Position numbers and translations under genes: made by a program
Part shown: piece by piece, positions 1 through 64,000 of the stretch
How positions within the stretch are numbered: the first letter of the stretch is position 1
Layout: every line of letters begins with the position of its first letter
Notes under the pieces: model-generated
Databases searched by the model: none
What the model was told of the DNA's origin: nothing
The model's input: only the letters and a program-made list of their open reading frames with translations
DNA from: Melioribacteraceae bacterium 4301-Me
GTDB taxonomy: Bacteria; Bacteroidota; Ignavibacteria; Ignavibacteriales; Melioribacteraceae
Direction of reading: 5' to 3'
DNA length: 64,000 nucleotides
Assembly (NCBI GenBank): GCA_041538185.1
Contig: JBGORM010000001.1
Coordinates: 372,001-436,000 of the forward strand

Positions 1-682
1 TTAATTTGTCAATTCCGAAGCCCTTTAATGTTTTTGTTGTAAAATGATTAACTAAAATTTCTTTACCGAAATCAAAAGTAAAAACCCAATCGTCAATTTT
101 CGTTATTCTACAGTTTGGTACAAATTTTTGTAATAGCGGTTCTAACTCATTTTTATTTTTTTTAGGTATTAGAGCTTCGGATGGATTAATAGATTCTAAT
201 TGTTCCTTAAGTTGATTTTTATGAACTTCATACGTAAAAAATTCACCCGTAGATGCGTCACAAAAAGATAAACCTACAATTTCATTTTCTGGATAGATTG
301 CCAGCAAGTAGTTGTTTTTTTTGTGATCTAAAATTCTATCAGAAAGAACAACGCCAGGTGTAACAATTTCAACGACTTCTCTTTTTACAATACCTTTAGC
401 AAATTTAGGATTTTCCATTTGTTCACATACTGCAACGCGATAACCAGCTTTAACAAGCTTGGGGAGGTAAGTATCAATTGCATGATAGGGAAAACCAGCT
501 AGTGGCACATCTTCAGCAGCGCCGTTTGCTCTTCTTGTTAAAGTAATGCCTAATACACTTGATGCTATTTTAGCGTCATCTTCAAACGTTTCAAAAAAAT
601 CACCTACTCTAAATAAAAGAATTGTATCGGGATAATCTTTTTTAATCTTATTGTACTGATTCATTAATGGCGTAACAGACAT
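1..682 (-). CDS. mutS: DNA mismatch repair protein MutS, N-terminal part
   Basis: The reading frame starts at ATG 682 and runs off the left edge after about 227 codons, so the gene is partial at its 3' end. It opens MSVTPLMNQYNKIKKDYPDT and continues with LLFRVGDFFETFEDDA, the MutS domain I mismatch-recognition segment; the Phe and Glu of the GDFFE motif are the residues that MutS family members use to contact the mismatched base. VPLAGFPYHAIDTYLPKL and VAVCEQ follow as in the family, then the connector domain. MutS recognises base mismatches and small loops and recruits MutL. It lies 108 bp downstream of the his operon in the same direction, with no clear terminator between them, so some read-through is possible. 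Confidence 0.95.
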   Translation of the reverse strand, partial: MSVTPLMNQYNKIKKDYPDTILLFRVGDFFETFEDDAKIASSVLGITLTRRANGAAEDVPLAGFPYHAIDTYLPKLVKAGYRVAVCEQMENPKFAKGIVKREVVEIVTPGVVLSDRILDHKKNNYLLAIYPENEIVGLSFCDASTGEFFTYEVHKNQLKEQLESINPSEALIPKKNKNELEPLLQKFVPNCRITKIDDWVFTFDFGKEILVNHFTTKTLKGFGIDKL

Positions 683-790
683 ACTCAAATGAATTTATTT
701 ATTAAAAATATACAAAAAAAATTTTATTGCAGTTTAACGTGTATTAGTTGTACAAATAAATAAACGACAATATTTATTAAAAAGTCTAAT

Positions 791-1396
791 TTATTTAGCA
801 TGCCTTTCCGTAAGTTTATTTGTTATATCTTCGAGCTCAATTTCTCTATCGACAAGCATTACAAACAAATGGTAAATCAAATCGGATACTTCATTAATTA
901 TCTCATTTTTATCATTGTTTTTTGCAGCAATAATAGTCTCTACTGCTTCTTCTCCTACTTTTTGAATTATTCTATTTGTACCTTCTTGAAATAGTTTACT
1001 TGTGTATGAGTTTTTTGGTAATTCTATTTTTCTTGACTGTATTAGCTTAAATAAATATTTCAAAAAATTTAGGTTCTCTTTTTCAATTCCAAAACAAGAA
1101 TAATTTCCTGTATGGCATGTAGGTCCTTCCGGTTTGGCAAAAATAAGCAAAGCATCATTATCACAGTCAGCTAATATTTTAGATAATTTTAAATAATTGC
1201 CGGAAGTCTCACCTTTAGTCCACAGACTTTTTCTTGAACGACTAAAGAAAGTAACAAGCTTTGTATCGATAGTTTTTTGTAATGATTCACGGTTCATGAA
1301 ACCAAGCATTAGAACTTGAGAAGTAGTTTCATCAACGACAATTGATGGGATTAAGCCATTATTCTTATCAAAGTTCAATTTATCAATTTCAGTCAT
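791..1396 (-). CDS. hisIE: Bifunctional phosphoribosyl-AMP cyclohydrolase / phosphoribosyl-ATP pyrophosphatase
   Basis: This 201-residue fusion carries out histidine steps 2 and 3. Residues 1-105 are HisI: LWTKGETSGN at 58-67, the metal-binding Asp cluster DCDND at 77-81, and the zinc cysteines in GPTCHTGNYSCF (C94, C101). Residues from about 110 on are HisE, with the pyrophosphatase motif GEEAVETIIAAKN at 148-160 and a second acidic helix (EVSDLIYHL). The length is normal for HisIE. It is the last gene of the his operon and its ATG overlaps the end of hisF by 4 nt, which suggests translational coupling. It acts in the cytoplasm. Confidence 0.96.
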   Translation of the reverse strand: MTEIDKLNFDKNNGLIPSIVVDETTSQVLMLGFMNRESLQKTIDTKLVTFFSRSRKSLWTKGETSGNYLKLSKILADCDNDALLIFAKPEGPTCHTGNYSCFGIEKENLNFLKYLFKLIQSRKIELPKNSYTSKLFQEGTNRIIQKVGEEAVETIIAAKNNDKNEIINEVSDLIYHLFVMLVDREIELEDITNKLTERHAK

Positions 1397-2148
1397 AGTC
1401 TTATTCCTATGTTATTATCCGACAAGTATTTTTTTAGTTCAATTATATTTAATTGGTTATAGTGAAATAAACTTGCAGCGAGACATGCATCAACATTAGT
1501 GAATTTAAATGCTTCTAAAAAATGTTCTTTTGCTCCAGCACCGCCGCTTGCAATGACTGGTATTGTAACTAAATCAGCTAATTTTTTTAGGAACTCTAAA
1601 TTGTATCCTTTACGAGTTCCATCATGGTCAATTGATGTGAGCAAAATTTCCCCGGCACCGCGATCACATACTTCTTTACACCATTTAAAGCCTTCGAGTT
1701 GAGTCTGTTGTTTTCCGCCTTGAATGTAAACAAGATATTTGCCGTTTACTTTTTTAACATCAATTGCTGCAACTATCGCCTGGCTGCCAAAAATTTTAGA
1801 AGCTTCTTCTATTAAATTTGGATTGCGAACAATTGCAGAATTTAACGAAACTTTATCAGCACCCGCATCCAATAAATTCCCTATATCAGTTAATGTTGAA
1901 ATTCCACCGCCGACAGTAAAAGGAATTCTTATGACACGTCCAACTTCTTTTACTAACTCAATTAAAGTCTTTCTTTTTTCTTCTGTTGCTGTTATATCCA
2001 GAAAAACTAATTCATCTGCATTTTCGATGTAATAACGATGCGCTAATTCTACTGCAGAACCGCTGTCTTGTAAATTTATAAAGTTTGTACCCTTTACTAC
2101 TCTTCCGTCTTTGACATCTAAACAAGGTATAATTCTTTTAGCTAACAA
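1393..2148 (-). CDS. hisF: Imidazole glycerol phosphate synthase cyclase subunit HisF
   Basis: This 251-residue (beta/alpha)8 barrel is the cyclase half of IGP synthase and pairs with HisH, encoded two genes upstream. It uses ammonia from HisH to convert PRFAR to IGP and AICAR. The first catalytic Asp is D11 in PCLDVKDGRVVKG. The second lies in VAAIDVKK (D130 in family numbering). Phosphate-binding loops FTVGGGI and PVIASGGAGA are intact. It overlaps hisA by 11 nt and hisIE by 4 nt. Length and motifs are fully canonical. Confidence 0.97.
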   Translation of the reverse strand: MLAKRIIPCLDVKDGRVVKGTNFINLQDSGSAVELAHRYYIENADELVFLDITATEEKRKTLIELVKEVGRVIRIPFTVGGGISTLTDIGNLLDAGADKVSLNSAIVRNPNLIEEASKIFGSQAIVAAIDVKKVNGKYLVYIQGGKQQTQLEGFKWCKEVCDRGAGEILLTSIDHDGTRKGYNLEFLKKLADLVTIPVIASGGAGAKEHFLEAFKFTNVDACLAASLFHYNQLNIIELKKYLSDNNIGIRL

Positions 2149-2857
2149 ATTTGCTTAACTCCTTAAGGCTAATTTTATTTTCATAAATTGCTTTGCCGAC
2201 AACTGATGCGTAAATATTTATTTTTTTTAATGCAAGAAGGTCATCAACCGAGCTAATACCGCCAGAAGCAATTAATTTAATTTGTGGATAAGAAGACATA
2301 ATTTTTTTATAAAATTCTATGTGAGGTCCTTGCAAAGTGCCATCTTTTAATACATCCGTACACAAGTAATATTTTATGCCCAAAGAGATGCAATAATTTA
2401 AATGATCCCAAATACTGATGTTACTCTCTTTTGTCCATCCTTTTATTAACACCATTTCGTTTTTTACGTCGAGTGCTACAACAATACTTTCGGCACCAAA
2501 TTTAATTACGGTTTTTTCAAAATCATCTTTGTTCAGCACTGACATTGATCCAACGATAATTTTATCAATTCCTTCTTTTATGAGTAATTCAGCTTGCAAA
2601 AAATTTTTTATTCCGCCGCCAAATTGAATTCTTAATTTTGAAGACTTCTTAATTTCTTTCAATAAATTTATTGTGGTGATATTACCACTTACTGAAGCGA
2701 CAAGGTCAACAATGTGAACCCAAGGAAATAAATGCTGCTCAAATTTTTGTATTATTTCGATTGGGTTATCACCATAGATTTTAATTTGATTAAAATCTCC
2801 TTTAAGCAATCGTACAACTTTGCCATTATAAATATCAACTGCTGGTATAGTTAACAT
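2138..2857 (-). CDS. hisA: ProFAR isomerase HisA
   Basis: This 239-residue protein is 1-(5-phosphoribosyl)-5-[(5-phosphoribosylamino)methylideneamino]imidazole-4-carboxamide isomerase, histidine step 4, an Amadori rearrangement. The barrel begins MLTIPAVDIYNGKVVRL with catalytic D8. The second catalytic Asp is in LCTDVLKDGTLQGP. The glycine-rich phosphate loops RIQFGGGI and IASGGISS are present. It is homologous to the neighbouring HisF, as the two barrels share ancestry. A TrpF-overlapping PriA role is not indicated by anything I can see. It overlaps hisH by 7 nt. Confidence 0.95.
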   Translation of the reverse strand: MLTIPAVDIYNGKVVRLLKGDFNQIKIYGDNPIEIIQKFEQHLFPWVHIVDLVASVSGNITTINLLKEIKKSSKLRIQFGGGIKNFLQAELLIKEGIDKIIVGSMSVLNKDDFEKTVIKFGAESIVVALDVKNEMVLIKGWTKESNISIWDHLNYCISLGIKYYLCTDVLKDGTLQGPHIEFYKKIMSSYPQIKLIASGGISSVDDLLALKKINIYASVVGKAIYENKISLKELSKFVS

Positions 2858-3438
2858 TTCTCTATAAAATTTTTTAATAACTTAATTCCAACTACACCGG
2901 ATTTTTCAGGATGAAACTGCACACCGTAGAAATTTTCTTTTTGCACTGCAGCAGAAAAATTAATTTCATAATTGCAAGAAGCTATTGAAAATTGATTTGC
3001 TGGCACATAAAAAGAATTTGCAAAGTAGAAATAAGTTTCATTTTCAATTTCATCAAATAATTTTGATTTATTATTTATAAAAATTTTATTCCACCCCATG
3101 TGTGGCACTTTAACTTTTTCTGAATTAAATTTTTTTGCTGCTACGGGAATAATACCTAGACATTTAACGTTGCCTTCTTCTGAATAATCGCAAAGTAATT
3201 GCATGCCGAGACAAATTCCCAAAAAAGGCTTTTTACATTTTTGGATAATGTCAGTTAAATTTTGTGAATTAATATTATTCATAGCAGAAGAAGCTTCGCC
3301 CACGCCCGGGAAAATTATTTTCTCACTTTCATTTATTTCTTTGGCGTTGTTTGTAACAATAAAGTCAGCGTTCAAATCGTCGAGCGCATTAATTACAGAT
3401 TGAATGTTTCCTGCTCCATAATCGATTATAGCAATCAT
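2851..3438 (-). CDS. hisH: Imidazole glycerol phosphate synthase glutaminase subunit HisH
   Basis: This 195-residue class I glutamine amidotransferase feeds ammonia to HisF. The nucleophile C76 lies in FLGICLGMQLL, and H176 and E178 of the triad are in GVQFHPEKSG. The N-terminus, IAIIDYGAGNIQSV, is diagnostic of HisH. It overlaps hisB by 4 nt upstream and hisA by 7 nt downstream. Confidence 0.97.
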   Translation of the reverse strand: MIAIIDYGAGNIQSVINALDDLNADFIVTNNAKEINESEKIIFPGVGEASSAMNNINSQNLTDIIQKCKKPFLGICLGMQLLCDYSEEGNVKCLGIIPVAAKKFNSEKVKVPHMGWNKIFINNKSKLFDEIENETYFYFANSFYVPANQFSIASCNYEINFSAAVQKENFYGVQFHPEKSGVVGIKLLKNFIEKC

Positions 3439-4034
3439 AAGACACCTTTAGTAGACGGCAAGTCATTTTTATTTCTTGGGTCATATTTAAAAGCCTCATT
3501 TAACGATTTTGCAACAGCTTTAAACATAGATTCAATTTTATGATGGTCATTTTCTCCGGATGTTTTTAGATAAATATTTGCTCGCATTCCTTGGGCAAGT
3601 GACTTAAAAAACTCTTTTGTCAATTCGGTAGGAAAGTCGCCAACATATTCTCTGTTAAATTTACACTTAAAAACAAGGTAAGGTCTTCCTCCCAAATCGA
3701 TGGCGCATTGTGTAATTGAATCATCCATAGGGAGTAGAAATCCATAACGAGAAATACCGCGTTTATCACCTAAAGCTTTGTCTATTGCTTCGCCAAGTGC
3801 TAAACCAACGTCTTCTACCGTATGATGTTCATCAACATATAAATCGCCTTTTACAGATAAAGTTAAATCAATATTCGAATGCTTTGCTAATTGTTCAAGC
3901 ATGTGGTTAAAAAAGCCTAAACCTGTGTTAATCTTATACTTCCCTGAACCATCTAAATTTACTGAGATTTTTATTTTGGTCTCTTTAGTGGTTCTTTCAT
4001 ATTTTACTTTTCTGACTGGGCTTTTTTCTTTCAT
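3435..4034 (-). CDS. hisB: Imidazoleglycerol-phosphate dehydratase HisB (monofunctional)
   Basis: This 199-residue enzyme performs histidine step 6. The two metal-binding signatures are visible: GLGFFNHMLEQLAKHSNID with DEHHTVEDVG, and further on GENDHHKIESMFKA. It lacks the N-terminal HAD histidinol-phosphatase domain found in the enterobacterial bifunctional HisB, so the phosphatase step must be encoded elsewhere. Overlaps on both sides are 4 nt. Confidence 0.96.
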   Translation of the reverse strand: MKEKSPVRKVKYERTTKETKIKISVNLDGSGKYKINTGLGFFNHMLEQLAKHSNIDLTLSVKGDLYVDEHHTVEDVGLALGEAIDKALGDKRGISRYGFLLPMDDSITQCAIDLGGRPYLVFKCKFNREYVGDFPTELTKEFFKSLAQGMRANIYLKTSGENDHHKIESMFKAVAKSLNEAFKYDPRNKNDLPSTKGVL

Positions 4035-5083
4035 AGTATTTTCTTCAGTTCGTCAATAAATTTTTTGTTTTCTTTTTCGGTGCCTACCGTAACACGTAAG
4101 CAGCCTTTAACTTGATTGCTTCTATCACGTATAATTATTCCTTTTGCTGCCAATCTTTCATAAATAATTTTTGGTTCTTCTACTTCAAATAATATGAAAT
4201 TTGAGTCCGATGGGTAAACTTTTTTAATCCCTCTTATTTTGTCCAACTCATCTATCAAATATTTTCTTTCTGATATTATTTTGTTTTTTAATTTTTCTTT
4301 TTCCCCGATATTCTCTAATGCTTCAATAACTTTTGCTGAAGTTAGTTTATTTAGGTTGTAAGGAAGTTTGATTTTGTAAAGGTAATTAATAATTTCTGGT
4401 TGAGCGATGCAATATCCACATCTAATTCCTGCTAAACCCCAAGCTTTAGAGAATGTTCTAAGTAATATGATGTTTTTCAAATCTATTGTTTTGACTAAAT
4501 CTATTTCTTCTTCTGCAAAATCATAATAAGCTTGGTCAACTACAATGATAGCTGGGAACTCTTTAGCTAAGCGTAATATGGAGCTTTGCTCAATTAAATT
4601 GCCTGTCGGATTATTAGGAGAACATAGAAAAATAATTTTTATTTTTTCATCGAAAGAATTTTTAACAGCGTTAAAGTCTATTTGAAATTTTTTGTTTAAC
4701 TCTACCTTTACAACTTCAACGTCGTTGATATTACAAGCTACTTCGTACATTCCATAAGTTGGTTCTAATATCATAGCTTTGTCTTTGCCAGGAGTACAGA
4801 ATATTCTTATAGTTAAGTCAATAATTTCGTCTGAGCCAACTCCAATGAAAAGATTTTGTGGATTTACATTTATGTATTCAGAAAGTCTTTCTTTAATTGT
4901 TCTATGATAAGGATCTGGATATCTATTGAGCATTAAGCCATTATCATTAACCACACTACCGTAAGCATTTTCATTTGCATCCAGCAAAATTATAGATTCA
5001 TCTTGCGGCAGATGAGATTCTCTGGCAGAGGTATACGGTTTTAGTTTTTCAATGTTTTCTCTAACTAATTTTCCTATGTCCAT
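4031..5083 (-). CDS. hisC: Histidinol-phosphate aminotransferase HisC
   Basis: This 350-residue fold-type I PLP enzyme converts imidazole acetol phosphate to histidinol phosphate. The PLP-binding Lys is K213 in LLRTFSKAWGLAG. SPNNPTGN (155-162) and VVDQAYYDFAEE (181-192) hold the other cofactor contacts, and LDANENAYG (34-42) is the substrate segment typical of HisC. Its ATG lies inside the last codons of hisD (10 nt overlap). Paralogous aromatic aminotransferases look alike, but the operon position settles the role. Confidence 0.96.
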   Translation of the reverse strand: MDIGKLVRENIEKLKPYTSARESHLPQDESIILLDANENAYGSVVNDNGLMLNRYPDPYHRTIKERLSEYINVNPQNLFIGVGSDEIIDLTIRIFCTPGKDKAMILEPTYGMYEVACNINDVEVVKVELNKKFQIDFNAVKNSFDEKIKIIFLCSPNNPTGNLIEQSSILRLAKEFPAIIVVDQAYYDFAEEEIDLVKTIDLKNIILLRTFSKAWGLAGIRCGYCIAQPEIINYLYKIKLPYNLNKLTSAKVIEALENIGEKEKLKNKIISERKYLIDELDKIRGIKKVYPSDSNFILFEVEEPKIIYERLAAKGIIIRDRSNQVKGCLRVTVGTEKENKKFIDELKKIL

Positions 5084-6366
5084 TTTGCCATCCTTATTTT
5101 TACAGCGTTTGCGTGAGCATTTAGTTTTTCTTCTTCCGCCATTTTTATTACAGTTCTAGAAATTTTTTTAAAGCCCTCTTTTGACACTTCCTGAAATGTT
5201 ATTCCTTTCATAAAAGATTCTACACTAACACCTCCAACTGATTTAGAATATCCCATTGTGGGTAGTGAATGGTTAGTTCCTGATGCATAATCACCTATGC
5301 TTTCTGTTGAGTATCTGCCAATAAAAACTGACCCGGCATTTTTAATTTTGTTAATGAGTCTTTTTGCATTCTTAAAATTCAGTATTAAGTGCTCTGGAGC
5401 ATAAATGTTCGAAAGTGTAACAGCGTCTTCTATTTTAGTGACAACTAAGATGAAAGACGATTTCAATGATTCTGTTATAATTTTTCGGCGGGGAAGACTG
5501 CTGACTTGTTTTTCCATCTCATCTTTTACTTGTCGAGCAAGATTAAAATCATCTGTAATTAAAATTACTTGGGAATCTGCGCCATGCTCTGCTTGCGAGA
5601 GCAAATCAGCTGCAACATGTGCAGCATTGGCAAATTTATCTGCAATTATGAGTAACTCGCTTGGTCCTGCCAACATGTCAATTGTGCATCCACTTGAATC
5701 AATACTTACAAGACTTTTCGCTGCTGTTACGTATTGATTTCCTGGACCAAAAATTTTGTCGACTTTTTTAATTGATTCAGTTCCATAAGCCATCATTCCA
5801 ATTGCTTGTGCACCACCTATGTTATAAAATTCTGTAATATTGCATTTGAGAGCAGCATAAGCCATTTGTGGACTAATCTTATTATCATTTAATTTAGATG
5901 TTACAATTACTCTTTTACAGCCAGCAATTTTTGCTGGAATTCCGAGCATTAATAATGTAGAAAATAGTTCAGCACTTCCTCCGGGGATATATAATCCTAC
6001 ATTCTCTATTGGTAAAAATATTTTCTTACATTTTATTCCTTTCGTTGTCTCGATTGAATAGCCATTCGGTTTTTGGTATTTATGAAAATTGTAGATATTA
6101 TTTGCTGCTGTATCAATCGCTTCTTTTAATTCTTTATCAATTTTTTTTGCAGCATTAATTATCGTGTTACGAGGCACTAAAAAATTTTTACCTCTGAGGC
6201 CATCGTATTTTTTAGCGTATTTGATTAACGCTTTGTTGCCTTTTTGCTTTATATCTTCAAGAATCGGTTTTACAGTTTTAATTGCACGTTCGTTGTTTAT
6301 CGCTGTTCTTGAAAATAATCGCTCAATAGTTTGATTTGAAGTTTTGTTGTAAGTATAAATTTTCAT
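5074..6366 (-). CDS. hisD: Histidinol dehydrogenase HisD
   Basis: This 430-residue zinc- and NAD-dependent enzyme does the last two oxidations, histidinol to histidine. Clear motifs are GLYIPGGSAELFSTLLM, KIFGPGNQYVTAAK, DMLAGPSELLI, DLLSQAEHGADSQVILIT with the zinc-site Gln and His, APEHL, and ASGTNHSLPT near the end. The length matches the family. It overlaps hisG by 4 nt. Confidence 0.97.
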   Translation of the reverse strand: MKIYTYNKTSNQTIERLFSRTAINNERAIKTVKPILEDIKQKGNKALIKYAKKYDGLRGKNFLVPRNTIINAAKKIDKELKEAIDTAANNIYNFHKYQKPNGYSIETTKGIKCKKIFLPIENVGLYIPGGSAELFSTLLMLGIPAKIAGCKRVIVTSKLNDNKISPQMAYAALKCNITEFYNIGGAQAIGMMAYGTESIKKVDKIFGPGNQYVTAAKSLVSIDSSGCTIDMLAGPSELLIIADKFANAAHVAADLLSQAEHGADSQVILITDDFNLARQVKDEMEKQVSSLPRRKIITESLKSSFILVVTKIEDAVTLSNIYAPEHLILNFKNAKRLINKIKNAGSVFIGRYSTESIGDYASGTNHSLPTMGYSKSVGGVSVESFMKGITFQEVSKEGFKKISRTVIKMAEEEKLNAHANAVKIRMAKWT

Positions 6367-7232
6367 AATATCATGTTATCTATTGTTAGAAGCAAAATAT
6401 CTGATGCGCCAACTTTTTTTAAATTGCGTAATATGTCCCAAAACTTATCAGAAGGTATTACAGCATGAACTGCCACCATCGATTCATCTGCCAAGGGAAG
6501 AATAGTTGGACTTTTTAGTGCTGGCAGAACACTTTTTATTTTTTCTATTGCACTCTTAGGTGCGTTCATCATTAAATACTTAGATGATTTAGCTTTAAGC
6601 GCAGAATCAATACGAAAAAGTAGTTCTTCAAATACATTATTCTTTTTTTCGTCTTTATGAATAAATTTATTTGCAATTAAGACAGCTTCTGATTCAAACA
6701 CATCAAATGATTTTTTAAGCTTATGTAATTTTAATGTGTTACCGGTCGAAACTAAGTCGCAAATTGCATCTGCTATACCAAGTGATGGAGCAGTTTCAAC
6801 TGAGCCACTAATTTCTACTATAATTGAGTTGAGATTATTTTTTTTAAGGAAGTCATTGAGTAAATTAGGATATGAGGTAGCGATACGTAGCCCATTGAAT
6901 TCATTTAGTTCTTTTACTTCTTTGCTTTCCGGCACGGCAAGAGAAAATTTACACTTACCAAAACCAAGTTTTCTTATTATTTCTGCATCTGCTTTTTTCT
7001 CGTAAAATACATTCTCACCTACAATTCCTATATCGGCTACTCCATCTTTAACGTATTCTGGAATGTCATCGTCTCGTAAATAAATAATATCCATATCGAA
7101 ATTTTGTACTGAGATTATAAGTCTATCGTTATAATCCTCTATTTCTAATCCCGCTGTTCTTAACAATTGAATTGATTTTTGAGTTAGTCTGCCATTTTTT
7201 TGTATAGCTAATTTTAAGTTACCGTTAAGCAT
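6363..7232 (-). CDS. hisG: ATP phosphoribosyltransferase HisG, long form
   Basis: This is the first structural gene of the operon and the committed, feedback-regulated step (ATP + PRPP to PR-ATP). At 289 residues it is the long form that carries its own C-terminal ACT-like regulatory domain (about 215-289, with PLADESMVAVHAVIPSDKFW), so no HisZ is needed. The N-terminal catalytic part shows LAIQKNGRL, DIGIVGENV and DAICDLVSTGNTLK. Start ATG 7232 is chosen because GGAG sits 6 nt upstream and the other nearby ATG (7236) meets a stop at once. The ORF begins 11 nt after the T-tract of the attenuator. Confidence 0.97.
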   Translation of the reverse strand: MLNGNLKLAIQKNGRLTQKSIQLLRTAGLEIEDYNDRLIISVQNFDMDIIYLRDDDIPEYVKDGVADIGIVGENVFYEKKADAEIIRKLGFGKCKFSLAVPESKEVKELNEFNGLRIATSYPNLLNDFLKKNNLNSIIVEISGSVETAPSLGIADAICDLVSTGNTLKLHKLKKSFDVFESEAVLIANKFIHKDEKKNNVFEELLFRIDSALKAKSSKYLMMNAPKSAIEKIKSVLPALKSPTILPLADESMVAVHAVIPSDKFWDILRNLKKVGASDILLLTIDNMIL

Positions 7233-7242
7233 ACATGCTCCA

Positions 7243-7274
7243 TAAAAAAAAACCCCGACTTTAGCGTCGGGGTT
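7243..7274 (-). terminator. his operon attenuator: intrinsic terminator
   Basis: On the minus strand AACCCCGAC (7274-7266) pairs perfectly with GTCGGGGTT (7259-7251) across a six-base loop and runs straight into a T-tract of about nine (7252-7244). It sits between the His-rich leader peptide and hisG, exactly where an attenuator terminator must be. Confidence 0.93.
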
Positions 7275-7317
7275 GTGTGAGTAAATAATATTAAACTGAC
7301 TAAACTAATCCGACGCC
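7264..7317 (-). promoter_or_regulatory. his antiterminator pairing (segments 2 and 3)
   Basis: GCGTCGG at 7316-7310, inside the last codons of the leader peptide, is the exact complement of CCGACGC at 7270-7264, the loop-proximal part of the terminator's 5' arm. The two structures exclude each other, so this is the expected antiterminator. Segment 2 can also fold back on CCTC at 7326-7323 through GAGG at 7319-7316, giving a small 1:2 hairpin. Only complementarity is observed; the regulation is inferred. Confidence 0.82.
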
Positions 7318-7371
7318 TCTTGGAGGTATAAAATGATAATGATGATAATATGTATGGATTAGCCTTGTCAT
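7300..7371 (-). CDS. hisL: his operon leader peptide (23 residues)
   Basis: The short ORF reads MTRLIHTYYHHYHFIPPRGV and then GLV before a TAG stop. Four of eight consecutive codons are CAT (His), interleaved with TAT. It lies 15 nt or so after the inferred transcription start and ends 26 nt before the terminator hairpin. Ribosome stalling at the His codons under histidine starvation would free segment 2 to form the antiterminator; smooth translation to the stop would cover it and allow termination. The frame stays open upstream to 7521, but that part lies before the promoter, so ATG 7371 is the likely start. No Shine-Dalgarno is visible. The symbol follows the enterobacterial analogue; similarity is functional, not homologous. 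Confidence 0.88.
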   Translation of the reverse strand: MTRLIHTYYHHYHFIPPRGVGLV

Positions 7372-7392
7372 TTCGCGTTCATTTTTGTACTG

Positions 7393-7422
7393 CAAAAATA
7401 AGCATTTTGGATTTAATGTCAA
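7393..7422 (-). promoter_or_regulatory. his operon promoter, Bacteroidetes-type
   Basis: TTGACA at 7422-7417 is followed by TATTTTTG at 7400-7393, with 19 nt between TTG and TATTTTTG. This matches the -33 TTG / -7 TAnnTTTG consensus described for Bacteroidetes housekeeping sigma. It would start RNA near 7386, just ahead of the leader peptide ATG at 7371. Confidence 0.75.
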
Positions 7423-7457
7423 TACTTTTACTGCTGTATTGTTGTTAGTTCCATTGG

Positions 7458-7851
7458 TGTCCAAAATAATTTTGGAATCAAATCCCGAAGGGATGGATAC
7501 CCAAATAAATTTATAATACAATCAAATTCTTATGGGAATACATCCCTTCGGGAATTGTTTTTCTTAATTAGTTGATAAAACCTATCTCGTCCCTACGGGA
7601 CTTTTGAATTCATAGGGTTGTAAATCTTCTAGAAATATTCAATCCCTAACGGGATTATGATAATGTTAAAATAACAATCCTCAAAAGCTTTTTGTCAAAT
7701 TAGGGACAAAATATCTATAGAAAGAGATAATCCCAACATACCACAAGGTGTGGGAATCCACCACTTCGTGGGTGGTGAATTCTCATCGTGGGTGAATTCT
7801 CATCAAAAAGTCCCGTAGGGACGATATAAAAAATTATTTTGGACAGATATG
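7458..7851. repeat. Cluster of short palindromes and dispersed repeat modules
   Basis: This gap between the his promoter and the GH13 gene contains a string of TCCC-N3/4-GGGA palindromes at about 7484, 7543, 7590, 7643 and 7811, roughly 50-60 bp apart at first. 7458-7512 is a near-identical inverted copy of 40367-40420. 7583-7607 is an inverted copy of part of 40293-40320. 7712-7800 resembles 62497-62570, and 7825-7851 resembles 61895-61922. No coding frame is convincing here. Confidence 0.8.
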
Positions 7852-7990
7852 GTTAGTTAAGTTCTATGTCCTAATTGCATAAAAAATAGAAAGTTATAAA
7901 CTACTAAGCGCAATACAAAGACTACTTTATTTATGAAGATTATAAAAATATTTTTTATTTATATTTATTCATCGAATTGATAGGATTTAT

Positions 7991-10900
7991 ATGCAGCTAA
8001 GAGTTAATATGAGATATAAAGAAAATTATTGTTCATTACTAAAAACAGGCATTAAGTTTGAATTTCACATTGCAAAGCAAGTAAGGGAGCAGTATCAATT
8101 TGATGATGAGCTTTTTTCTATTAACGGCAATGTAATTTTTGCAGATTTCAAAAGTGTACGTCTTTTTGTTCAAAAAATAAACTCGAAAAGAAATTACGAA
8201 CTTCATGTAAGACCTGGTGAGGTTAACGCTGCTGGGTTGATTGATGAAATTTATCATTTTATACTTAATGAGTATGAAAATCGTGTGAATCCAAACGTAT
8301 TTCAAAAGGCAGTTAATTTTTTAATTGAAGAAGTTAATGCAGATTCACTTAACAATGTGTTGTCTGATTTTATCGATGTGTTTCCACCTATTGATGTTTA
8401 TAACGGAAAATTAAATACTGCAGATTACCTAAATTCTTCAACGGAAAACAAATCTCATATAGAAATTACATTACAAGAAATTATAACGCTTTATTTCGCC
8501 AATTTTAATCCGGCTAATCAGCGAATTATTGAGCTTTTCGATGAAAATTATTTAAATGAAAAGAGCTTATATAATTTTCTGATAAAAAAATTGGATGAGT
8601 TCTTTCAGCGAGAGAAAAAGTTTGGGCCTGATAACCAAGATATTTTTTCGTTTTTAAAAACGCCAATTATTAAAAATCCTAACAGTCACGAAGCTCAACT
8701 CGATTTTATTTTTGAACGATGGGGCGTACTTATTAAAGAAAAATTTGGCAATAGAATTTTACAAAGCAAAGATTTAATGAAAGAAGATTTACGCTTTGAA
8801 TTTTTGGGAGGAGGAGCTCCAACAGCAGTACCTAAGTTTAAAGATAAAATGAATGATGCAGATTTTCTTACACTTGGTAAATCGGGCTATAGATACGCTG
8901 AAGATATTTGGAAAGATTACGAAGAGCCGAAGAACTTCACAGAAGATATTGATTGGATGCCAAAAGTAGTTTTGATAGCAAAAAATGTTTACGTATGGTT
9001 AGACCAGTTATCCAAAAAATACCAAAGAACAATTAAAACTTTAGATCAAATCCCCGATGAAGAATTAGATTTATTAGCTAATTGGGGATTTAACGGCTTG
9101 TGGCTAATTGGTATTTGGGAAAGAAGCAGTGCATCACGTAAAATAAAACACTTATTGGGAAACATTGATGCAACTGCTTCAGCATACTCACTCTACGATT
9201 ATCAAATTGCAAGTGATTTAGGAGGCGAGGACGCATTCAATAATTTAAATGCTCGTGCATTTCAACGAGGCATTCGTCTTGCAAGTGATATGGTGCCAAA
9301 TCATACAGGTATTTTTTCCAAATGGATTTTGGAAAAGCCGAATTATTTTATTCAAATTGATTATTCACCTTTCCCAAATTACACTTTTAATGGACCTGAC
9401 CTTTCTGATGATCCATCTATCCAAATTCGAATTGAAGACCATTATTGGAATCGTTCTGATGCTGCAGTCGTTTTTCAAAGAATTGATAATCGTACTGGAG
9501 AAATACGTTACATTTATCACGGTAACGACGGCACTAACATGCCATGGAATGATACTGCTCAACTTAATATGATTAAACAAGAAGTAAGAGAAGCAGTAAT
9601 TCAAAAAATCTTAGAAGTCGCAAGGAAATTCTCTATTATTCGATTTGATGCCGCAATGACCTTAACCAAACGTCATTTCTCACGTTTATGGTATCCACCA
9701 CCTGGTCAAGGTGGCGATATCCCATCTCGCTCTGATTTTTCAATGACACAAAGTGAATTTGATAAATTATTCCCAACAGAATTCTGGCGTGAGGTGGTCG
9801 ATAGAATTAATTCTGAAATGCCAAATACTTTGTTACTTGCAGAAGCATTTTGGCTAATGGAAGGATATTTCGTACGTTCACTCGGTATGCATCGTGTCTA
9901 TAATTCTGCTTTTATGCACATGATGATGAAAGAGGAAAACGAAAAATATCGCGACCTTATTACTAATACATTAGAATTTGAGCCTGAAATATTAAAAAGA
10001 TATGTTAATTTTATGAGCAATCCAGACGAGGAAACAGCTATAAAACAATTTGGGACAGACGACAAATATTTTGGTGTTTGCACTTTAATGGTTACTTTAC
10101 CCGGTTTACCAATGTTTGCTCATGGACAAATTGAAGGTTTCACTGAAAAATACGGCATGGAATATAAAAAGGCTTATTATCAAGAATCACCTTTGCAATG
10201 GCTTATCGAAAGACATGAAAGAGAAATTTTTCCATTAATAAAAAAGCGCTACATCTTTGCTGGAGTAGAAAATTTTTGGCTGTTCGATTTCATCGATAGC
10301 TTTGGAAATGTTAACGAAAATGTTTTTGCGTTTACTAATATGGCACAAGGTGAGCGTGCTGTAGTTTTTTACAATAATAAATTTGAATACACCTCTGGTA
10401 AAATTTATCGTTCAACATCTAAACTTGTAAATGAACAACTACAAACTAAAACATTGTCAGATGCCATTAAAATAAATACTTCTAAAAACTACTTTTATGT
10501 CTATCGTGAATTAAATTCGAAATTGGAATTTATTAAAAGTGGTGAAGACATAGCTCAGAACGGATTCAGTGTTGAACTACATGCTTTCAAATATAAGGTT
10601 TTTATCGATTTTAAAGAGGTTTATGATGACTCTGGTGCATGGCAAAAATTATGTGAAAAATTAGATGGCAGGGGAGTGTCAAATATTCAACAAGAGAAAA
10701 TTTTGATGACCTTAGAACCAGTCCATAAATCTTTTGGGGATTTATTTTTGCCTGAGACGATTGAAGGTTTTATAAACTATTTATTTGAAACGGGGAAAAA
10801 TAATAGTGCTAATACGATTGTTGAACCTTTAGAGAATAAGTATAAAAATCTGCTCAAAGAGATAACAAGATATTGCTCAATTGAAGTCGATCATTCCCAG

Positions 10901-11644
10901 ATGATAAGTAATTTTATTTCTGTTGCAGAATCTGCTCATAATTTGAATTCAGTTTTATGCAACGAATTCCCAGTTGATAAAAATATTGTGAATAAAAATA
11001 TACAAGATATGATTGTTTTTTCTATCATCAATAATTATAAAGAAAATATTGTTCTACTTTTGCTGTGGGATACAATTAGAAATTTAAAAGAATTATTTGA
11101 AGATAAAGGTAAAATTAACAAGAGCAACTTCATTAATAAACTTATGCTTGATATACCAATAAAAAATATTTTGATGGGAGTAACGCACAATGATACTAAT
11201 CTCTATTACGAAATATCACTATTAAATGTTTTATTCCATAATAAAGTCAATCTTCTAAATTTATTTGAGATTAATTACGAAGAAAAGCAAATAGATAACA
11301 TTACTAAAACAACTAAAGATAATTATCTCAGTTTAATTGACTCTTTTTTTGAAAATGAGCATGTTAAATTTTATTTGGGTGTAAATTGTTTCGAAGGTGT
11401 TTGGTATTATAATAAAGAAAGGTTCGAAGAACTACTTAAGTGGATTTTAACTATCAACTTACTTTCACTTTATACAAATGATAAAAATAAAAGCAAAGAA
11501 GAAATAGCCATTTTTTACATAAAAAAACTATCCAAATTATATAGTTCTATCGTTACACTCTCAAATGAATGTGGGTATAAATATGATTTTTTAAAAGAGA
11601 AATTGAAGAATTTAATTTTAGATAATAATCTTAAATTAATATGA
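7991..11644 (+). CDS. Large GH13 alpha-amylase-family protein
   Basis: This 1217-residue protein has a GH13 TIM barrel at about residues 320-800. Conserved region I is SDMVPNHTG (432-440). Region II is IIRFDAAMTL with the nucleophile D553. Region III is LLLAEAFW with acid/base E618. Region IV is FMSNPDEE, where D679 is kept but the usual His before it is Pro. All three catalytic carboxylates are therefore present. About 270 N-terminal and 400 C-terminal residues match no domain I know. There is no signal peptide, so it is probably cytoplasmic and acts on alpha-glucans or related oligosaccharides; substrate cannot be told. ATG 7991 has AGGA 6 nt upstream. It stands alone with its own terminator. 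A transglycosylase rather than a hydrolase is possible. Confidence 0.85.
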   Translation: MQLRVNMRYKENYCSLLKTGIKFEFHIAKQVREQYQFDDELFSINGNVIFADFKSVRLFVQKINSKRNYELHVRPGEVNAAGLIDEIYHFILNEYENRVNPNVFQKAVNFLIEEVNADSLNNVLSDFIDVFPPIDVYNGKLNTADYLNSSTENKSHIEITLQEIITLYFANFNPANQRIIELFDENYLNEKSLYNFLIKKLDEFFQREKKFGPDNQDIFSFLKTPIIKNPNSHEAQLDFIFERWGVLIKEKFGNRILQSKDLMKEDLRFEFLGGGAPTAVPKFKDKMNDADFLTLGKSGYRYAEDIWKDYEEPKNFTEDIDWMPKVVLIAKNVYVWLDQLSKKYQRTIKTLDQIPDEELDLLANWGFNGLWLIGIWERSSASRKIKHLLGNIDATASAYSLYDYQIASDLGGEDAFNNLNARAFQRGIRLASDMVPNHTGIFSKWILEKPNYFIQIDYSPFPNYTFNGPDLSDDPSIQIRIEDHYWNRSDAAVVFQRIDNRTGEIRYIYHGNDGTNMPWNDTAQLNMIKQEVREAVIQKILEVARKFSIIRFDAAMTLTKRHFSRLWYPPPGQGGDIPSRSDFSMTQSEFDKLFPTEFWREVVDRINSEMPNTLLLAEAFWLMEGYFVRSLGMHRVYNSAFMHMMMKEENEKYRDLITNTLEFEPEILKRYVNFMSNPDEETAIKQFGTDDKYFGVCTLMVTLPGLPMFAHGQIEGFTEKYGMEYKKAYYQESPLQWLIERHEREIFPLIKKRYIFAGVENFWLFDFIDSFGNVNENVFAFTNMAQGERAVVFYNNKFEYTSGKIYRSTSKLVNEQLQTKTLSDAIKINTSKNYFYVYRELNSKLEFIKSGEDIAQNGFSVELHAFKYKVFIDFKEVYDDSGAWQKLCEKLDGRGVSNIQQEKILMTLEPVHKSFGDLFLPETIEGFINYLFETGKNNSANTIVEPLENKYKNLLKEITRYCSIEVDHSQMISNFISVAESAHNLNSVLCNEFPVDKNIVNKNIQDMIVFSIINNYKENIVLLLLWDTIRNLKELFEDKGKINKSNFINKLMLDIPIKNILMGVTHNDTNLYYEISLLNVLFHNKVNLLNLFEINYEEKQIDNITKTTKDNYLSLIDSFFENEHVKFYLGVNCFEGVWYYNKERFEELLKWILTINLLSLYTNDKNKSKEEIAIFYIKKLSKLYSSIVTLSNECGYKYDFLKEKLKNLILDNNLKLI

Positions 11645-11682
11645 AAAGGTAGACACTACATCGTGTGGATGTCTACCTTTTT
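11644..11682 (+). terminator. Intrinsic terminator after the GH13 gene
   Basis: AAAAGGTAGACA (11644-11655) pairs with TGTCTACCTTTTT (11670-11682) across a 14-base loop. The T-run follows the GC part, directly after the stop codon. Its symmetry would also serve the converging minus-strand gene that ends at 11719. Confidence 0.8.
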
Positions 11683-11718
11683 CAGGAGGTGTGAGAACAA
11701 TCTTAATTCTGATTTATT

Positions 11719-12261
11719 CTACAAATTAAAATTATATCTTAATCCTATACTGCTTGTCATACCTACAAAATTATAACCGTCATTGTAAAAGCCGAGGTCG
11801 GCATTTAACCCAATGTTGTTAAATAAAGCATAGTCTATTCCAACACCAACTCTTCCGTTGAGTTTAGTTTTTGTTTCTGTAGGATTTGTTATAGAGTATT
11901 CAAATTTTCTGTTTGTCAAAACTATCCCCATAGAAAAGTATGGTCTAATCTTGTTAAATACAAAAGGTGTTAGGTATAATGAAAGATGAGTACGCAAATC
12001 CTTTTCGTTTCCGGAAATATTTTCCATGTTTCCGCTTAAATATTCACCAGTGAATGCAAGAGTGAGATTTTTGTTAAAAGAATAACCTAATATAATTCCG
12101 TAACCAGATGGATTATTGATTTCACTTATTCTGTTATTCTGGCTTGAATTGTTAAACCATGAACCTACAACTCCCACTGAAAACCTATTTTGACTAAATA
12201 GGTCGGAATTAGCAAACAGCGACAATAATAAAATTACTGTAATACTAATCGAGCGTTTCAT
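11719..12261 (-). CDS. Small outer-membrane beta-barrel protein
   Basis: This 180-residue protein has a signal peptide (MKRSISITVILLLSLFANSD, cut near SQN) followed by alternating hydrophobic/polar strands: FSVGVVGSWF, GYGIILGYSF, LTLAFTGEYL, HLSLYLTPFVF, RPYFSMGIVL, GRVGVGIDYAL and IGLNADLGFY. It ends in SSIGLRYNFNL with the terminal aromatic pattern of outer-membrane barrels. It resembles the OmpA-like/opacity-type 8-stranded fold, but I cannot name a function. Start ATG 12261 is chosen because a perfect AGGAGGT lies 5 nt upstream; the frame is open to 12300, but the extra 13 residues do not look like a signal. It is downstream of the exporter operon in the same direction. Confidence 0.75.
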   Translation of the reverse strand: MKRSISITVILLLSLFANSDLFSQNRFSVGVVGSWFNNSSQNNRISEINNPSGYGIILGYSFNKNLTLAFTGEYLSGNMENISGNEKDLRTHLSLYLTPFVFNKIRPYFSMGIVLTNRKFEYSITNPTETKTKLNGRVGVGIDYALFNNIGLNADLGFYNDGYNFVGMTSSIGLRYNFNL

Positions 12262-12314
12262 ATTACCTCCTATTTGTTTGTAGTTAAAAAATTGAGACAT
12301 TTTTTATTATTTAT

Positions 12315-13481
12315 TCATCTCACATTACTAAAAAGTGTTTTCATTCTAATGCTTGCAACAGCAAATCCAAGTATTGTTAATGCTAAAAGATGGATAACTT
12401 GTAGATATACATCAGAAAAACTTGCACCCATTCTAATTATTCTTATATATGCATTGTAGAAAGGTGTAATGGGAATTAAATATGCTATTACTTTTATGTA
12501 AATTGGCATTGATTGGATTGGCCAACTGTACCCAGAAATTAAAAAAACGGGATACGATGTTAATGTTAAAAATTGTAATGAGATTATCTTTTTCTTAAAA
12601 AAGGAAGAGATAAAAATACTTATGTAAATCACAGAAGCTATAAGTAAAACTACTGTCAATGACAGTGCGAACCAACTGCCTAATATATTTATAGAGAATA
12701 CCTTAAAGTTAATAGTGAGAAAAAAAAGTGAATAACTTAGATAAAGAATAAAATAGAATAATCCCTTACCGTGAATTGCATCAGTTACATTCCCTTTTGT
12801 CAAATAAAATAACTCGCTTAAAGTACCTAATTCTCTTTCCTTAGCAATGCTTTCCGATAGTCCTATAAGCAGCGTTTGATGTATAATTAAGATTAATATA
12901 GCAGGTATTAAAAAATCACCATAAGTTTCAGTAAAACTGAACATGGGATGTATTTCTCCATGTATGGGCTCTATTAATTCTTTAGCTTGCTCGTACGAAT
13001 AGCTATTAGATAAAAAATATTTTAGTCGAATTTCAGCACCTGCATACGCAATTGTTTCATTAATGGCTTTGTTAATATCATTAGAGACTAAAAAGCGACT
13101 TGAATTAAGATATAACTTCAAGTCAGCGCCTTTACCACTTTTGAGATTCTTTTCAAAATTTTTTGGGAAAAAAATCATAGCCTGAGCATTTCCTGTGTTA
13201 ATTTCTTTAACTCCATTGGAAAAATCTGACACTACTTCATATACTTTTATTTTTTGGTGAGCATCAAAATTTCTTATCAATTCTTTTGTAATTGATGAAT
13301 TATCCATGTCAACTACAACTATTCTTACGTTTTCTTCAGTCTTATTAGAATAAATGGAGCTGTAAAAAAATGAATAGAAGATAGGTGCCAATAATAAGAC
13401 GGCGATTAAATTCACATCTTTTGAGATTACTTTGATTTCTCTTTTAAAGACAGTGATAATATTTTTTATTCTTTCTTTCAT
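12315..13481 (-). CDS. ABC-2 type permease (YbhS/YbhR-like), second of pair
   Basis: This 388-residue membrane protein has one N-terminal helix (about 27-46), a large extracytoplasmic loop (about 50-180) and five or six C-terminal helices from about 185, ending LHLLALTILGFAVASIRMKT. Motifs such as ERELGTLSELFYLTKG after the third helix and ISGYSWPIQSMPIYIKV are typical of ABC-2 exporters of the YhhJ/YbhR/YbhS group. It overlaps the preceding permease gene by 4 nt, so the two likely form a heterodimer. No ATP-binding gene is found in the operon; see findings. Confidence 0.9.
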   Translation of the reverse strand: MKERIKNIITVFKREIKVISKDVNLIAVLLLAPIFYSFFYSSIYSNKTEENVRIVVVDMDNSSITKELIRNFDAHQKIKVYEVVSDFSNGVKEINTGNAQAMIFFPKNFEKNLKSGKGADLKLYLNSSRFLVSNDINKAINETIAYAGAEIRLKYFLSNSYSYEQAKELIEPIHGEIHPMFSFTETYGDFLIPAILILIIHQTLLIGLSESIAKERELGTLSELFYLTKGNVTDAIHGKGLFYFILYLSYSLFFLTINFKVFSINILGSWFALSLTVVLLIASVIYISIFISSFFKKKIISLQFLTLTSYPVFLISGYSWPIQSMPIYIKVIAYLIPITPFYNAYIRIIRMGASFSDVYLQVIHLLALTILGFAVASIRMKTLFSNVR

Positions 13482-14641
13482 AATTTTTTGATTTTGTATT
13501 TAAGTATCAGAATAGATAGCAAGAATGAACCTATTGTAAACAAGGTAAGAATTCCGATTTCAGGAATAACAGTTGCAATAGGTGTATCCATCAAATAAAG
13601 TTTTAAAAATCCATTTAGAAAGTGAGTAAAAGGCATTAATTGAGCTAATACTCTTGGTATTAAAGGCATAGCCCAAATCGGGAAAGTAAATCCACTTAGT
13701 ATAAATGCAGGGGTATTTATAAAAACAGCAAATTCTGTTGCCAAAAGTTGATTGTGAAAAATAGAAGAAATCAACAGACCAAGCATCACACATGAAATAA
13801 TGTAGTAAATAATAAATAAAGCTACGAGAAGAACATTTCCATGAATTGGTATATTGAGTAAAGGGAAAATGATACCTAAAATTAAAAATACGTTTACTGT
13901 GTGAATTAATATAAGCGGTAAAGATTTGCCTATTAAAATTGCAGATAAATTATTGTCTGGGATTTTTAATAGTTTCTCGAAAGAATTATCTGTGAATTCT
14001 GAACCAATACTTACAGCTGCAGTAATTATTATTATTATTTGTAAACTAAATGCAATTAAACCTGGGACTAAATAGCTGAGGTAACTGTAATTTGGGTTAT
14101 ATAATGAATTTGTATCAAGCCTAATTGGGTTAATTAAATTAATAGCACTTTCCTTGCTAAGTTTTTTTGCCTCTAATTTTTTTAATAATATTCCACCCGA
14201 AATTGTTCTTAGTATAGTTAGTCCATCTTTATAAATTATATTACTTACAATTAAGTTAGATGCATTAATATAAATAACAACAGTGGAGTTTTCGCCTTTT
14301 TTAATTTTATTTTCAAGCCCTTTAGGTATGTAGAATGCAGCTACAATTTTTCCTTGTCTCATACTTTGTTTAATTTCTTCTACTGAAGTAAAGTAATGCA
14401 TAATCTTCATAGAAGAAGTGCTTTCGACTGATTCAGTAATTTTTCTAGAAAGCATACTATAATCTAAATCGCATATTCCCACTGGCAGTTCCCTTACAAG
14501 TTCATTCTTGTATATTAAAGCATAAAGAAAGAAAATAATTAATGATGTTATTATGGATAAGACATATATAGTTTTCTGTTCAGTGATTCTTTTGAACTCT
14601 CTTAGTACAATTTCTTTAATGTTTTCAATAGACTTTTTCAT
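13478..14641 (-). CDS. ABC-2 type permease (YbhS/YbhR-like), first of pair
   Basis: This 387-residue paralogue of the downstream permease has the same plan: N-terminal helix at about 26-45, a periplasmic loop with QGKIVAAFYIPKGLENKIKKG, then the multi-helix ABC-2 core with SEFTDNSFEKLLKIPDNN and ILSGFTFPIWAMPLIPR. It lies 27 bp after the membrane-fusion protein gene. It probably partners the next permease as the inner-membrane channel of a tripartite drug or envelope-molecule exporter. Confidence 0.9.
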   Translation of the reverse strand: MKKSIENIKEIVLREFKRITEQKTIYVLSIITSLIIFFLYALIYKNELVRELPVGICDLDYSMLSRKITESVESTSSMKIMHYFTSVEEIKQSMRQGKIVAAFYIPKGLENKIKKGENSTVVIYINASNLIVSNIIYKDGLTILRTISGGILLKKLEAKKLSKESAINLINPIRLDTNSLYNPNYSYLSYLVPGLIAFSLQIIIIITAAVSIGSEFTDNSFEKLLKIPDNNLSAILIGKSLPLILIHTVNVFLILGIIFPLLNIPIHGNVLLVALFIIYYIISCVMLGLLISSIFHNQLLATEFAVFINTPAFILSGFTFPIWAMPLIPRVLAQLMPFTHFLNGFLKLYLMDTPIATVIPEIGILTLFTIGSFLLSILILKYKIKKL

Positions 14642-14668
14642 GTTCTTTTTTTAAATAAAAACTATGTT

Positions 14669-15649
14669 TTACATTTTAATATTTACTGTCATACCTGGCC
14701 TTAAGTTGTTTATTGGTGATTTGCTTCTCAGATGTATTTCAAAAGTTTTCAAATCAAACTCACCTTTTTGATTTGTAGGTTTCCAAGTTGCAAAATCTGC
14801 CATAGGGGAGATGTACGTAACTTCAAATTCATATTCAGAATTATTGAGTGCAGGGACAAATCCTTTAAAGATTTTTCCCATTTTGATTGTGTCCATTTTA
14901 TCTTCTCGTACTTGAAGAACCACGTAGGAATTTCTTAAATCCAGAATTGTAAAAATTGGGTAACCACTGTTTATTACTTCACCAGTATTTGCAATAATTT
15001 TACTTACTTCTCCATCAATAGGTGATTTGATAATTAGTTCATCTTTATAAGCACATGCTTCGTTGAAAGCATTTTCTGCTTGATGATATAAAGACTCTGC
15101 TGCATCAATTTCTTCTGGTCTAGCTCCTTTCATTACCATCTCGTATTTTGCTTTTGCTGCTTCCATCTGTGCTTTAGCAGAGTTGTATTTGAATTGCATT
15201 TCATCCATTTCTTGTTTTGTTATTACAGAATCTTTGAAAAGTTTCTTAAATCTTATCCAAGTTTTTTCGACATAATTAAATTGTTCTTTTGCTTGAATGT
15301 ATAATTGTTCAACAGCTATTTTTTCTTCTGGACGAGCACCGTTTTTAGCCATTTGTAGTTTTGCTTTTGCTGCTTCCATCGCTCCTTTTGCTTGTTCTAC
15401 TTTTGCATCCATTTCTTTGCTTTCTAAACTTGCTAAAACTGATCCCTTGTCGATGTGCTCACCCTCGTTGACATATATAGTATCAATTCTACCTGGGATT
15501 TTAGAGGCTACGTCAATTTCGGTTGTCTCAACTATCCCCGTTAAAACTTCTTCATTAGAGGTGAATACAGAAGCGATTAAAAATATTAAAGAGATGAGCA
15601 TTATAAAGATTGGTATTGATACAACTATTTTTCCTTTAGTCAATTTCAT
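14669..15649 (-). CDS. HlyD/EmrA-type membrane-fusion (periplasmic adaptor) protein
   Basis: This 326-residue protein has a single N-terminal anchor (about 8-29) followed by a biotinyl-lipoyl half-motif (VASKIPGRIDTIYVNEGEHI), a long coiled-coil hairpin with two internal repeats (KNGARPEEKIAVEQLYIQA and MKGARPEEIDAAESLYHQA), the second lipoyl half (IKSPIDGEVSKIIANTGEVI) and a beta-barrel part ending LRPGMTVNIKM. Start ATG 15649 is preferred to ATG 15667 because AGGAG lies between them, 8 nt before 15649. It should bridge the permease pair and the TolC-like channel encoded just upstream. Confidence 0.92.
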   Translation of the reverse strand: MKLTKGKIVVSIPIFIMLISLIFLIASVFTSNEEVLTGIVETTEIDVASKIPGRIDTIYVNEGEHIDKGSVLASLESKEMDAKVEQAKGAMEAAKAKLQMAKNGARPEEKIAVEQLYIQAKEQFNYVEKTWIRFKKLFKDSVITKQEMDEMQFKYNSAKAQMEAAKAKYEMVMKGARPEEIDAAESLYHQAENAFNEACAYKDELIIKSPIDGEVSKIIANTGEVINSGYPIFTILDLRNSYVVLQVREDKMDTIKMGKIFKGFVPALNNSEYEFEVTYISPMADFATWKPTNQKGEFDLKTFEIHLRSKSPINNLRPGMTVNIKM

Positions 15650-15659
15650 TTTGGTTCTC

Positions 15660-17117
15660 CTATTCATACCAGATTCTTAAAAATTTATTAGGGTTACCTT
15701 CAGCAAGAAACAATGAACTTAGTGTTTCGTAGTAGTCAAAAAGTGATTTTAAGCGATCAACTTTCACTTTTTCTAATGAAAGTTGTGCGTCAATTACTTC
15801 AAGCGAAGTTGCCATTCCAGCTTCAAATCTTTTTTCGTTTTGTTTTAAATTTTCTAATGCAAGTGATTCGGTCACACTAAGTTTTTCATATCTCGTTTTT
15901 GCATTTTGCATGTCCTTGTACGATTTATCGATCCATAAAGAAACTTGTTTTCTAACATCCGATTCTAAGAACTTTAATTCATTTTCAAGATGTTTAGCAG
16001 ATTGTAAATTGAGATAATCTTTAAATCCCTTAAAAATATTTAGGTTAAACTGAATCCCAACAGCCCAGCGTGGTTCTAAACTTGATAAATATTGAGGATA
16101 CATCTCATACTTTCCAAAAGCGACAATTTTTGGTAGAAATTCTGACCTGGCAATACTAAAATTTTGATTAGCTTCAATATTTTTTTCTTGAATTATTTTT
16201 AGTAGTGGTTGGCTTTCAAAAGCGTTTTGTTTGAATACATTAACAGAATCTTTGATTTCTTTGAAAACAAGTGAGTCAGTAAGCACAAAAGAAGTATTTT
16301 GGTCTATGCCTAAAGATTTTTTTAGTATTATCCATGATAGTTCTAGATTGTTTTTATCTGTTGATAAATTATTTTCAGCTTCTGCTACTGCTACTTTTGC
16401 ACGCAGGTAGTTGTTGACAGCAATTAACCCCTCATCATACAATTTTTTAGCTTCTTTTTCATGGTTTCGCATTCCATTTAAAACTTCTTCTCTTGTTTTT
16501 ACAACATTATTGAGTAGCAGTACTCTTAAATAATTGACTATAATTTCGCTTTCTATTTCATTTTTTACTTTTGTTAATTCTATCTCAGCCGATTTTTTTT
16601 CGGCTGTGGCATAATTTTTTGCAGCAATTAATTTTCCACCTAAAAACAAAGGCTGTGTAATAAAAAGCGTAGCAGTCCAATAGTTTTGTTTTTTGAAAGT
16701 TTCTTCAAATGAAGGTATTGTACTATTTAATGTGCTTAGTGTTTGAGAGAATATATTGTTTTTAATTTCTATAGGAAGAGGGTTACCATTGTTTAAAATG
16801 TTGTAAATATTAGCAAGCTCGACTTGATTTTTAGCTTGAAGATTGGTTATTACTTCTTTAATTGGGTTTAGATCTATATTAAGTTCTTGATTTAGATGAG
16901 TAAAATTTCCTTCAAGCATTATTGACGGTAAAAAGTTTCCATAAGAAGATAAATCATCAAATTTTTTTTGAGCAAATCTTTCATAGAACTGCTTAATTTT
17001 ATCATTGTTCTTAAGTCCAATATTAATTGCTTCGGATAATGATAAAGTTTGTCCAAAAGTTAAATTGTTGCATAGGACTATTATTAAGAAAGGGGAAATT
17101 TTCTTTATTAGTTTCAT
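15660..17117 (-). CDS. TolC-family outer-membrane efflux protein
   Basis: This 485-residue protein has a signal peptide (MKLIKKISPFLIIVLCNNLT, cut after FGQ) and two OEP repeats. It begins LSLSEAINIGLKNNDKIKQF; the second repeat starts near SQPLLKIIQEKNIEANQNF. Long amphipathic helices alternate with short strands, and NEKRFEAGMATSLEVIDAQLSL is the usual C-terminal OEP signature. It forms the trimeric outer-membrane duct of the exporter. ATG 17117 has AGGA at a good distance; an adjacent ATG at 17120 is also possible. It is the second gene of the TetR-led operon. Confidence 0.92.
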   Translation of the reverse strand: MKLIKKISPFLIIVLCNNLTFGQTLSLSEAINIGLKNNDKIKQFYERFAQKKFDDLSSYGNFLPSIMLEGNFTHLNQELNIDLNPIKEVITNLQAKNQVELANIYNILNNGNPLPIEIKNNIFSQTLSTLNSTIPSFEETFKKQNYWTATLFITQPLFLGGKLIAAKNYATAEKKSAEIELTKVKNEIESEIIVNYLRVLLLNNVVKTREEVLNGMRNHEKEAKKLYDEGLIAVNNYLRAKVAVAEAENNLSTDKNNLELSWIILKKSLGIDQNTSFVLTDSLVFKEIKDSVNVFKQNAFESQPLLKIIQEKNIEANQNFSIARSEFLPKIVAFGKYEMYPQYLSSLEPRWAVGIQFNLNIFKGFKDYLNLQSAKHLENELKFLESDVRKQVSLWIDKSYKDMQNAKTRYEKLSVTESLALENLKQNEKRFEAGMATSLEVIDAQLSLEKVKVDRLKSLFDYYETLSSLFLAEGNPNKFLRIWYE

Positions 17118-17168
17118 CATATTCCTCATTGAATAATGAACCATAATTCATTAATAAAGCAAAAAAAA

Positions 17169-17756
17169 TTATTTTTGTATTCCATGTTTAATTAAAAATT
17201 TCACATTTCTTCTTATTTTATTTAGTGAATATTTATTTTGATCTTTAGCCCAAAGATGAAGAAGATTTCGCAAAGCACCGAATATAAAGTGACGAAATAC
17301 TGATAAATCAATATTTGGATCAAACAAATTTTGTTTAATTCCTTCTTTTATAACTAGCTCGCCTTGGTCTAAAAACATATCGTAGTATTTTGTAAATTTT
17401 TGGTTAGTAGATTGAATTAAGTGGTTTTGTTCGTTAACAAAAACAACTGCTAATGATGGATTTTCTGTAAATATGTCAAATACAAGGTCGATCATAGCAT
17501 CAATTTTTTCGATAGGAGAGATAGCAGTGTTTTCAGCAACTGATTTTAATTCCACAAACAATTTTTGCCATAGTTTTTCGAATATTTGCAGTAGTATACT
17601 CTCTTTATTTTTAAAATAAATGTAGACGCTTCCTGTGGCTACATTTGCTAATTCTGCTATTTTTGATATTTTGGCTTTATGATAACCATAATCTGCAAAG
17701 ACTTTTATTGCTGCTTCCAAAATATCTTTTTCTTTATTCCCTTCTTTAACTCTCAT
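17169..17756 (-). CDS. TetR/AcrR-family transcriptional regulator
   Basis: This 195-residue regulator has an N-terminal helix-turn-helix: KEKDILEAAIKVFADYGYHK, then ISKIAELANVATGSVYIYFK, the classic TetR DNA-recognition helix. The C-terminal ligand domain resembles the TetR_C group seen in FadR-like fatty-acid and drug regulators. Start ATG 17756 is chosen: the frame extends to a TTG at 17792, but that codon lies within the -7 box of the promoter. It is the first gene of the exporter operon (51 bp before tolC), so it most likely represses its own operon and responds to an exported compound. Confidence 0.9.
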   Translation of the reverse strand: MRVKEGNKEKDILEAAIKVFADYGYHKAKISKIAELANVATGSVYIYFKNKESILLQIFEKLWQKLFVELKSVAENTAISPIEKIDAMIDLVFDIFTENPSLAVVFVNEQNHLIQSTNQKFTKYYDMFLDQGELVIKEGIKQNLFDPNIDLSVFRHFIFGALRNLLHLWAKDQNKYSLNKIRRNVKFLIKHGIQK

Positions 17757-17789
17757 TTTCGTTAAAGAAATTATTAATGAATAACGATT

Positions 17790-17821
17790 CAAAAATAAAT
17801 AAAAATTAAATATAAAGTCAA
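17790..17821 (-). promoter_or_regulatory. Promoter of the TetR-exporter operon
   Basis: TTG at 17821-17819 and TATTTTTG at 17797-17790 are separated by 21 nt, matching the Bacteroidetes-type -33/-7 pattern. The region is very AT-rich, so chance matches are easier here than at the his promoter. No clear TetR operator palindrome was recognised. Confidence 0.55.
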
Positions 17822-17900
17822 TACAACAAAAATTTTTTTTATACTTTCCAAATTTTGCACTTAATCTTGCTTTTTCACTGCTTATTATCTCAATCTTTTA

Positions 17901-17932
17901 TTTGGCTGCAAAGTTTAATATTGCTAATTTTG
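17901..17932 (+). promoter_or_regulatory. Promoter of the transhydrogenase operon
   Basis: TTTG at 17901-17904 and TAATTTTG at 17925-17932 are separated by 20 nt, an exact match to the Bacteroidetes TTTG-N19/21-TAnnTTTG consensus. It is 33 nt upstream of the GTG start and divergent from the TetR promoter about 80 bp away. Confidence 0.72.
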
Positions 17933-17965
17933 ATTTCGAATTTATAATTGTATAGGAGAAAAATT

Positions 17966-19111
17966 GTGGTCATTGGAGTTCCAAAAGAAGTAGCTTCCGG
18001 CGAAAACAGAGTAGCAATTGTGCCGGATGTAGTGCCAAAGTATATTAAAAAGGGGTACCAAATTTTAGTTGAAAAAGGGGCAGGGATTAATGCTGGATTC
18101 CCCGACGAAAAATATGAGAGCGCTGGTGCCAAAATTCTAAGTGACGTAAATGACCTATATTCCTCATCTGATATTATCTTGAAAGTGCAAAGACCAACTG
18201 AGCATCCTACCTTAAAAAAACACGAATTGGAGCTGATGAAGAAAGGCACTTTATTGATTACTTTTATGTATTCCCTCCATTACCCCGAATTAGCTAAAAA
18301 GTGTGCTGAATTGGGTATTAATGTTATTTCGATGGATGCAATACCCAGAACTACAATAGCACAAAGAATGGATGCCCTTAGCTCTCAATCTAATATTGCC
18401 GGTTATAAAAGTGTAATAATAGCAGCAAATCATTTAAAGAAAATATTTCCTTTGATGATGACTGCTTCGGGCACAATTTCACCAGCAAAGGTTGTAATAA
18501 TGGGTGCTGGCGTAGCAGGTTTACAAGCTTTGGGTACAGCAAAAAGACTTGGCGCCGTTGTTGAAGTCTCTGATGTTCGTCCCGCAGTCAAACAGGAAGT
18601 AGAAAGTTTGGGCGGTAAGTTTATTGATATGCCAACCAGTGAATCAATGCAGGATGCTAGTGGTTATGCAAAAGAGCAGTCAGAAGAGTTTTTAAGAAAA
18701 CAAAAAGAAATAATTTTTAAACATGTGACTGAAGCCGATATTGTTATAACTACCGCTTTAATTCCCGGTAAAAAAGCACCGATATTAGTTACTGAAGAAA
18801 TGGTGAAAAATATGCGTCCAGGTTCAGTTGTGTTGGATATGGCAGTAGAGTTCGGCGGTAATTGTGAAATAAGTGAAAAAGGTAAAACTGTTGTAAAACA
18901 CGACGTAACAATTGTTGGCGAACCAAACTTGCCAAGTTTAGTGCCTTATCATGCAAGTGAAATGTATGCTAAAAATCTTTATAATCTTATTGAATATTTT
19001 ACGAAGGAAGAAGGTAAGTTTAATTTTAACATGGAAGATGAGATTTTGAAAGGTGCTACTATTGTAAAAGACTCACAAGTTATTCACGAAAGGACAAAAG
19101 CCTTGTTATAA
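17966..19111 (+). CDS. pntAA: NAD(P) transhydrogenase subunit alpha part 1 (dI, NAD-binding)
   Basis: This 381-residue soluble subunit belongs to the proton-translocating transhydrogenase and binds NAD(H). It opens with VIGVPKEVASGENRVAIVPD and shows the Rossmann motif VVIMGAGVAGLQALGTAKRL, the RQD-type region SQSNIAGYKSVI (here with Ser for Arg/Gln positions of some homologues) and VLDMAVEFGGN. It is related to alanine dehydrogenase, but the following membrane subunits fix the identity. GTG 17966 is the chosen start: AGGAG ends 7 nt before it, whereas the in-frame TTG at 17948 precedes that ribosome site. Confidence 0.95.
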   Translation: MVIGVPKEVASGENRVAIVPDVVPKYIKKGYQILVEKGAGINAGFPDEKYESAGAKILSDVNDLYSSSDIILKVQRPTEHPTLKKHELELMKKGTLLITFMYSLHYPELAKKCAELGINVISMDAIPRTTIAQRMDALSSQSNIAGYKSVIIAANHLKKIFPLMMTASGTISPAKVVIMGAGVAGLQALGTAKRLGAVVEVSDVRPAVKQEVESLGGKFIDMPTSESMQDASGYAKEQSEEFLRKQKEIIFKHVTEADIVITTALIPGKKAPILVTEEMVKNMRPGSVVLDMAVEFGGNCEISEKGKTVVKHDVTIVGEPNLPSLVPYHASEMYAKNLYNLIEYFTKEEGKFNFNMEDEILKGATIVKDSQVIHERTKALL

Positions 19112-19141
19112 AATTTTTCAAATAAAAAAAGGATAATAAAT

Positions 19142-19426
19142 ATGGAAGGTACTGGCATTTTAATGTTAATCTACGTTTTTGTGCTTGCTATATTTGTAGG
19201 CTTTGAGTTGATTACTAAAGTTCCGCCAACGCTTCATACACCATTGATGTCTGGCTCAAATGCAATTTCAGGTATTACAATTGTTGGAGCGATATTATCA
19301 GCTGGCTTACAAGAATTTACAGTAAGCACAATACTTGGTTTAATTGCTATGATTTTTGCCACTATCAATGTGGTAGGCGGTTACTTAGTAACAGATAGAA
19401 TGTTAAAAATGTTCAAAAAAAAGTGA
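19142..19426 (+). CDS. pntAB: NAD(P) transhydrogenase subunit alpha part 2 (membrane)
   Basis: This 94-residue protein has three hydrophobic segments (about 5-22, 42-60 and 62-82). The sequence FVGFELITKVPPTLHTPLMS and the HTPLMSGSNAISGI region are signatures of the PntA C-terminal membrane part, in the split form where alpha is encoded by two genes. It sits between pntAA and pntB in the usual order. Confidence 0.95.
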   Translation: MEGTGILMLIYVFVLAIFVGFELITKVPPTLHTPLMSGSNAISGITIVGAILSAGLQEFTVSTILGLIAMIFATINVVGGYLVTDRMLKMFKKK

Positions 19427-19434
19427 GATGAACA

Positions 19435-20829
19435 ATGAGTGTAATCATAGAAATCTCTTATTTAATTTCATCCATACTTTTTATTTTTGGAATTAAACAA
19501 TTAGCCTCACCAAAAACTGCACGTCAAGGAAATTTCTTATCTGCTGTTGGTATGTTTATTGCCATAGTTGTAACACTGCTTGATAGGAATGTATTAACTT
19601 ATGAATGGATTATAATTGGATTTATTATTGGTGCGCTTGCTGGTTCTATTATGGCTTATAAAACACCTATGACGGGTATGCCTCAAATGGTAGGTTTGTT
19701 AAATGGTTTTGGCGGTGGTGCATCAATGCTTGTTGCAATTTCAGAGTATTACAAGATTCAAAATTTTATTCAGTTTACGGGTGACCTTCAAACAAATATT
19801 ACAATTATTCTTAGTATTCTTATAGGAGCGGTCACATTTACTGGTTCGTTAATAGCTTTTGGTAAGTTGCAAGGGTTAGTAACTGGCAGGGTTGTTAAAT
19901 ATCCATTGCAGCATCCAATTAATTTACTTCTGCTTTTAAGTGTTTTTGCAGGTGGAGCCTATTTTGTAATTGACCCAACTAAAGGTTCGCTTGTAATTAT
20001 AATTGCAATTGTGTCCTTAATACTTGGTGTCTTATTAGTGCTGCCAATAGGCGGCGCTGACATGCCAGTTGCAATTTCTCTTCTTAATTCTTATTCAGGT
20101 CTGGCTGGTTCTATGACTGGATTTGTCTTGAGAAATAATGAATTAATTATTGCTGGTGCGTTAGTTGGTGCATCCGGAATTATATTGACGAATATAATGT
20201 GTAAAGCAATGAATCGTTCGTTAATGAATGTTGTGTTGGGCGGTTGGGAATCTGCAGGGGCATCGAGTTCGTCTTCAACTGCCGAATCTCCAAAAGGACA
20301 AGTAAAATCAGTCGACGCCGAAGAACTTGCTATGTTGTTTGATGCTGCATCAAGTGTGATTATTGTGCCAGGTTATGGAATGGCAGTTGCTCAAGCGCAA
20401 CATGCAGTTAGAGATCTTGTAAATGCTCTCGAAGCTAAGGGTAAAAAAGTCAGATTTGCAATCCATCCTGTAGCTGGCAGAATGCCTGGACATATGAACG
20501 TGCTCTTAGCCGAAGCTCAAGTACCTTATGAAAAGTGCTTCGCAATGGAAGATATTAATGACGATTTTTCTAATACCGATATTGCTCTTGTTATTGGCGC
20601 AAACGATGTTGTTAATCCTGCTGCAAGACACGACCAATCAAGCCCAATTTATGGAATGCCAATCCTAAATGTTGATTATGCTAAAACTGTTGTAGTTAAT
20701 AAGAGGTCACTTAATGTTGGCTATGCAGGAATTGACAATGAATTGTTCTTTTACCCAAATACTTTAATGTATTTTGGCGATGCTAAGGATGCTATTACTA
20801 AGTTGACTCACGAAATTAAAAATCTGTAG
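19435..20829 (+). CDS. pntB: NAD(P) transhydrogenase subunit beta
   Basis: This 464-residue subunit has about nine transmembrane helices (1-265, with GMPQMVGLLNGFGGGAS and LPIGGADMPVAISLLNSYSG) and a C-terminal NADP-binding dIII domain (about 285-464, with VPGYGMAVAQAQHAVRDLVN, HPVAGRMPGHMNVLLAEA, VIGANDVVNPAA and RSLNVGYAGIDNELF). The complex uses the proton gradient to reduce NADP+ with NADH. It starts 8 bp after pntAB. Confidence 0.97.
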   Translation: MSVIIEISYLISSILFIFGIKQLASPKTARQGNFLSAVGMFIAIVVTLLDRNVLTYEWIIIGFIIGALAGSIMAYKTPMTGMPQMVGLLNGFGGGASMLVAISEYYKIQNFIQFTGDLQTNITIILSILIGAVTFTGSLIAFGKLQGLVTGRVVKYPLQHPINLLLLLSVFAGGAYFVIDPTKGSLVIIIAIVSLILGVLLVLPIGGADMPVAISLLNSYSGLAGSMTGFVLRNNELIIAGALVGASGIILTNIMCKAMNRSLMNVVLGGWESAGASSSSSTAESPKGQVKSVDAEELAMLFDAASSVIIVPGYGMAVAQAQHAVRDLVNALEAKGKKVRFAIHPVAGRMPGHMNVLLAEAQVPYEKCFAMEDINDDFSNTDIALVIGANDVVNPAARHDQSSPIYGMPILNVDYAKTVVVNKRSLNVGYAGIDNELFFYPNTLMYFGDAKDAITKLTHEIKNL

Positions 20830-20859
20830 ATCGTCTTTATAAACATACTATTTAACAGA

Positions 20860-20919
20860 GCTGCCTCAGAAGTAATGATTCAATAATAAGTTCGTAAAGA
20901 ATTTTGCTTTTGAGGCAGC
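20860..20919 (+). terminator. Inverted repeat after pntB, possible terminator
   Basis: GCTGCCTCA (20860-20868) is repeated inverted as TGAGGCAGC (20911-20919), 9 bp with a 42-nt loop. It stands 31 bp after the pntB stop. The T-run after it is weak, so it may be a repeat-derived hairpin rather than a true intrinsic terminator. Confidence 0.45.
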
Positions 20920-21040
20920 CTCAATTTTCAAATAATATTTATCTGTTTCTTCTTCTCTAAAAACAACTTTAAAATAAACTTCTTTTAGTAATAATTTGAC
21001 TAACCGACAATTATAATAGACCCAGCATTTGCCTTAGAGA

Positions 21041-21345
21041 ATTATATGTTCACCTTTACTTGTGGCTTGTTGCTAAGGTTCACTTACCACTAAGTGTGGT
21101 TATCCACCACCCACCCACGAAGTGGCGAATTTTCGGAAGTGGTGAATTCTCATCGTGGGTGAATTCTAAAAATACCTTATCCTTTTTTTACCACCTTAGT
21201 AACATGAACAAAAAAAAGCGAACCAGACCTTATTAGCTTATTGAAAAATGACCATGCTTGCAGCAAGCAAGTTTCTGCGTCTTCTTTTATATACAAGGAC
21301 AAAGTTATTTTTTTATATGATATTGCATAATTGGGATAAGTTACA
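21041..21345. repeat. Dispersed repeat modules in the pntB-kinase gap
   Basis: The 744-bp gap 20830-21574 has no convincing gene. 21141-21271 is a direct, roughly 85-90% identical copy of 62229-62359 (from GTGGTGAATTCTCAT to GCTTGCAGCA). 21288-21340 (TATATACAAGGACA onward) recurs at 61923-61973. Short CCACGAAGTGG-type palindromes precede them. The rest of the gap is plain AT-rich DNA. Confidence 0.75.
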
Positions 21346-21574
21346 TTCCATTTTTATTTTAGCTGCACAATTTGGTATTGTATATATGTTTCTAAAAAGA
21401 TATATTACTCCACTAAAAATAAGACAACTTGTGAAATTAGAATTAATATGTAATGATATTCGAGTTCCATTAATACAATTTGAGTAGTTGTTAATACATC
21501 CTTGCAAGTATTTACCAGCCGAAATACTTCTTATTCCATAAATAAATGGAGAGTTTTTGTAAAAAAATCATTTT

Positions 21575-23353
21575 ATGGTTTTGTCACTCACAAGAAAGAT
21601 ATATTTAGTACTCTCATTAGGATTCGCAATTGTTCTTGCAGTTAGTATAACCTCATACTATAGCTTTCATAGTTATACCGAAGAATTGAAAACTACTAAT
21701 CATGTAAATGATATCAATAAGCAATTAGATGCAATTGAATTAACATTGATAGACCTTCAAAGATTTGAGCGCGGTTATATAATAACTGGCGATGATGAAT
21801 TTTTAATGTTGTTTAATAAAACTATTGTTGAGGTAAAAAAGAAATTAGATGAATATGATAAACTTATTGCGAGTGAAGACTCAAATGACAAATGGAGTGA
21901 TATATTAAGATCAAGTGTGGATAGGTTAATCAATACTTATAATCGCATCATACATTTAAGAAAAGAAAGAGGTTTTGAAGAGGCTGCTAAAGCGGTTAGG
22001 TCACGTGAAGGGAAATTAGCTTTAGATAAAATTCAAGAAGATATTAACCAAATTAGATTTGAAGAACAATTAAATCTGCAAAAAATCAAATCCTCAGTTA
22101 ATGATAAGCTTACAATTTCGAAATATGTTATTGTGCTGGGCAGTTTTTTAAACCTTGTTATTGTAATTTTATTCAGCTTATTTTTAAGAGCAGATATAAA
22201 AGCGAGAGAAAAAGCAGAGAATTTATTAAAAGAAAGTGAAGAAGAATTTAGGTCTATTTTTGAACAAGCTGCTGTTGGTGCGGCTATTGTTTCAATAGAT
22301 GGAAAGTTTTTGAAAACTAATTACAAGCTCTGTGAAATTTTAGGATATGATGAAAAAGATATCTGTTCGTTGTCATTTCCCGATATTGTCCATCCTCAAG
22401 ATTTAAAAACACACTACGACTACATAAATAAAATTTTGTCAGGTGAAATAACAAGTTATACAACCGAAAAAAGATATATTAAAAAAGATAGGTCAACCAT
22501 CTGGGTAAATGTGGCTGTCTCTGTAGTAAAAGATGAGAAAGCACAGCCTAAACACATGATAGTAGTTGTGGAAGATATTTCAGTAAGAAAAAAGCTCTCG
22601 TTAGAATTGCAAAATCTCAATCGTGAACTTGAAAATAAAATATCACTACGCACCGCACAACTGGAAGCTGCAAATAAGGAATTGGAATCTTTTACTTACA
22701 GTGTTTCACATGATCTAAGAGCACCACTAAGAGCAATAGACGGATTCAGTAAAATTATTTTTGAAGATTATTACGATAAATTAGATCAAGAAGGAAGAAG
22801 ATTGCTTGAGATAATCGGTACTAATGTAAGTCGTATGGGTAAGTTAATTGATGACTTGCTCGCATTTTCTAGACTTGGCAAGCAATCACTTTTTAAGAGC
22901 GAGATTAACACTAACTTGCTGATTAATTCTATAATTAATGACTTAATGATTGACCAAACTCATAGAAAGATAGAGTTTAACATTCATAAGCTGCCAAACA
23001 TTTATGCTGACCCAAACTTGATAAAACAAGCTTTTACTAATCTGCTATCTAATGCAATTAAGTATACAAGCAAAAAAGAAAATGCAATTATCGAAGTGGG
23101 AGCTAATTCCAGCGAAAATGAAAATGTCTTTTATATAAAAGATAACGGCGCTGGCTTTGATATGAGGTATTACGATAAACTTTTCGGGATATTTCAAAGA
23201 CTACATACTGAAAAAGAGTTTGAAGGCACTGGAGTTGGATTAGCCCTGGTCAAAAAAATTATATTGATGCACGAAGGTAAAATTTGGGCTGAGAGCAAAT
23301 TAAATGAAGGTGCTGTTTTTTATTTATCAATTCCTAAAAATGAGGTGAATTAA
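21575..23353 (+). CDS. CHASE3-PAS sensor histidine kinase
   Basis: This 592-residue membrane kinase has a first helix at about 8-27, then an extracytoplasmic CHASE3-like helical sensor (LIDLQRFERGYIITGDDEFL) and a second helix at about 178-200. A PAS domain follows at about 220-340 (FRSIFEQAAVGAAIVSIDGK, plus a PAC tail). The HisKA phospho-acceptor is H379 in YSVSHDLRAPLRAIDGFS, and the HATPase has the N-box LLSNAIKYTSK and G-boxes DNGAGFDMRY and GTGVGLALVKK. This HisKA/HATPase subtype is of the cyanobacterial phytochrome-like group and usually talks to a small Rcp1-type receiver; one is encoded 3 bp downstream. Ligand unknown. Confidence 0.93.
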   Translation: MVLSLTRKIYLVLSLGFAIVLAVSITSYYSFHSYTEELKTTNHVNDINKQLDAIELTLIDLQRFERGYIITGDDEFLMLFNKTIVEVKKKLDEYDKLIASEDSNDKWSDILRSSVDRLINTYNRIIHLRKERGFEEAAKAVRSREGKLALDKIQEDINQIRFEEQLNLQKIKSSVNDKLTISKYVIVLGSFLNLVIVILFSLFLRADIKAREKAENLLKESEEEFRSIFEQAAVGAAIVSIDGKFLKTNYKLCEILGYDEKDICSLSFPDIVHPQDLKTHYDYINKILSGEITSYTTEKRYIKKDRSTIWVNVAVSVVKDEKAQPKHMIVVVEDISVRKKLSLELQNLNRELENKISLRTAQLEAANKELESFTYSVSHDLRAPLRAIDGFSKIIFEDYYDKLDQEGRRLLEIIGTNVSRMGKLIDDLLAFSRLGKQSLFKSEINTNLLINSIINDLMIDQTHRKIEFNIHKLPNIYADPNLIKQAFTNLLSNAIKYTSKKENAIIEVGANSSENENVFYIKDNGAGFDMRYYDKLFGIFQRLHTEKEFEGTGVGLALVKKIILMHEGKIWAESKLNEGAVFYLSIPKNEVN

Positions 23354-23356
23354 AAA

Positions 23357-23797
23357 ATGAATAATAATGAAGTAGAAATCTTGTTAATTGAAGACAACCC
23401 AACTGATGCGGAGCTGACAATAAGAGCATTGAAAAAATTTAACCTTGCTAATAATATTTTGGTAATTGACGATGGTGAAAAAGCTCTGGAATATATTTTT
23501 GCTGAAGGTAGTTATTCTGGCAGAAATATAAACAAAAGTCCAAAAGTAATTTTACTCGATTTGAAGTTACCAAAAGTAAGCGGGTTGGAAATATTGAAAA
23601 AAGTTAAGTCTGATGAACGAACTAAGATTATTCCTGTAGTTGTTTTAACTTCTTCGCGGGAAGAAAGCGATTTAATTGCAAGTTATAAATTAGGCGTGAA
23701 CAGCTTTATTGTTAAACCTGTTGATTTTACTTCCTTCGTAAGTGAAATATCAAAATTAGGGTATTATTGGCTGATTCTAAATAAAAAACCATCTTAA
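23357..23797 (+). CDS. Single-domain response regulator (Rcp1-like)
   Basis: This 146-residue stand-alone receiver has the acidic pocket [13 protein letters not shown], the phospho-acceptor D68 in [13 protein letters not shown], the switch residues VVVLTSS and the Lys in FIVKPVDF. There is no output domain. It lies between two kinase genes (3 bp after the first, 26 bp before the second), so it is probably the shuttle between them, as single receivers of the Rcp1 type are for phytochrome-like kinases. Confidence 0.93.
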
Positions 23798-23823
23798 TTT
23801 AATACTTACCAGAAGGGCGCTAA

Positions 23824-25695
23824 ATGATTAAGATACTCTATTTAGAAGATAACCCGTACGATGTTGAAATTTTTGAACGATACTTGAAGAAAGCTTCTCT
23901 TGATTATCAACTTGAAGTTGTTGCAGATGAAAAAAATTTTAAGAGAGCACTCAAAGAATTCAATCCAGATGTAGTTGTTTCGGATTACAAACTGCCAAGG
24001 TTTAATGGAATTGAAGCATTAAAAGTTATGTTAGCTGAGGCTCATGATATACCATTTATTTTTATATCTGGCACTGTGGGCGAAGAAATTGCCATATCGA
24101 CACTTAAACTTGGAGCTACGGATTACATCCTAAAAAATTATCCTGATAAAATTGTACCGGCTATTAAACGGGCAATCGAAGAAAGAAAGGAAAGGCAATT
24201 AAGAATTGAAGCTGAGACAGCTCTTAAAAAAAGCGAAGCGAAATATCGTTTACTTTTTGAAAAAAGTTTAGCCGCTGTGTTTAGTTCTAAAATTGATGGT
24301 ACACTGCTTGAAGTTAACCAGACTTATTCGGAGATGCTGGGATATCAGTCGCCAGAAGAAATGAAAAAGCATAACGCAAGAGAATTTTATGTCTCACCAG
24401 AGGAAAGAGAAAAACTGATTACTATTCTTTTAGATCGTGGTGAAGTAAAAAATTATGAGCTTCAACTGAAGAAAAAAAACGGTGAGTTAATTAATGTTAT
24501 AGAGAATATTGGAATATTAGAAGATGAAGAAAATAAGGAAAAAATTATTCATGGAACGTTGTTCGATATAACCGAATTGAAAAAGGCTGAACAAAAAATT
24601 CGAGAAAGCGAATTATTGTTTCATACACTTGCTCGATCTTCTCCAGTAGGAATATTTATGACACGAGCTGATGGTTATACAACTTATGTAAATCCAAGAT
24701 GGTGTTATTTATCTGGAATTAACGAAAACGATGCCTTAGGTTATGGATGGCTTAAAGCGTTGCATCCGGAAGATAAAGATAGAGTCGTAAATGAGTGGAA
24801 CGATGCTGTTAAAAGTAAAAGAACCTCTGTTGTTGAATATCGATTTATTAATGATAAAGATGAAATTATTTGGGTAATGGGACAGGCAGTACCCGAATTA
24901 GATGAACATAACAACGTTAAGGGTTACATTGGAACTATAACCGATATAACCAAAATAAAAGAATACGAACAAGAATTAATTGCTGCTAAAGAAAAAGCTG
25001 AGTCTTCAGATAAAATTAAATCCGAATTTTTAGCTCAAATTTCTCATGAGATAAGAACACCATTAAACGTGATTTTAAGTTTTGGCGAATTCATAAAAAA
25101 TGAAGTAAGAAATTTTATTGATGAAGACACATTGGCAACTTTTAGTGTATTTGATTCGGCTGGTAAAAGAATAATTCGAACTATCGATTCTATACTAAAC
25201 ATGGCCGATTTACAAACTGGTGCTTATAAACCTTCACCAAAAAGATTTGACTTATACGATATTTTATTAATTGAATTGTTTGCAGAGTTTAAATCACAAG
25301 CCGAAGCAAAAAATTTAGAATTTTCGCTTGTAAAGAACATAGAGAACGCAAGTATATTTGCGGATGAATACAGCGTAAAACAAATTCTAAGTAATTTAAT
25401 AGATAATGCAATTAAATATACTCCTAAGGGGAATGTAGTTGTAACTATAGAGCAAAACGAAAACAAAAACGTCTTAGTAAAAATAAAAGATACAGGCATT
25501 GGCATTTCTGAAGAATACAAAGAGAAGTTATTTGTGCCGTTTACTCAAGAAGAACAAGGCTATACGAGAAAATATGAAGGTACAGGTCTAGGGCTGGCAA
25601 TTGTTAAAAAGTTCTGCACATTAAATAATATTAATATTAATGTAGAAAGCAAAAAGGGCAAAGGCACTACTTTTACTCTAATTTTCCCAAGTTAA
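23824..25695 (+). CDS. Hybrid kinase: receiver-PAS-PAS-HisKA-HATPase
   Basis: This 623-residue cytoplasmic protein begins with a receiver (about 1-120; phospho-acceptor D54 in VVVSDYKLPRFNG). PAS domains follow at about 138-258 (YRLLFEKSLAAVFSSKIDGT) and 265-385 (FHTLARSSPVGIFMTRADGY), with a PAC motif. The HisKA has H408 in FLAQISHEIRTPLNVILSF, and the HATPase shows LSNLIDNAIKYTPKG, DTGIGISEEYKE and GTGLGLAIVKK. There is no membrane segment. An N-terminal receiver suggests that the kinase is controlled by phosphorylation from the partner kinase, in a chain with the preceding gene. Confidence 0.92.
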   Translation: MIKILYLEDNPYDVEIFERYLKKASLDYQLEVVADEKNFKRALKEFNPDVVVSDYKLPRFNGIEALKVMLAEAHDIPFIFISGTVGEEIAISTLKLGATDYILKNYPDKIVPAIKRAIEERKERQLRIEAETALKKSEAKYRLLFEKSLAAVFSSKIDGTLLEVNQTYSEMLGYQSPEEMKKHNAREFYVSPEEREKLITILLDRGEVKNYELQLKKKNGELINVIENIGILEDEENKEKIIHGTLFDITELKKAEQKIRESELLFHTLARSSPVGIFMTRADGYTTYVNPRWCYLSGINENDALGYGWLKALHPEDKDRVVNEWNDAVKSKRTSVVEYRFINDKDEIIWVMGQAVPELDEHNNVKGYIGTITDITKIKEYEQELIAAKEKAESSDKIKSEFLAQISHEIRTPLNVILSFGEFIKNEVRNFIDEDTLATFSVFDSAGKRIIRTIDSILNMADLQTGAYKPSPKRFDLYDILLIELFAEFKSQAEAKNLEFSLVKNIENASIFADEYSVKQILSNLIDNAIKYTPKGNVVVTIEQNENKNVLVKIKDTGIGISEEYKEKLFVPFTQEEQGYTRKYEGTGLGLAIVKKFCTLNNININVESKKGKGTTFTLIFPS

Positions 25696-25705
25696 ATGTT
25701 AAACT

Positions 25706-26152
25706 TCACTTTTTGCCGTCAGAGTTCAATAAATTTTTTACCTGGCTCTTAATCATTTGCAGTATCCCAATTAATCCTAGATTTTTACCCATTGATAAAC
25801 TTTGTCCAAATATTTTAAATATAATATCATTTTCAACATCGAAAATATTTTCTGCTGGTTCTCCATTTAGACATTCTGAAAAAATACCGCAAAGGGCTTT
25901 TGCAGATACCCCCTGCGGATTTTCAACGTAAAAATAAAAGTTGAATTTGTTGTCGTCTTTTTTTACAGTCCATACATAAGCACCAGACTCGCAGTATTCA
26001 ACTTTATTTTCCAAATTATAAGGTTCGGTTGCTATTTCCTTCGGAACAGGTTTGTATTTTTCTGAATATTCAATTAACGTACTTATTCTATCTTGCTGGT
26101 CAGGCAATGAATTCAAAAATGAAATTAGTTCTTGTAATTTTTTTGGTATCAT
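25706..26152 (-). CDS. sufE: SufE-like cysteine desulfuration protein
   Basis: This 148-residue protein matches SufE: LQELISFLNSLPDQQDRIST at the start, KVEYCESGAYVW with the sulfur-accepting Cys at C54, and AKALCGIFSECLNGEPAENI. SufE takes persulfide sulfur from a SufS-type desulfurase for Fe-S cluster assembly. Start ATG 26152 removes an unlikely overlap with the rhodanese gene and has GAGA upstream; the frame extends to 26218. It follows the rhodanese by 10 bp in the same direction, so both may be co-expressed; no suf genes are in the window. Confidence 0.88.
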   Translation of the reverse strand: MIPKKLQELISFLNSLPDQQDRISTLIEYSEKYKPVPKEIATEPYNLENKVEYCESGAYVWTVKKDDNKFNFYFYVENPQGVSAKALCGIFSECLNGEPAENIFDVENDIIFKIFGQSLSMGKNLGLIGILQMIKSQVKNLLNSDGKK

Positions 26153-26162
26153 AATCTCAAGG

Positions 26163-27026
26163 TTATTTTTCAATTGGCACACCAACGGAGTTTCCCCACT
26201 CGGTCCAGCTGCCATCATAATTTTTTACATTTTTATAACCCAGCAAATAAGTTAGAACGAACCAAGTGTGGCTGCTTCTTTCACCAATTCTGCAATAAGC
26301 AATAATTTCATCATCTGGTCTTAAGTGATTATCAACTTCATAAATTTTTCTTAGTTCTTCAGCTGTCTTAAAAGTGCCGTCTTCGGGATTTATTGCTTTT
26401 GCCCATGGAATATTTACTGCGCCTGGTATATGACCTCCTCTTAAAGCACCTTCGTTAGGATAATCCGGCATGTGTAGTCGTTGACCAGTGTATTCCTCTG
26501 GACTTCTAACATCAACAAGTGGCAGTCCTTGGTTAACGTGACTTAAGACTTCATCTCTAAAAGCTCTAATATCATGGTCATTTCTTTCTAAAGCTGTATA
26601 TGTTGTAGGCGGGTATTGAGGAATTTCTTTTGTTAATGGTTTATCTTCTTTTTCCCATTTTAATCTGCCGCCGTCCATTATAACAGCCTTTTGATGGCCA
26701 AAAAGCTGAAAAATCCAAAATGCATAGCAAGCCCACCAGTTGTTTTTATCACCGTAAAACACAACTGTTGTATCGTTGGATATACCATTTTTCGACATTA
26801 ATTTTTCAAATTGATTTTTATTTAAATAATCCCGAATAACTTGGTCATTCAAATCTGTTGTCCAATCAATTTGGACAGCACTGGGTATATGTCCCGATGA
26901 ATATAAAAGAACATCTTCATTAGATTCTACAATTCTTATTTGTGGGTCATTAATATGTTCCAAGACCCAATCGGTTGACACCAATTTGTACGGTGAGGCA
27001 TAGCCTCTTTCATCTATGTTTTTCAT
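26163..27026 (-). CDS. Two-domain sulfurtransferase (rhodanese, CysA type)
   Basis: This 287-residue tandem rhodanese has an inactive N-terminal domain (about 15-130; [19 protein letters not shown]) and a catalytic C-terminal domain with C245 in the loop [14 protein letters not shown]. The CRIGER loop is the signature of the thiosulfate sulfurtransferases close to actinobacterial CysA/SseA. It transfers sulfane sulfur from thiosulfate or another donor to cyanide or a protein thiol. AAGGA precedes ATG 27026. The SufE gene next door suggests that the acceptor could be SufE, but this is inference. Confidence 0.92.
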
Positions 27027-27145
27027 ATAATATCCTTTCTAAAATTGTTGTAAAAAAAATCGGTTGGTTATGAACGAAAAAAATATATTTATATTTTTGG
27101 AGTCAAATTACAGATATAATATATAAAAATAAGAAAGAATGTCCA

Positions 27146-28051
27146 ATGAATAGATTTGCCCCTATTTTTGTTGCTATAGCTGCAGCTTTGTGGGGAGTAG
27201 ACGGTGTAGTGCTGAGGCCGTCACTTTACAATTTGCCTGTTGTTTTGGTTGTTTTTATTGAAAGCTCTATAGTTGCATTGATGCTTTCTCCTTTTTTTCT
27301 AAAGAAAATTGATTTAATAAAACAACTAAAATTAAAGGACTGGTTAGCTTTTTTCGCGGTTGGTTTATTTGGGGGTGCATTAGGTACAATTGCAATAACA
27401 AAGGCTTTATTTTATGTTAATTTTGTGAACCTTTCAGTAGTAATATTAATTCAAAAATTACAACCGGTTTTTGCACTTTTGTTGGCAGCAATAGTATTGA
27501 AAGAGAGGTTACCAGTTAGTTTTTTTATTTGGGCTGCATTTGCCATAATTGGAGCATACTTTATGACTTTTGGTGCAGAGCTTCCAAATTTTAATGCTGG
27601 CAATAAAACTACTATAGCTGCAGCTTTATCCTTATTTGCTGCTGTTAGTTTTGGTTCATCAACTGTATTGAGCAAGCGGGCATTAAAAAATGTTAGTTTT
27701 GGTTTAGGCACTTACTTAAGATTTTTGGTTGCCTCTTTAATTATGCTCTTGATAGTATCAACTACTGGCAAAATTACTTCGATTACAACTGTTTCAAATA
27801 ATCAATGGCTAATTTTTCTGTTAATTGCATTTACAACAGGCGGTGCTGCAATTTTTTTATATTACTATGGATTAAAAAAAATTTCCGCTTCTGTTTCAAC
27901 AATTTGTGAATTAACTTTTCCTATGACCGCAATATTATTAGATTATATTTTGCACGGTAATATGCTAGATATTGTGCAATGGACAGGATTACTTGTAATG
28001 ATAATAAGTATTGTTAAAGTATCTAAAATAAATTTTATTAGCTCAACATAA
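27146..28051 (+). CDS. EamA/DMT-family transporter
   Basis: This 301-residue protein has ten predicted transmembrane helices in two EamA repeats (about 4-140 and 153-295). IQKLQPVFALLLAAIVLKER in the first repeat and ICELTFPMTAILLDYILHG in the second are the end-of-repeat motifs of this family of metabolite exporters. The substrate cannot be read from the sequence. It is divergent from the rhodanese gene and stands alone. Confidence 0.9.
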   Translation: MNRFAPIFVAIAAALWGVDGVVLRPSLYNLPVVLVVFIESSIVALMLSPFFLKKIDLIKQLKLKDWLAFFAVGLFGGALGTIAITKALFYVNFVNLSVVILIQKLQPVFALLLAAIVLKERLPVSFFIWAAFAIIGAYFMTFGAELPNFNAGNKTTIAAALSLFAAVSFGSSTVLSKRALKNVSFGLGTYLRFLVASLIMLLIVSTTGKITSITTVSNNQWLIFLLIAFTTGGAAIFLYYYGLKKISASVSTICELTFPMTAILLDYILHGNMLDIVQWTGLLVMIISIVKVSKINFISST

Positions 28052-28134
28052 AATTGTAATCGGATAGTTTTAACGAAATCCGGCAAGTAAATAATAATAT
28101 GCGTCTGCATCAAGTAAAACACTTTTTCTAAAAT

Positions 28135-29817
28135 TTAGGGTAGGGATTTCATTTTAGAGATAAAATCGTTAACATCTTTAGAATCTACAAGTTTATTTAT
28201 TTTTTCAATATTGTTCATTTGTTTAGAAATTTCGGCTAAAAGCTTTAATTGTAATTCAGCATCATTCTTAGGAGTAATTAACAAGACAATAATTTTTGCT
28301 GGCAGACCATCCAAAGATTCAAATTCAATCCCGTTTTTGTGGATAGCTACTGCAACAAGCGGGTCTTTAACATCTATTTTTGCATGTGGTACTGCTAAGT
28401 GGTTTTCAAGTCCGGTAGAAATTAATTTTTCTCTTGCCATAACTTCATTAAAAATTTTATTGCTGTCTAATTTATATTGATTAGCTAAAGTTTGGCATAA
28501 TTGACTAATTACCTCTTGCTTTGATGATGAATTTGTGAAAAAAACATTTTCGGGTTTTAAGAGACTTAAAAAAGTTAAAAGTTGTCTACTTCTTTTTAGG
28601 AAGAAATTAATCATAGGGGCACTAACTACTGAAGTAATAAGAGCCATTATTATAATAGCAACGAATACTTTTTCGTGGATAAGTCCAACCTGGAAGGCAA
28701 TAGTTCCTAGTACTATTTCCATAGCCCCGCGTGAATTCATACCAAAACCCACTGCAAGGGATTCATTTTTGCTCATTCCTCCCCAGTAAGCACCTAGACC
28801 ACAACCAACAATTTTACCAACAAAAGCAAGAAAAAGAAAAATACTTACTATTCCTAAATCAAAATTATCAATAAAGTTTACGCGAAGACCTATTGAGACA
28901 AAAAATAGAGGGGCAAAAATATTTGTTACAAATTGCTGGATTACTTCTCTTATTTCTTCTTTTAAATGAACTGTATCGCCAATTGCAATTCCCATTATAA
29001 AGGCGCCAAATATTGCATGAATGCCAATATACTCTGTAAATGCTGCTCCAAGAAATCCCATTACAAAAATAAAATTTAAAACACCACCCGGACTTGTAGT
29101 AACTTTTTCAATGTAGGGGAACAAAAAATTAATAATTTTTCTGCCAATTAATAGCATAAACATAATAAAAGAAAAAAGTACGATAATAAGAGTTGGTAAA
29201 TCAATTGGATGTGAATTTTGACCAATTATCCCGAGAATAATGGAAAAAACTATCCAACCTACAAGGTCATTAAACATTGCAGAGGTAATGATTATTAAAC
29301 CAATTTTTGTTTTATAAATGTTCAAGTCCATTAGTGTTCGTGCTACAACTGGTAAAGATGTTATCGATAAAGAAATGCCAACGAATAATGCAAATACAAA
29401 TCTCATGTTAATATCTTTAATGCCCATCCACTCTGGGAAACAATAAGCAATAAAAAATCCAATTGTAAATGGGAATAAAATTCCGGCTGAGCTGACTAAC
29501 ATAGCTGCTTTTCCTTGTCTAACAACAAGACTTAAATCAATTTCCAATCCGGATACTAACAGTAGCATAACAACACCAAGAATTATAATTCCTTCAAGGG
29601 CGGTCATTGCAATTTGTGAACTGTTAAATAATTCATTAAACATTGCAGGAAAAATAGAGCCAAAAATAGTTGGGCCTAAAACAATGCCTGCAATTATTTC
29701 TCCAATAACAATTGGCTGTTTTATATATTGCATAGTCTCGCCAATTACACGGGCAAAAAAAAGCAATAAGCTTATGCTTAAAAAAAATATTACAATTTCA
29801 TTAGGAGAATAATGCAT
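28135..29817 (-). CDS. Cation:proton antiporter fused to a PTS EIIA domain
   Basis: This 560-residue protein consists of a CPA2/KefB-like antiporter (about residues 1-410, 12-13 helices) and a C-terminal fructose/nitrogen-type EIIA domain (about 420-560). Antiporter landmarks are LLLVSGLEIDLSL, the ND pair at 183-184 in MFNDLVGW, FFVSIGLRVNF and GMNSRGAMEIVL. The EIIA phospho-His is H478 in HLAVPHAKIDV, followed by the usual GIEFESLDGLPAKIIVLLIT. The fusion implies that ion exchange is tuned by PTS phosphorylation or that EIIA is a sensory module; no other PTS gene is in the window. It starts 3 bp after the Usp gene. Confidence 0.93.
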   Translation of the reverse strand: MHYSPNEIVIFFLSISLLLFFARVIGETMQYIKQPIVIGEIIAGIVLGPTIFGSIFPAMFNELFNSSQIAMTALEGIIILGVVMLLLVSGLEIDLSLVVRQGKAAMLVSSAGILFPFTIGFFIAYCFPEWMGIKDINMRFVFALFVGISLSITSLPVVARTLMDLNIYKTKIGLIIITSAMFNDLVGWIVFSIILGIIGQNSHPIDLPTLIIVLFSFIMFMLLIGRKIINFLFPYIEKVTTSPGGVLNFIFVMGFLGAAFTEYIGIHAIFGAFIMGIAIGDTVHLKEEIREVIQQFVTNIFAPLFFVSIGLRVNFIDNFDLGIVSIFLFLAFVGKIVGCGLGAYWGGMSKNESLAVGFGMNSRGAMEIVLGTIAFQVGLIHEKVFVAIIIMALITSVVSAPMINFFLKRSRQLLTFLSLLKPENVFFTNSSSKQEVISQLCQTLANQYKLDSNKIFNEVMAREKLISTGLENHLAVPHAKIDVKDPLVAVAIHKNGIEFESLDGLPAKIIVLLITPKNDAELQLKLLAEISKQMNNIEKINKLVDSKDVNDFISKMKSLP

Positions 29818-29820
29818 TAT

Positions 29821-30660
29821 TTATTCTTTCCTTTTGATTATAAGTAAAGCACAAGGTAGCTGCTGGAGTATAAATTCTAAATCATGTTGAAAAATTCTAT
29901 CGAAGAGTTTTAACTTTTTAGTGGGAGAGGGAACAATTAGCAAATCACCACCAATTTCTTTAACATAATTACTTGAAGCCCATCCTTGTTTGCCATAAAT
30001 ACAAACTGTCTTTACGTTTAGTTCGTGTAAGTTTATTTCATTTGCAAATACTTTTAGTTTTAACTCTTCTTCTTTTTGCCAATCGGCTCTTTTTTGTTCA
30101 GCTTCATTTATTGAGCCAGTGTCAGCTATTGTTATTGCTAAGCCTGGAATATCAAATTCCTTAATTAGAATGAACTCATCTGCGTTTTCAAGTTTTGCAA
30201 ATTCGTATGCTGTGCTAATAGCATATTCCCCTAAAGGTGTATACTGTACTAATGCACAAAATTTTTTAAATGGCTTAATTCCAAAAGAAGGACCGGTTAA
30301 AATTAAAACAGAGCATGGAGATTCTCTCATAATGTTTCTTGCAACAGAGCCAATGTAATATTTTAAAATATTTTCTTTTTCAAGTGCACCAGCAATTAGT
30401 AAGTCAATTTCTTTTTTAAAACTGAGATTCAATATAACTTTTGTTGGTTCACCATCCTGCCATATTAGTTCATAATTATTTTGAATCTCTGCTTTAAATA
30501 ACAGATTTGACATTAGTCCTTCTTTTGAACTTGTTTTTTCTCCAACATGAATTAAAAATAATTTGGCATTGAACAAGTCTTGCAAGCGCTTTGCTGCCTG
30601 AAGCAGCGGTAATGCATTTGGTGAAAATGTGATTGCTAATCCGATCTTATTAAAAATCAT
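29821..30660 (-). CDS. Tandem universal stress protein (two UspA domains)
   Basis: This 279-residue soluble protein holds two Usp folds. The first (about 1-140) starts IGLAITFSPNALPLLQAAKR and ends YIGSVARNIMRESPCSVLIL, a degenerate ATP-binding G-x2-G-x9-G(S/T) region. The second (about 150-279) ends DRIFQHDLEFILQQLPCALL. It lies immediately upstream of the antiporter-EIIA gene (3 bp), an arrangement seen for Usp proteins that bind antiporters. It may regulate the transporter; this is inference. Confidence 0.85.
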   Translation of the reverse strand: MIFNKIGLAITFSPNALPLLQAAKRLQDLFNAKLFLIHVGEKTSSKEGLMSNLLFKAEIQNNYELIWQDGEPTKVILNLSFKKEIDLLIAGALEKENILKYYIGSVARNIMRESPCSVLILTGPSFGIKPFKKFCALVQYTPLGEYAISTAYEFAKLENADEFILIKEFDIPGLAITIADTGSINEAEQKRADWQKEEELKLKVFANEINLHELNVKTVCIYGKQGWASSNYVKEIGGDLLIVPSPTKKLKLFDRIFQHDLEFILQQLPCALLIIKRKE

Positions 30661-31573
30661 TTCTCTGCTTTTTTATTTTTATTTACAATTTACAAAAAGA
30701 GAAATTTAACCCAAAATTTCTATTTAGATAATTCTTGTAAAAATATTTTTTTGTACTATCGTCATAGTTCTTTTGAAATGAACATATTTATCTAAAAATA
30801 ATTTTGTTTTCTCGTGTGAATTTGTAGTATGTATATGATTTTTGTAAATAGCTCACCCTCTATTCCACTCGTCAGAGTCCGACGAAGTCTGTCGACCTTC
30901 TTTTGCAAAGAGAAGGGGGTTAGAAAGTTAGGCTTGATATTTACTTTTTCATTGCTGTAAGAAGTGTTTTGGACAACACCTCACATCTTAATAAGGTTAT
31001 GGTTTTTTATGAGTAGATTTGTTACTAAGGTTTATTTCTTTTAATAAGGTCTTTTCCAATTTTCAGTGACACAAAAAAATATGTCATTTTTAGAGAGGGA
31101 AAAATTATCTTTTTTCAGGATTATAGGACAAAGCAATCTTTAACCCTAATGTGAATTTTCCAAAAATCGTTATTAGTTATGTTTAATTTTGCTAAATGAA
31201 TAATAGCACTTTATTTATCCTGCCATAATCTTAGTAACATAAGCTTATTGTAGAACTTTTAGCCTTTTAGAATTAACCACTTTGTGGATTAGCTTATTTC
31301 ATATAAATTTTTTTTCTAAGTTCACGTCCAAACTTTGTGTACTCTTCTTTGGGAATATTCTTTGGGAATACTAGGCTCGAAGGTACAAAGGTTCACATCA
31401 TCGTACTATAACACCTCTTGTGTGCATGCATGAATAACTTTGTTGGGTTCAAATCAATAAAAATTGTTTGCAGTAAACATAATATTTGTTTTTTATTGCT
31501 CTGAAGAAATATTTTGGACAATGCATGAAATGTAGTAAAAGCGGCAAAAGCTTTTTATTAATTAGGTCAACTC
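30661..31573. other. Long noncoding gap, 0.9 kb, no gene seen
   Basis: No reading frame with recognisable protein character is present. The stretch 30850-30915 is locally GC-richer and repeat-like (GACGAAGTCTGTCGACC). 31275-31295 carries a CCACTTTGTGG palindrome similar to the family found elsewhere in the window. 31505-31530 has TATTTTGGACAATGCATG, which recalls the TTATTTTGGACA repeat module. I read it as decayed repeat DNA. Confidence 0.5.
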
Positions 31574-32908
31574 TTAGCTTAAAACTTTTTTACTTCTTAT
31601 GGCAAAACGGCTTGTTAAAAAAACAGCAAGTGCTGCAAGGCCTAATGAAAGTCCTGTCCAAATACCAATTATTCCTAACTTTAATCCAAAACCTAAGAGC
31701 AAAGCAACTGGGATTGCTATAATCCAATAAGAAATAAAACTCATGATGGTAGGGATTCGTACATCTAATAAACCCCGCAAAATACCAAGCCCAGTTACTT
31801 GGCTACCGTCAAAAACTTGGAACATAGCCGCAATTATTAAAAGTTGAGATGCAATATCAATTACTTTAGGGTCATTAATATAGATATGCGGCAATAAATT
31901 TCTAAATACAACAAACGACAGCCCAAAAAATGACATTAATGTAATTGCTAAACCTAAGGCAGTAAAGCCGGCATAACGAATTTCTTGCTTATCATTTTTA
32001 CCAACTGCATTTCCAACTCTAATTGACCCAGCAGAAGAAATACCCAAGATTATCATGTATGTAATTGAAGCAAGATTAATTGCAATCTGATGAGCTGCAA
32101 GCTGAGTAGAGCCCAGCCATCCAATCATTACAGCGGCAAATGAAAAAGCTCCCATCTCCATAAAAAATTGAAATCCACTTGGTAATCCAATTTGAATAAT
32201 TTTTGTAATTAATTTCTTATCTAATACTTTAATATTTATTTGAGGCGAGTAACTAAAGAATTTTTTTGAACTGATTACATAAAACATCAATGAAAAAGCC
32301 ATTGTAGTACGTGTTAGAGTTGTAGATAATCCAGCACCAAAAAGACCTAAAGCTGGAGCGCCAAGATTTCCGTAGATAAAAATCCAGTTTAAAAAAGCAT
32401 TTAACAAATTTGCTAATATTGCTACTAACATAGGTGGATTTGGAATTGATAATCCTTCCAAAAATTGTCTGTAGGTTTGAAATAATAAGAAAGGTATAAT
32501 AGACAAAATAAGTATTTGTAAATAAGACTGACTTAATTTAACTACTTCTGTAGGCTGATTTAAATAGGGGATTAAAAGCGAAACTATAAACATTAACGTC
32601 ATTAACACTATGGCAAAAGCCATATTAACAAATAAAGAATTATTTAGCGTTTTACCGCATTCTTCTGGTTTGTTTGCTCCTAACGACATTGCAATTAATG
32701 GCGAAAGTGCAGTCGACATCCCTATTCCTAAAACAAGAATTAGAAAAAATAAACCATTAACCAGAGAAGCTGCAGCAAGTGAGTCAGTCCCAACTTTACC
32801 TACCATTATGCTGTCCACAACCCCCATCATTATATGTCCCACTTGACCAAGAGAAATTGGGATTGAGAGCTTTATTGTTTCTAATATATGTTTCTTGAAC
32901 TTGCTCAT
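31574..32908 (-). CDS. MATE-family multidrug efflux protein (NorM-like)
   Basis: This 444-residue protein has twelve predicted helices. The N-terminal half has SIPISLGQVGHIMMGVVDSI and GIGMSTALSPLIAMSLGANK; the second half has IQIGLPSGFQFFMEMGAFSF and GISSAGSIRVGNAVGKND, the matching repeat motifs of MATE antiporters. It exports cationic drugs or metabolites using Na+ or H+. It stands alone between two long gaps. Confidence 0.93.
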   Translation of the reverse strand: MSKFKKHILETIKLSIPISLGQVGHIMMGVVDSIMVGKVGTDSLAAASLVNGLFFLILVLGIGMSTALSPLIAMSLGANKPEECGKTLNNSLFVNMAFAIVLMTLMFIVSLLIPYLNQPTEVVKLSQSYLQILILSIIPFLLFQTYRQFLEGLSIPNPPMLVAILANLLNAFLNWIFIYGNLGAPALGLFGAGLSTTLTRTTMAFSLMFYVISSKKFFSYSPQINIKVLDKKLITKIIQIGLPSGFQFFMEMGAFSFAAVMIGWLGSTQLAAHQIAINLASITYMIILGISSAGSIRVGNAVGKNDKQEIRYAGFTALGLAITLMSFFGLSFVVFRNLLPHIYINDPKVIDIASQLLIIAAMFQVFDGSQVTGLGILRGLLDVRIPTIMSFISYWIIAIPVALLLGFGLKLGIIGIWTGLSLGLAALAVFLTSRFAIRSKKVLS

Positions 32909-33338
32909 TATTAATCGTCTTATGTAAAAACAATTTTATAATATCTAAAATATAGATTTAGAACTTAATACAAATTTTTTTATTCCAAATAATTTGGACG
33001 TTATGTTGCAAATCTTGACAGTTGAACTTTCTTTGAGAATTTTTAACATTAGCATTTGTTATTAAACTAAGAGAAGCGTTTTATTTAGCGGATGCTTATT
33101 AGTAATATTATAGATATACTAAGAAAACACAAAGCACATTGATTTATTTTTCTCTTTATTAAGATATTATAATAAGTTAATTTAGCATTAGTATTTTTAC
33201 TTGAATTAGGGATTACACTTAATTTACTTATTTGCATGTTGTTGATAAAACTTATAGGATAAAAAATTTTTTGAATAAACAAATTCATCCAGCAAGTGGA
33301 AATAATTTTAATAAATTTTTAACATCACGAGGAAATAA
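32909..33338. other. 430-bp gap, nothing recognised
   Basis: AT-rich DNA between the divergent MATE and tatA genes. It should hold both promoters, but no strong TTG / TAnnTTTG pair, hairpin or coding frame stands out. Confidence 0.4.
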
Positions 33339-33575
33339 ATGTTTGAAAATATTGGTCCAATGGAATTAATACTAATTTTTTTGGTCATACTAATTTTTTT
33401 TGGCGGCAAGAAAATTCCCGAAATTGCAAAGGGAATGGGACAGGGTATACGTCTATTTAAAAAGGCACTTCAAGGAACGGATGAAGAAGAGAAGCCTTCC
33501 AAAATAGAACAACCAAAAATTGAAGAGCAGAAAATTGCCGAAGAAAAAAAAATTGATGAACAAACCAAATCCTAA
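33339..33575 (+). CDS. tatA: Sec-independent translocase subunit TatA/E
   Basis: This 78-residue protein has one N-terminal helix (about 6-22), the conserved FGGKKIPEIAKGMGQGIRLF hinge and amphipathic helix, and a highly charged Lys/Glu-rich tail from about residue 45. This is the TatA plan; the short amphipathic helix argues against TatB. GAGG lies 10 nt upstream of the ATG. At least one Tat substrate is encoded in this window (the epimerase at 62794-63942). tatC is not in the window. Confidence 0.93.
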   Translation: MFENIGPMELILIFLVILIFFGGKKIPEIAKGMGQGIRLFKKALQGTDEEEKPSKIEQPKIEEQKIAEEKKIDEQTKS

Positions 33576-33769
33576 ATTGATTTAACAGACCACCTTTCTT
33601 TTCTGCAATTTTTCTTCTCTGAAAAATTGTCTGAATCAATTTTACTTATTGTCTTATCGATGAATTCTTGTCTTAATTTTTGTCTAAAATTCAAAGGTAA
33701 AGAATAATCACACTTTTGTTGGTAACCTATTGAAATAAAATAACTTATTCGGATAGAAATTCTTGGCAC
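33572..33769 (-). CDS. Doubtful small ORF between tatA and hsp20
   Basis: A GTG-initiated frame of 65 codons fills the gap between tatA and hsp20 on the opposite strand. Its latter half, with LNFRQKLRQEFIDKTISKID, has a polar, helical, protein-like composition. It matches nothing I recognise, has no clear ribosome site and overlaps tatA by 4 nt. It may be a real small protein, a fragment, or chance. Confidence 0.2.
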   Translation of the reverse strand: MPRISIRISYFISIGYQQKCDYSLPLNFRQKLRQEFIDKTISKIDSDNFSEKKNCRKERWSVKSI

Positions 33770-33819
33770 GTTTGTTTGTAGTGGTTAAGCATGAAAAAAT
33801 AAAAAAGGAGGTGGTAACT

Positions 33820-34284
33820 ATGAAACTCGTAAGATGGAATCCAATGAGAGATTTAGTAGAAATTGAACGTGAGTTTGACCGTCTTTTCCGTAACTTTGAC
33901 AGCAGGTTCGGTTTTAATATTGCCGGTAATGGAAACGAAGATTTAGAAAATGCTGTATGGGCACCGCTATCTGATATTTATGAGGATAACGATAATTTTG
34001 TAGTACGACTCGATTTGCCAGGTGTTAAGAAAGAGGATGTTAAAATTTCTTACGATGATGGACAATTAATAATTACCGGCGAGCGTAAACAAGAAAAAGA
34101 AACCGAGAACCACAAATTCCATCGTGTAGAAAGAATTTATGGTAAATTCTATCGCTCTTTTGTTCTTCCTAATAAAATTAAGGAAGGTAAAATTTCTGCT
34201 GAATTTAAGGATGGTCAACTCACAATCACAATTCCAAAAGCTGAAGAAGCTAAACCAAAAGAAATTCCTATTAAAGTTAGTTAA
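33820..34284 (+). CDS. Small heat-shock protein Hsp20
   Basis: This 154-residue alpha-crystallin-type chaperone holds unfolding proteins in oligomers. The alpha-crystallin domain (about 45-145) includes DNFVVRLDLPGVKKEDVKIS, LIITGERKQ, the arginine-bearing FHRVERIYGKFYRSF and the ISAEFKDGQLTITIPK edge strand. The C-terminal IPIKVS holds the I-x-I/V anchor. ATG 33820 is chosen because GGAGG lies 10 nt upstream; the frame extends to 33763, but the extra part precedes that site. It has its own terminator and lies beside htpG, which suggests a heat-shock locus. Confidence 0.93.
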   Translation: MKLVRWNPMRDLVEIEREFDRLFRNFDSRFGFNIAGNGNEDLENAVWAPLSDIYEDNDNFVVRLDLPGVKKEDVKISYDDGQLIITGERKQEKETENHKFHRVERIYGKFYRSFVLPNKIKEGKISAEFKDGQLTITIPKAEEAKPKEIPIKVS

Positions 34285-34298
34285 TTCAGTTCTATTCG

Positions 34299-34338
34299 AA
34301 AAAGAGTCTTTGCCGCTAAGGCAAAGGCTCTTTTTTTT
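34299..34338 (+). terminator. Intrinsic terminator after hsp20
   Basis: AAAGAGTCTTTGCC (34301-34314) pairs with GGCAAAGGCTCTTT (34320-34333), with one wobble, around a five-base loop, and is followed by a run of T to 34338. Confidence 0.9.
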
Positions 34339-34428
34339 GTATAATTAATTTTAGTAGGAATCAGTAAGAAATCATATTTTTTTATTTTTATTTTTGAATC
34401 AACTTTTACTGAGATTTGTGGAGGAATT

Positions 34429-36393
34429 ATGAGCAGTTCAACAACTGAAAAGTTTGAATTTAAGGCTGAAATTAAACAACTGCTGGATATTTTAGTTCAC
34501 TCGCTTTATACAAGTCGAGAAATTTTTTTAAGAGAATTAATTTCCAATTCGTCTGACGCTTTAGACAAATTAAGATTTCAATTGAACAAAGGAACTGAAG
34601 TTTATCAAAAAGACTTACCTCTTGAAATTAGAATTTCGTTGGATAAAGACAAACCACAAAGTGGCGAATATTCAAAAACTATCACTATTAGCGATACTGG
34701 TATTGGAATGACAAAAGAAGAGATAATTTCCAATATTGGTACTATTGCAAAATCCGGCACTTCTGAATTTCTAAAAATGCTGAAAGAAAATAATGTAACT
34801 GCAAACAACATAATAGGTAAGTTTGGTGTTGGTTTTTATTCTGTTTTTATGGTCGCTAAAGAAGTAATCATTAAAACCAGGTCCTATCGCTTAGATGCCA
34901 AAGCAGTTGAATGGAAGTCTGATGGTTTGGGTGAATACGAACTTAAAGAGATTGATGAAGAATTGCCTAGAGGTACTAAAATTGAAATTAAGCTGAAAGA
35001 TGATGCTCATGAATTTTGTGAAAAGTATAGAATTGAATCTATAATTAAAAAGCATTCTAATTTTATTTCATTCCCAATTTATTTAGAAAATGAAAAGATT
35101 AACACTATTTCTGCAATATGGAGGGAACCTAAGAGTTCTATTTCACAGAACCAGTACAACGAATTTTACAAATTTTTGACCTATGATAATGAAGACCCAC
35201 TCTTTGTAATTCACAAATCTGTTGATGCGCCTATTCAATTTAACTCTCTTTTGTTTATTCCAAAGAAAAGTGATGAATTCTTTTGGTTCGATAGAGAAAA
35301 TTATGGCTTAGATCTGTACGTAAGAAGAGTTTTAATTCAGCATAAAAATAAAGATTTATTGCCGGAATATTTAAGTTTTGTTAAAGGAGTAGTTGATTCT
35401 GAAGATTTACCTTTAAATATTTCTCGTGAAACCCTACAAGAAAATGTTATCTTTTCAAAAATATCACAGAACATTACGTCTCAAGTCCTAAATTTTCTTG
35501 CAGAGACCTCAAAAAATTCTCCATCAGAGTACGTAACATTTTGGAAAGAACATGGTAAAATTTTTAAGCTTGGTTATACTGACTTTTCAAATACTGATAA
35601 GTTCTTGGAGTTAATTAGGTTTAATTCTTCATTTAACCAAAATAAAGATGAATTAACTTCTTTAGCTGAATATGTATCAAGAATGAAAGCTGAACAAAAA
35701 GAAATTTATTATGCCGTTGGTCAAAGTAGGGAGGGAATTGAGCTTGATCCACATCTTGAGTTATTCAAGGATAAAGGACTGGAAGTTTTGTATCTGTATG
35801 ACCCAGTGGATGAAATTATTGTTACTTCATTAAGAAAATATAAGGATTATGAGTTCAAATCAGTAGAATCAGTAGAGCCAGCTAAGTTAGAAAAGTTCGA
35901 AAGTCAAACTGATAAAGAAAAAATTGAAGAATTAAGCGGCGATGACAAAATGCATTTTAGCAGCCTACTTACTAAAATGAAAAAGATATTGGGCGATAAA
36001 GTAGAAGATGTTAAACAATCTTACAGACTTACAACAAGTGCTTCTTGTTTAGTTTCCAAAGATGGCGGGCTTTCTTCTACTATGAACAAAATTCTAAGAA
36101 TGACAAATAAAGAATTTAACCCACAGAAAAAAATCATGGAAGTCAATCCAAATCATAAATTAATTAGAAACCTTTTAAAATTGTTTAAGAATAATTCGGA
36201 TGACAAATTTATTGCTGATGTTACAGAACAGTTGTATGAATCGGCACTTTTGCTCGAAGGTAATTTGGATGATCCCCATAAACTTGTAACCCGATTAAAT
36301 AAAATGCTGGAGCAGGCAAGTGAATGGTACTTGGAATTACACCAAGTTTCACAAAGTAATCACAACATGTCACAAGGTGAGAAATTGAATTAA
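34429..36393 (+). CDS. htpG: Chaperone HtpG (Hsp90)
   Basis: This 654-residue Hsp90 has an N-terminal GHKL ATPase domain with FLRELISNSSDALDKLRF, TISDTGIGMTKEE, NIGTIAKSGTSEF and GKFGVGFYSVFM; a middle domain with DNEDPLFVIHKSVDAPIQFN, RRVLIQ and VVDSEDLPLNISRE; and a C-terminal dimerisation domain ending near VTRLNKMLEQ. Length and motif order are standard for bacterial HtpG. GGAGG is 5 nt upstream of the ATG. The last 20 residues are a polar extension. Confidence 0.97.
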   Translation: MSSSTTEKFEFKAEIKQLLDILVHSLYTSREIFLRELISNSSDALDKLRFQLNKGTEVYQKDLPLEIRISLDKDKPQSGEYSKTITISDTGIGMTKEEIISNIGTIAKSGTSEFLKMLKENNVTANNIIGKFGVGFYSVFMVAKEVIIKTRSYRLDAKAVEWKSDGLGEYELKEIDEELPRGTKIEIKLKDDAHEFCEKYRIESIIKKHSNFISFPIYLENEKINTISAIWREPKSSISQNQYNEFYKFLTYDNEDPLFVIHKSVDAPIQFNSLLFIPKKSDEFFWFDRENYGLDLYVRRVLIQHKNKDLLPEYLSFVKGVVDSEDLPLNISRETLQENVIFSKISQNITSQVLNFLAETSKNSPSEYVTFWKEHGKIFKLGYTDFSNTDKFLELIRFNSSFNQNKDELTSLAEYVSRMKAEQKEIYYAVGQSREGIELDPHLELFKDKGLEVLYLYDPVDEIIVTSLRKYKDYEFKSVESVEPAKLEKFESQTDKEKIEELSGDDKMHFSSLLTKMKKILGDKVEDVKQSYRLTTSASCLVSKDGGLSSTMNKILRMTNKEFNPQKKIMEVNPNHKLIRNLLKLFKNNSDDKFIADVTEQLYESALLLEGNLDDPHKLVTRLNKMLEQASEWYLELHQVSQSNHNMSQGEKLN

Positions 36394-36506
36394 TCCTCTT
36401 TCATTAAAAGTCTGATTGAATTTTAAAAAACATAAAACTCCTTTGCGGAACTTAGTGAATAACTTTGTGTAACTTTGTGATACTTACTCAAAGTTATATT
36501 TTCGGT

Positions 36507-37802
36507 TTAGATAGTTAATCCTACTGCAATATCCATTACATTTGTACCAGTAGGACCTATTTTTATTAGCCCACCTACTTGAGAAAAAAATGTGTAAGCG
36601 TCATTATTGTAAAGGTAATCAATTGGATTTAATTTTTTTTCTTCCATCTTTTTTAATATTAATTGGTCAACGAACGCTCCAGCTGCATCGGTAGGACCAT
36701 CAATTCCATCTGTGCCAGTACTTGCAATAATAAAAGGAGAATCTGTGTTCCTCATTTCAATTAAAGCCGACAGAACGAATTCTTGATTTCTTCCACCTTT
36801 ACCATTTCCTTTTACAGTTACAGTAGTTTCACCCCCGTACAAAAAGCACTTTGGTTTATTAGATAAACTTTTTGAAGTTATGTTTTCTTTTATTAACTGT
36901 GCAAAATTTATCCCCACATTACGAGCTTCACCTTCGACTTTATTTTTTGCAATTATTATTTCATATCCTAATTCTATTGCTTTTTGCTTGGCAGAATTAA
37001 TAGCTGTTTCGTTATTTCCTATGATATAATTATAAACTTTATTGGAAATATTACTTGCATTTTGATTTGTAGAATTTTCGAGTAACTTTTTTATAGAGAC
37101 TGGAATTTGGCCTAGTAAATTATATTTCTTAATAATTTCTAATGCATCTAATTTTTGTTCTGTAAGAGCGACAGTTGGGCCGCCGGCAATAAGCTCTATA
37201 GGATCGCCAATAATATCAGATAGAACTAGGTTAATGCAGTCTGACGGAAAGATGTATTGAAGCAACTTTCCGCCTTTAATTTCTGATAAAGATTGTCGAA
37301 CCACATTAATTTCTTGGATAGGTGCGCCACTTTTAATCAGCAAATTAGAAATTTCTTGAAATTCATTTAGCGTAATGTCATTAGGCAGCTTTTCTAACAG
37401 AGCCGAACCGCCGCCTGAAATCAAACATATTACTAAATCTTCCTTGGTAGTTTTAGAAACAAAATCAATAATTTTTTTACCAGCTTCTAAGCTATTTTCA
37501 TCTAAAATTGGATGACTTGCTTCAAAGACTTCAATCTTATTGCACTTTTGAGCATTATTATAATTTGTTACTACAAACCCGCTGTTGATTTTATCATTAA
37601 GAATGCTTTCAACTTCGAAAGCCATTTGTGATGATGCTTTCCCAAAACCAATAACGTAAATGTTTTTGTAGTTAGATATGTTAAATGCGTTGCCTTTAAT
37701 AAAAAGATTAGCTTTATCAATAAAAATATTATTTCTGATAATAGAATGTGGTTTTACTGATTCTATTGCTGACGAGATAATTGTGAAAAGATCCTTTCTC
37801 AT
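36507..37802 (-). CDS. Glycerate 2-kinase (GckA/TtuD family, MOFRL)
   Basis: This 431-residue protein shows NIYVIGFGKASSQMAFEVES, CLISGGGSALLEKLP and LVLSDIIGDP from the N-terminal DUF4147 domain, and LYGGETTVTVKGNGKGGRNQ plus ASTGTDGIDGPTDAAGAFVD from the C-terminal MOFRL domain. It phosphorylates D-glycerate to 2-phosphoglycerate, and may alternatively be annotated as hydroxypyruvate reductase, an old name for the same family. It is divergent from the transketolase gene. Confidence 0.92.
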   Translation of the reverse strand: MRKDLFTIISSAIESVKPHSIIRNNIFIDKANLFIKGNAFNISNYKNIYVIGFGKASSQMAFEVESILNDKINSGFVVTNYNNAQKCNKIEVFEASHPILDENSLEAGKKIIDFVSKTTKEDLVICLISGGGSALLEKLPNDITLNEFQEISNLLIKSGAPIQEINVVRQSLSEIKGGKLLQYIFPSDCINLVLSDIIGDPIELIAGGPTVALTEQKLDALEIIKKYNLLGQIPVSIKKLLENSTNQNASNISNKVYNYIIGNNETAINSAKQKAIELGYEIIIAKNKVEGEARNVGINFAQLIKENITSKSLSNKPKCFLYGGETTVTVKGNGKGGRNQEFVLSALIEMRNTDSPFIIASTGTDGIDGPTDAAGAFVDQLILKKMEEKKLNPIDYLYNNDAYTFFSQVGGLIKIGPTGTNVMDIAVGLTI

Positions 37803-37934
37803 ACTTGTTCCCAGCAGTTAAGTTTTTTCCAGATAATTGTTCATTAGTTTTGATAAATTAGCAAAGTTAAAATAAAGAAATCACTCTTTATTTTTCTCTT
37901 TAAGAAATATCAATAAATAAAAGGTTAAAAAATT

Positions 37935-39959
37935 ATGAGGAACCAAGACTTCGAGGTTAAAGAAAAAATAGAAAAATTAGCCGTTAACACAATTAGAATA
38001 CTTTGTGCTGAAGGAGTACAAAAAGCAAATTCAGGTCACCCTGGAATGCCAATGGGTATGGCCGATGTTGCTTATGTTTTGTGGACCAAATTTTTAAAAT
38101 TCAATCCGAAAGATCCTGACTGGATTAATAGAGATAGATTTATTCTTTCTGCGGGACATGGTTCAATGTTGCTTTACACTATGCTTTATCTTAGTGGTTA
38201 CGATGTAACATTGGACGATTTAAAATCATTTAGGCAACTGAACAGTCGTACTCCTGGTCACCCAGAATATGGCTGCTTGCCAGGTGTCGAAACAACTACT
38301 GGTCCTTTGGGACAAGGGTTTGCAAATGGAATTGGAATGGCGATTGCTTCAAAAATGTTAGCTGAACGATACAATACGGAAGAATTTAAAATTTTTGGCA
38401 ATCATTATATATATGCAATTGTAAGCGACGGCGATTTAATGGAAGGCATTGCATCCGAAGCTGCTTCGTATGCAGGTTACTTAGGCTTAGGCAATATAAT
38501 TTATATTTACGATGATAATCATATTACTATTGAAGGTAATACAGAACTAACTTTTTCTGAAGATGTTGCAAAAAGATTTGAAGCTTACGGTTGGCATACG
38601 GTAAAAATAGATGGGCAAGACCACACACAAATTTATAATGCAATTTCAGAAGGGCAAAAAGAAAAAGATAGACCTACATTAATTCTTGCAAGAACAACAA
38701 TTGGCTATGGCAGTCCTAACAAAGCTAATACTGCCGGTGTTCATGGTTCGCCTTTGGGTGAAGAAGAATTGCAATTAACAAAGAAAAATTTAGGATGGAA
38801 TTATCAAGAAAGTTTTTTCGTACCACCAGAAGTAAAACAAATATTTGATAAGAGGATAAATGAACTTAAAGCAGAATATGAAATATGGCAAAAGCAGTTT
38901 GTGGAATGGAAAAGTAAATACCCTGAATTAGCTAAAAAGTTCATTAAAGCACTTCATAAAGAACTTCCTTCTAACTTAGAAAAATTATTGTTTACGGAGG
39001 ATTTGCTTAAAGAAAATGCGACACGTTCACTTTCAAGTCAAGTTATTCAAAAAATTGCTGACTATATTCCTTTTGTAGTAGGAGGTTCTGCCGACCTTGC
39101 GCCTTCAACAAGTACATTTATGAAAAAATACGAAAGTATATCAAAAGGCAAATTTGGAGGTAAAAATTTTCACTTTGGAATTCGTGAGCACGGAATGGGT
39201 GGAATTTTGAATGGTTTATCTTTGTATGGTGGATTTATTCCATTCGGCGCTACATTTTTGGTTTTTTCAGACTACATGAGAGGTTCGATTCGTCTTGCTG
39301 CACTTTCAAAATTGCAAGTAATTTATGTCTTTACACACGATAGTATTTTCCTTGGTGAAGATGGACCTACTCACCAGCCGATTGAACATTTGGCTGCGCT
39401 GCGTGCTATTCCAAACTTAATCGTGATTCGCCCTGCAGATGGCTACGAAACATTAGCAGCTTGGTCATACGCATTGAATAATAAATCAGGCCCAACTGCA
39501 ATAATATTAACTCGTCAAAAAGTCGGTACGGTTACTAGAAATTTGGATTTTAATTACGAATTGTTTTATAAAGGAGGATATATTGCAGTTAAAGAAAAAG
39601 AAAACTTGCCAGAATTAGTGTTAGCTGCCAGTGGTTCTGAATTAAGTTTAGCAACCGAAACTGCTAAGTTGTTGCATGACAAATTTTCAGTTAGAGTTGT
39701 TTCTGTGCCATCTTTAGATTTATTAAAAGAACAATCAAAGGAATATTTACAGGACTTAATACCATCAACTTCTAAAGTAGTTGTTATCGAGGCTGCAATT
39801 ACTCAAGGATGGGGTGATTTAATTAGGAACGAAATTTTAAGAATAGACCTTAATGATTTTGGTAAGTCTGCTCCATATAAAATTTTAGCAGATTATTATG
39901 GATTTACTCCACAGAAAGCTGCAAATAAAATTTTTGACTGGCTGAAATTGACAAATTAA
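37935..39959 (+). CDS. tkt: Transketolase
   Basis: This 674-residue ThDP enzyme is full length. The cofactor motif is SDGDLMEGIASEAASYAGYL with IYDDNHITIEG. Substrate-site residues sit in GHPGMPMGMADVAYVLW, AGHGSMLLY and GVHGSPLGEEE. The Pyr domain has REHGMGGILNGLSLYGGF and DSIFLGEDGPTHQPIEHLA. It moves two-carbon units in the non-oxidative pentose phosphate pathway. There is no Calvin-cycle gene nearby, so a heterotrophic role is likely. Confidence 0.96.
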   Translation: MRNQDFEVKEKIEKLAVNTIRILCAEGVQKANSGHPGMPMGMADVAYVLWTKFLKFNPKDPDWINRDRFILSAGHGSMLLYTMLYLSGYDVTLDDLKSFRQLNSRTPGHPEYGCLPGVETTTGPLGQGFANGIGMAIASKMLAERYNTEEFKIFGNHYIYAIVSDGDLMEGIASEAASYAGYLGLGNIIYIYDDNHITIEGNTELTFSEDVAKRFEAYGWHTVKIDGQDHTQIYNAISEGQKEKDRPTLILARTTIGYGSPNKANTAGVHGSPLGEEELQLTKKNLGWNYQESFFVPPEVKQIFDKRINELKAEYEIWQKQFVEWKSKYPELAKKFIKALHKELPSNLEKLLFTEDLLKENATRSLSSQVIQKIADYIPFVVGGSADLAPSTSTFMKKYESISKGKFGGKNFHFGIREHGMGGILNGLSLYGGFIPFGATFLVFSDYMRGSIRLAALSKLQVIYVFTHDSIFLGEDGPTHQPIEHLAALRAIPNLIVIRPADGYETLAAWSYALNNKSGPTAIILTRQKVGTVTRNLDFNYELFYKGGYIAVKEKENLPELVLAASGSELSLATETAKLLHDKFSVRVVSVPSLDLLKEQSKEYLQDLIPSTSKVVVIEAAITQGWGDLIRNEILRIDLNDFGKSAPYKILADYYGFTPQKAANKIFDWLKLTN

Positions 39960-40129
39960 TACTATAAAAAACTAATATTTTATTGACGGGAGTAAAATTA
40001 ATAAGTCATAGATTCTTAATAAAAACATTAGCTGCTAAATAAAGTAATTTTTCTTTGTTATAACAGTTAGTACAAAACTATCAACTTTTGCAAATGAAAA
40101 AGTCTTCTACTAAAAACATATCTTTCCAA

Positions 40130-40425
40130 TATATTTTTTATTTTGTCCCTAAAGGGACTTAATCTATTTCTTTGTTCTTTATCCTATAAATATTTTGTCC
40201 TGACGGGATAATAAAGCTTTGATTATCCTTAAACCAATGTAATCCCTTTAGGAATTATATAGTTATAGAATAAATAAATATCAAACTGAAGTTAAAAGTC
40301 CCGTAGGGACGAGATAGGGATTGATTTACAAGACAAGTAGAATAGTCCAAAATCTTGAAGTTTTCTAAATTTATTTGGTAATTCATCCCTTCGGGATTTG
40401 ATTTCAAAATTATTTTGGACAACAG
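40130..40425. repeat. Second cluster of TCCC/GGGA palindromes
   Basis: The gap 39960-40539 contains palindromes of the same type as 7458-7851, at about 40145, 40198, 40242, 40298 and 40386. 40367-40420 is an inverted near-copy of 7458-7512, and 40293-40320 matches 7583-7607 inverted. The remainder of the gap is plain AT-rich DNA, with AGGA 8 nt before the next gene. Confidence 0.8.
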
Positions 40426-40539
40426 TGATTGATTTTCATCTCTTACAAGAAATTCATAAATTGGCTTTGGTGTGATTTGTTTTACAATTATATTGGTTGT
40501 TAAATTTTTTAAAAACCTTAAATTATTATAGGAAAATTA

Positions 40540-41538
40540 ATGATGGATAAAGTAAAATTTAACGCTCACCGCTATGAGAAAATGCTTTATCGCCGTTGTG
40601 GCAGAAGCGGCATACTTTTGCCTGTGATTTCATTGGGACTATGGCATAACTTTGGGGGAGTTGATGACTTCCAAACGGCTAAGAAAATAATTTTTAGAGC
40701 GTTTGATCTTGGGATAACCCATTTTGATTTAGCAAATAATTATGGACCTCCTCCTGGTAGTGCTGAAGCTAATTTTGGTAAAATTATTAAAAACGAATTA
40801 AAATCCTATCGCGATGAATTAATAATTTCAACTAAAGCTGGTTATTTGATGTGGGATGGACCTTACGGTGAGTGGGGCTCGAAGAAATATTTAGTTGCCA
40901 GCTTAGACCAAAGTCTTAAACGAATGAATTTAGATTATGTCGATATTTTTTATCATCATCGTCCCGACCCTCAAACTCCTTTAGAAGAAACAATGGGAAC
41001 ATTAGATTTAGTTATAAAACAAGGCAAAGCACTTTATGCCGGAATTTCAAATTACGATGCAGAAAAAACTAAAGAGGCATTTTCTATCTTGAAAAATTAC
41101 GGTACTACACTTCTAATTCATCAACCAAAATATAATATGTTAAACCGCTGGGTGGAACTAGATTTACTTTCTACATTGTGGGACTTAGGTGTAGGCTGCA
41201 TTTCTTTTTCTCCATTGGCTCAAGGTATCTTAACAACCAGATATTTTAATGGTATCCCTAAAGATTCAAGAGCTGGGAAGAAACACGGTTTTCTTAAAAA
41301 AGAAGAAGTTACAGAAGAGGTAATGAACAAAGTAAAAAGGCTTGCAAAAATTGCCGAACAAAGGGGACAAACAATTTCACAATTGGCACTTGCTTGGAAT
41401 TTGCGCTATAAAACAGTAACCTCTGTCTTAATTGGTGCAAGCAGTGTAAAACAACTTGAAGAAAACGTAAAAACTATAGAGAATCTCGAAATTAGTGAAC
41501 ATGAATTAGAACAGATAGATGATATTTTAAAAAGCTGA
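40540..41538 (+). CDS. Aldo/keto reductase (YghZ-like)
   Basis: This 332-residue (beta/alpha)8 NADPH enzyme has the catalytic tetrad readable as Asp and Tyr in HFDLANNYGPPPGSAE, Lys in ISTKAGYLMWDGPYGEWGSK and His in IFYHHRPDPQTPLEET. The GPYGEWGSKKYL and FYHHRPDPQTP motifs match the AKR14 group that includes YghZ, a glyceraldehyde-3-phosphate/methylglyoxal reductase. The C-terminal cofactor helix is VLIGASSVKQLEEN. Adjacent ATG codons at 40540 and 40543 are both possible starts. Confidence 0.92.
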   Translation: MMDKVKFNAHRYEKMLYRRCGRSGILLPVISLGLWHNFGGVDDFQTAKKIIFRAFDLGITHFDLANNYGPPPGSAEANFGKIIKNELKSYRDELIISTKAGYLMWDGPYGEWGSKKYLVASLDQSLKRMNLDYVDIFYHHRPDPQTPLEETMGTLDLVIKQGKALYAGISNYDAEKTKEAFSILKNYGTTLLIHQPKYNMLNRWVELDLLSTLWDLGVGCISFSPLAQGILTTRYFNGIPKDSRAGKKHGFLKKEEVTEEVMNKVKRLAKIAEQRGQTISQLALAWNLRYKTVTSVLIGASSVKQLEENVKTIENLEISEHELEQIDDILKS

Positions 41539-41589
41539 CTGCAGACTTTCTTATAAATTGTAAAGCGGATGAATCTCGATGGTTATTAT

Positions 41590-41990
41590 CAAGATGAAGC
41601 CCGTTCACGAGGTTTTGCCAAAAGCGAACAATCTCTTTTTCTGTCATTACGACTCCCGACGGAGTAAGTCGGGATGAAGCAATTTCCAACACAAAATTAT
41701 TTAGTCGTTCGTCTTTATGTAAGAGTTTGCTTGGCAAAGGCGGTTTTATTTCTTTTGTTAGAGTTTGCTTCGGTCGCCTTGATGGAAAGTGCAATGAAGC
41801 TCCCTCGCAACGACAGTGGTTCTTTTTTTTTGTCATTACGAGTTCCGAGGTTTTTTGTCGGGACGAAGTAATCTCCAACAACAAAGGTTTAACCATTTTA
41901 TCTTTGTCAGAGATTGCTTCGGGCTATCGCCCTCGCAAAGGCGGTTTTATTTGTTTTGATAGAGGTTGCTTCGGTCGTCTCTGAGCCGAT
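41590..41990. repeat. Cluster of decayed REP-like units
   Basis: Four related units alternate here. Two read CTGTCATTACGA...GGGA(T/C)GAAG (41640-41690 and 41832-41880). Two carry AGAGNTTGCTTCGG and GCAAAGGCGGTTTTATTT (41722-41800 and 41910-41985), partly inverted with respect to the first pair. The style recalls the TCATTGCGAGG...GAAGCAATCTC repeats common in many genomes. Several frames remain open by chance, but none looks like protein. Confidence 0.7.
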
Positions 41991-42162
41991 GGCTCATCTG
42001 CTTATGGATTAAGACTTTGGCTGAAATGAAGAACGCTATGACACTCTTTCATTGTAAAATTACTTTTTTAAAAATGCCCACAACCCTTGATTGAAAAACG
42101 TTTTAGGAATAGACAAACATTCTAATTAGTACAAGTAATAAAATTTATTTTTATGCTTAACT

Positions 42163-42526
42163 ATGATTTCAAAAGAAGAAATATATAAGAAAATTAAATC
42201 AGCTTTTTAGGATTATAATATCGATCCTGAAGTAATTTATTTGATTGCTATAGGTGAAAAAAAGTAGCAGTGGGTATATTACGAAAGAGAAAATTATACT
42301 TCGTTTGTTTGAAAGATTAAGCTGGTATGAGCTAATTGATATTTTTAGTATAGATTAGTTAAAAGAAAATCTCACAATACAATTAATTGAAAAAATTAGA
42401 AATCCTTCTTTAAGACAAAGGTATGAGTTCATCAGAGAAATATTACAGGGAAAAATTGTATCCTCTTCAGGATGGAGTTATAAAAATAGTAAAAGGCTTA
42501 AAGCTTCCATTTTATTTAACAGGTAG
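42163..42526 (+). pseudogene. Broken partner gene upstream of an AbiEii-type toxin
   Basis: The frame opens MISKEEIYKKIKSAF, meets TAG, resumes as DYNIDPEVIYLIAIGEKK, then shifts frame into SSGYITKEKIILRLFERLSW and later NPSLRQRYEFIREILQGK and SGWSYKNSKRL, ending at TAG 42524-42526. At least two stops and one frameshift break it. Its 3' end overlaps the start of the toxin remnant, as expected of an operon pair. The intact family is not one I can name; an antitoxin-like or DNA-binding role would be a guess. Confidence 0.65.
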
Positions 42527-42743
42527 GACAACGCTTAGCCGATATTATCTAAATCATCGTTACTCAGATGACCTATATTTTTTTGTAAACAATGATTCGT
42601 AATTTGAATCATATCTAAAAACATTTTTTGAATATTTCAGAATTCCTTTAGAAACTGATATTAAGATAAATACCGAAAGAATTTTTATACCTGAGAATTC
42701 AGCTCAATTTTATGTTTATCTTATAGTAATTTTTTTTAGTTGA
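42423..42743 (+). pseudogene. Broken AbiEii/AbiGii-type nucleotidyltransferase toxin
   Basis: MSSSEKYYREKLYPLQDGVI leads to LKLPFYLTGRTTLSRYYLNH and RYSDDLYFFVNND, the nucleotidyltransferase core of AbiEii toxins, which normally reads LTGGTALSR and SxDLDFF. The second Gly of the GG pair (now Arg) and the catalytic Asp (now Tyr) are both replaced. An internal TAA lies at 42600-42602, and the coding similarity is lost by about 42720. Intact members are 250-300 residues, so it is also truncated. Confidence 0.75.
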
Positions 42744-42756
42744 TAATTAATCTAGT

Positions 42757-42867
42757 CTTCAAGGTCTCTTTGGTAACGATAAACTAAAAAGGAAAGGAGT
42801 GAAGTTTTCTGATTTTTCATCAACTATAGTAATGATTTTTGGGGAAAAAGAGTTTTTTGAACTGTAA
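42757..42867 (+). pseudogene. C-terminal gene remnant
   Basis: A 36-codon open stretch ending at TAA 42865-42867 reads LQGLFGNDKLKRKGVKFSDF, then SSTIVMIFGEKEFFEL, with convincing protein character but no start. It may be the tail of a further decayed gene or of the toxin in a shifted frame. Confidence 0.35.
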
Positions 42868-42872
42868 TTGGC

Positions 42873-43649
42873 TTAAAATGTAAACGTGAAATTAATTTGT
42901 TGTTCATTACCTAAAGATACACTTATGTTACTGTGCAAGTTAGTAACATAATAGCCTACAAAATATCCTAACGCAGCACCTAAAAAAGTATCAGATGCCC
43001 AGTGCTTATTTTGGTAAACTCTCGAAATTACAGTTAAGAATGCCGGCACATAAAAAATAATTTTTAATGGTGTTGAATTAGTATTGTTTGCTAAAACAGT
43101 TGAAAGCGAAAAGGCAAGTGTAGCATGTCCAGATGGAAGTGATTCTTCACCTGAATCAAAAGAAAAAGGGTTGTATTTTTGAGATTCGTTGCTGGCATAC
43201 GGTCTATATCTGCCTAAAATTACTTTTAAGATGAGTGCAATGCTGCCCGAATAGCCAGCAGACTGTAAAATTTCATAGCCAAGTTTTTTTGTCTTTACAT
43301 TATCATCAAAAATACCATGTAGGTAAAACATGCCTCCAATAACTCCAGTTGTGTAAGCTTCTCCCCAAATTCTGCCAGTCTCGATAGGAAAACTTTTGTA
43401 ATATTTTTGATCCTTTAATACATTATTTCGAATATCAGAATCAAAGTGCATTAAAGCTACAGTTCCTGCCACCACTCCGCTTAACTTTAACCAATCACTT
43501 TTTTCCCATTTAGCAGGATTTATTAAAAAATCTAAAGTTTCTTTTTTAGCTTGGTGGTAATCGTAATTATTCTGAGCAAAGGAAACTTGATAAATAAACG
43601 ATAATTGAAGAAGGGCTGCAGTAAAAAAAATAAAGTTTGTTTTCTTCAT
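42873..43649 (-). CDS. PAP2-family phosphatase, secreted or membrane-bound
   Basis: This 258-residue protein has a signal peptide (MKKTNFIFFTAALLQLSFIY, cut near SFAQ) and the three PAP2 motifs: KVILGRYRP, SLPSGHATLAFS with the catalytic-site His, and SRVYQNKHWASDTFLGAALG with the nucleophile His. It is of the type I membrane-associated class, which acts on undecaprenyl pyrophosphate, phosphatidic acid or LPS phosphates in the periplasm. It ends in the beta-strand-like NEQQINFTFTF. It lies just before the salvage region and could regenerate lipid carrier, but this is only positional. Confidence 0.9.
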   Translation of the reverse strand: MKKTNFIFFTAALLQLSFIYQVSFAQNNYDYHQAKKETLDFLINPAKWEKSDWLKLSGVVAGTVALMHFDSDIRNNVLKDQKYYKSFPIETGRIWGEAYTTGVIGGMFYLHGIFDDNVKTKKLGYEILQSAGYSGSIALILKVILGRYRPYASNESQKYNPFSFDSGEESLPSGHATLAFSLSTVLANNTNSTPLKIIFYVPAFLTVISRVYQNKHWASDTFLGAALGYFVGYYVTNLHSNISVSLGNEQQINFTFTF

Positions 43650-43849
43650 TGATTAAGGACTTTAGTTAAATACAACAAATGAAAATTTTGTTTAATGCAA
43701 TATAATTAGGTGTGAAGATAAAAATAAAATTTTAGATAGATTTTACGTGATAAACTATTTTATTAATTCATACATAGTGTGTAAATGCTTATTTCTGTAA
43801 TCCTCACAAAATAATTTCATAACGTGGTATTATAATATTTAATTTTGTC

Positions 43850-43945
43850 TGGGAGGCATTGACTCAATGACATTGTGGTGGAGGTGACCTCGCGCCTACA
43901 ACCATTGAATCATCAGTTTTCATCGCTGTATGTGCGAGGCCAGCT
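43850..43945. repeat. GC-richer inverted-repeat element
   Basis: The gap 43650-43975 is mostly AT-rich but contains a GC-richer patch with CATTGACTCAATG, a perfect palindrome at 43857-43869, and CCTCGC (43888-43893) repeated inverted as GCGAGG (43934-43939). It lies past the end of the S9 peptidase gene and upstream of the PAP2 gene. It is probably a mobile repeat unit or a structured RNA/terminator of unknown type. Confidence 0.4.
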
Positions 43946-43975
43946 CAATCAACTAATTTTACTTCACCGCTGCAA

Positions 43976-45958
43976 TTATTCCCTCAAAAATTTATTTATC
44001 CATTCGATTTCATTTTTTATTAGTTGGTATTGATGGCTTAACTCTTCGATTGAGTGGGATTCACGCGGAAAGACTAATAAATGTGTAGGAATATTTAGTC
44101 TGTTTAAGGCTTTCCACATTTCTAATGATTGAGTTAATGGTACTCGTTTATCAAGTTCGCCGCCGACAAACAAAGTAGGCGTAGTAATATTTTTTGCATA
44201 TTTTATTGGTGATTGACTAAACCATTTTTCATAATTGTCATAAGGTGTGCTGTTAAACCAAATTTCTCTTAAATAAGGGACTTCGGTTTGTGCGTAGAAG
44301 CTTATCCAATTTGACATTCCTGCAATTGAAATTGCTGCTTTAAAAATATTTGTCTGTGTTATTATCCAATTTGTAAAATGGGCACCAGCACTATAACCAA
44401 TTAATGCTAATTTATTTTTATCGGCTATTCCAGTTTCAATTAAAAAATTCACTCCGCTTAAGATATCTTCTGTTCCAAGTTCAAAAAAGTTATTAATTAT
44501 ACCACGCATAAAAGAATTACCATAACCCGCAGAGCCTCTATAGTTTACTTGAAGTATAATATAACCATTTGAAGTTAATAATTGTGGTAATGTTGACCAG
44601 TGTTGACTGTAAATTAATTGATAACTCCCGTTAGGTCCGCCGTGTAACTCAACAATTAATGGATAAGGTTTGGTTCTATCGAAATTAGCAGGTAATATTA
44701 CAATACCTTGAATTTTTGTGCCATCAGTACTGAACCATTCTATAGGTTGATATTTTGGTAAAAGGGATTTGTTAATATTGGGATTTAAGTCTAACCACGA
44801 GGTAGCGAATTTTTGTAAAATCTTAAAATCCCACTTGCCAATTTGTCCTATTGCAAGTACATCAGGAGTATAAGGGTCAGAAATTTGAAGTACAATTTTG
44901 GAAGATACATTGTTAATTAAAAAGTTTTTTACCACGCCTTTATAATCTGTTAATTCGTTAACTGTACCATCATTAATATTTAGTTTAAACAATTGTTGTG
45001 TTAATCCTTTATTAGCAATAAAGATTATTGATTTAGAAGTTGGTTCAATATCGTATTTGATAACTTGATATTGGAATGTTGGTAAAAGATTAATGGGCTT
45101 TTCGCCGTTAAGGTTTAGTTTAAAGATAGTTTCTTGGTAGTATGGTTCTAAGTTTTCGTTTGCTGCGGAGATAAAAAGTAAATAATCGTCATTCTCACTC
45201 CATGATAACTGTCGCTCTATAATATTATTTCTGGTCAATCTTTTAGTTGTTTTCCCTTGAACGTCGTAAAGATAAACTTCAGTGGTATTTTCGGTACTAA
45301 TATTTGCGTCTGTTGTTCCTAAAACACCAATGTATTTTCCATTGTGCGACAGTGTAAATGATTTTATGTTATAACCAAAAGTTAGTTTTGTTGTTTTTTT
45401 TGTCGTTAAATTAAGCTCATATATAGAATTGAATTTTTTATTTTCTTCCCAAAAGTATCCATCTTGTTTTTTTTCTAAAACATTTTTTTCTCCCGACGAG
45501 AGTGTATCCTCAGCTAAGTAATATAGTTTGTCAAAAGTATTTGAGAAAATGTATTTCTGTATGGACTTTGGAGAATTAGTAATTTGTTGTAGTGTCCCGT
45601 CGTTTAATGAATAAAAATAAACTTGATTTCCGTTCCCGTTTACGTTGGATAAAAAATATATGTTTTTCCCATCATTAGAAGCTGTCAAAGATGAATATGA
45701 GCCGTCCTTCAAATTAATTTTAGAAGCTGGGGAACCGCTTGTTAAATCTTTCATCCATAATGTGTTAGTATATTTATTTTTTTCGAAATTAGGGGAAGAG
45801 ACAGTATATATAATTTTGTTGCCATTACCAAAAAATGAAATACTTTCGAAATAGCTTACAGTGTATAATTGTTGAAATACTTTTTCGGTGAACTGTTGAG
45901 AGAAAAGAGACAACGGTAGCACAATAATATATATGAATATAATTTTATTAATGTTCAT
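43976..45958 (-). CDS. S9 family peptidase (prolyl oligopeptidase-like), secreted
   Basis: This 660-residue protein has a signal peptide ending near LSLFSQ, an N-terminal beta-propeller (about 30-395; repeated strands such as LSHNGKYIGVLGTTDA and WSENDDYLLFIS) and a C-terminal alpha/beta-hydrolase. The triad is visible: S523 in LIGYSAGAH, D603 in GGELDKRVPL and H635 in PRESHSIEE. It cleaves short peptides in the periplasm or outside. Dipeptidyl- or acylaminoacyl-peptidase activity cannot be distinguished. It is 11 nt overlapped with murQ upstream, so peptide removal may be linked to muropeptide use. Confidence 0.93.
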   Translation of the reverse strand: MNINKIIFIYIIVLPLSLFSQQFTEKVFQQLYTVSYFESISFFGNGNKIIYTVSSPNFEKNKYTNTLWMKDLTSGSPASKINLKDGSYSSLTASNDGKNIYFLSNVNGNGNQVYFYSLNDGTLQQITNSPKSIQKYIFSNTFDKLYYLAEDTLSSGEKNVLEKKQDGYFWEENKKFNSIYELNLTTKKTTKLTFGYNIKSFTLSHNGKYIGVLGTTDANISTENTTEVYLYDVQGKTTKRLTRNNIIERQLSWSENDDYLLFISAANENLEPYYQETIFKLNLNGEKPINLLPTFQYQVIKYDIEPTSKSIIFIANKGLTQQLFKLNINDGTVNELTDYKGVVKNFLINNVSSKIVLQISDPYTPDVLAIGQIGKWDFKILQKFATSWLDLNPNINKSLLPKYQPIEWFSTDGTKIQGIVILPANFDRTKPYPLIVELHGGPNGSYQLIYSQHWSTLPQLLTSNGYIILQVNYRGSAGYGNSFMRGIINNFFELGTEDILSGVNFLIETGIADKNKLALIGYSAGAHFTNWIITQTNIFKAAISIAGMSNWISFYAQTEVPYLREIWFNSTPYDNYEKWFSQSPIKYAKNITTPTLFVGGELDKRVPLTQSLEMWKALNRLNIPTHLLVFPRESHSIEELSHQYQLIKNEIEWINKFLRE

Positions 45959-46880
45959 TTTTTATATTCATTATAGCTTTTCTAACAAAGCCATCTGCTT
46001 TTTGAAGCAACCTACGAGCTTTATCGGCGTCTACTTTTGCAAGAATCATTACAAGAGCAGTTTTAACATGGCCATCGGCTTTTTTTAAGTATTCTTCGGC
46101 TTCCTCGTAAGAAACACCAGTTATTGTCATCACAATTCTTTTTGATCTTTCTACTAATTTCTTATTTGTCATTTGGAGATCGACCATCATATTTTCGTAT
46201 ACTTTTCCTAATTTAATCATCGATGTTGTTGTAAGCATATTAAGTACAAGCTTTTGAGCAGTGCCACTTTTCATTCTTGTAGAGCCCATTATTACTTCAG
46301 GCCCTACATCCACACAAATTGCAACATCCACCTCATTGATATTAAAAGTACTTCGTGGTGTACATGTTACATACAGAGTTTTAGCTCCAAGTTCTTTCGC
46401 CTTTTTTATTGCGCCTACAACATAAGGTGTTCTTCTGCTTGCAGCTATTCCGCACACTACATCTTTAGAATTAACATTAGCATTAATAACATCTTTAGCC
46501 CCATTCTCTTCATAGTCTTCTGCACCTTCTTGAGCGCGAAACATAGCTTTTTTACCTCCGGCAATAAATCCTTGTACTAAATCGTAGGGTGTACCGTAAG
46601 TTGGTGGGCATTCAGAAGCATCGACCACTCCTAATCGCCCGCTTGTTCCTGCTCCAAAATAAAGAAGTCTGCCTCCATTTTTTAACGCCGCTACAATTAT
46701 TTCTACTGCTTCAGCAATATATTTTAATTCTTTTTCTACAGCAAAGGGTACTGTTTTATCCTCATTATTAATTATTCTTAAAATCCCCTCAGTTGTTTCT
46801 AAATCGATATTCATTGAATTAGGATTTCTCTGTTCTGTTGAGAGTGAACTGATTTCCTCAAATAATTTTTTTTTGTCCAT
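45948..46880 (-). CDS. murQ: N-acetylmuramic acid 6-phosphate etherase MurQ
   Basis: This 310-residue SIS-domain enzyme cleaves the lactyl ether of MurNAc-6P to GlcNAc-6P, the hallmark step of peptidoglycan recycling. Motifs are TEQRNPNSMNIDLETTEGIL, GRLLYFGAGTSGRLGVVDAS, ECPPTYGTP with the catalytic Glu, FRAQEGAEDYEENG with the second Glu, and GSTRMKSGTAQKLVLNM. The helical C-terminal UBA-like tail is present. A MurNAc kinase or MurP PTS is not in the window, so the source of MurNAc-6P is open. Confidence 0.96.
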   Translation of the reverse strand: MDKKKLFEEISSLSTEQRNPNSMNIDLETTEGILRIINNEDKTVPFAVEKELKYIAEAVEIIVAALKNGGRLLYFGAGTSGRLGVVDASECPPTYGTPYDLVQGFIAGGKKAMFRAQEGAEDYEENGAKDVINANVNSKDVVCGIAASRRTPYVVGAIKKAKELGAKTLYVTCTPRSTFNINEVDVAICVDVGPEVIMGSTRMKSGTAQKLVLNMLTTTSMIKLGKVYENMMVDLQMTNKKLVERSKRIVMTITGVSYEEAEEYLKKADGHVKTALVMILAKVDADKARRLLQKADGFVRKAIMNIKNEH

Positions 46881-46929
46881 TATCTTTTACTTTCCCTTAA
46901 ATAGTTCATAAAAATTTATTGATGTATTG

Positions 46930-47529
46930 TCATGAAAGATACATTCCGTAAGCTAAGGAAAATTCATATTCTTTAATTAAATGAAAACCTGTCTTTTCAT
47001 AAAATCTTATTGCGTTTGTATTTTTCTTACCTACCTCTAAGTGAACGGCTGGTACGTCCATTTCTCGTAGTTTATTTGTAAATGTGTTAATTAATTTCTT
47101 CCCAAATCCTTGTCCTTGTCCCTCAGGTAAAATATCAATGTGCAAGTGTGCAGGATAGCTTTTTAGCTCGTCTTTAGGCAGATGACCCTTATAGATTAAT
47201 CTGATAATGTTAGCATCTGGAGAGATGTCATCCTTAGATGGCAGAGTGTATTTTTTTCTAAAAGCTGGGAAATAATCTTTTTCACATTGCAGATAAAAAT
47301 TGTACGAATTATTAGTGCCTAAAATATAACCAATTGGAAGGTCATTTAATGCTAAGATGAAGGTTAATTCTGGATGAAAAATAACATACGGTGCTACGTA
47401 ATAGTGACCTAACAGTTTATGGTCGTTGTAAATGTGACTTGCATCTTTGCCACTGTTGCCAGTCTTTAAACAAATTTCGTAGAGTCTTTCCAAATCTTTT
47501 TTTGAATAGTTTCTAATCTGAAATTCCAT
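46930..47529 (-). CDS. GNAT-family acetyltransferase (OGA-like type)
   Basis: This 199-residue protein has a single GNAT fold. ELTFILALNDLPIGYILGTN is the beta4 region, and LHIDILPEGQGQGFGKKLIN carries the acetyl-CoA pyrophosphate loop Q/GxGxG. VHLEVGKKNTNAIRFYEKTG is the last conserved part. The N-terminal LYEICLKTGNSGKDASHIY resembles the GNAT-like domain that follows O-GlcNAcase and stands alone in bacteria. Start ATG 47529 is chosen because the upstream extension begins at TTG. It is 49 bp upstream of murQ, so an amino-sugar substrate is plausible. Confidence 0.85.
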   Translation of the reverse strand: MEFQIRNYSKKDLERLYEICLKTGNSGKDASHIYNDHKLLGHYYVAPYVIFHPELTFILALNDLPIGYILGTNNSYNFYLQCEKDYFPAFRKKYTLPSKDDISPDANIIRLIYKGHLPKDELKSYPAHLHIDILPEGQGQGFGKKLINTFTNKLREMDVPAVHLEVGKKNTNAIRFYEKTGFHLIKEYEFSLAYGMYLS

Positions 47530-47782
47530 TTTACAATCTTGCTTAACCAAAAAATTTATATTCTAACTTCCAAAAATAATCAAGTGATAATGTATAATCC
47601 TATTAAATAAATTATTACATTGATAGAAATTATAACTACCCAATCGTGTAGTTAAAAAATCGTTAATAATTATAGATTATCAACATTTAATAAGTGTTTT
47701 TGTTAAGAAGAAAATATCATAATAAAATTAAGATATTTAATAAACTTTTTTGCTCGTCAGCTTTTTAATTTAGAGGGAAATA

Positions 47783-48778
47783 ATGAATACAAAAATCGCT
47801 TTTTCTTTTATCGCTACGTTTATAATTAACATCTTGGTATTGAATGCACAGGTGAATATTTCACAGCGGCAAATAAATAGTGACAGTAAATTATCTGTTG
47901 GAACACCACAGAAGTTAATACTTCCGGATAGTCAATATTATATGTCACCTTCTTGGTCACCAGATGGAAATTATTTAGCATACACAAGTTCAAACTACAA
48001 AGGGATATGGGTAATGAACTTAGCTACTAATGAAGCCAGGCAAATTACTGACGAGATTGCAGCTGGCTTCGGTTTTGAATGGTCACCCGATTCTAAGGTC
48101 ATATTGACAAGAGTTGCAAAATATGAAGGAGTAAAAAGATTCAACGCTGTAAAATTATTTTTTGTTGAAAGCAAAGAAGAAAAATTATTGACAAACTACC
48201 GAACATTTATGCCAAGTTTACCTCATTGGTCCCCAAACGGTGAAAATGTTTATTTCTACAACGGAAGAGAATTGGAGATCATTCCTAGTGGTATTTCAGT
48301 GAATTCACTTAAAAAAAATACAATTCAACAGAAAATGGCATACAGTAAAAAGAATAAAATTTACGTGGGAGATTCTATCCAGCAAAGCTTTAACTCTTTT
48401 GAACCATTTAAGGATAGAGAGTACTTAAACATTACAACATCGCCGGACGGACTAAAAATAGCTTTTGAAGTCTACGGCGGAAATTTATATGTAATGAATT
48501 CTGACGGAACAGGGTTAATAGATTTGGGGAAAGGATACCGTCCTAAATGGTCACCCGATAGCAAAAGAATAGTTTATATGATTAGTGAAGATGACGGTTA
48601 CAATTATACTTCTTCTGATTTATATGTGATTAACGCAGACGGTACAAATAAAATTCAACTAACGAAAACTAAAGATGAATTGGAGATGGATCCTTCGTGG
48701 TCGCCAGATGGAAAATATATTGTTTATAATGAAATGAACGAAGGAGCAATTTACATACTTCCAGTTAATATACAATAA
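47783..48778 (+). CDS. Secreted PD40/TolB-like beta-propeller protein
   Basis: This 331-residue protein has a signal peptide (cut near LNAQ) and six PD40 (WD40-like) repeats, each with a W/F-SPD/N-G/S core: SWSPDGNYLAYTS, EWSPDSKVILT, HWSPNGENVYF, TTSPDGLKIAFE, KWSPDSKRIVYM and SWSPDGKYIVYN. It is a six-bladed propeller like that of TolB, with no enzyme domain. It may bind a partner or a polymer in the periplasm. It is 10-20 bp upstream of the T9SS amidase in the same direction, suggesting a joint role. Confidence 0.85.
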   Translation: MNTKIAFSFIATFIINILVLNAQVNISQRQINSDSKLSVGTPQKLILPDSQYYMSPSWSPDGNYLAYTSSNYKGIWVMNLATNEARQITDEIAAGFGFEWSPDSKVILTRVAKYEGVKRFNAVKLFFVESKEEKLLTNYRTFMPSLPHWSPNGENVYFYNGRELEIIPSGISVNSLKKNTIQQKMAYSKKNKIYVGDSIQQSFNSFEPFKDREYLNITTSPDGLKIAFEVYGGNLYVMNSDGTGLIDLGKGYRPKWSPDSKRIVYMISEDDGYNYTSSDLYVINADGTNKIQLTKTKDELEMDPSWSPDGKYIVYNEMNEGAIYILPVNIQ

Positions 48779-48797
48779 ACAAAACAGAGTGGGACTA

Positions 48798-51284
48798 ATG
48801 AAGAAGTTTTTCTTTTTGTTTTTTGCAATTGAATTTTTAACACTAAAAGCGCAAGTAACAGGTTTATCTGGATGGAATATTTATTTAGACCCTGGTCACA
48901 GCCAAAATGAAAATGTTGGAATATATGGATACTCTGAAGCGAAAAAGGTTCTGCGGGTTGGTCTGGCTTTACGTGATTATTTATTGAAAGAGACAGACAT
49001 AGATACAGTTTACATTTCCAGAACAAATGATGATCAGTATGTAACATTAACGCAAAGAACTGACCAGGCAAATTCGTTAGGAGCAGCGTGGTATCATTCT
49101 ATTCACAGCGATGCTGCAACTATGGGCTCAAATGTAAATAGTACTTTGCTTCTTTGGGGTCAATACAAAAATGGACAAGAAAAAATTCCGAATGGCGGTA
49201 AGGCTATGAGTGATATTATGGTTCAAATCCTTACAGCAGGTTACAGAATTCCAACGAGAGGCTCCATAGGCGATTGTACTTTTTATGGTTGTACAGGTAC
49301 CGGTCCATATCTTCATGTTAATAGGGAAACAACAATGCCTTCTGAATTGAGCGAGGCAGGTTTCCACACAAACCCTTCTCAAAATCAAAGAAACATGAAT
49401 GCCGAGTGGAAAAAGTTAGAAGCCAGAACATTGTTTTGGTCAATACTTAAGTATCACAACATCCCGCGTCCACCGGTTAGAATTTTAACAGGAATAATTT
49501 CCGACGCCGAAACAGGCATCCCAATTAACGGTGCTACAGCAACTGTTGATACTCAATCTTATACTACAGATACATATCAATCACTTTTTCATTTGTATTC
49601 TACAGATTCAACGCAACTTCACAACGGTTTTTACTATTTAGAAAATGTGCCATCTGATTCCTTGAAGTTAGTTGTTACCGCACCAGGTTATTTGTCAGAT
49701 ACTTCCTATATTGCTGTGTCTGATACATTCTTTACTTTTAAAGATGTTCAACTTGTTTCCACAGTGCCCCCTACCTTGCTTTCGTCTTCTCCAACAGAGA
49801 ATGATTCAATCTATCCCGGAATGGATAATATTGTATTTAATTTTAGCCGCAAAATGAATCGGGATTCTGTCGAAGCAAATTTAATAATTACCCCAGCAGC
49901 GCATCTAATTTTTTCATGGAGTAATTCTGATAAAACTTTAAAAATTTTGACTGACAGTCTTAAGTTTTCCACTAACTACACAATAAAAATATTGCCTAAT
50001 GCAGTTAGTTTTTTGGGAAATTTATTATTTGATGGTAATGGTGATGGAATTGGCGGAGATACATTGGTATACAATTTTAAAACAAAACAATTAGATCAGT
50101 ACCCGCCAAAAATTATTTCTTTTTATCCCGATAAAAAGGAAAATGTAGAACTTCGTCCAGTAATAAGAATTAATTATAACGAGAAAATTGATTTTACTGG
50201 TGTTACAAATTTACTTAAACTTGTCAAAGCTTCTGACCAGATGGAAGTCAGTGGAAGTGTAAGACATTATGTCATCAATAATAAAAGTGTCTTGCATTTT
50301 TTCCCATCTAAAATACTTGATTCATCGGAAGTTTACCAGTTTAAAATATTGGCTGGAGTAAAAGATATTTTTGGAAACACAACCGCAGCTGACACATCGA
50401 TAAATTTTAAAACTGGAGATACTGATTTTCAAGTAACAAGCATTGATAATTTTGAGGGCGATTTTACAGCAAATTGGTGGCAACCAACTGCTAGTGGTTC
50501 AACAGTTGGTGTTGTTCCAGATAATACTAAGATTTTAATTAACTCTTCAGTAACAAATTTAGTTACTAACAGCAAAAGAAGTATGCAATTAAACTATGAA
50601 TGGGATACAGGTGCAACATCGTGGCTGATACGTGAATATTTAAATACTGGTACACCACGAAACATAACTTTCAACAAGAGTTATATTCTACAAGTTTATG
50701 TTTTTGGGGATGCAAGTAATAATCAATTTCGTTTTGCTGTAGATGATAACGTACCACCAGGCACCACACATGAAGTGAGCCCGTGGTACACAATAGATTG
50801 GTCGGGTTGGAAATTAGTTTCTTGGGATATGACAAATGACAGTACTGGTTCATGGCTTGGCGACGGCAATCTTGATGGAACATTGCGTTTTGATAGTTTT
50901 CAATTGACGCACAATCCTATCAACGGTGCTCAAAGTGGAGTAATTTTGTTCGATGATTTGAGAGTCGTTAAGAAAATAATTGTTAGTGTTAATGAAGGTG
51001 AAATTGCATCGAACCTGCCATCAAGTTTTAAATTATTCCAGAACTATCCTAATCCATTCAACCCTGCAACTATAATCACTTATCAGGTACCAATTAGAAG
51101 TCATGTTACCTTGAAAGTCTATGACATGCTTGGGAGAGAAGTAGCCACATTAGTAAATGAAGAAAAAGCACCTGGTAAATACAATGTTAAATTTAATCCG
51201 AGTTACTTACCAAGCGGCGTGTATTTTTATAAGTTCGAATCGAATAATTATGTGTCAGTAAAGAAAATGATTTTTTTGAAATAG
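48798..51284 (+). CDS. N-acetylmuramoyl-L-alanine amidase with T9SS sorting domain
   Basis: This 828-residue exported protein has a signal peptide (1-18) and an Amidase_3 domain (about 24-225): zinc ligands H34 in YLDPGHSQNE, E47 in YSEAKK and H103 in YHSIHSDA, with the catalytic Glu in PSELSEAGFH (E186). A carboxypeptidase-regulatory-like domain (about 228-320) and two Big_5 Ig-like domains (about 325-430 and 432-545) follow. A lectin-like segment (about 548-725) precedes the C-terminal sorting domain NYPNPFNPATIITYQVP ... GVYFYKFESNNYVSVKKM. It cuts between MurNAc and the stem peptide and is anchored at or released from the cell surface. ATG 48798 is preferred over GTG 48789. Confidence 0.93.
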   Translation: MKKFFFLFFAIEFLTLKAQVTGLSGWNIYLDPGHSQNENVGIYGYSEAKKVLRVGLALRDYLLKETDIDTVYISRTNDDQYVTLTQRTDQANSLGAAWYHSIHSDAATMGSNVNSTLLLWGQYKNGQEKIPNGGKAMSDIMVQILTAGYRIPTRGSIGDCTFYGCTGTGPYLHVNRETTMPSELSEAGFHTNPSQNQRNMNAEWKKLEARTLFWSILKYHNIPRPPVRILTGIISDAETGIPINGATATVDTQSYTTDTYQSLFHLYSTDSTQLHNGFYYLENVPSDSLKLVVTAPGYLSDTSYIAVSDTFFTFKDVQLVSTVPPTLLSSSPTENDSIYPGMDNIVFNFSRKMNRDSVEANLIITPAAHLIFSWSNSDKTLKILTDSLKFSTNYTIKILPNAVSFLGNLLFDGNGDGIGGDTLVYNFKTKQLDQYPPKIISFYPDKKENVELRPVIRINYNEKIDFTGVTNLLKLVKASDQMEVSGSVRHYVINNKSVLHFFPSKILDSSEVYQFKILAGVKDIFGNTTAADTSINFKTGDTDFQVTSIDNFEGDFTANWWQPTASGSTVGVVPDNTKILINSSVTNLVTNSKRSMQLNYEWDTGATSWLIREYLNTGTPRNITFNKSYILQVYVFGDASNNQFRFAVDDNVPPGTTHEVSPWYTIDWSGWKLVSWDMTNDSTGSWLGDGNLDGTLRFDSFQLTHNPINGAQSGVILFDDLRVVKKIIVSVNEGEIASNLPSSFKLFQNYPNPFNPATIITYQVPIRSHVTLKVYDMLGREVATLVNEEKAPGKYNVKFNPSYLPSGVYFYKFESNNYVSVKKMIFLK

Positions 51285-51335
51285 TATCTTTTATTCAATA
51301 TTATTCGGAGAAAAAAGTGAGGAATAATTACTGCA

Positions 51336-53714
51336 ATGAAAGTAAATAAAATCTCAGAAACATCCGCTTCGCGGAAAATAGATAAACTGCAATCAAAGGT
51401 TGAACAATATTTTCTAAATAAATCGGGTAAAGAATTAATATATAGACCCACTGAAAAAATTCCTGTAATTCAAGTATCAAGTTTTCCTGAACTTGGAAAG
51501 TTAACTGCTCTAAGATTTATTGAGTGGGTTTTAGAAAATCCTAATGGTGTAATTTCCTTGCCAACTGGTAAGACACCTGAACATTTTATTAAATGGGTGG
51601 AAAAAATTTTAAAAGAGTGGGATACAAAAGAGATTCAAAATATTTTAAAAGAAGTAGGTATTAATACAGCAAAAAGACCCAGCTTAGAAAATCTAAAGTT
51701 CGTACAAATAGATGAATTTTACCCAATTGATGTAAAACAGCATAACAGCTTTTATTATTACATACAAAAGTTTTATTTCCGATTGTGGGGCTTAAATCCT
51801 AAGAATGCTTTGCTAATGAATATTAACGAAATTCCTACTCCAGAAAATTTATCTTTAGATGAAATCTTTCCAGGGAAAAAAGTTGATCTCTCTCTTAGAA
51901 CTAAATGGGCAAGCACAAGATTAGAAAGACTGCAAAAGGAAACAATTGAAATTGTAGATGAATTTTGTACGAACTATGAACGAAAGATAAGGGAAATGGG
52001 AGGTATTGGTTTTTTCCTTGGTGGTATTGGTCCAGATGGCCATATAGGGTTTAATGTAAGAGGGAGTGACCATTTTTCAACAACAAGATTAACAGAAACC
52101 AACTACGAGACACAAGCTGCAGCGGCAGTCGACCTTGGTGGAATTGAGGTCGCTAAAAATCGTCTTGTTATCACAATTGGATTAGAGACCATCACTTATA
52201 ATAAAGATGCTACTGCTATTATTATAGCCGCTGGTGAAGCTAAAGCAAATATTGTTAGGGATTCAATTCAAAATCCAATCTCAAATAAATATCCAGCTAC
52301 AGCTTTACAAAAATTAAAAAATGCAAGATTTTATTTGACTCATGGTGCAGCAATACGATTATCAGAACGAAGATATGTTGAAGCAGCTCAAGAATCACCT
52401 CTATCTCAGTTTACAATAGAAAGAAGTGTTATCAATTTAGCTGTGGAGAAATCCAAGACTTTAGTCAATCTTACTAAAGATGATTTTAAAGATAATAAGA
52501 TTACTAATCTCGTATTAAATACATTAAAACAACCGACTTCTCAAATAACAAAAGAAATTGAGGAGAATTTAATTAAACGACTTGAAAGGGGTATGCAGCC
52601 TGTTGAAAATGAAGTTATTCTTCATACTGCACCTCATCACGATGATATTGAACTTGCTTATCTTCCTTATATTACTCACTTAGTAAGAACACCATTGAAT
52701 AAACATCATTTTACATACCTTACTAGTGGCTTTACTGCCGTTACAAATTCGTTCATGTTAAGTCTGATGGAAAATTTGGCTACATTCTTAGAATCCAATT
52801 ATTTTGAAAAAAAGTTTGAGGAAAAGTATTTCTATAAGAATAATATTGAAGCAAAGAATAACGATGTGATGCATTATTTAGATGGTGTAGCAGCTCACAG
52901 CAGGACAATTCAAAATGAAGCTTTGGCTAGAAGACTGCTTAGGAATATAATAGAAATTTATGAGGAAGAAAATTACGTTTACTTAAAGGACCGCGTTAAA
53001 GAATTAATAAATTATTTTAAAACCCAATACCCAGGTAAAAAGGATATTGCCCATGTACAAAAATTAAAAGGGATGCAGCGAGAATTTGAAAGTGAAATCT
53101 TTTGGGGTTATTACGGGTTTAGAGTGGAGGATGTTTCACATTTAAGATTAGGGTTTTATCAGGGCGATATTTTTACCGAACAGCCAGAAATGGATAGGGA
53201 TGTTATACCAATTTTCAATCTGCTTAAAAAAATAAAACCTACTATTGTTTCTCTTGCTTTCGACCCGGAAGGGAGTGGTCCTGATACTCATTACAAAGTA
53301 ATGCAAGCTATTTCTGAAGCTCTAAAACTTTATGAAAAATACAGCGGAAATAGTAACATCAAAGTTTGGGGCTATAGAAATGTATGGTATAGATTTCACC
53401 CTGCCGAAGCTAACATTTATGTGCCTGTTAGTTTAAATTCATTCGCTATTCTCGAAAATACATTTATGAAAAGTTTTAGTTCGCAAAAGGATGCAAGTTT
53501 TCCTACTTGGGAATACGACGGACCATTTAATCGAGCAGTTCAAAAAGTACAAGTAGAGCAATATAATGTACTTAGACAATGCTTAGGGAAAGATTTCTTC
53601 TTAAAACACCAGCATCCAAGAATAAGAGCAGCTAAAGGAATTTGCTTTTTACGCGAACTTTCTTTAGATGAATTTTATAAACATACAAGAGAATTAAAGA
53701 AGGTTACAGAATAA
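51336..53714 (+). CDS. NagB-like glucosamine-6-P deaminase fused to a LmbE/PIG-L deacetylase domain
   Basis: This 792-residue cytoplasmic fusion has NagB at about 40-350: phosphate loop SLPTGKTP (74-81), FVQIDEFYPID with D126, and GIGPDGHIGFNVRGSD with the catalytic D234 and H236. The LmbE/PIG-L domain (about 425-720) has the metal motif APHHDD at 432-437 and DPEGSGPDTHYK later. Canonical NagB has FNEP where this has FNVR, so the Glu of the active site is Val. NagB turns GlcN-6P into Fru-6P and ammonia, and PIG-L domains deacetylate GlcNAc compounds, so one chain might take GlcNAc-6P to Fru-6P. It is a known type of fusion in Bacteroidetes; its substrate is not certain. Confidence 0.9.
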   Translation: MKVNKISETSASRKIDKLQSKVEQYFLNKSGKELIYRPTEKIPVIQVSSFPELGKLTALRFIEWVLENPNGVISLPTGKTPEHFIKWVEKILKEWDTKEIQNILKEVGINTAKRPSLENLKFVQIDEFYPIDVKQHNSFYYYIQKFYFRLWGLNPKNALLMNINEIPTPENLSLDEIFPGKKVDLSLRTKWASTRLERLQKETIEIVDEFCTNYERKIREMGGIGFFLGGIGPDGHIGFNVRGSDHFSTTRLTETNYETQAAAAVDLGGIEVAKNRLVITIGLETITYNKDATAIIIAAGEAKANIVRDSIQNPISNKYPATALQKLKNARFYLTHGAAIRLSERRYVEAAQESPLSQFTIERSVINLAVEKSKTLVNLTKDDFKDNKITNLVLNTLKQPTSQITKEIEENLIKRLERGMQPVENEVILHTAPHHDDIELAYLPYITHLVRTPLNKHHFTYLTSGFTAVTNSFMLSLMENLATFLESNYFEKKFEEKYFYKNNIEAKNNDVMHYLDGVAAHSRTIQNEALARRLLRNIIEIYEEENYVYLKDRVKELINYFKTQYPGKKDIAHVQKLKGMQREFESEIFWGYYGFRVEDVSHLRLGFYQGDIFTEQPEMDRDVIPIFNLLKKIKPTIVSLAFDPEGSGPDTHYKVMQAISEALKLYEKYSGNSNIKVWGYRNVWYRFHPAEANIYVPVSLNSFAILENTFMKSFSSQKDASFPTWEYDGPFNRAVQKVQVEQYNVLRQCLGKDFFLKHQHPRIRAAKGICFLRELSLDEFYKHTRELKKVTE

Positions 53715-54075
53715 TTTTAAAAACTTTATAAGATATGGGGACGACTGAAAAATTAATATTTGGGACTTCTGAAAAATTCGATGAGTCATTCCAGTGGAAA
53801 CGGGAATCCATTGTTTCAAAGTTGATTCCCACTCCCCACTTTCATTGAGAATTCACCACTTCGTGGGAGGACAGGTTCCGTGGGAATGACAATCGCTGAT
53901 AATTCTATTTTTTAGATGTCACTGTTTGCTTCTGTTGGTTAGATAAATTGTTCTTTGTCCATTTCCCTCTAAAATTGATGTTGTTTTCTTTTAATGCCAT
54001 AATGTGATTTTTAAGAGTGAGATATTTTCAGAGGTTTCAAATAATTACTTTTTGATCATCTTTAGAAAACTTTTT
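53715..54075. repeat. Inverted-repeat DNA between the NagB fusion and the phosphoesterase
   Basis: 53760-53905 contains GGGAATCCATTG, CACTTTCATTGAGAATTCACCACTTCGTGG and GGGAATGAC. These recur in inverted or direct form at 62095-62200 (for example GAATTCTCAACGAAAGTGGGG). No gene is seen. The remainder leads to the ATG at 54076. Confidence 0.7.
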
Positions 54076-55944
54076 ATGATGGATTCATTTAAGAGATTTT
54101 TCCTTGCTCTAATTCTTCTTTCCTATTACTCCGTCTTCTGTCAAACTGATACAATCAGATTTGCCTGGCTGAGCGATACACATGTAGGCAATCCAACCGG
54201 TGCGCAAGACCTTAGGAATTCCGTTAAGGATATAAATTCACTTCATGGTATCGATTTTACTATAATTTCTGGTGATATTACAGAAATGGGGACTAATGAA
54301 CAATTGCTTCTTGCAAAACAAATTCTGGACAGTCTTAATACAAAATATTACATAATACCAGGCAATCACGATTGTAAATGGTCTGAATCTGGCGCGACAT
54401 TTTTCCCTAAATTATGGGGTAACGACAGATTTGTATTTCAGTATAAGAATTTCCTTTTCATTGGATTGCATCAAGGTCCAATTATAAAAATGGGTGATGG
54501 CCATTGGGCGCCGCAAGATTTACGATGGCTTGATTCCACATTAAGTAATGTCCCTAAACAAGAAAAAATCTTTTTCGTAACTCATTACCCAATTGATAAC
54601 AGCATCGATAATTGGTACGAAGTTTTAGACAGGATGAAAAGTTACAATATTCAGGCTTTTTTATTTGGGCATGGACATAAAAATGCAACTTATGATTTTG
54701 AAGGCATACCGGGTGTTATGAGCAGGTCGAATTTGCGTGCAAAAGACAGCTTGGGTGGATACACAATAGCCGAGATTGTTGATGATACAATTAAGTTTTA
54801 TGAAAAAACTCCGCTTACAAGCAACAAAAGATATTGGTATAAAATTGCTCTTGGTAATCATCACTATGATAAATCATTCAAATTAGAGAGACCAGATTTT
54901 TCCGTTAATGAACGTTATCCTAATGTCAAAGAAAAATGGATTTTTAATTCCGGATTTACAAATGCTTCTTCTCCAGCAATATGGCAAAATTCAGTTTTTA
55001 CTGCTGATGCTTCTGGAAAGCTTTATAAATTGTCACTGAATGATGGAAACATACAAGGTACTTTTGAGGCGAGAGGACCTATCTACTCATCACCGGCTAT
55101 AAGTAACAACTTAGTAGTTTTCGGTTCGGCAGATAGTAATATTTATTGTATTGATGCTGAGACAGAAACAATAATTTGGAAAATAAAAACTAACGCTGCA
55201 GTCTTAGGCTCACCATCAATTGACAACAATATTGTTTACATAGGTGGAAGTGATAGGAAGTTTAGAGCAATAAATTTAAAAACCGGCGAGATAATTTGGT
55301 CATTTGACAATCTTAAAGGATTTGTAGAGACGAAACCCTTGATTTACAATAACAAAGTAATTTTTGGCGCTTGGGACTCATATTTGTATTGTCTGAATAA
55401 AATTAACGGTGAATTACTTTGGAAGTGGGAAGGAGATCAAAAAGGTGTGCTCTATTCGCCCGCTGCATGTTGGCCAGTAGCTGCTCGTAATGTAGTATTT
55501 ATTGCAGCGCCTGATAGAAAATTAACAGCAATTAACGTTAACTCGGGAAAACAGCTATGGCGAACTGCAAAGTATCAAGTGAGAGAGACAATTGGAATTT
55601 CTGAAGATAGTACTAAAATTTTTATAAGAACAATGCGAGACTCAATTATTGCTCTTCCAACTAAATTTGAAACTGAAACGGTACCTCAACCATTATGGGT
55701 TACTAATGCTGATTTTGGTTACGATATCAATTCCGCTCAATTGATAGAAAAAGATGGTGTCTTATTTTATGGAACTAAAAACGGATTGCTCATTGCGCTT
55801 GATTCGCCAACAGGCAAAATTCTTTGGAAACATAAAATTGGTGTAAGTGTCGTCAACACAATTACACCGCTAGATAAAAATCGAATTGTGTTGAACGATA
55901 TTGATGGAAGAACTATGCTCGTAGAGTGTGAAGGTAAAAGGTAA
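54076..55944 (+). CDS. Secreted metallophosphoesterase fused to PQQ-type beta-propeller
   Basis: This 622-residue protein has a signal peptide (cut near FCQT) and a calcineurin-like phosphoesterase (about 26-255) with all five metal motifs: WLSDTHVG, SGDITE, IPGNHDC, FVTHYP and FGHGHKN. A C-terminal PQQ-like propeller (about 300-622) has repeated W-x-F/K blades: IIWKIKTNAAVLGSPSIDNN, IIWSFDNLKGFVETKPL and LLWKWEGDQKGVLYSP. The frame is open to a GTG at 54004, but ATG 54076 begins the signal peptide. The phosphodiester substrate is unknown; the propeller may bind a cell-surface polymer. Its stop codon lies inside the heptamer repeat. Confidence 0.88.
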   Translation: MMDSFKRFFLALILLSYYSVFCQTDTIRFAWLSDTHVGNPTGAQDLRNSVKDINSLHGIDFTIISGDITEMGTNEQLLLAKQILDSLNTKYYIIPGNHDCKWSESGATFFPKLWGNDRFVFQYKNFLFIGLHQGPIIKMGDGHWAPQDLRWLDSTLSNVPKQEKIFFVTHYPIDNSIDNWYEVLDRMKSYNIQAFLFGHGHKNATYDFEGIPGVMSRSNLRAKDSLGGYTIAEIVDDTIKFYEKTPLTSNKRYWYKIALGNHHYDKSFKLERPDFSVNERYPNVKEKWIFNSGFTNASSPAIWQNSVFTADASGKLYKLSLNDGNIQGTFEARGPIYSSPAISNNLVVFGSADSNIYCIDAETETIIWKIKTNAAVLGSPSIDNNIVYIGGSDRKFRAINLKTGEIIWSFDNLKGFVETKPLIYNNKVIFGAWDSYLYCLNKINGELLWKWEGDQKGVLYSPAACWPVAARNVVFIAAPDRKLTAINVNSGKQLWRTAKYQVRETIGISEDSTKIFIRTMRDSIIALPTKFETETVPQPLWVTNADFGYDINSAQLIEKDGVLFYGTKNGLLIALDSPTGKILWKHKIGVSVVNTITPLDKNRIVLNDIDGRTMLVECEGKR

Positions 55945-55995
55945 AAGGAAAAAGGTAAAAGGAAAAAGGCAAAAGGTAAAAGGAAAAAGGTAAAT
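55933..55995 (+). repeat. Nine-copy heptamer tandem repeat GG(T/A/C)AAAA
   Basis: Nine consecutive 7-nt units occur: four or five GGTAAAA, three GGAAAAA, one GGCAAAA and the last GGTAAAT. The array covers the end of the phosphoesterase gene (stop TAA inside unit 2) and reaches to 10 bp before the next gene's ATG at 56005. It resembles slippage-prone simple repeats. Confidence 0.9.
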
Positions 55996-56004
55996 CATAG
56001 AAAA

Positions 56005-59004
56005 ATGCTTATGAAAAAGAACTTATTACTTCTACTTACTATTTTACTTGCAGCATGTACATCAGTCAAAGAAATTCAAAAACCCCCTAAGAAGGCTGCT
56101 CTTCCAGAACTGCTTTCTGACATGCAAAATTTAATTAAAGAAAATAAGTTCAGTATTAAATTCCCAAAAGGCAGCGAATTTACAAAATATGAAATTGATA
56201 GCCTTAACAATGAAATTATTATCAATGCTAATAAAGAATTTTCTTTTCAGCCTTTTAGAGAAGATAATGTAAATGAAATTTATAATTCAATAAAAGATTT
56301 TTTGGGTGATGAATATTCTCGATATAAAATAGTGGTTAAGTCACTTGGCACTCCAATAGAAGAATTAATCCCGAATTTCTACAGAAAAAAAATTCAAAGA
56401 GATACAAGCCGATTATTTACAAAGCAATTCCGACCTTTAAGCATAGTTAGAAATATTAGCAAACCATACTACCCAACAAAAGGCTTATATAATAGGAACA
56501 TTGCTCTTTGGGCTAGTCACGGACGTTATTATAACAAAAAACTTGATAGGTGGATGTGGCAGAGAGCGAGGTTATTTCAGACTGTTGAAGATTTAGGTCC
56601 AACTGCCTTCGTAATCCCATATTTAATCCCAATGCTTGAAAATGCTGGTGCTAATGTATTTACTCCACGTGAAAGAGATATTCAAACAAGTGAAGTGATA
56701 GTAGATAACGATGATAATTCTGATAGTTTTGTTTTGCAAGACACCAAGAACAATAAATGGAAAATCGGTGAGGGTTCAGCTTTTGCTTTTGGTAGTCCTC
56801 CTTATAAATCAGACTATAACCCATTTGAACATGGCACTCATTTAATTATTCGTTCAGAAAATAAAATTACAGCAACGGCAACTTACATCCCAAATATTCC
56901 CAAAGACGGTGAATATGCTGTGTACGTTAGCTATCATTCATCAGATAAAAATGTAAATGATGCACATTACACAGTTTATCATGCAGGCGGCAAGACTGAA
57001 TTCGAAGTTAACCAGCAAATTGGCGGTAGTACATGGATATATCTTGGCAAATCTAAATTTAAGAAGGGAGTTAATCCATCGATTGGTAAAGTGGTTGTTG
57101 ATAATAAAAGTGATACTCCAGGTAAACTAATTTCTGTTGATGCAGTTCGTTTCGGTGGGGGTATGGGAATTATTGAACGTAACGGTAAAACAAGCGGATT
57201 GCCCAAATTTATGGAAGGAGCTCGGTACTTTTTGCAATTTTCTGGCATGCCAGATACATTAGTTTACAACCTCAACGGTGATACTTTGGATTACAACGAC
57301 GATTATCAATCAAGAGGAGAGTGGGTTAATTATCTTACTGGTGCACCTTATGGACCAAACAAAGATAGAAAAGCAAAAGGACTTGGTATTCCAATTGACC
57401 TTTCACTTGCATTTCATACAGACGCTGGAGTAAATCAGAACGACTCTACTATTGGTACTTTGTCGATTTACAGCATACCAGATTTTGATTCAAATAAAGT
57501 TTTTCCAGATGGGACATCAAGACTTGCTAATAGAGATTTAGCAGACATTTTACAGACACAAATTGTTAATGACTTAAGAGAAAAATATGATTCATTGTGG
57601 ACAAGAAGAGCGTTACGAGATGCAATGTACAGTGAAGCAGCTCGTCCCAATGTTCCATCAGTTCTTCTTGAGCTGCTTTCTCACCAAAATTATTACGATT
57701 GCAAGTTTCAATTAGATCCCAGATTTAGATTTGATGTTTGCAGAGCAATCTACAAAGCTATGGTTAAATTTATTGCTTCAGAATATAATACCGATTATGT
57801 TATTCAACCTTTACCTGTCACAGACTTTTATACAGAATTAGATCAAGACGGAAATATTAAATTATCATGGAGACCACAACTTGATGAATTAGAGCCAACG
57901 GCTATTCCCAAAAAATATATTGTTTATAGAAGAATTGGTGATGGCGGTTTTGATAATGGTACCTTAGTCGATGATACAACTTATACTTTTACGGATACTA
58001 AAAAAAATGTTATTTACAGCTTTAAAGTTACTGCTGTAAATGAAGGTGGTGAGAGTTTCCCGTCGGAAGTATTATCAGCTTGCAGTTTTGGTAAGGATAA
58101 GCAACCTGTTTTAATTGTAAATGGCTTTGATAGAATTGCCCCACCTTATTCCGTTGAAAGCAAAAATTTTACTGGCTTCTTGAATATAGTTGATCCAGGT
58201 GTGCCAGATAAATATGATCTTGGCTTTACAGGTTACCAACATAATTTTGATCCTTCAATAAATTGGACATCGGATGATATGCCTGGACTTGGTGCAAGTT
58301 ATGCGGATTATGAATCCAAAATAATTGCTGGTAATAGTTTTGATTATCCATTCATTCATGGTAAAACAATTGTGGCAAATGGCTATTCCTTTGTTTCTTC
58401 AAGCGATGAAGCAGTTTGGAATGGATATGTAAATTTATCTAAATATAAATTTGTTGATTTTATAATGGGTGAAGAAAAAGAAACTCCATGGCAGTCAAAT
58501 TATGCTAATATAAAATATGGAGAACAGTTTAAAGCTTTTCCCTATTCACTTCAAAAGAAAATTTCAGAATATCTCAATTCAGGCGGGAATATTTTTGTCT
58601 CTGGTTCTTATATAGGCACTGATTTATTTTGGAATAAAGGTAATGACAACAAAGATGTTGTGTTTGGTAAAAATTATTTGAGATACAAGCTTTCTACAGA
58701 CCATGCAGTCCGTATAGGAAAAGTCTATGCTAACAGCGATATTGTTTTCCCAAACGGTTTTGAAATAGATTTTAATACTTCATTAAATGATTCAATTTAC
58801 GCAGTGAGCGCTCCAGATGCGCTTGGTGAGATAAATGGCAGCAAGACAATTCTAAGGTATTCCGAAAGTGATACTGGTGCGGGTGTTGCTTATAAAGAAA
58901 ATTACGGCGTCGTAGCTTTTGGTTTTCCATTCGAGACAATTCTTGATTATAAAAAACAAACTGAGGTAATGAAGTACATATTGAATTACCTCATTAAAAA
59001 TTAG
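56005..59004 (+). CDS. Amidase-like lipoprotein with golvesin domain ('xanthan lyase' type)
   Basis: This 999-residue lipoprotein has lipobox LLAAC with C18. An amidase-like fold is split by an insertion: H172 in ALWASHGRYY, H471 in LAFHTDAGV and E556 in VLLELLSHQN stand where amidase_3 zinc ligands and catalytic Glu are expected. Between them (about 220-385) lies a golvesin-type domain with VIVDNDD and SVDAVRFGGG. After about 600 comes a fibronectin III domain (KYIVYRRIGDGGF ... VTAVNEGGESFPSEV) and then a C-terminal module (about 700-999) I cannot name. Databases often call such proteins xanthan lyase, but the residues support a zinc amidase on peptidoglycan. Start ATG 56005 or 56011. Confidence 0.82.
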   Translation: MLMKKNLLLLLTILLAACTSVKEIQKPPKKAALPELLSDMQNLIKENKFSIKFPKGSEFTKYEIDSLNNEIIINANKEFSFQPFREDNVNEIYNSIKDFLGDEYSRYKIVVKSLGTPIEELIPNFYRKKIQRDTSRLFTKQFRPLSIVRNISKPYYPTKGLYNRNIALWASHGRYYNKKLDRWMWQRARLFQTVEDLGPTAFVIPYLIPMLENAGANVFTPRERDIQTSEVIVDNDDNSDSFVLQDTKNNKWKIGEGSAFAFGSPPYKSDYNPFEHGTHLIIRSENKITATATYIPNIPKDGEYAVYVSYHSSDKNVNDAHYTVYHAGGKTEFEVNQQIGGSTWIYLGKSKFKKGVNPSIGKVVVDNKSDTPGKLISVDAVRFGGGMGIIERNGKTSGLPKFMEGARYFLQFSGMPDTLVYNLNGDTLDYNDDYQSRGEWVNYLTGAPYGPNKDRKAKGLGIPIDLSLAFHTDAGVNQNDSTIGTLSIYSIPDFDSNKVFPDGTSRLANRDLADILQTQIVNDLREKYDSLWTRRALRDAMYSEAARPNVPSVLLELLSHQNYYDCKFQLDPRFRFDVCRAIYKAMVKFIASEYNTDYVIQPLPVTDFYTELDQDGNIKLSWRPQLDELEPTAIPKKYIVYRRIGDGGFDNGTLVDDTTYTFTDTKKNVIYSFKVTAVNEGGESFPSEVLSACSFGKDKQPVLIVNGFDRIAPPYSVESKNFTGFLNIVDPGVPDKYDLGFTGYQHNFDPSINWTSDDMPGLGASYADYESKIIAGNSFDYPFIHGKTIVANGYSFVSSSDEAVWNGYVNLSKYKFVDFIMGEEKETPWQSNYANIKYGEQFKAFPYSLQKKISEYLNSGGNIFVSGSYIGTDLFWNKGNDNKDVVFGKNYLRYKLSTDHAVRIGKVYANSDIVFPNGFEIDFNTSLNDSIYAVSAPDALGEINGSKTILRYSESDTGAGVAYKENYGVVAFGFPFETILDYKKQTEVMKYILNYLIKN

Positions 59005-59080
59005 AATAATTGCTATTATTTTTTTATCGAAAGATAATAGTAGGATTAATCAATAAATTTATAAACAATTATGAGTGTTT

Positions 59081-60196
59081 ATGGAAACCAAAACGGAAAG
59101 ATTATTATCGTTAGATATTTTTCGCGGGATGACAATTTTAGGAATGATACTTGTCAATAATCCTGGGTCATGGTCTAATGTCTACCCGCCGCTTCTTCAT
59201 GCAAAATGGAATGGATGCACACCCACAGACATTATTTTCCCATTCTTTTTATTTATAGTTGGTGTAACAACAACCTTTTCTCTTTCTAAGTACAGAATTA
59301 ATGGTAATAATAAAGAAGCTTATATTCGATTGCTGCGCCGAAGTGCGAGTATATTTCTGTTGGGTCTTTTTATGGCAGGGTTCCCTCATTTTGATTTTAC
59401 TACGATAAGAATTCCTGGTGTTTTGCAACGTATAGCGGTAGTTTATTTTTTCACCGCTTTAATTTTCTTAAATGTTAAAAAAGAAAAAATTATTTACATA
59501 ATTGCTGGATTGCTGCTTTTTTACTGGGCTATTATGACTCTTATTCCTGTGCCTGGAGTTGGTTACTCTAATCTTGAGCCCTCTACAAATTTAGGTGCTT
59601 GGTTGGATAGATTACTTTTAGGAGGTCATCTGTGGAGTCAATCAAAAACTTGGGATCCCGAAGGAATATTAAGCACAATACCTGCTATTGGGACCGCACT
59701 AATAGGCGTATTAACTGGCTATTGGCTGAAAAGTGATAACGATAAAACTACTAAAACCGTAATGATGTTTTTTTACGGTAGCATCTTAATGGCTGTAGGT
59801 TATGTATGGGATTTTTTCTTTCCTATTAACAAAAGTTTGTGGACTAGCTCGTATGTAGTTTACACTGGCGGTTTAGCCTTAATTTTTTTAGCTGCTTGTT
59901 ATTGGCTTATTGATGTAAAAGATGTTAAATGGTGGATTAAACCTTTTCATATCTATGGAACAAATGCAATAGCAGTTTTCTTTCTTTCTGGAATTTTGGC
60001 TGTAATTATGGGTATGATTAAAATTACTGAAAGTAACGGCGAAGTAATTTCTCTTAAGTCTTTTTTATTTAAAAATATTTTTCTGCAGATTGCAAATCCA
60101 ATAAACGCATCTTTACTCTTTGCTATATCTTACGTTCTGCTTTGGCTCTTTTTAATGTGGCTTTTATATAGAAAAAAGATTTTTATAAAACTGTAA
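59081..60196 (+). CDS. HGSNAT/NagX-like membrane acyltransferase (COG4299)
   Basis: This 371-residue protein has 10-11 predicted helices. The family signature is the N-terminal RLLSLDIFRGMTILGMIL, then HAKWNGCTPTDIIFPFFLFI, with the active-site His and Asp used in the human lysosomal heparan-alpha-glucosaminide acetyltransferase. PGVLQRIAVVYF is the next conserved motif. Homologues of this sort (NagX, DUF5009) occur with amino-sugar genes. It could acetylate glucosamine on the periplasmic side with cytoplasmic acetyl-CoA. ATG 59081 is chosen over in-frame GTG 59075. It follows the lipoprotein by 77 bp and precedes the transglutaminase. Confidence 0.88.
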   Translation: METKTERLLSLDIFRGMTILGMILVNNPGSWSNVYPPLLHAKWNGCTPTDIIFPFFLFIVGVTTTFSLSKYRINGNNKEAYIRLLRRSASIFLLGLFMAGFPHFDFTTIRIPGVLQRIAVVYFFTALIFLNVKKEKIIYIIAGLLLFYWAIMTLIPVPGVGYSNLEPSTNLGAWLDRLLLGGHLWSQSKTWDPEGILSTIPAIGTALIGVLTGYWLKSDNDKTTKTVMMFFYGSILMAVGYVWDFFFPINKSLWTSSYVVYTGGLALIFLAACYWLIDVKDVKWWIKPFHIYGTNAIAVFFLSGILAVIMGMIKITESNGEVISLKSFLFKNIFLQIANPINASLLFAISYVLLWLFLMWLLYRKKIFIKL

Positions 60197-60235
60197 GTGT
60201 TAACTTGAACTTTGATTATTAACAGTAGGTGCGCA

Positions 60236-61657
60236 ATGAAAAAATTACTTTTTTTATTAATTTGTTATATGACTATCTCAGTAGCACAAACAAAATATAA
60301 CAATATCAACGAGGCAATTCGGAATGGCGAGTTTAAAAAAGCAGAACAATTAATCGATAGTTTAATATACGCGGAAAATTTGTCAGAAGAAGAAATTTAT
60401 GAGCTGAATTTTGAAAAAGAAAAAATGGAAAGAATAAGAAAAGATTTTACTAAAACGTTGCCAGATATTTTAACATACGTGAAAAAGTATTATCCTAATG
60501 TTAGCGATTCGGATATTAGAAAATGGGAAGAGGATGGCAGTCTCGAATATAAAATTATTGATGGTACAAAATATTATTTCAACAGAGCAGCACAAAATCT
60601 TTTTAGAATAAATAAAGACGCTAAAAAAAAGAAAAAAGAAGTTGACGGTAATCAAAAAGATAAATTAGATGTTTTTTTGGAAAGCTATTTGCCAAAAGTT
60701 GTTAGTGAAGCGAATTCTAAAAACTTTTCTCTAGTTAAACCTGAACGAATTAAAATTACTTATAGGTTAACCGTTCATTCTGATGCTGTGCCACCTGGTG
60801 AAGTAATTAGGTGTTGGCTACCATATCCACGAGAAGAACATGCTCGTCAAACGAATATTAAATTAATTCAAGTTAATTCAGATAATTATTTAATTGCACC
60901 CAGCAAATATCTGCAGCGTACAATTTATATCGAAAAGAAAGCAGTAGCTAACAAGCCGACAATTTTCGAATATAGCTTAGAATATGTTGGTAAAAACCAA
61001 TTTACCAAAATTGATGTATCTAAAATAAAACCTTACGATACAAGCTCTGCTTTATATAAAAAATATACTGCAGAAAGAAAACCGCATATTGTTTTTACAG
61101 ATAAAATAAAGAACTTATCTCGTGAAATTATCGGAAATGAAACAAACAAATATTTAATTGCTAAAAAAATTTATGAGTGGATAAATGATAACATTCCTTG
61201 GGCGGGTGCAAGAGAGTACTCTACAATTGATAATATTTCCGATTATTGTATTACTAATGGTCATGGTGATTGTGGAATAAAGACACTTTTGTTTATGACT
61301 TTGGCCAGGTACAATGGGATACCTACAAAATGGCAAAGCGGATGGATGTTACATCCCGATAATGTGAACTTGCATGATTGGTGTGAAATGTATTTGGAAG
61401 GTTACGGCTGGCTGCCTGTGGATCAATCATTCGGTTTGAAAAATTCTGATAACCAAGATGTAAAATGGTTTTACTTTGGCAGTACAGATGCTTATCACTT
61501 TATTGTAAATGATGATTATTCAGATGATTTGTTTCCAGCAAAAATCTATCCAAGAAGTGAAACTGTTGACTTTCAACGAGGTGAAGTTGAATGGAAAGCT
61601 GGCAATCTCTATTTCGATAAATGGGATTATAATATGGAGGTAGAGTACTTGAAATAA
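60236..61657 (+). CDS. Secreted transglutaminase-like protease/transferase
   Basis: This 473-residue protein has a signal peptide (MKKLLFLLICYMTISVAQ), a helical N-terminal region (about 20-160, charged and TPR-like) and a transglutaminase core (about 290-420). The Cys-His-Asp triad is visible in GHGDCGIKTLLFMTLARYNG, NLHDWCEMY and WLPVDQSFG. Bacterial members are peptide hydrolases or amide transferases. Start ATG 60236 has AGGTG upstream; the frame is open to TTG 60212. In the salvage cluster it could act on stem or cross-link peptides, but no substrate is implied by the sequence. Confidence 0.88.
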   Translation: MKKLLFLLICYMTISVAQTKYNNINEAIRNGEFKKAEQLIDSLIYAENLSEEEIYELNFEKEKMERIRKDFTKTLPDILTYVKKYYPNVSDSDIRKWEEDGSLEYKIIDGTKYYFNRAAQNLFRINKDAKKKKKEVDGNQKDKLDVFLESYLPKVVSEANSKNFSLVKPERIKITYRLTVHSDAVPPGEVIRCWLPYPREEHARQTNIKLIQVNSDNYLIAPSKYLQRTIYIEKKAVANKPTIFEYSLEYVGKNQFTKIDVSKIKPYDTSSALYKKYTAERKPHIVFTDKIKNLSREIIGNETNKYLIAKKIYEWINDNIPWAGAREYSTIDNISDYCITNGHGDCGIKTLLFMTLARYNGIPTKWQSGWMLHPDNVNLHDWCEMYLEGYGWLPVDQSFGLKNSDNQDVKWFYFGSTDAYHFIVNDDYSDDLFPAKIYPRSETVDFQRGEVEWKAGNLYFDKWDYNMEVEYLK

Positions 61658-61699
61658 CAGATAAATTTTGAATCAAAACTATGCTGTTTAAATTAATTT

Positions 61700-62600
61700 T
61701 TCATTCCTTGTAGCGCAGACTTTAGTCTGTGAACTTGCCTGCAGTAAGCAGTGAATAAAATATAAATGCAATTATAATAACAACAGACTTTAGTCTGTTT
61801 TACATTTAGATTACCTTCAGAAGAGCGGAATGAGTTATTTTATTTTTTGAAAAAAATCACGTACATGCGACAAACTCGCATGAGTGAATTTTTATAATAA
61901 AAAATTATTTTGGACAGATATGTTATATACAAGGACATAGTTAATTTTTTCATATTCTATTGCATAATTTGGGTTTATAGTATGGACAGGCTTTTTAACC
62001 TGTTAAAAATATTTACAGCCTTATAACTCTGTATTATGCAACTTCAGTTTTTGATGGAACTATACACCAAGTGGTGAATGCTCAATGTCATTCCCGTGAC
62101 ACTTGGCCTCCCACGAAGTGGTGAATTCTCAACGAAAGTGGGGAACGGGAATCCATTGATTTGGTTGAAGATTCCCGCTTTCGCGAGAATGACAAACAGT
62201 GAAGTTGGGAATCCGCCACTCCACAAAGTGGTGAATTCTCATTGTGGGTGAATTCTAAAAATACCTTATTCTTTTCTTTACTACCTTAGTAACCTCAGTA
62301 AGAAAAAAAGACCAAACCTTATTAGCTTATTGAAAAATTACCATGCTTGCAGCAGCAAGTCTGTGAAAACTTGTGCTGAGTTAGCGAAGCATCCGTTAAA
62401 ACCTGACTGCTCAGGCAGGTCTGTGTTGTCCGTGTTCTACTTTCTAACTTGTCCGCCGCATTCTGGCGGAAAAATTTTACTTTTTAGTCAGACCCTATCT
62501 ATAAAAAGAGATAATCCCACCAGACCAGAAAGTGTGGTCATCCACTTTGTGGGTGAATTCTTATTGATATAAAAAATTATAAAGTATGCGAGTTGTAAAG
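61700..62600. repeat. Mosaic of dispersed repeats in the 1.1-kb gap
   Basis: The gap 61658-62793 is almost entirely repeat material. CAGACTTTAGTCTG palindromes stand at 61719-61732 and 61784-61797. CATGCGA-CAAAC-TCGCATG is a hairpin at about 61864-61882. 61895-61938 and 61923-61973 repeat 7825-7851 and 21288-21340. 62095-62200 matches 53800-53900 inverted. 62229-62359 matches 21141-21271, and 62497-62570 matches 7712-7800. The frames open here are not protein-like. Confidence 0.8.
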
Positions 62601-62793
62601 AAGAATAAAAGGCGCACAAGAATTATCTATTACACAGCTTTTTAAAACCAAACTTAACCACTGCAGTTAAATAAGAAAAAATGAATCATCAAAATCATTA
62701 ATCAACTATCCATTTAACACTAGCTGTAAACATTATTAATTATCTCAGCTTCCAATCCAAAGCAATGTTTTTAAAGAAATTTTGTTTAACGTT

Positions 62794-63942
62794 TCAAAAT
62801 TCTTTAGGAACTTTAGAAAGTCCTATTCCTGGCTCTTCATTCAAAACAATTTTTCCGTTCACTATTTTTGTACCTTCAAACGGGTCGTTGCTTATTAATA
62901 GATTGCCGTCTAAATCAGCCCAATGCACTTCAGGTGATAATTGTGAAGCAGCAGAAATAGCGCACGAAGTTTCTGTCATACATCCCAGCATTACTTTCAT
63001 GCCCAATGATTTAGCTAAGTCGAGCATTTTATGTGCTTCCCGCAAGCCAGTGCATTTCATTAATTTTATGTTTATTCCTGAATAGACCCCATGTGCTTTA
63101 ATAACATTGGGTAATCGTTGAACAGACTCATCACCAAAAGTTGGAATAGGGCTGTGTTCGGTTAACCATGCCATGTCATCTACTTGTTCTTTAGGCAGTG
63201 GTTGTTCGATTAATTTTACGTTTCTTTCGTTAAGCCAGTGAATCATATCAAGAGCAAATTGTTTATCGTGCCAGCCTTGATTAACGTCTGTTATAATTGG
63301 CTTATCAGTAACCGAACGAATAGTTTCAATCATTTCTTTGTCGTTATCACCGCCAAGTTTTACTTTTAAGATTTTATACTCTTCAGCTTCTTTTACTTTT
63401 TGTCTTACAACATCAGGTTTATCGATACCAATTGTAAAAGAAATGTAGGGAGTTTTCTTTTTATCATAACCCCAGATTTTATGCCATGGTTTGCCAAGTA
63501 ATTTCCCTACGAGGTCGTGTAAAGCAATATCCACAGAAGCCTTAGCAGCAGTATTTTTTTCTTCAATTGAATCGACATATTCTAAAATGTCTTCCAGTTC
63601 AAATGGGTCATTAAATTGTGATAAATCTACTTTAGAAAGAAATTTTGTTGCTGTTTCTTGAGATTCACCCAAATATGGCGGCATTGATGCTTCGCCATAT
63701 CCTGCAATGCCGTCATATTCAATTTTAGTTAACATAACTGGGGTTGTTGTTCTTGAACTAACTGCTATTGTAAATACGTGTTTTAATTGTAAAGTATAGG
63801 GTTTGAAAGTAAGTTTCATTTTTTTATTACTCTTAATTATAGAAATATTTTTTGAAAACAAATCATTTGATAATCCCCCCAATAACAGCGAACCTCCGGC
63901 AAGTCCACTTAATTTCAAAAAGTCTCTTCTATTGTGTTTCAT
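62794..63942 (-). CDS. Tat-exported dipeptide epimerase (L-Ala-D/L-Glu epimerase)
   Basis: This 382-residue enolase-superfamily enzyme has a twin-arginine signal (MKHNRRDFLKLSGLAGGSLL, about 1-31). The MLE-type acid/base lysines are K193 and K195 in ILKVKLGG and K293 in INIKLMK. The metal ligands are D219 in ITDVNQGW, E246 in KLIEQPL and D271 in FGDESVQ. The DxD/E dipeptide motif DTE-type position lies in MLGCMTETS. It epimerises L-Ala-D-Glu from muropeptides so that it can be degraded. Most homologues are cytoplasmic, so the Tat signal is unusual. GGAG lies 8 nt before the ATG, inside the end of the preceding gene. Confidence 0.92.
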   Translation of the reverse strand: MKHNRRDFLKLSGLAGGSLLLGGLSNDLFSKNISIIKSNKKMKLTFKPYTLQLKHVFTIAVSSRTTTPVMLTKIEYDGIAGYGEASMPPYLGESQETATKFLSKVDLSQFNDPFELEDILEYVDSIEEKNTAAKASVDIALHDLVGKLLGKPWHKIWGYDKKKTPYISFTIGIDKPDVVRQKVKEAEEYKILKVKLGGDNDKEMIETIRSVTDKPIITDVNQGWHDKQFALDMIHWLNERNVKLIEQPLPKEQVDDMAWLTEHSPIPTFGDESVQRLPNVIKAHGVYSGINIKLMKCTGLREAHKMLDLAKSLGMKVMLGCMTETSCAISAASQLSPEVHWADLDGNLLISNDPFEGTKIVNGKIVLNEEPGIGLSKVPKEF

Positions 63943-64000
63943 TAGAAATCTCCTTGATAAAATTTATTATTTTTTACTGTGATAACGCCATTTTTATCAA
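63942..64000 (-). CDS. C-terminus of an upstream gene, partial
   Basis: The last 18 codons and TAA of a gene that enters from the right edge can be read: GVITVKNNKFYQGDF before the stop. The TAA overlaps the ATG of the epimerase in TAATG, so the two are translationally coupled. The protein family cannot be told from this tail. Reading frame and coupling are clear; identity is not. Confidence 0.6.
   Translation of the reverse strand, partial: DKNGVITVKNNKFYQGDF

Follow-up and report, generated by a model that had tools for sequence, protein, structure and literature searches.

The his attenuator of enteric bacteria combines a His-rich leader peptide, mutually exclusive hairpins, and a terminator ahead of hisG. 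Comparative surveys by the Lyubetsky group reportedly exist as well and may include Bacteroidetes. Among the published sources considered here, each available in part, a survey of his genes across the superphylum puts attenuation ahead of hisG for E. coli and S. enterica (PMC8305728), another mentions hisG leaders from gamma-proteobacteria and gives counts of leader genes for Bacteroidetes (PMC4833913), and in a third the amino-acid attenuators rest on four Rfam motifs (PMC3766115). Short open reading frames (ORFs) reminiscent of leader peptides are mentioned for Bacteroides (PMC7366714), and in Bacillus His leaders are described for hisZ and a hisS paralogue (PMC2965389). For Flavobacterium psychrophilum, the accessible text reports strong signs of attenuation by leader peptides ahead of amino-acid operons, which it leaves unnamed, and the absence of Shine-Dalgarno sequences (PMC9723704).

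We analyzed a stretch of 64,000 nucleotides from Melioribacteraceae bacterium 4301-Me (the window, meaning the whole stretch), which contains a putative his leader. With the E. coli and Salmonella his attenuator (RF00514) it shares the His-rich leader peptide, the mutually exclusive hairpins, and the terminator before hisG; it differs in its TAnnTTTG-type promoter and in giving no RF00514 match, a search that is the sole sequence comparison between the two. The predicted attenuators of F. psychrophilum likewise belong to amino-acid biosynthesis operons of the wider Bacteroidota with TAnnTTTG promoters, a likeness drawn from the available text without operon names or anatomy (PMC9723704). The Bacillus leaders, likened by description rather than by sequence and from a partial text, also combine a run of His codons in a small ORF with a premature terminator but serve other genes in another phylum (PMC2965389). 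In the literature searched, with most subscription papers outside its coverage, we found no description of ribosome-mediated attenuation in Ignavibacteriota. A sequence-only reading of this DNA had remarked that few cases have been tested in the lineage, and the same literature does hold predictions for the Bacteroidota group and no tested his leader. The present analysis thus extends a textbook gene switch, with comparative pairing evidence, to an order for which the literature searched has no such regulation.

Anatomy of the leader region

Table 1. Predicted features of the his leader region and the genes behind it, in window coordinates.
Feature	Position	Strand	Remarks
his leader region, whole element	7422-7233	minus	upstream of hisG
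Predicted promoter	7393..7422	minus	TTG 7422-7420, 19 nt, TATTTTTG 7400-7393; Bacteroidota-type TTG / TAnnTTTG; read directly
Leader ORF MTRLIHTYYHHYHFIPPRGVGLV + TAG	7300..7371	minus	23 codons; ATG 7371, TAG 7302-7300
Predicted regulatory His codons 6, 10, 11, 13	7333..7356	minus	all CAT; four within eight codons
Region 1 GGCTAATCC, 5' side of 1:2 stem	7356..7364	minus	folding: pairs with 7311-7302; above shuffles as a 36-genus set
3' side of 1:2 stem GGATTAGTTT	7302..7311	minus	folding; extends to the stop codon
Region 2, antiterminator GGCGTCGG	7317-7310	minus	within R-G-V-G codons at the leader's end; duplex scoring, covariation
Region 3 CCGACGCT, target of region 2	7270-7263	minus	spans terminator 5' arm and start of loop
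Intrinsic terminator AACCCCGAC-GCTAAA-GTCGGGGTT	7274-7251	minus	9 perfect pairs, loop of 6
Terminator U-tract	7244..7250	minus	read directly
hisG, first gene behind the leader	6363..7232	minus	TIGR00070, 195.3 bits vs cut-off 75.75
hisD, hisC, hisB, hisH, hisA, hisF, hisIE	791..6366	minus	NCBIfam models above cut-offs

The sequence-only reading had proposed a TTG-19-TAnnTTTG promoter, a 23-codon leader with four His codons in eight, an intrinsic terminator with a perfect 9-bp stem, and a GCGTCGG complementary to the terminator's 5' arm. The promoter sequence is recovered by direct reading and by a pattern search, the leader by translation, and the terminator is as described, with T's after it. 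The complementarity holds as well, with a correction of detail: GCGTCGG in region 2 pairs exactly with CCGACGC in region 3, but only the CCGAC of that target lies in the 5' arm, and its GC(T) belongs to the terminator loop. The 3' end of region 2 falls 10 nt ahead of the end of the stop codon, and 18 nt separate the hairpin's end from the hisG ATG (7232). In an alignment with the sister genome, the leader's 72 nt are free of gaps, and gaps are present 3' of the stop. A mini-ORF, ATGAACGCGAAATGA (7382-7368), overlaps the leader start; its counterpart in the sister genome differs, and we assigned it no role.

Of 36 genus representatives, 20 have an exact TAnnTTTG in the 60 nt that precede the leader's start, against 2.6 expected from shuffling, and in 14 of the 36 a TTG stands 18-21 nt before it. 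Matches to a sigma-70 type promoter in 6900-8000 numbered 7 against 6.3 expected, and because this count is at chance level they were not used as evidence. As a separate observation, short palindromes of the form TCCC-NNN-GGGA occur six times in the window, against 0.18 expected, at 7483-7821, immediately ahead of the his promoter, and in one other place, 40299-40396, a clustering in the manner of a REP-like intergenic repeat.

The operon comprises eight histidine genes in the order hisG-D-C-B-H-A-F-IE, and from hisD to hisIE neighboring genes overlap by a few bases. A gene for a 1217-aa protein (7991-11644, plus strand), with no NCBIfam match at 1e-10, adjoins it.

Several comparisons set this arrangement apart from chance. 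Folding of 7370-7233 beats 200 of 200 shuffles (z -3.98), and four His in eight codons arose in none of 620 shuffles over 31 same-family loci. Across the 64 kb, for the 14 residues tried, no second ORF of 10-60 codons combines a fourfold occurrence of one residue within eight codons with a terminator, by our own criterion, within 90 nt. The enteric His_leader model, RF00514, gave no match in the whole genome at E 0.001 and matched 2 of 14 control genomes, E. coli among them; the his attenuator of this genome is not recognizable by that model. A plasmid DNA similarity search with 7560-7180 returned no match.

Conservation and covariation across the order

The comparison set for the order comprised 48 loci: 43 from the hisG-bearing genomes among 58 relatives (own included) and 5 further loci of the same family. 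A His-rich leader in which eight codons include three or more His precedes hisG in 47 of them, where shuffled upstream regions yield 0.70, and one with four or more in 41, where shuffling yields 0.05. Leader and terminator occur together in 46, the window's own locus included, the opposite of the outcome that the sequence-only reading had named as refuting it, a lack of conservation of the leader codons in relatives. Neither element was found in L037, and L039 has the His-rich leader without a terminator by our own criterion.

From these loci, 36 genus representatives were included on the condition that eight codons of the leader contain three or more His. Their leaders are 14-36 residues long with 3-6 His each, and the stop codon lies 20-43 nt from the terminator. 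His is the commonest leader residue (160 in the 36 leaders, His-richness being the selection criterion), encoded in frame with the start by CAT 137 times and by CAC 23 times. Of the 36 genera, 30 have the antiterminator entirely within the leader ORF; in 29 of the 36, the distance from its end to the end of the stop codon is 3-10 nt, a spacing at which a terminating ribosome would cover it.

Covariation supports the antiterminator. The duplex score is that of the best pairing between two segments, the RNA that follows the His run as far as the terminator, and the 5' arm of the terminator with its loop. Over the 36 genera the mean is 16.97 for cognate partners and 13.96 for permuted ones (z 7.2; none of 10,000 permutations as high, genera being treated as independent here and in the other permutation and Wilcoxon tests). 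The signal weakens to z 3.2 with the 5' arm alone and to z 0.5 with either the loop plus 3' arm or the 3' arm alone. The duplexes share a CGG:CCG core, and because the cores are alike only 5 of 36 genera have their own partner as best or tied-best; L023 and L038 reach no more than 3 bp in their best duplex. Beyond the core, for which an anchor was available in 33 of the 36 genera, cognate partners extend by 3.03 contiguous pairs and permuted ones by 1.83 (0 of 20,000).

The third position past the core is a terminator-loop base in 28 of the 33 loci and is thereby free of the terminator's own constraint. Read as regions 3 and 2, it is G-C in 8 loci, U-A in 7, A-U in 8, and unpaired in 10, with at least seven whole-pair changes on the HisG tree of pairing loci (18/25). 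Compensatory changes in the 2:3 pairing, which the sequence-only reading had put forward as a test, are therefore present. These repeated base-pair replacements also offer a ready test set in which leader codons carry the stall signal and an RNA pairing partner at once.

The 1:2 pairing was another of its proposed checks. As a set, the 36 genera have a mean of 12.3 expected pairs between the region around the antiterminator and the 5' part of the leader, against 7.6 when that 5' part is shuffled (Wilcoxon p 3e-8), but singly only 16 of the 36 reach 0.05, three (L004, L006, and L030) pair less than their shuffles do, and for the window alone the fraction is 0.12, which is not individually significant. 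The locus otherwise has what defines the attenuator class, namely a leader ORF rich in codons for the operon's product, a terminator before the first gene, and a covarying antiterminator exclusive with that terminator; the remaining trait, a 1:2 stem that sequesters the antiterminator in the absence of a ribosome, is seen over the set of 36 with the same reservation for the window alone.

Predicted switching and alternative readings

Taken together, these features make it very probable that the his leader, whose ORF, antiterminator, and terminator are conserved in most of the order, acts by ribosome-mediated transcription attenuation, its steps being deduced from sequence and folding. The mechanism would likely be of the ordinary, known kind. 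RNA polymerase would start near 7388, and a ribosome would translate the leader. When charged tRNA-His is abundant, the ribosome would reach the TAG and cover region 2, so that the terminator forms and transcription ends just before hisG. With charged tRNA-His short, it would stall at His codons 6-11 and cover region 1, leaving region 2 to pair with the emerging region 3 before the terminator's 3' arm is made; polymerase would then read through into hisG-IE. Were the leader left untranslated, the 1:2 stem would hold region 2 and the terminator would form.

We modeled these states by folding the transcript up to a point before the terminator's 3' arm, assuming a start site at 7388 and a ribosome footprint of 30 nt (15 nt either side). 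With no ribosome, P(2:3) is 0.28 and P(1:2) 0.71. A ribosome at His 6, 10, or 11 raises P(2:3) to 0.95, 0.95, and 0.94, respectively; at His 13 the value is only 0.39, and at the stop codon it is 0.00. A stall at His 6, 10, or 11 is thus predicted to free the antiterminator. Once the full terminator is present, it prevails at equilibrium whatever the ribosome state (P 0.94-0.97). The switch must therefore be kinetic and decided during RNA synthesis, a property that equilibrium folding cannot show.

This dominance of the terminator in all the folded ribosome states would also suit another arrangement, in which a fixed leader and an ordinary terminator do no more than limit expression of hisG, the His run having no signaling role. 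We consider this unlikely, as the run is kept in 47 of the 48 order loci in leaders that otherwise vary between genera, and the bases of the terminator loop covary with leader codons, for which a plain terminator would have no need.

A second alternative concerns what is sensed. In the window and the sister genome alike, three Tyr codons stand among the His codons, and from their alternation the sequence-only reading had suggested that stalling might also depend on Tyr supply, which would make the leader a joint sensor of histidine and tyrosine. That suggestion fares poorly against the wider comparison: 15 of the 36 genus-representative leaders have no Tyr codon at all, a single base change turns CAT into TAT and so His into Tyr, and the downstream genes belong to the histidine pathway. 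Judging by these leaders, Tyr is not a conserved feature, and we regard joint sensing as very improbable. Least probable of all, with hardly any weight, is a leader RNA that binds a protein or an uncharged tRNA in the manner of a T-box and is not read by the ribosome, given that an Rfam scan of the window found no family at gathering score (T-box and RF00514 included), that the antiterminator sits inside the ORF in most genera (30/36), and that the His codons, in frame with the start, are of both kinds (CAT 137, CAC 23).

Other families and the trp leader of the same genomes

Ribosome-mediated attenuation of his operons appears to extend well past the order. We examined 87 class and phylum loci, consisting of 35 of 44 class matches and 52 of 215 phylum matches, the latter spread by hand over families. 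A His leader is present in 43 of the 87, against 2.65 expected from shuffling, and leader and terminator together in 23. In those 23 loci cognate 2:3 pairing again exceeds permuted pairing (z 8.4), and the own partner is best or tied in 13. The antiterminator sequence is family-specific: CTCAAGCG faces CGTTTGAG in five of seven f37 loci, GTAAGCC faces GGCTTAC in L102 (f32), and throughout L102-L137 (f32, f34, f37, f41, f55, and others) the antiterminators are unlike those of the window's order and are matched to their own terminators. Of ten named loci, at least three being repeat entries, nine have a His leader and eight of these a terminator too, a Bacteroidaceae and a Bacteroidales record among them; in L052 (Dysgonamonadaceae) both are missing, and L053 (Puia dinghuensis) has the leader alone. 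As predicted from these leaders, his attenuation reaches other families of the wider Bacteroidota group, and such a spread over families means that it is no rarity there.

The distribution is uneven. None of 38 loci from ten families (f5, f6, f7, f10, f19, f25, f33, f35, f40, and f50) has a His-rich leader, and these families double as a false-positive control. In f39, f29, and f38 (L094-L099, L105-L108, and L128-L129), all 12 loci have a His-rich leader and, by the strict criterion, none has leader plus terminator; possibly these leaders use another form of terminator, or control there is by Rho or at translation.

Within the window's own genome, the region upstream of hisS held nothing convincing, and neither did those of the leuA-type genes, where Leu-rich ORFs occur with no terminator by our own criterion. 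A trp leader, MKIKNETYYFNSLNTWAWWWCMDKYKFPVN, does lie upstream of trpE with a terminator (G000:C13, L146/L155) and a predicted promoter, TTGACA...TATCTTTG; in its general, Trp-rich build it resembles the his leader. All of the best-matching 30 trpE loci, own included, are preceded by an ORF in which eight codons include two or more Trp, and in 29 of them the number is three or more.

The trp leaders seem to be wired differently from the his leaders, their partner being the loop and 3' arm of the terminator. Over 24 genera this pairing gives z 5.2 (0 of 10,000) and beats that with the 5' arm and loop in 19. The latter exceeds chance too (z 2.7; 52 of 10,000); taken singly, the 5' arm (z 3.7) outscores the 3' arm (z 2.2). 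Because the 5' arm signals are above chance as well, the loop appears to carry much of the trp signal, and the opposite wiring is only a lead. More broadly, attenuation may be a general layer of control in Ignavibacteriales and much of the wider Bacteroidota, with an antiterminator that is part of the final leader codons and changes its whole sequence from family to family, and with his (5' arm and loop) and trp (loop and 3' arm) wired in opposite ways within one genome; we offer this as a tentative proposal whose chances we put slightly below even. The clearest trp case is that of the window's own genome (G000), where the last leader codons form 12 bp with the terminator's loop and 3' arm.
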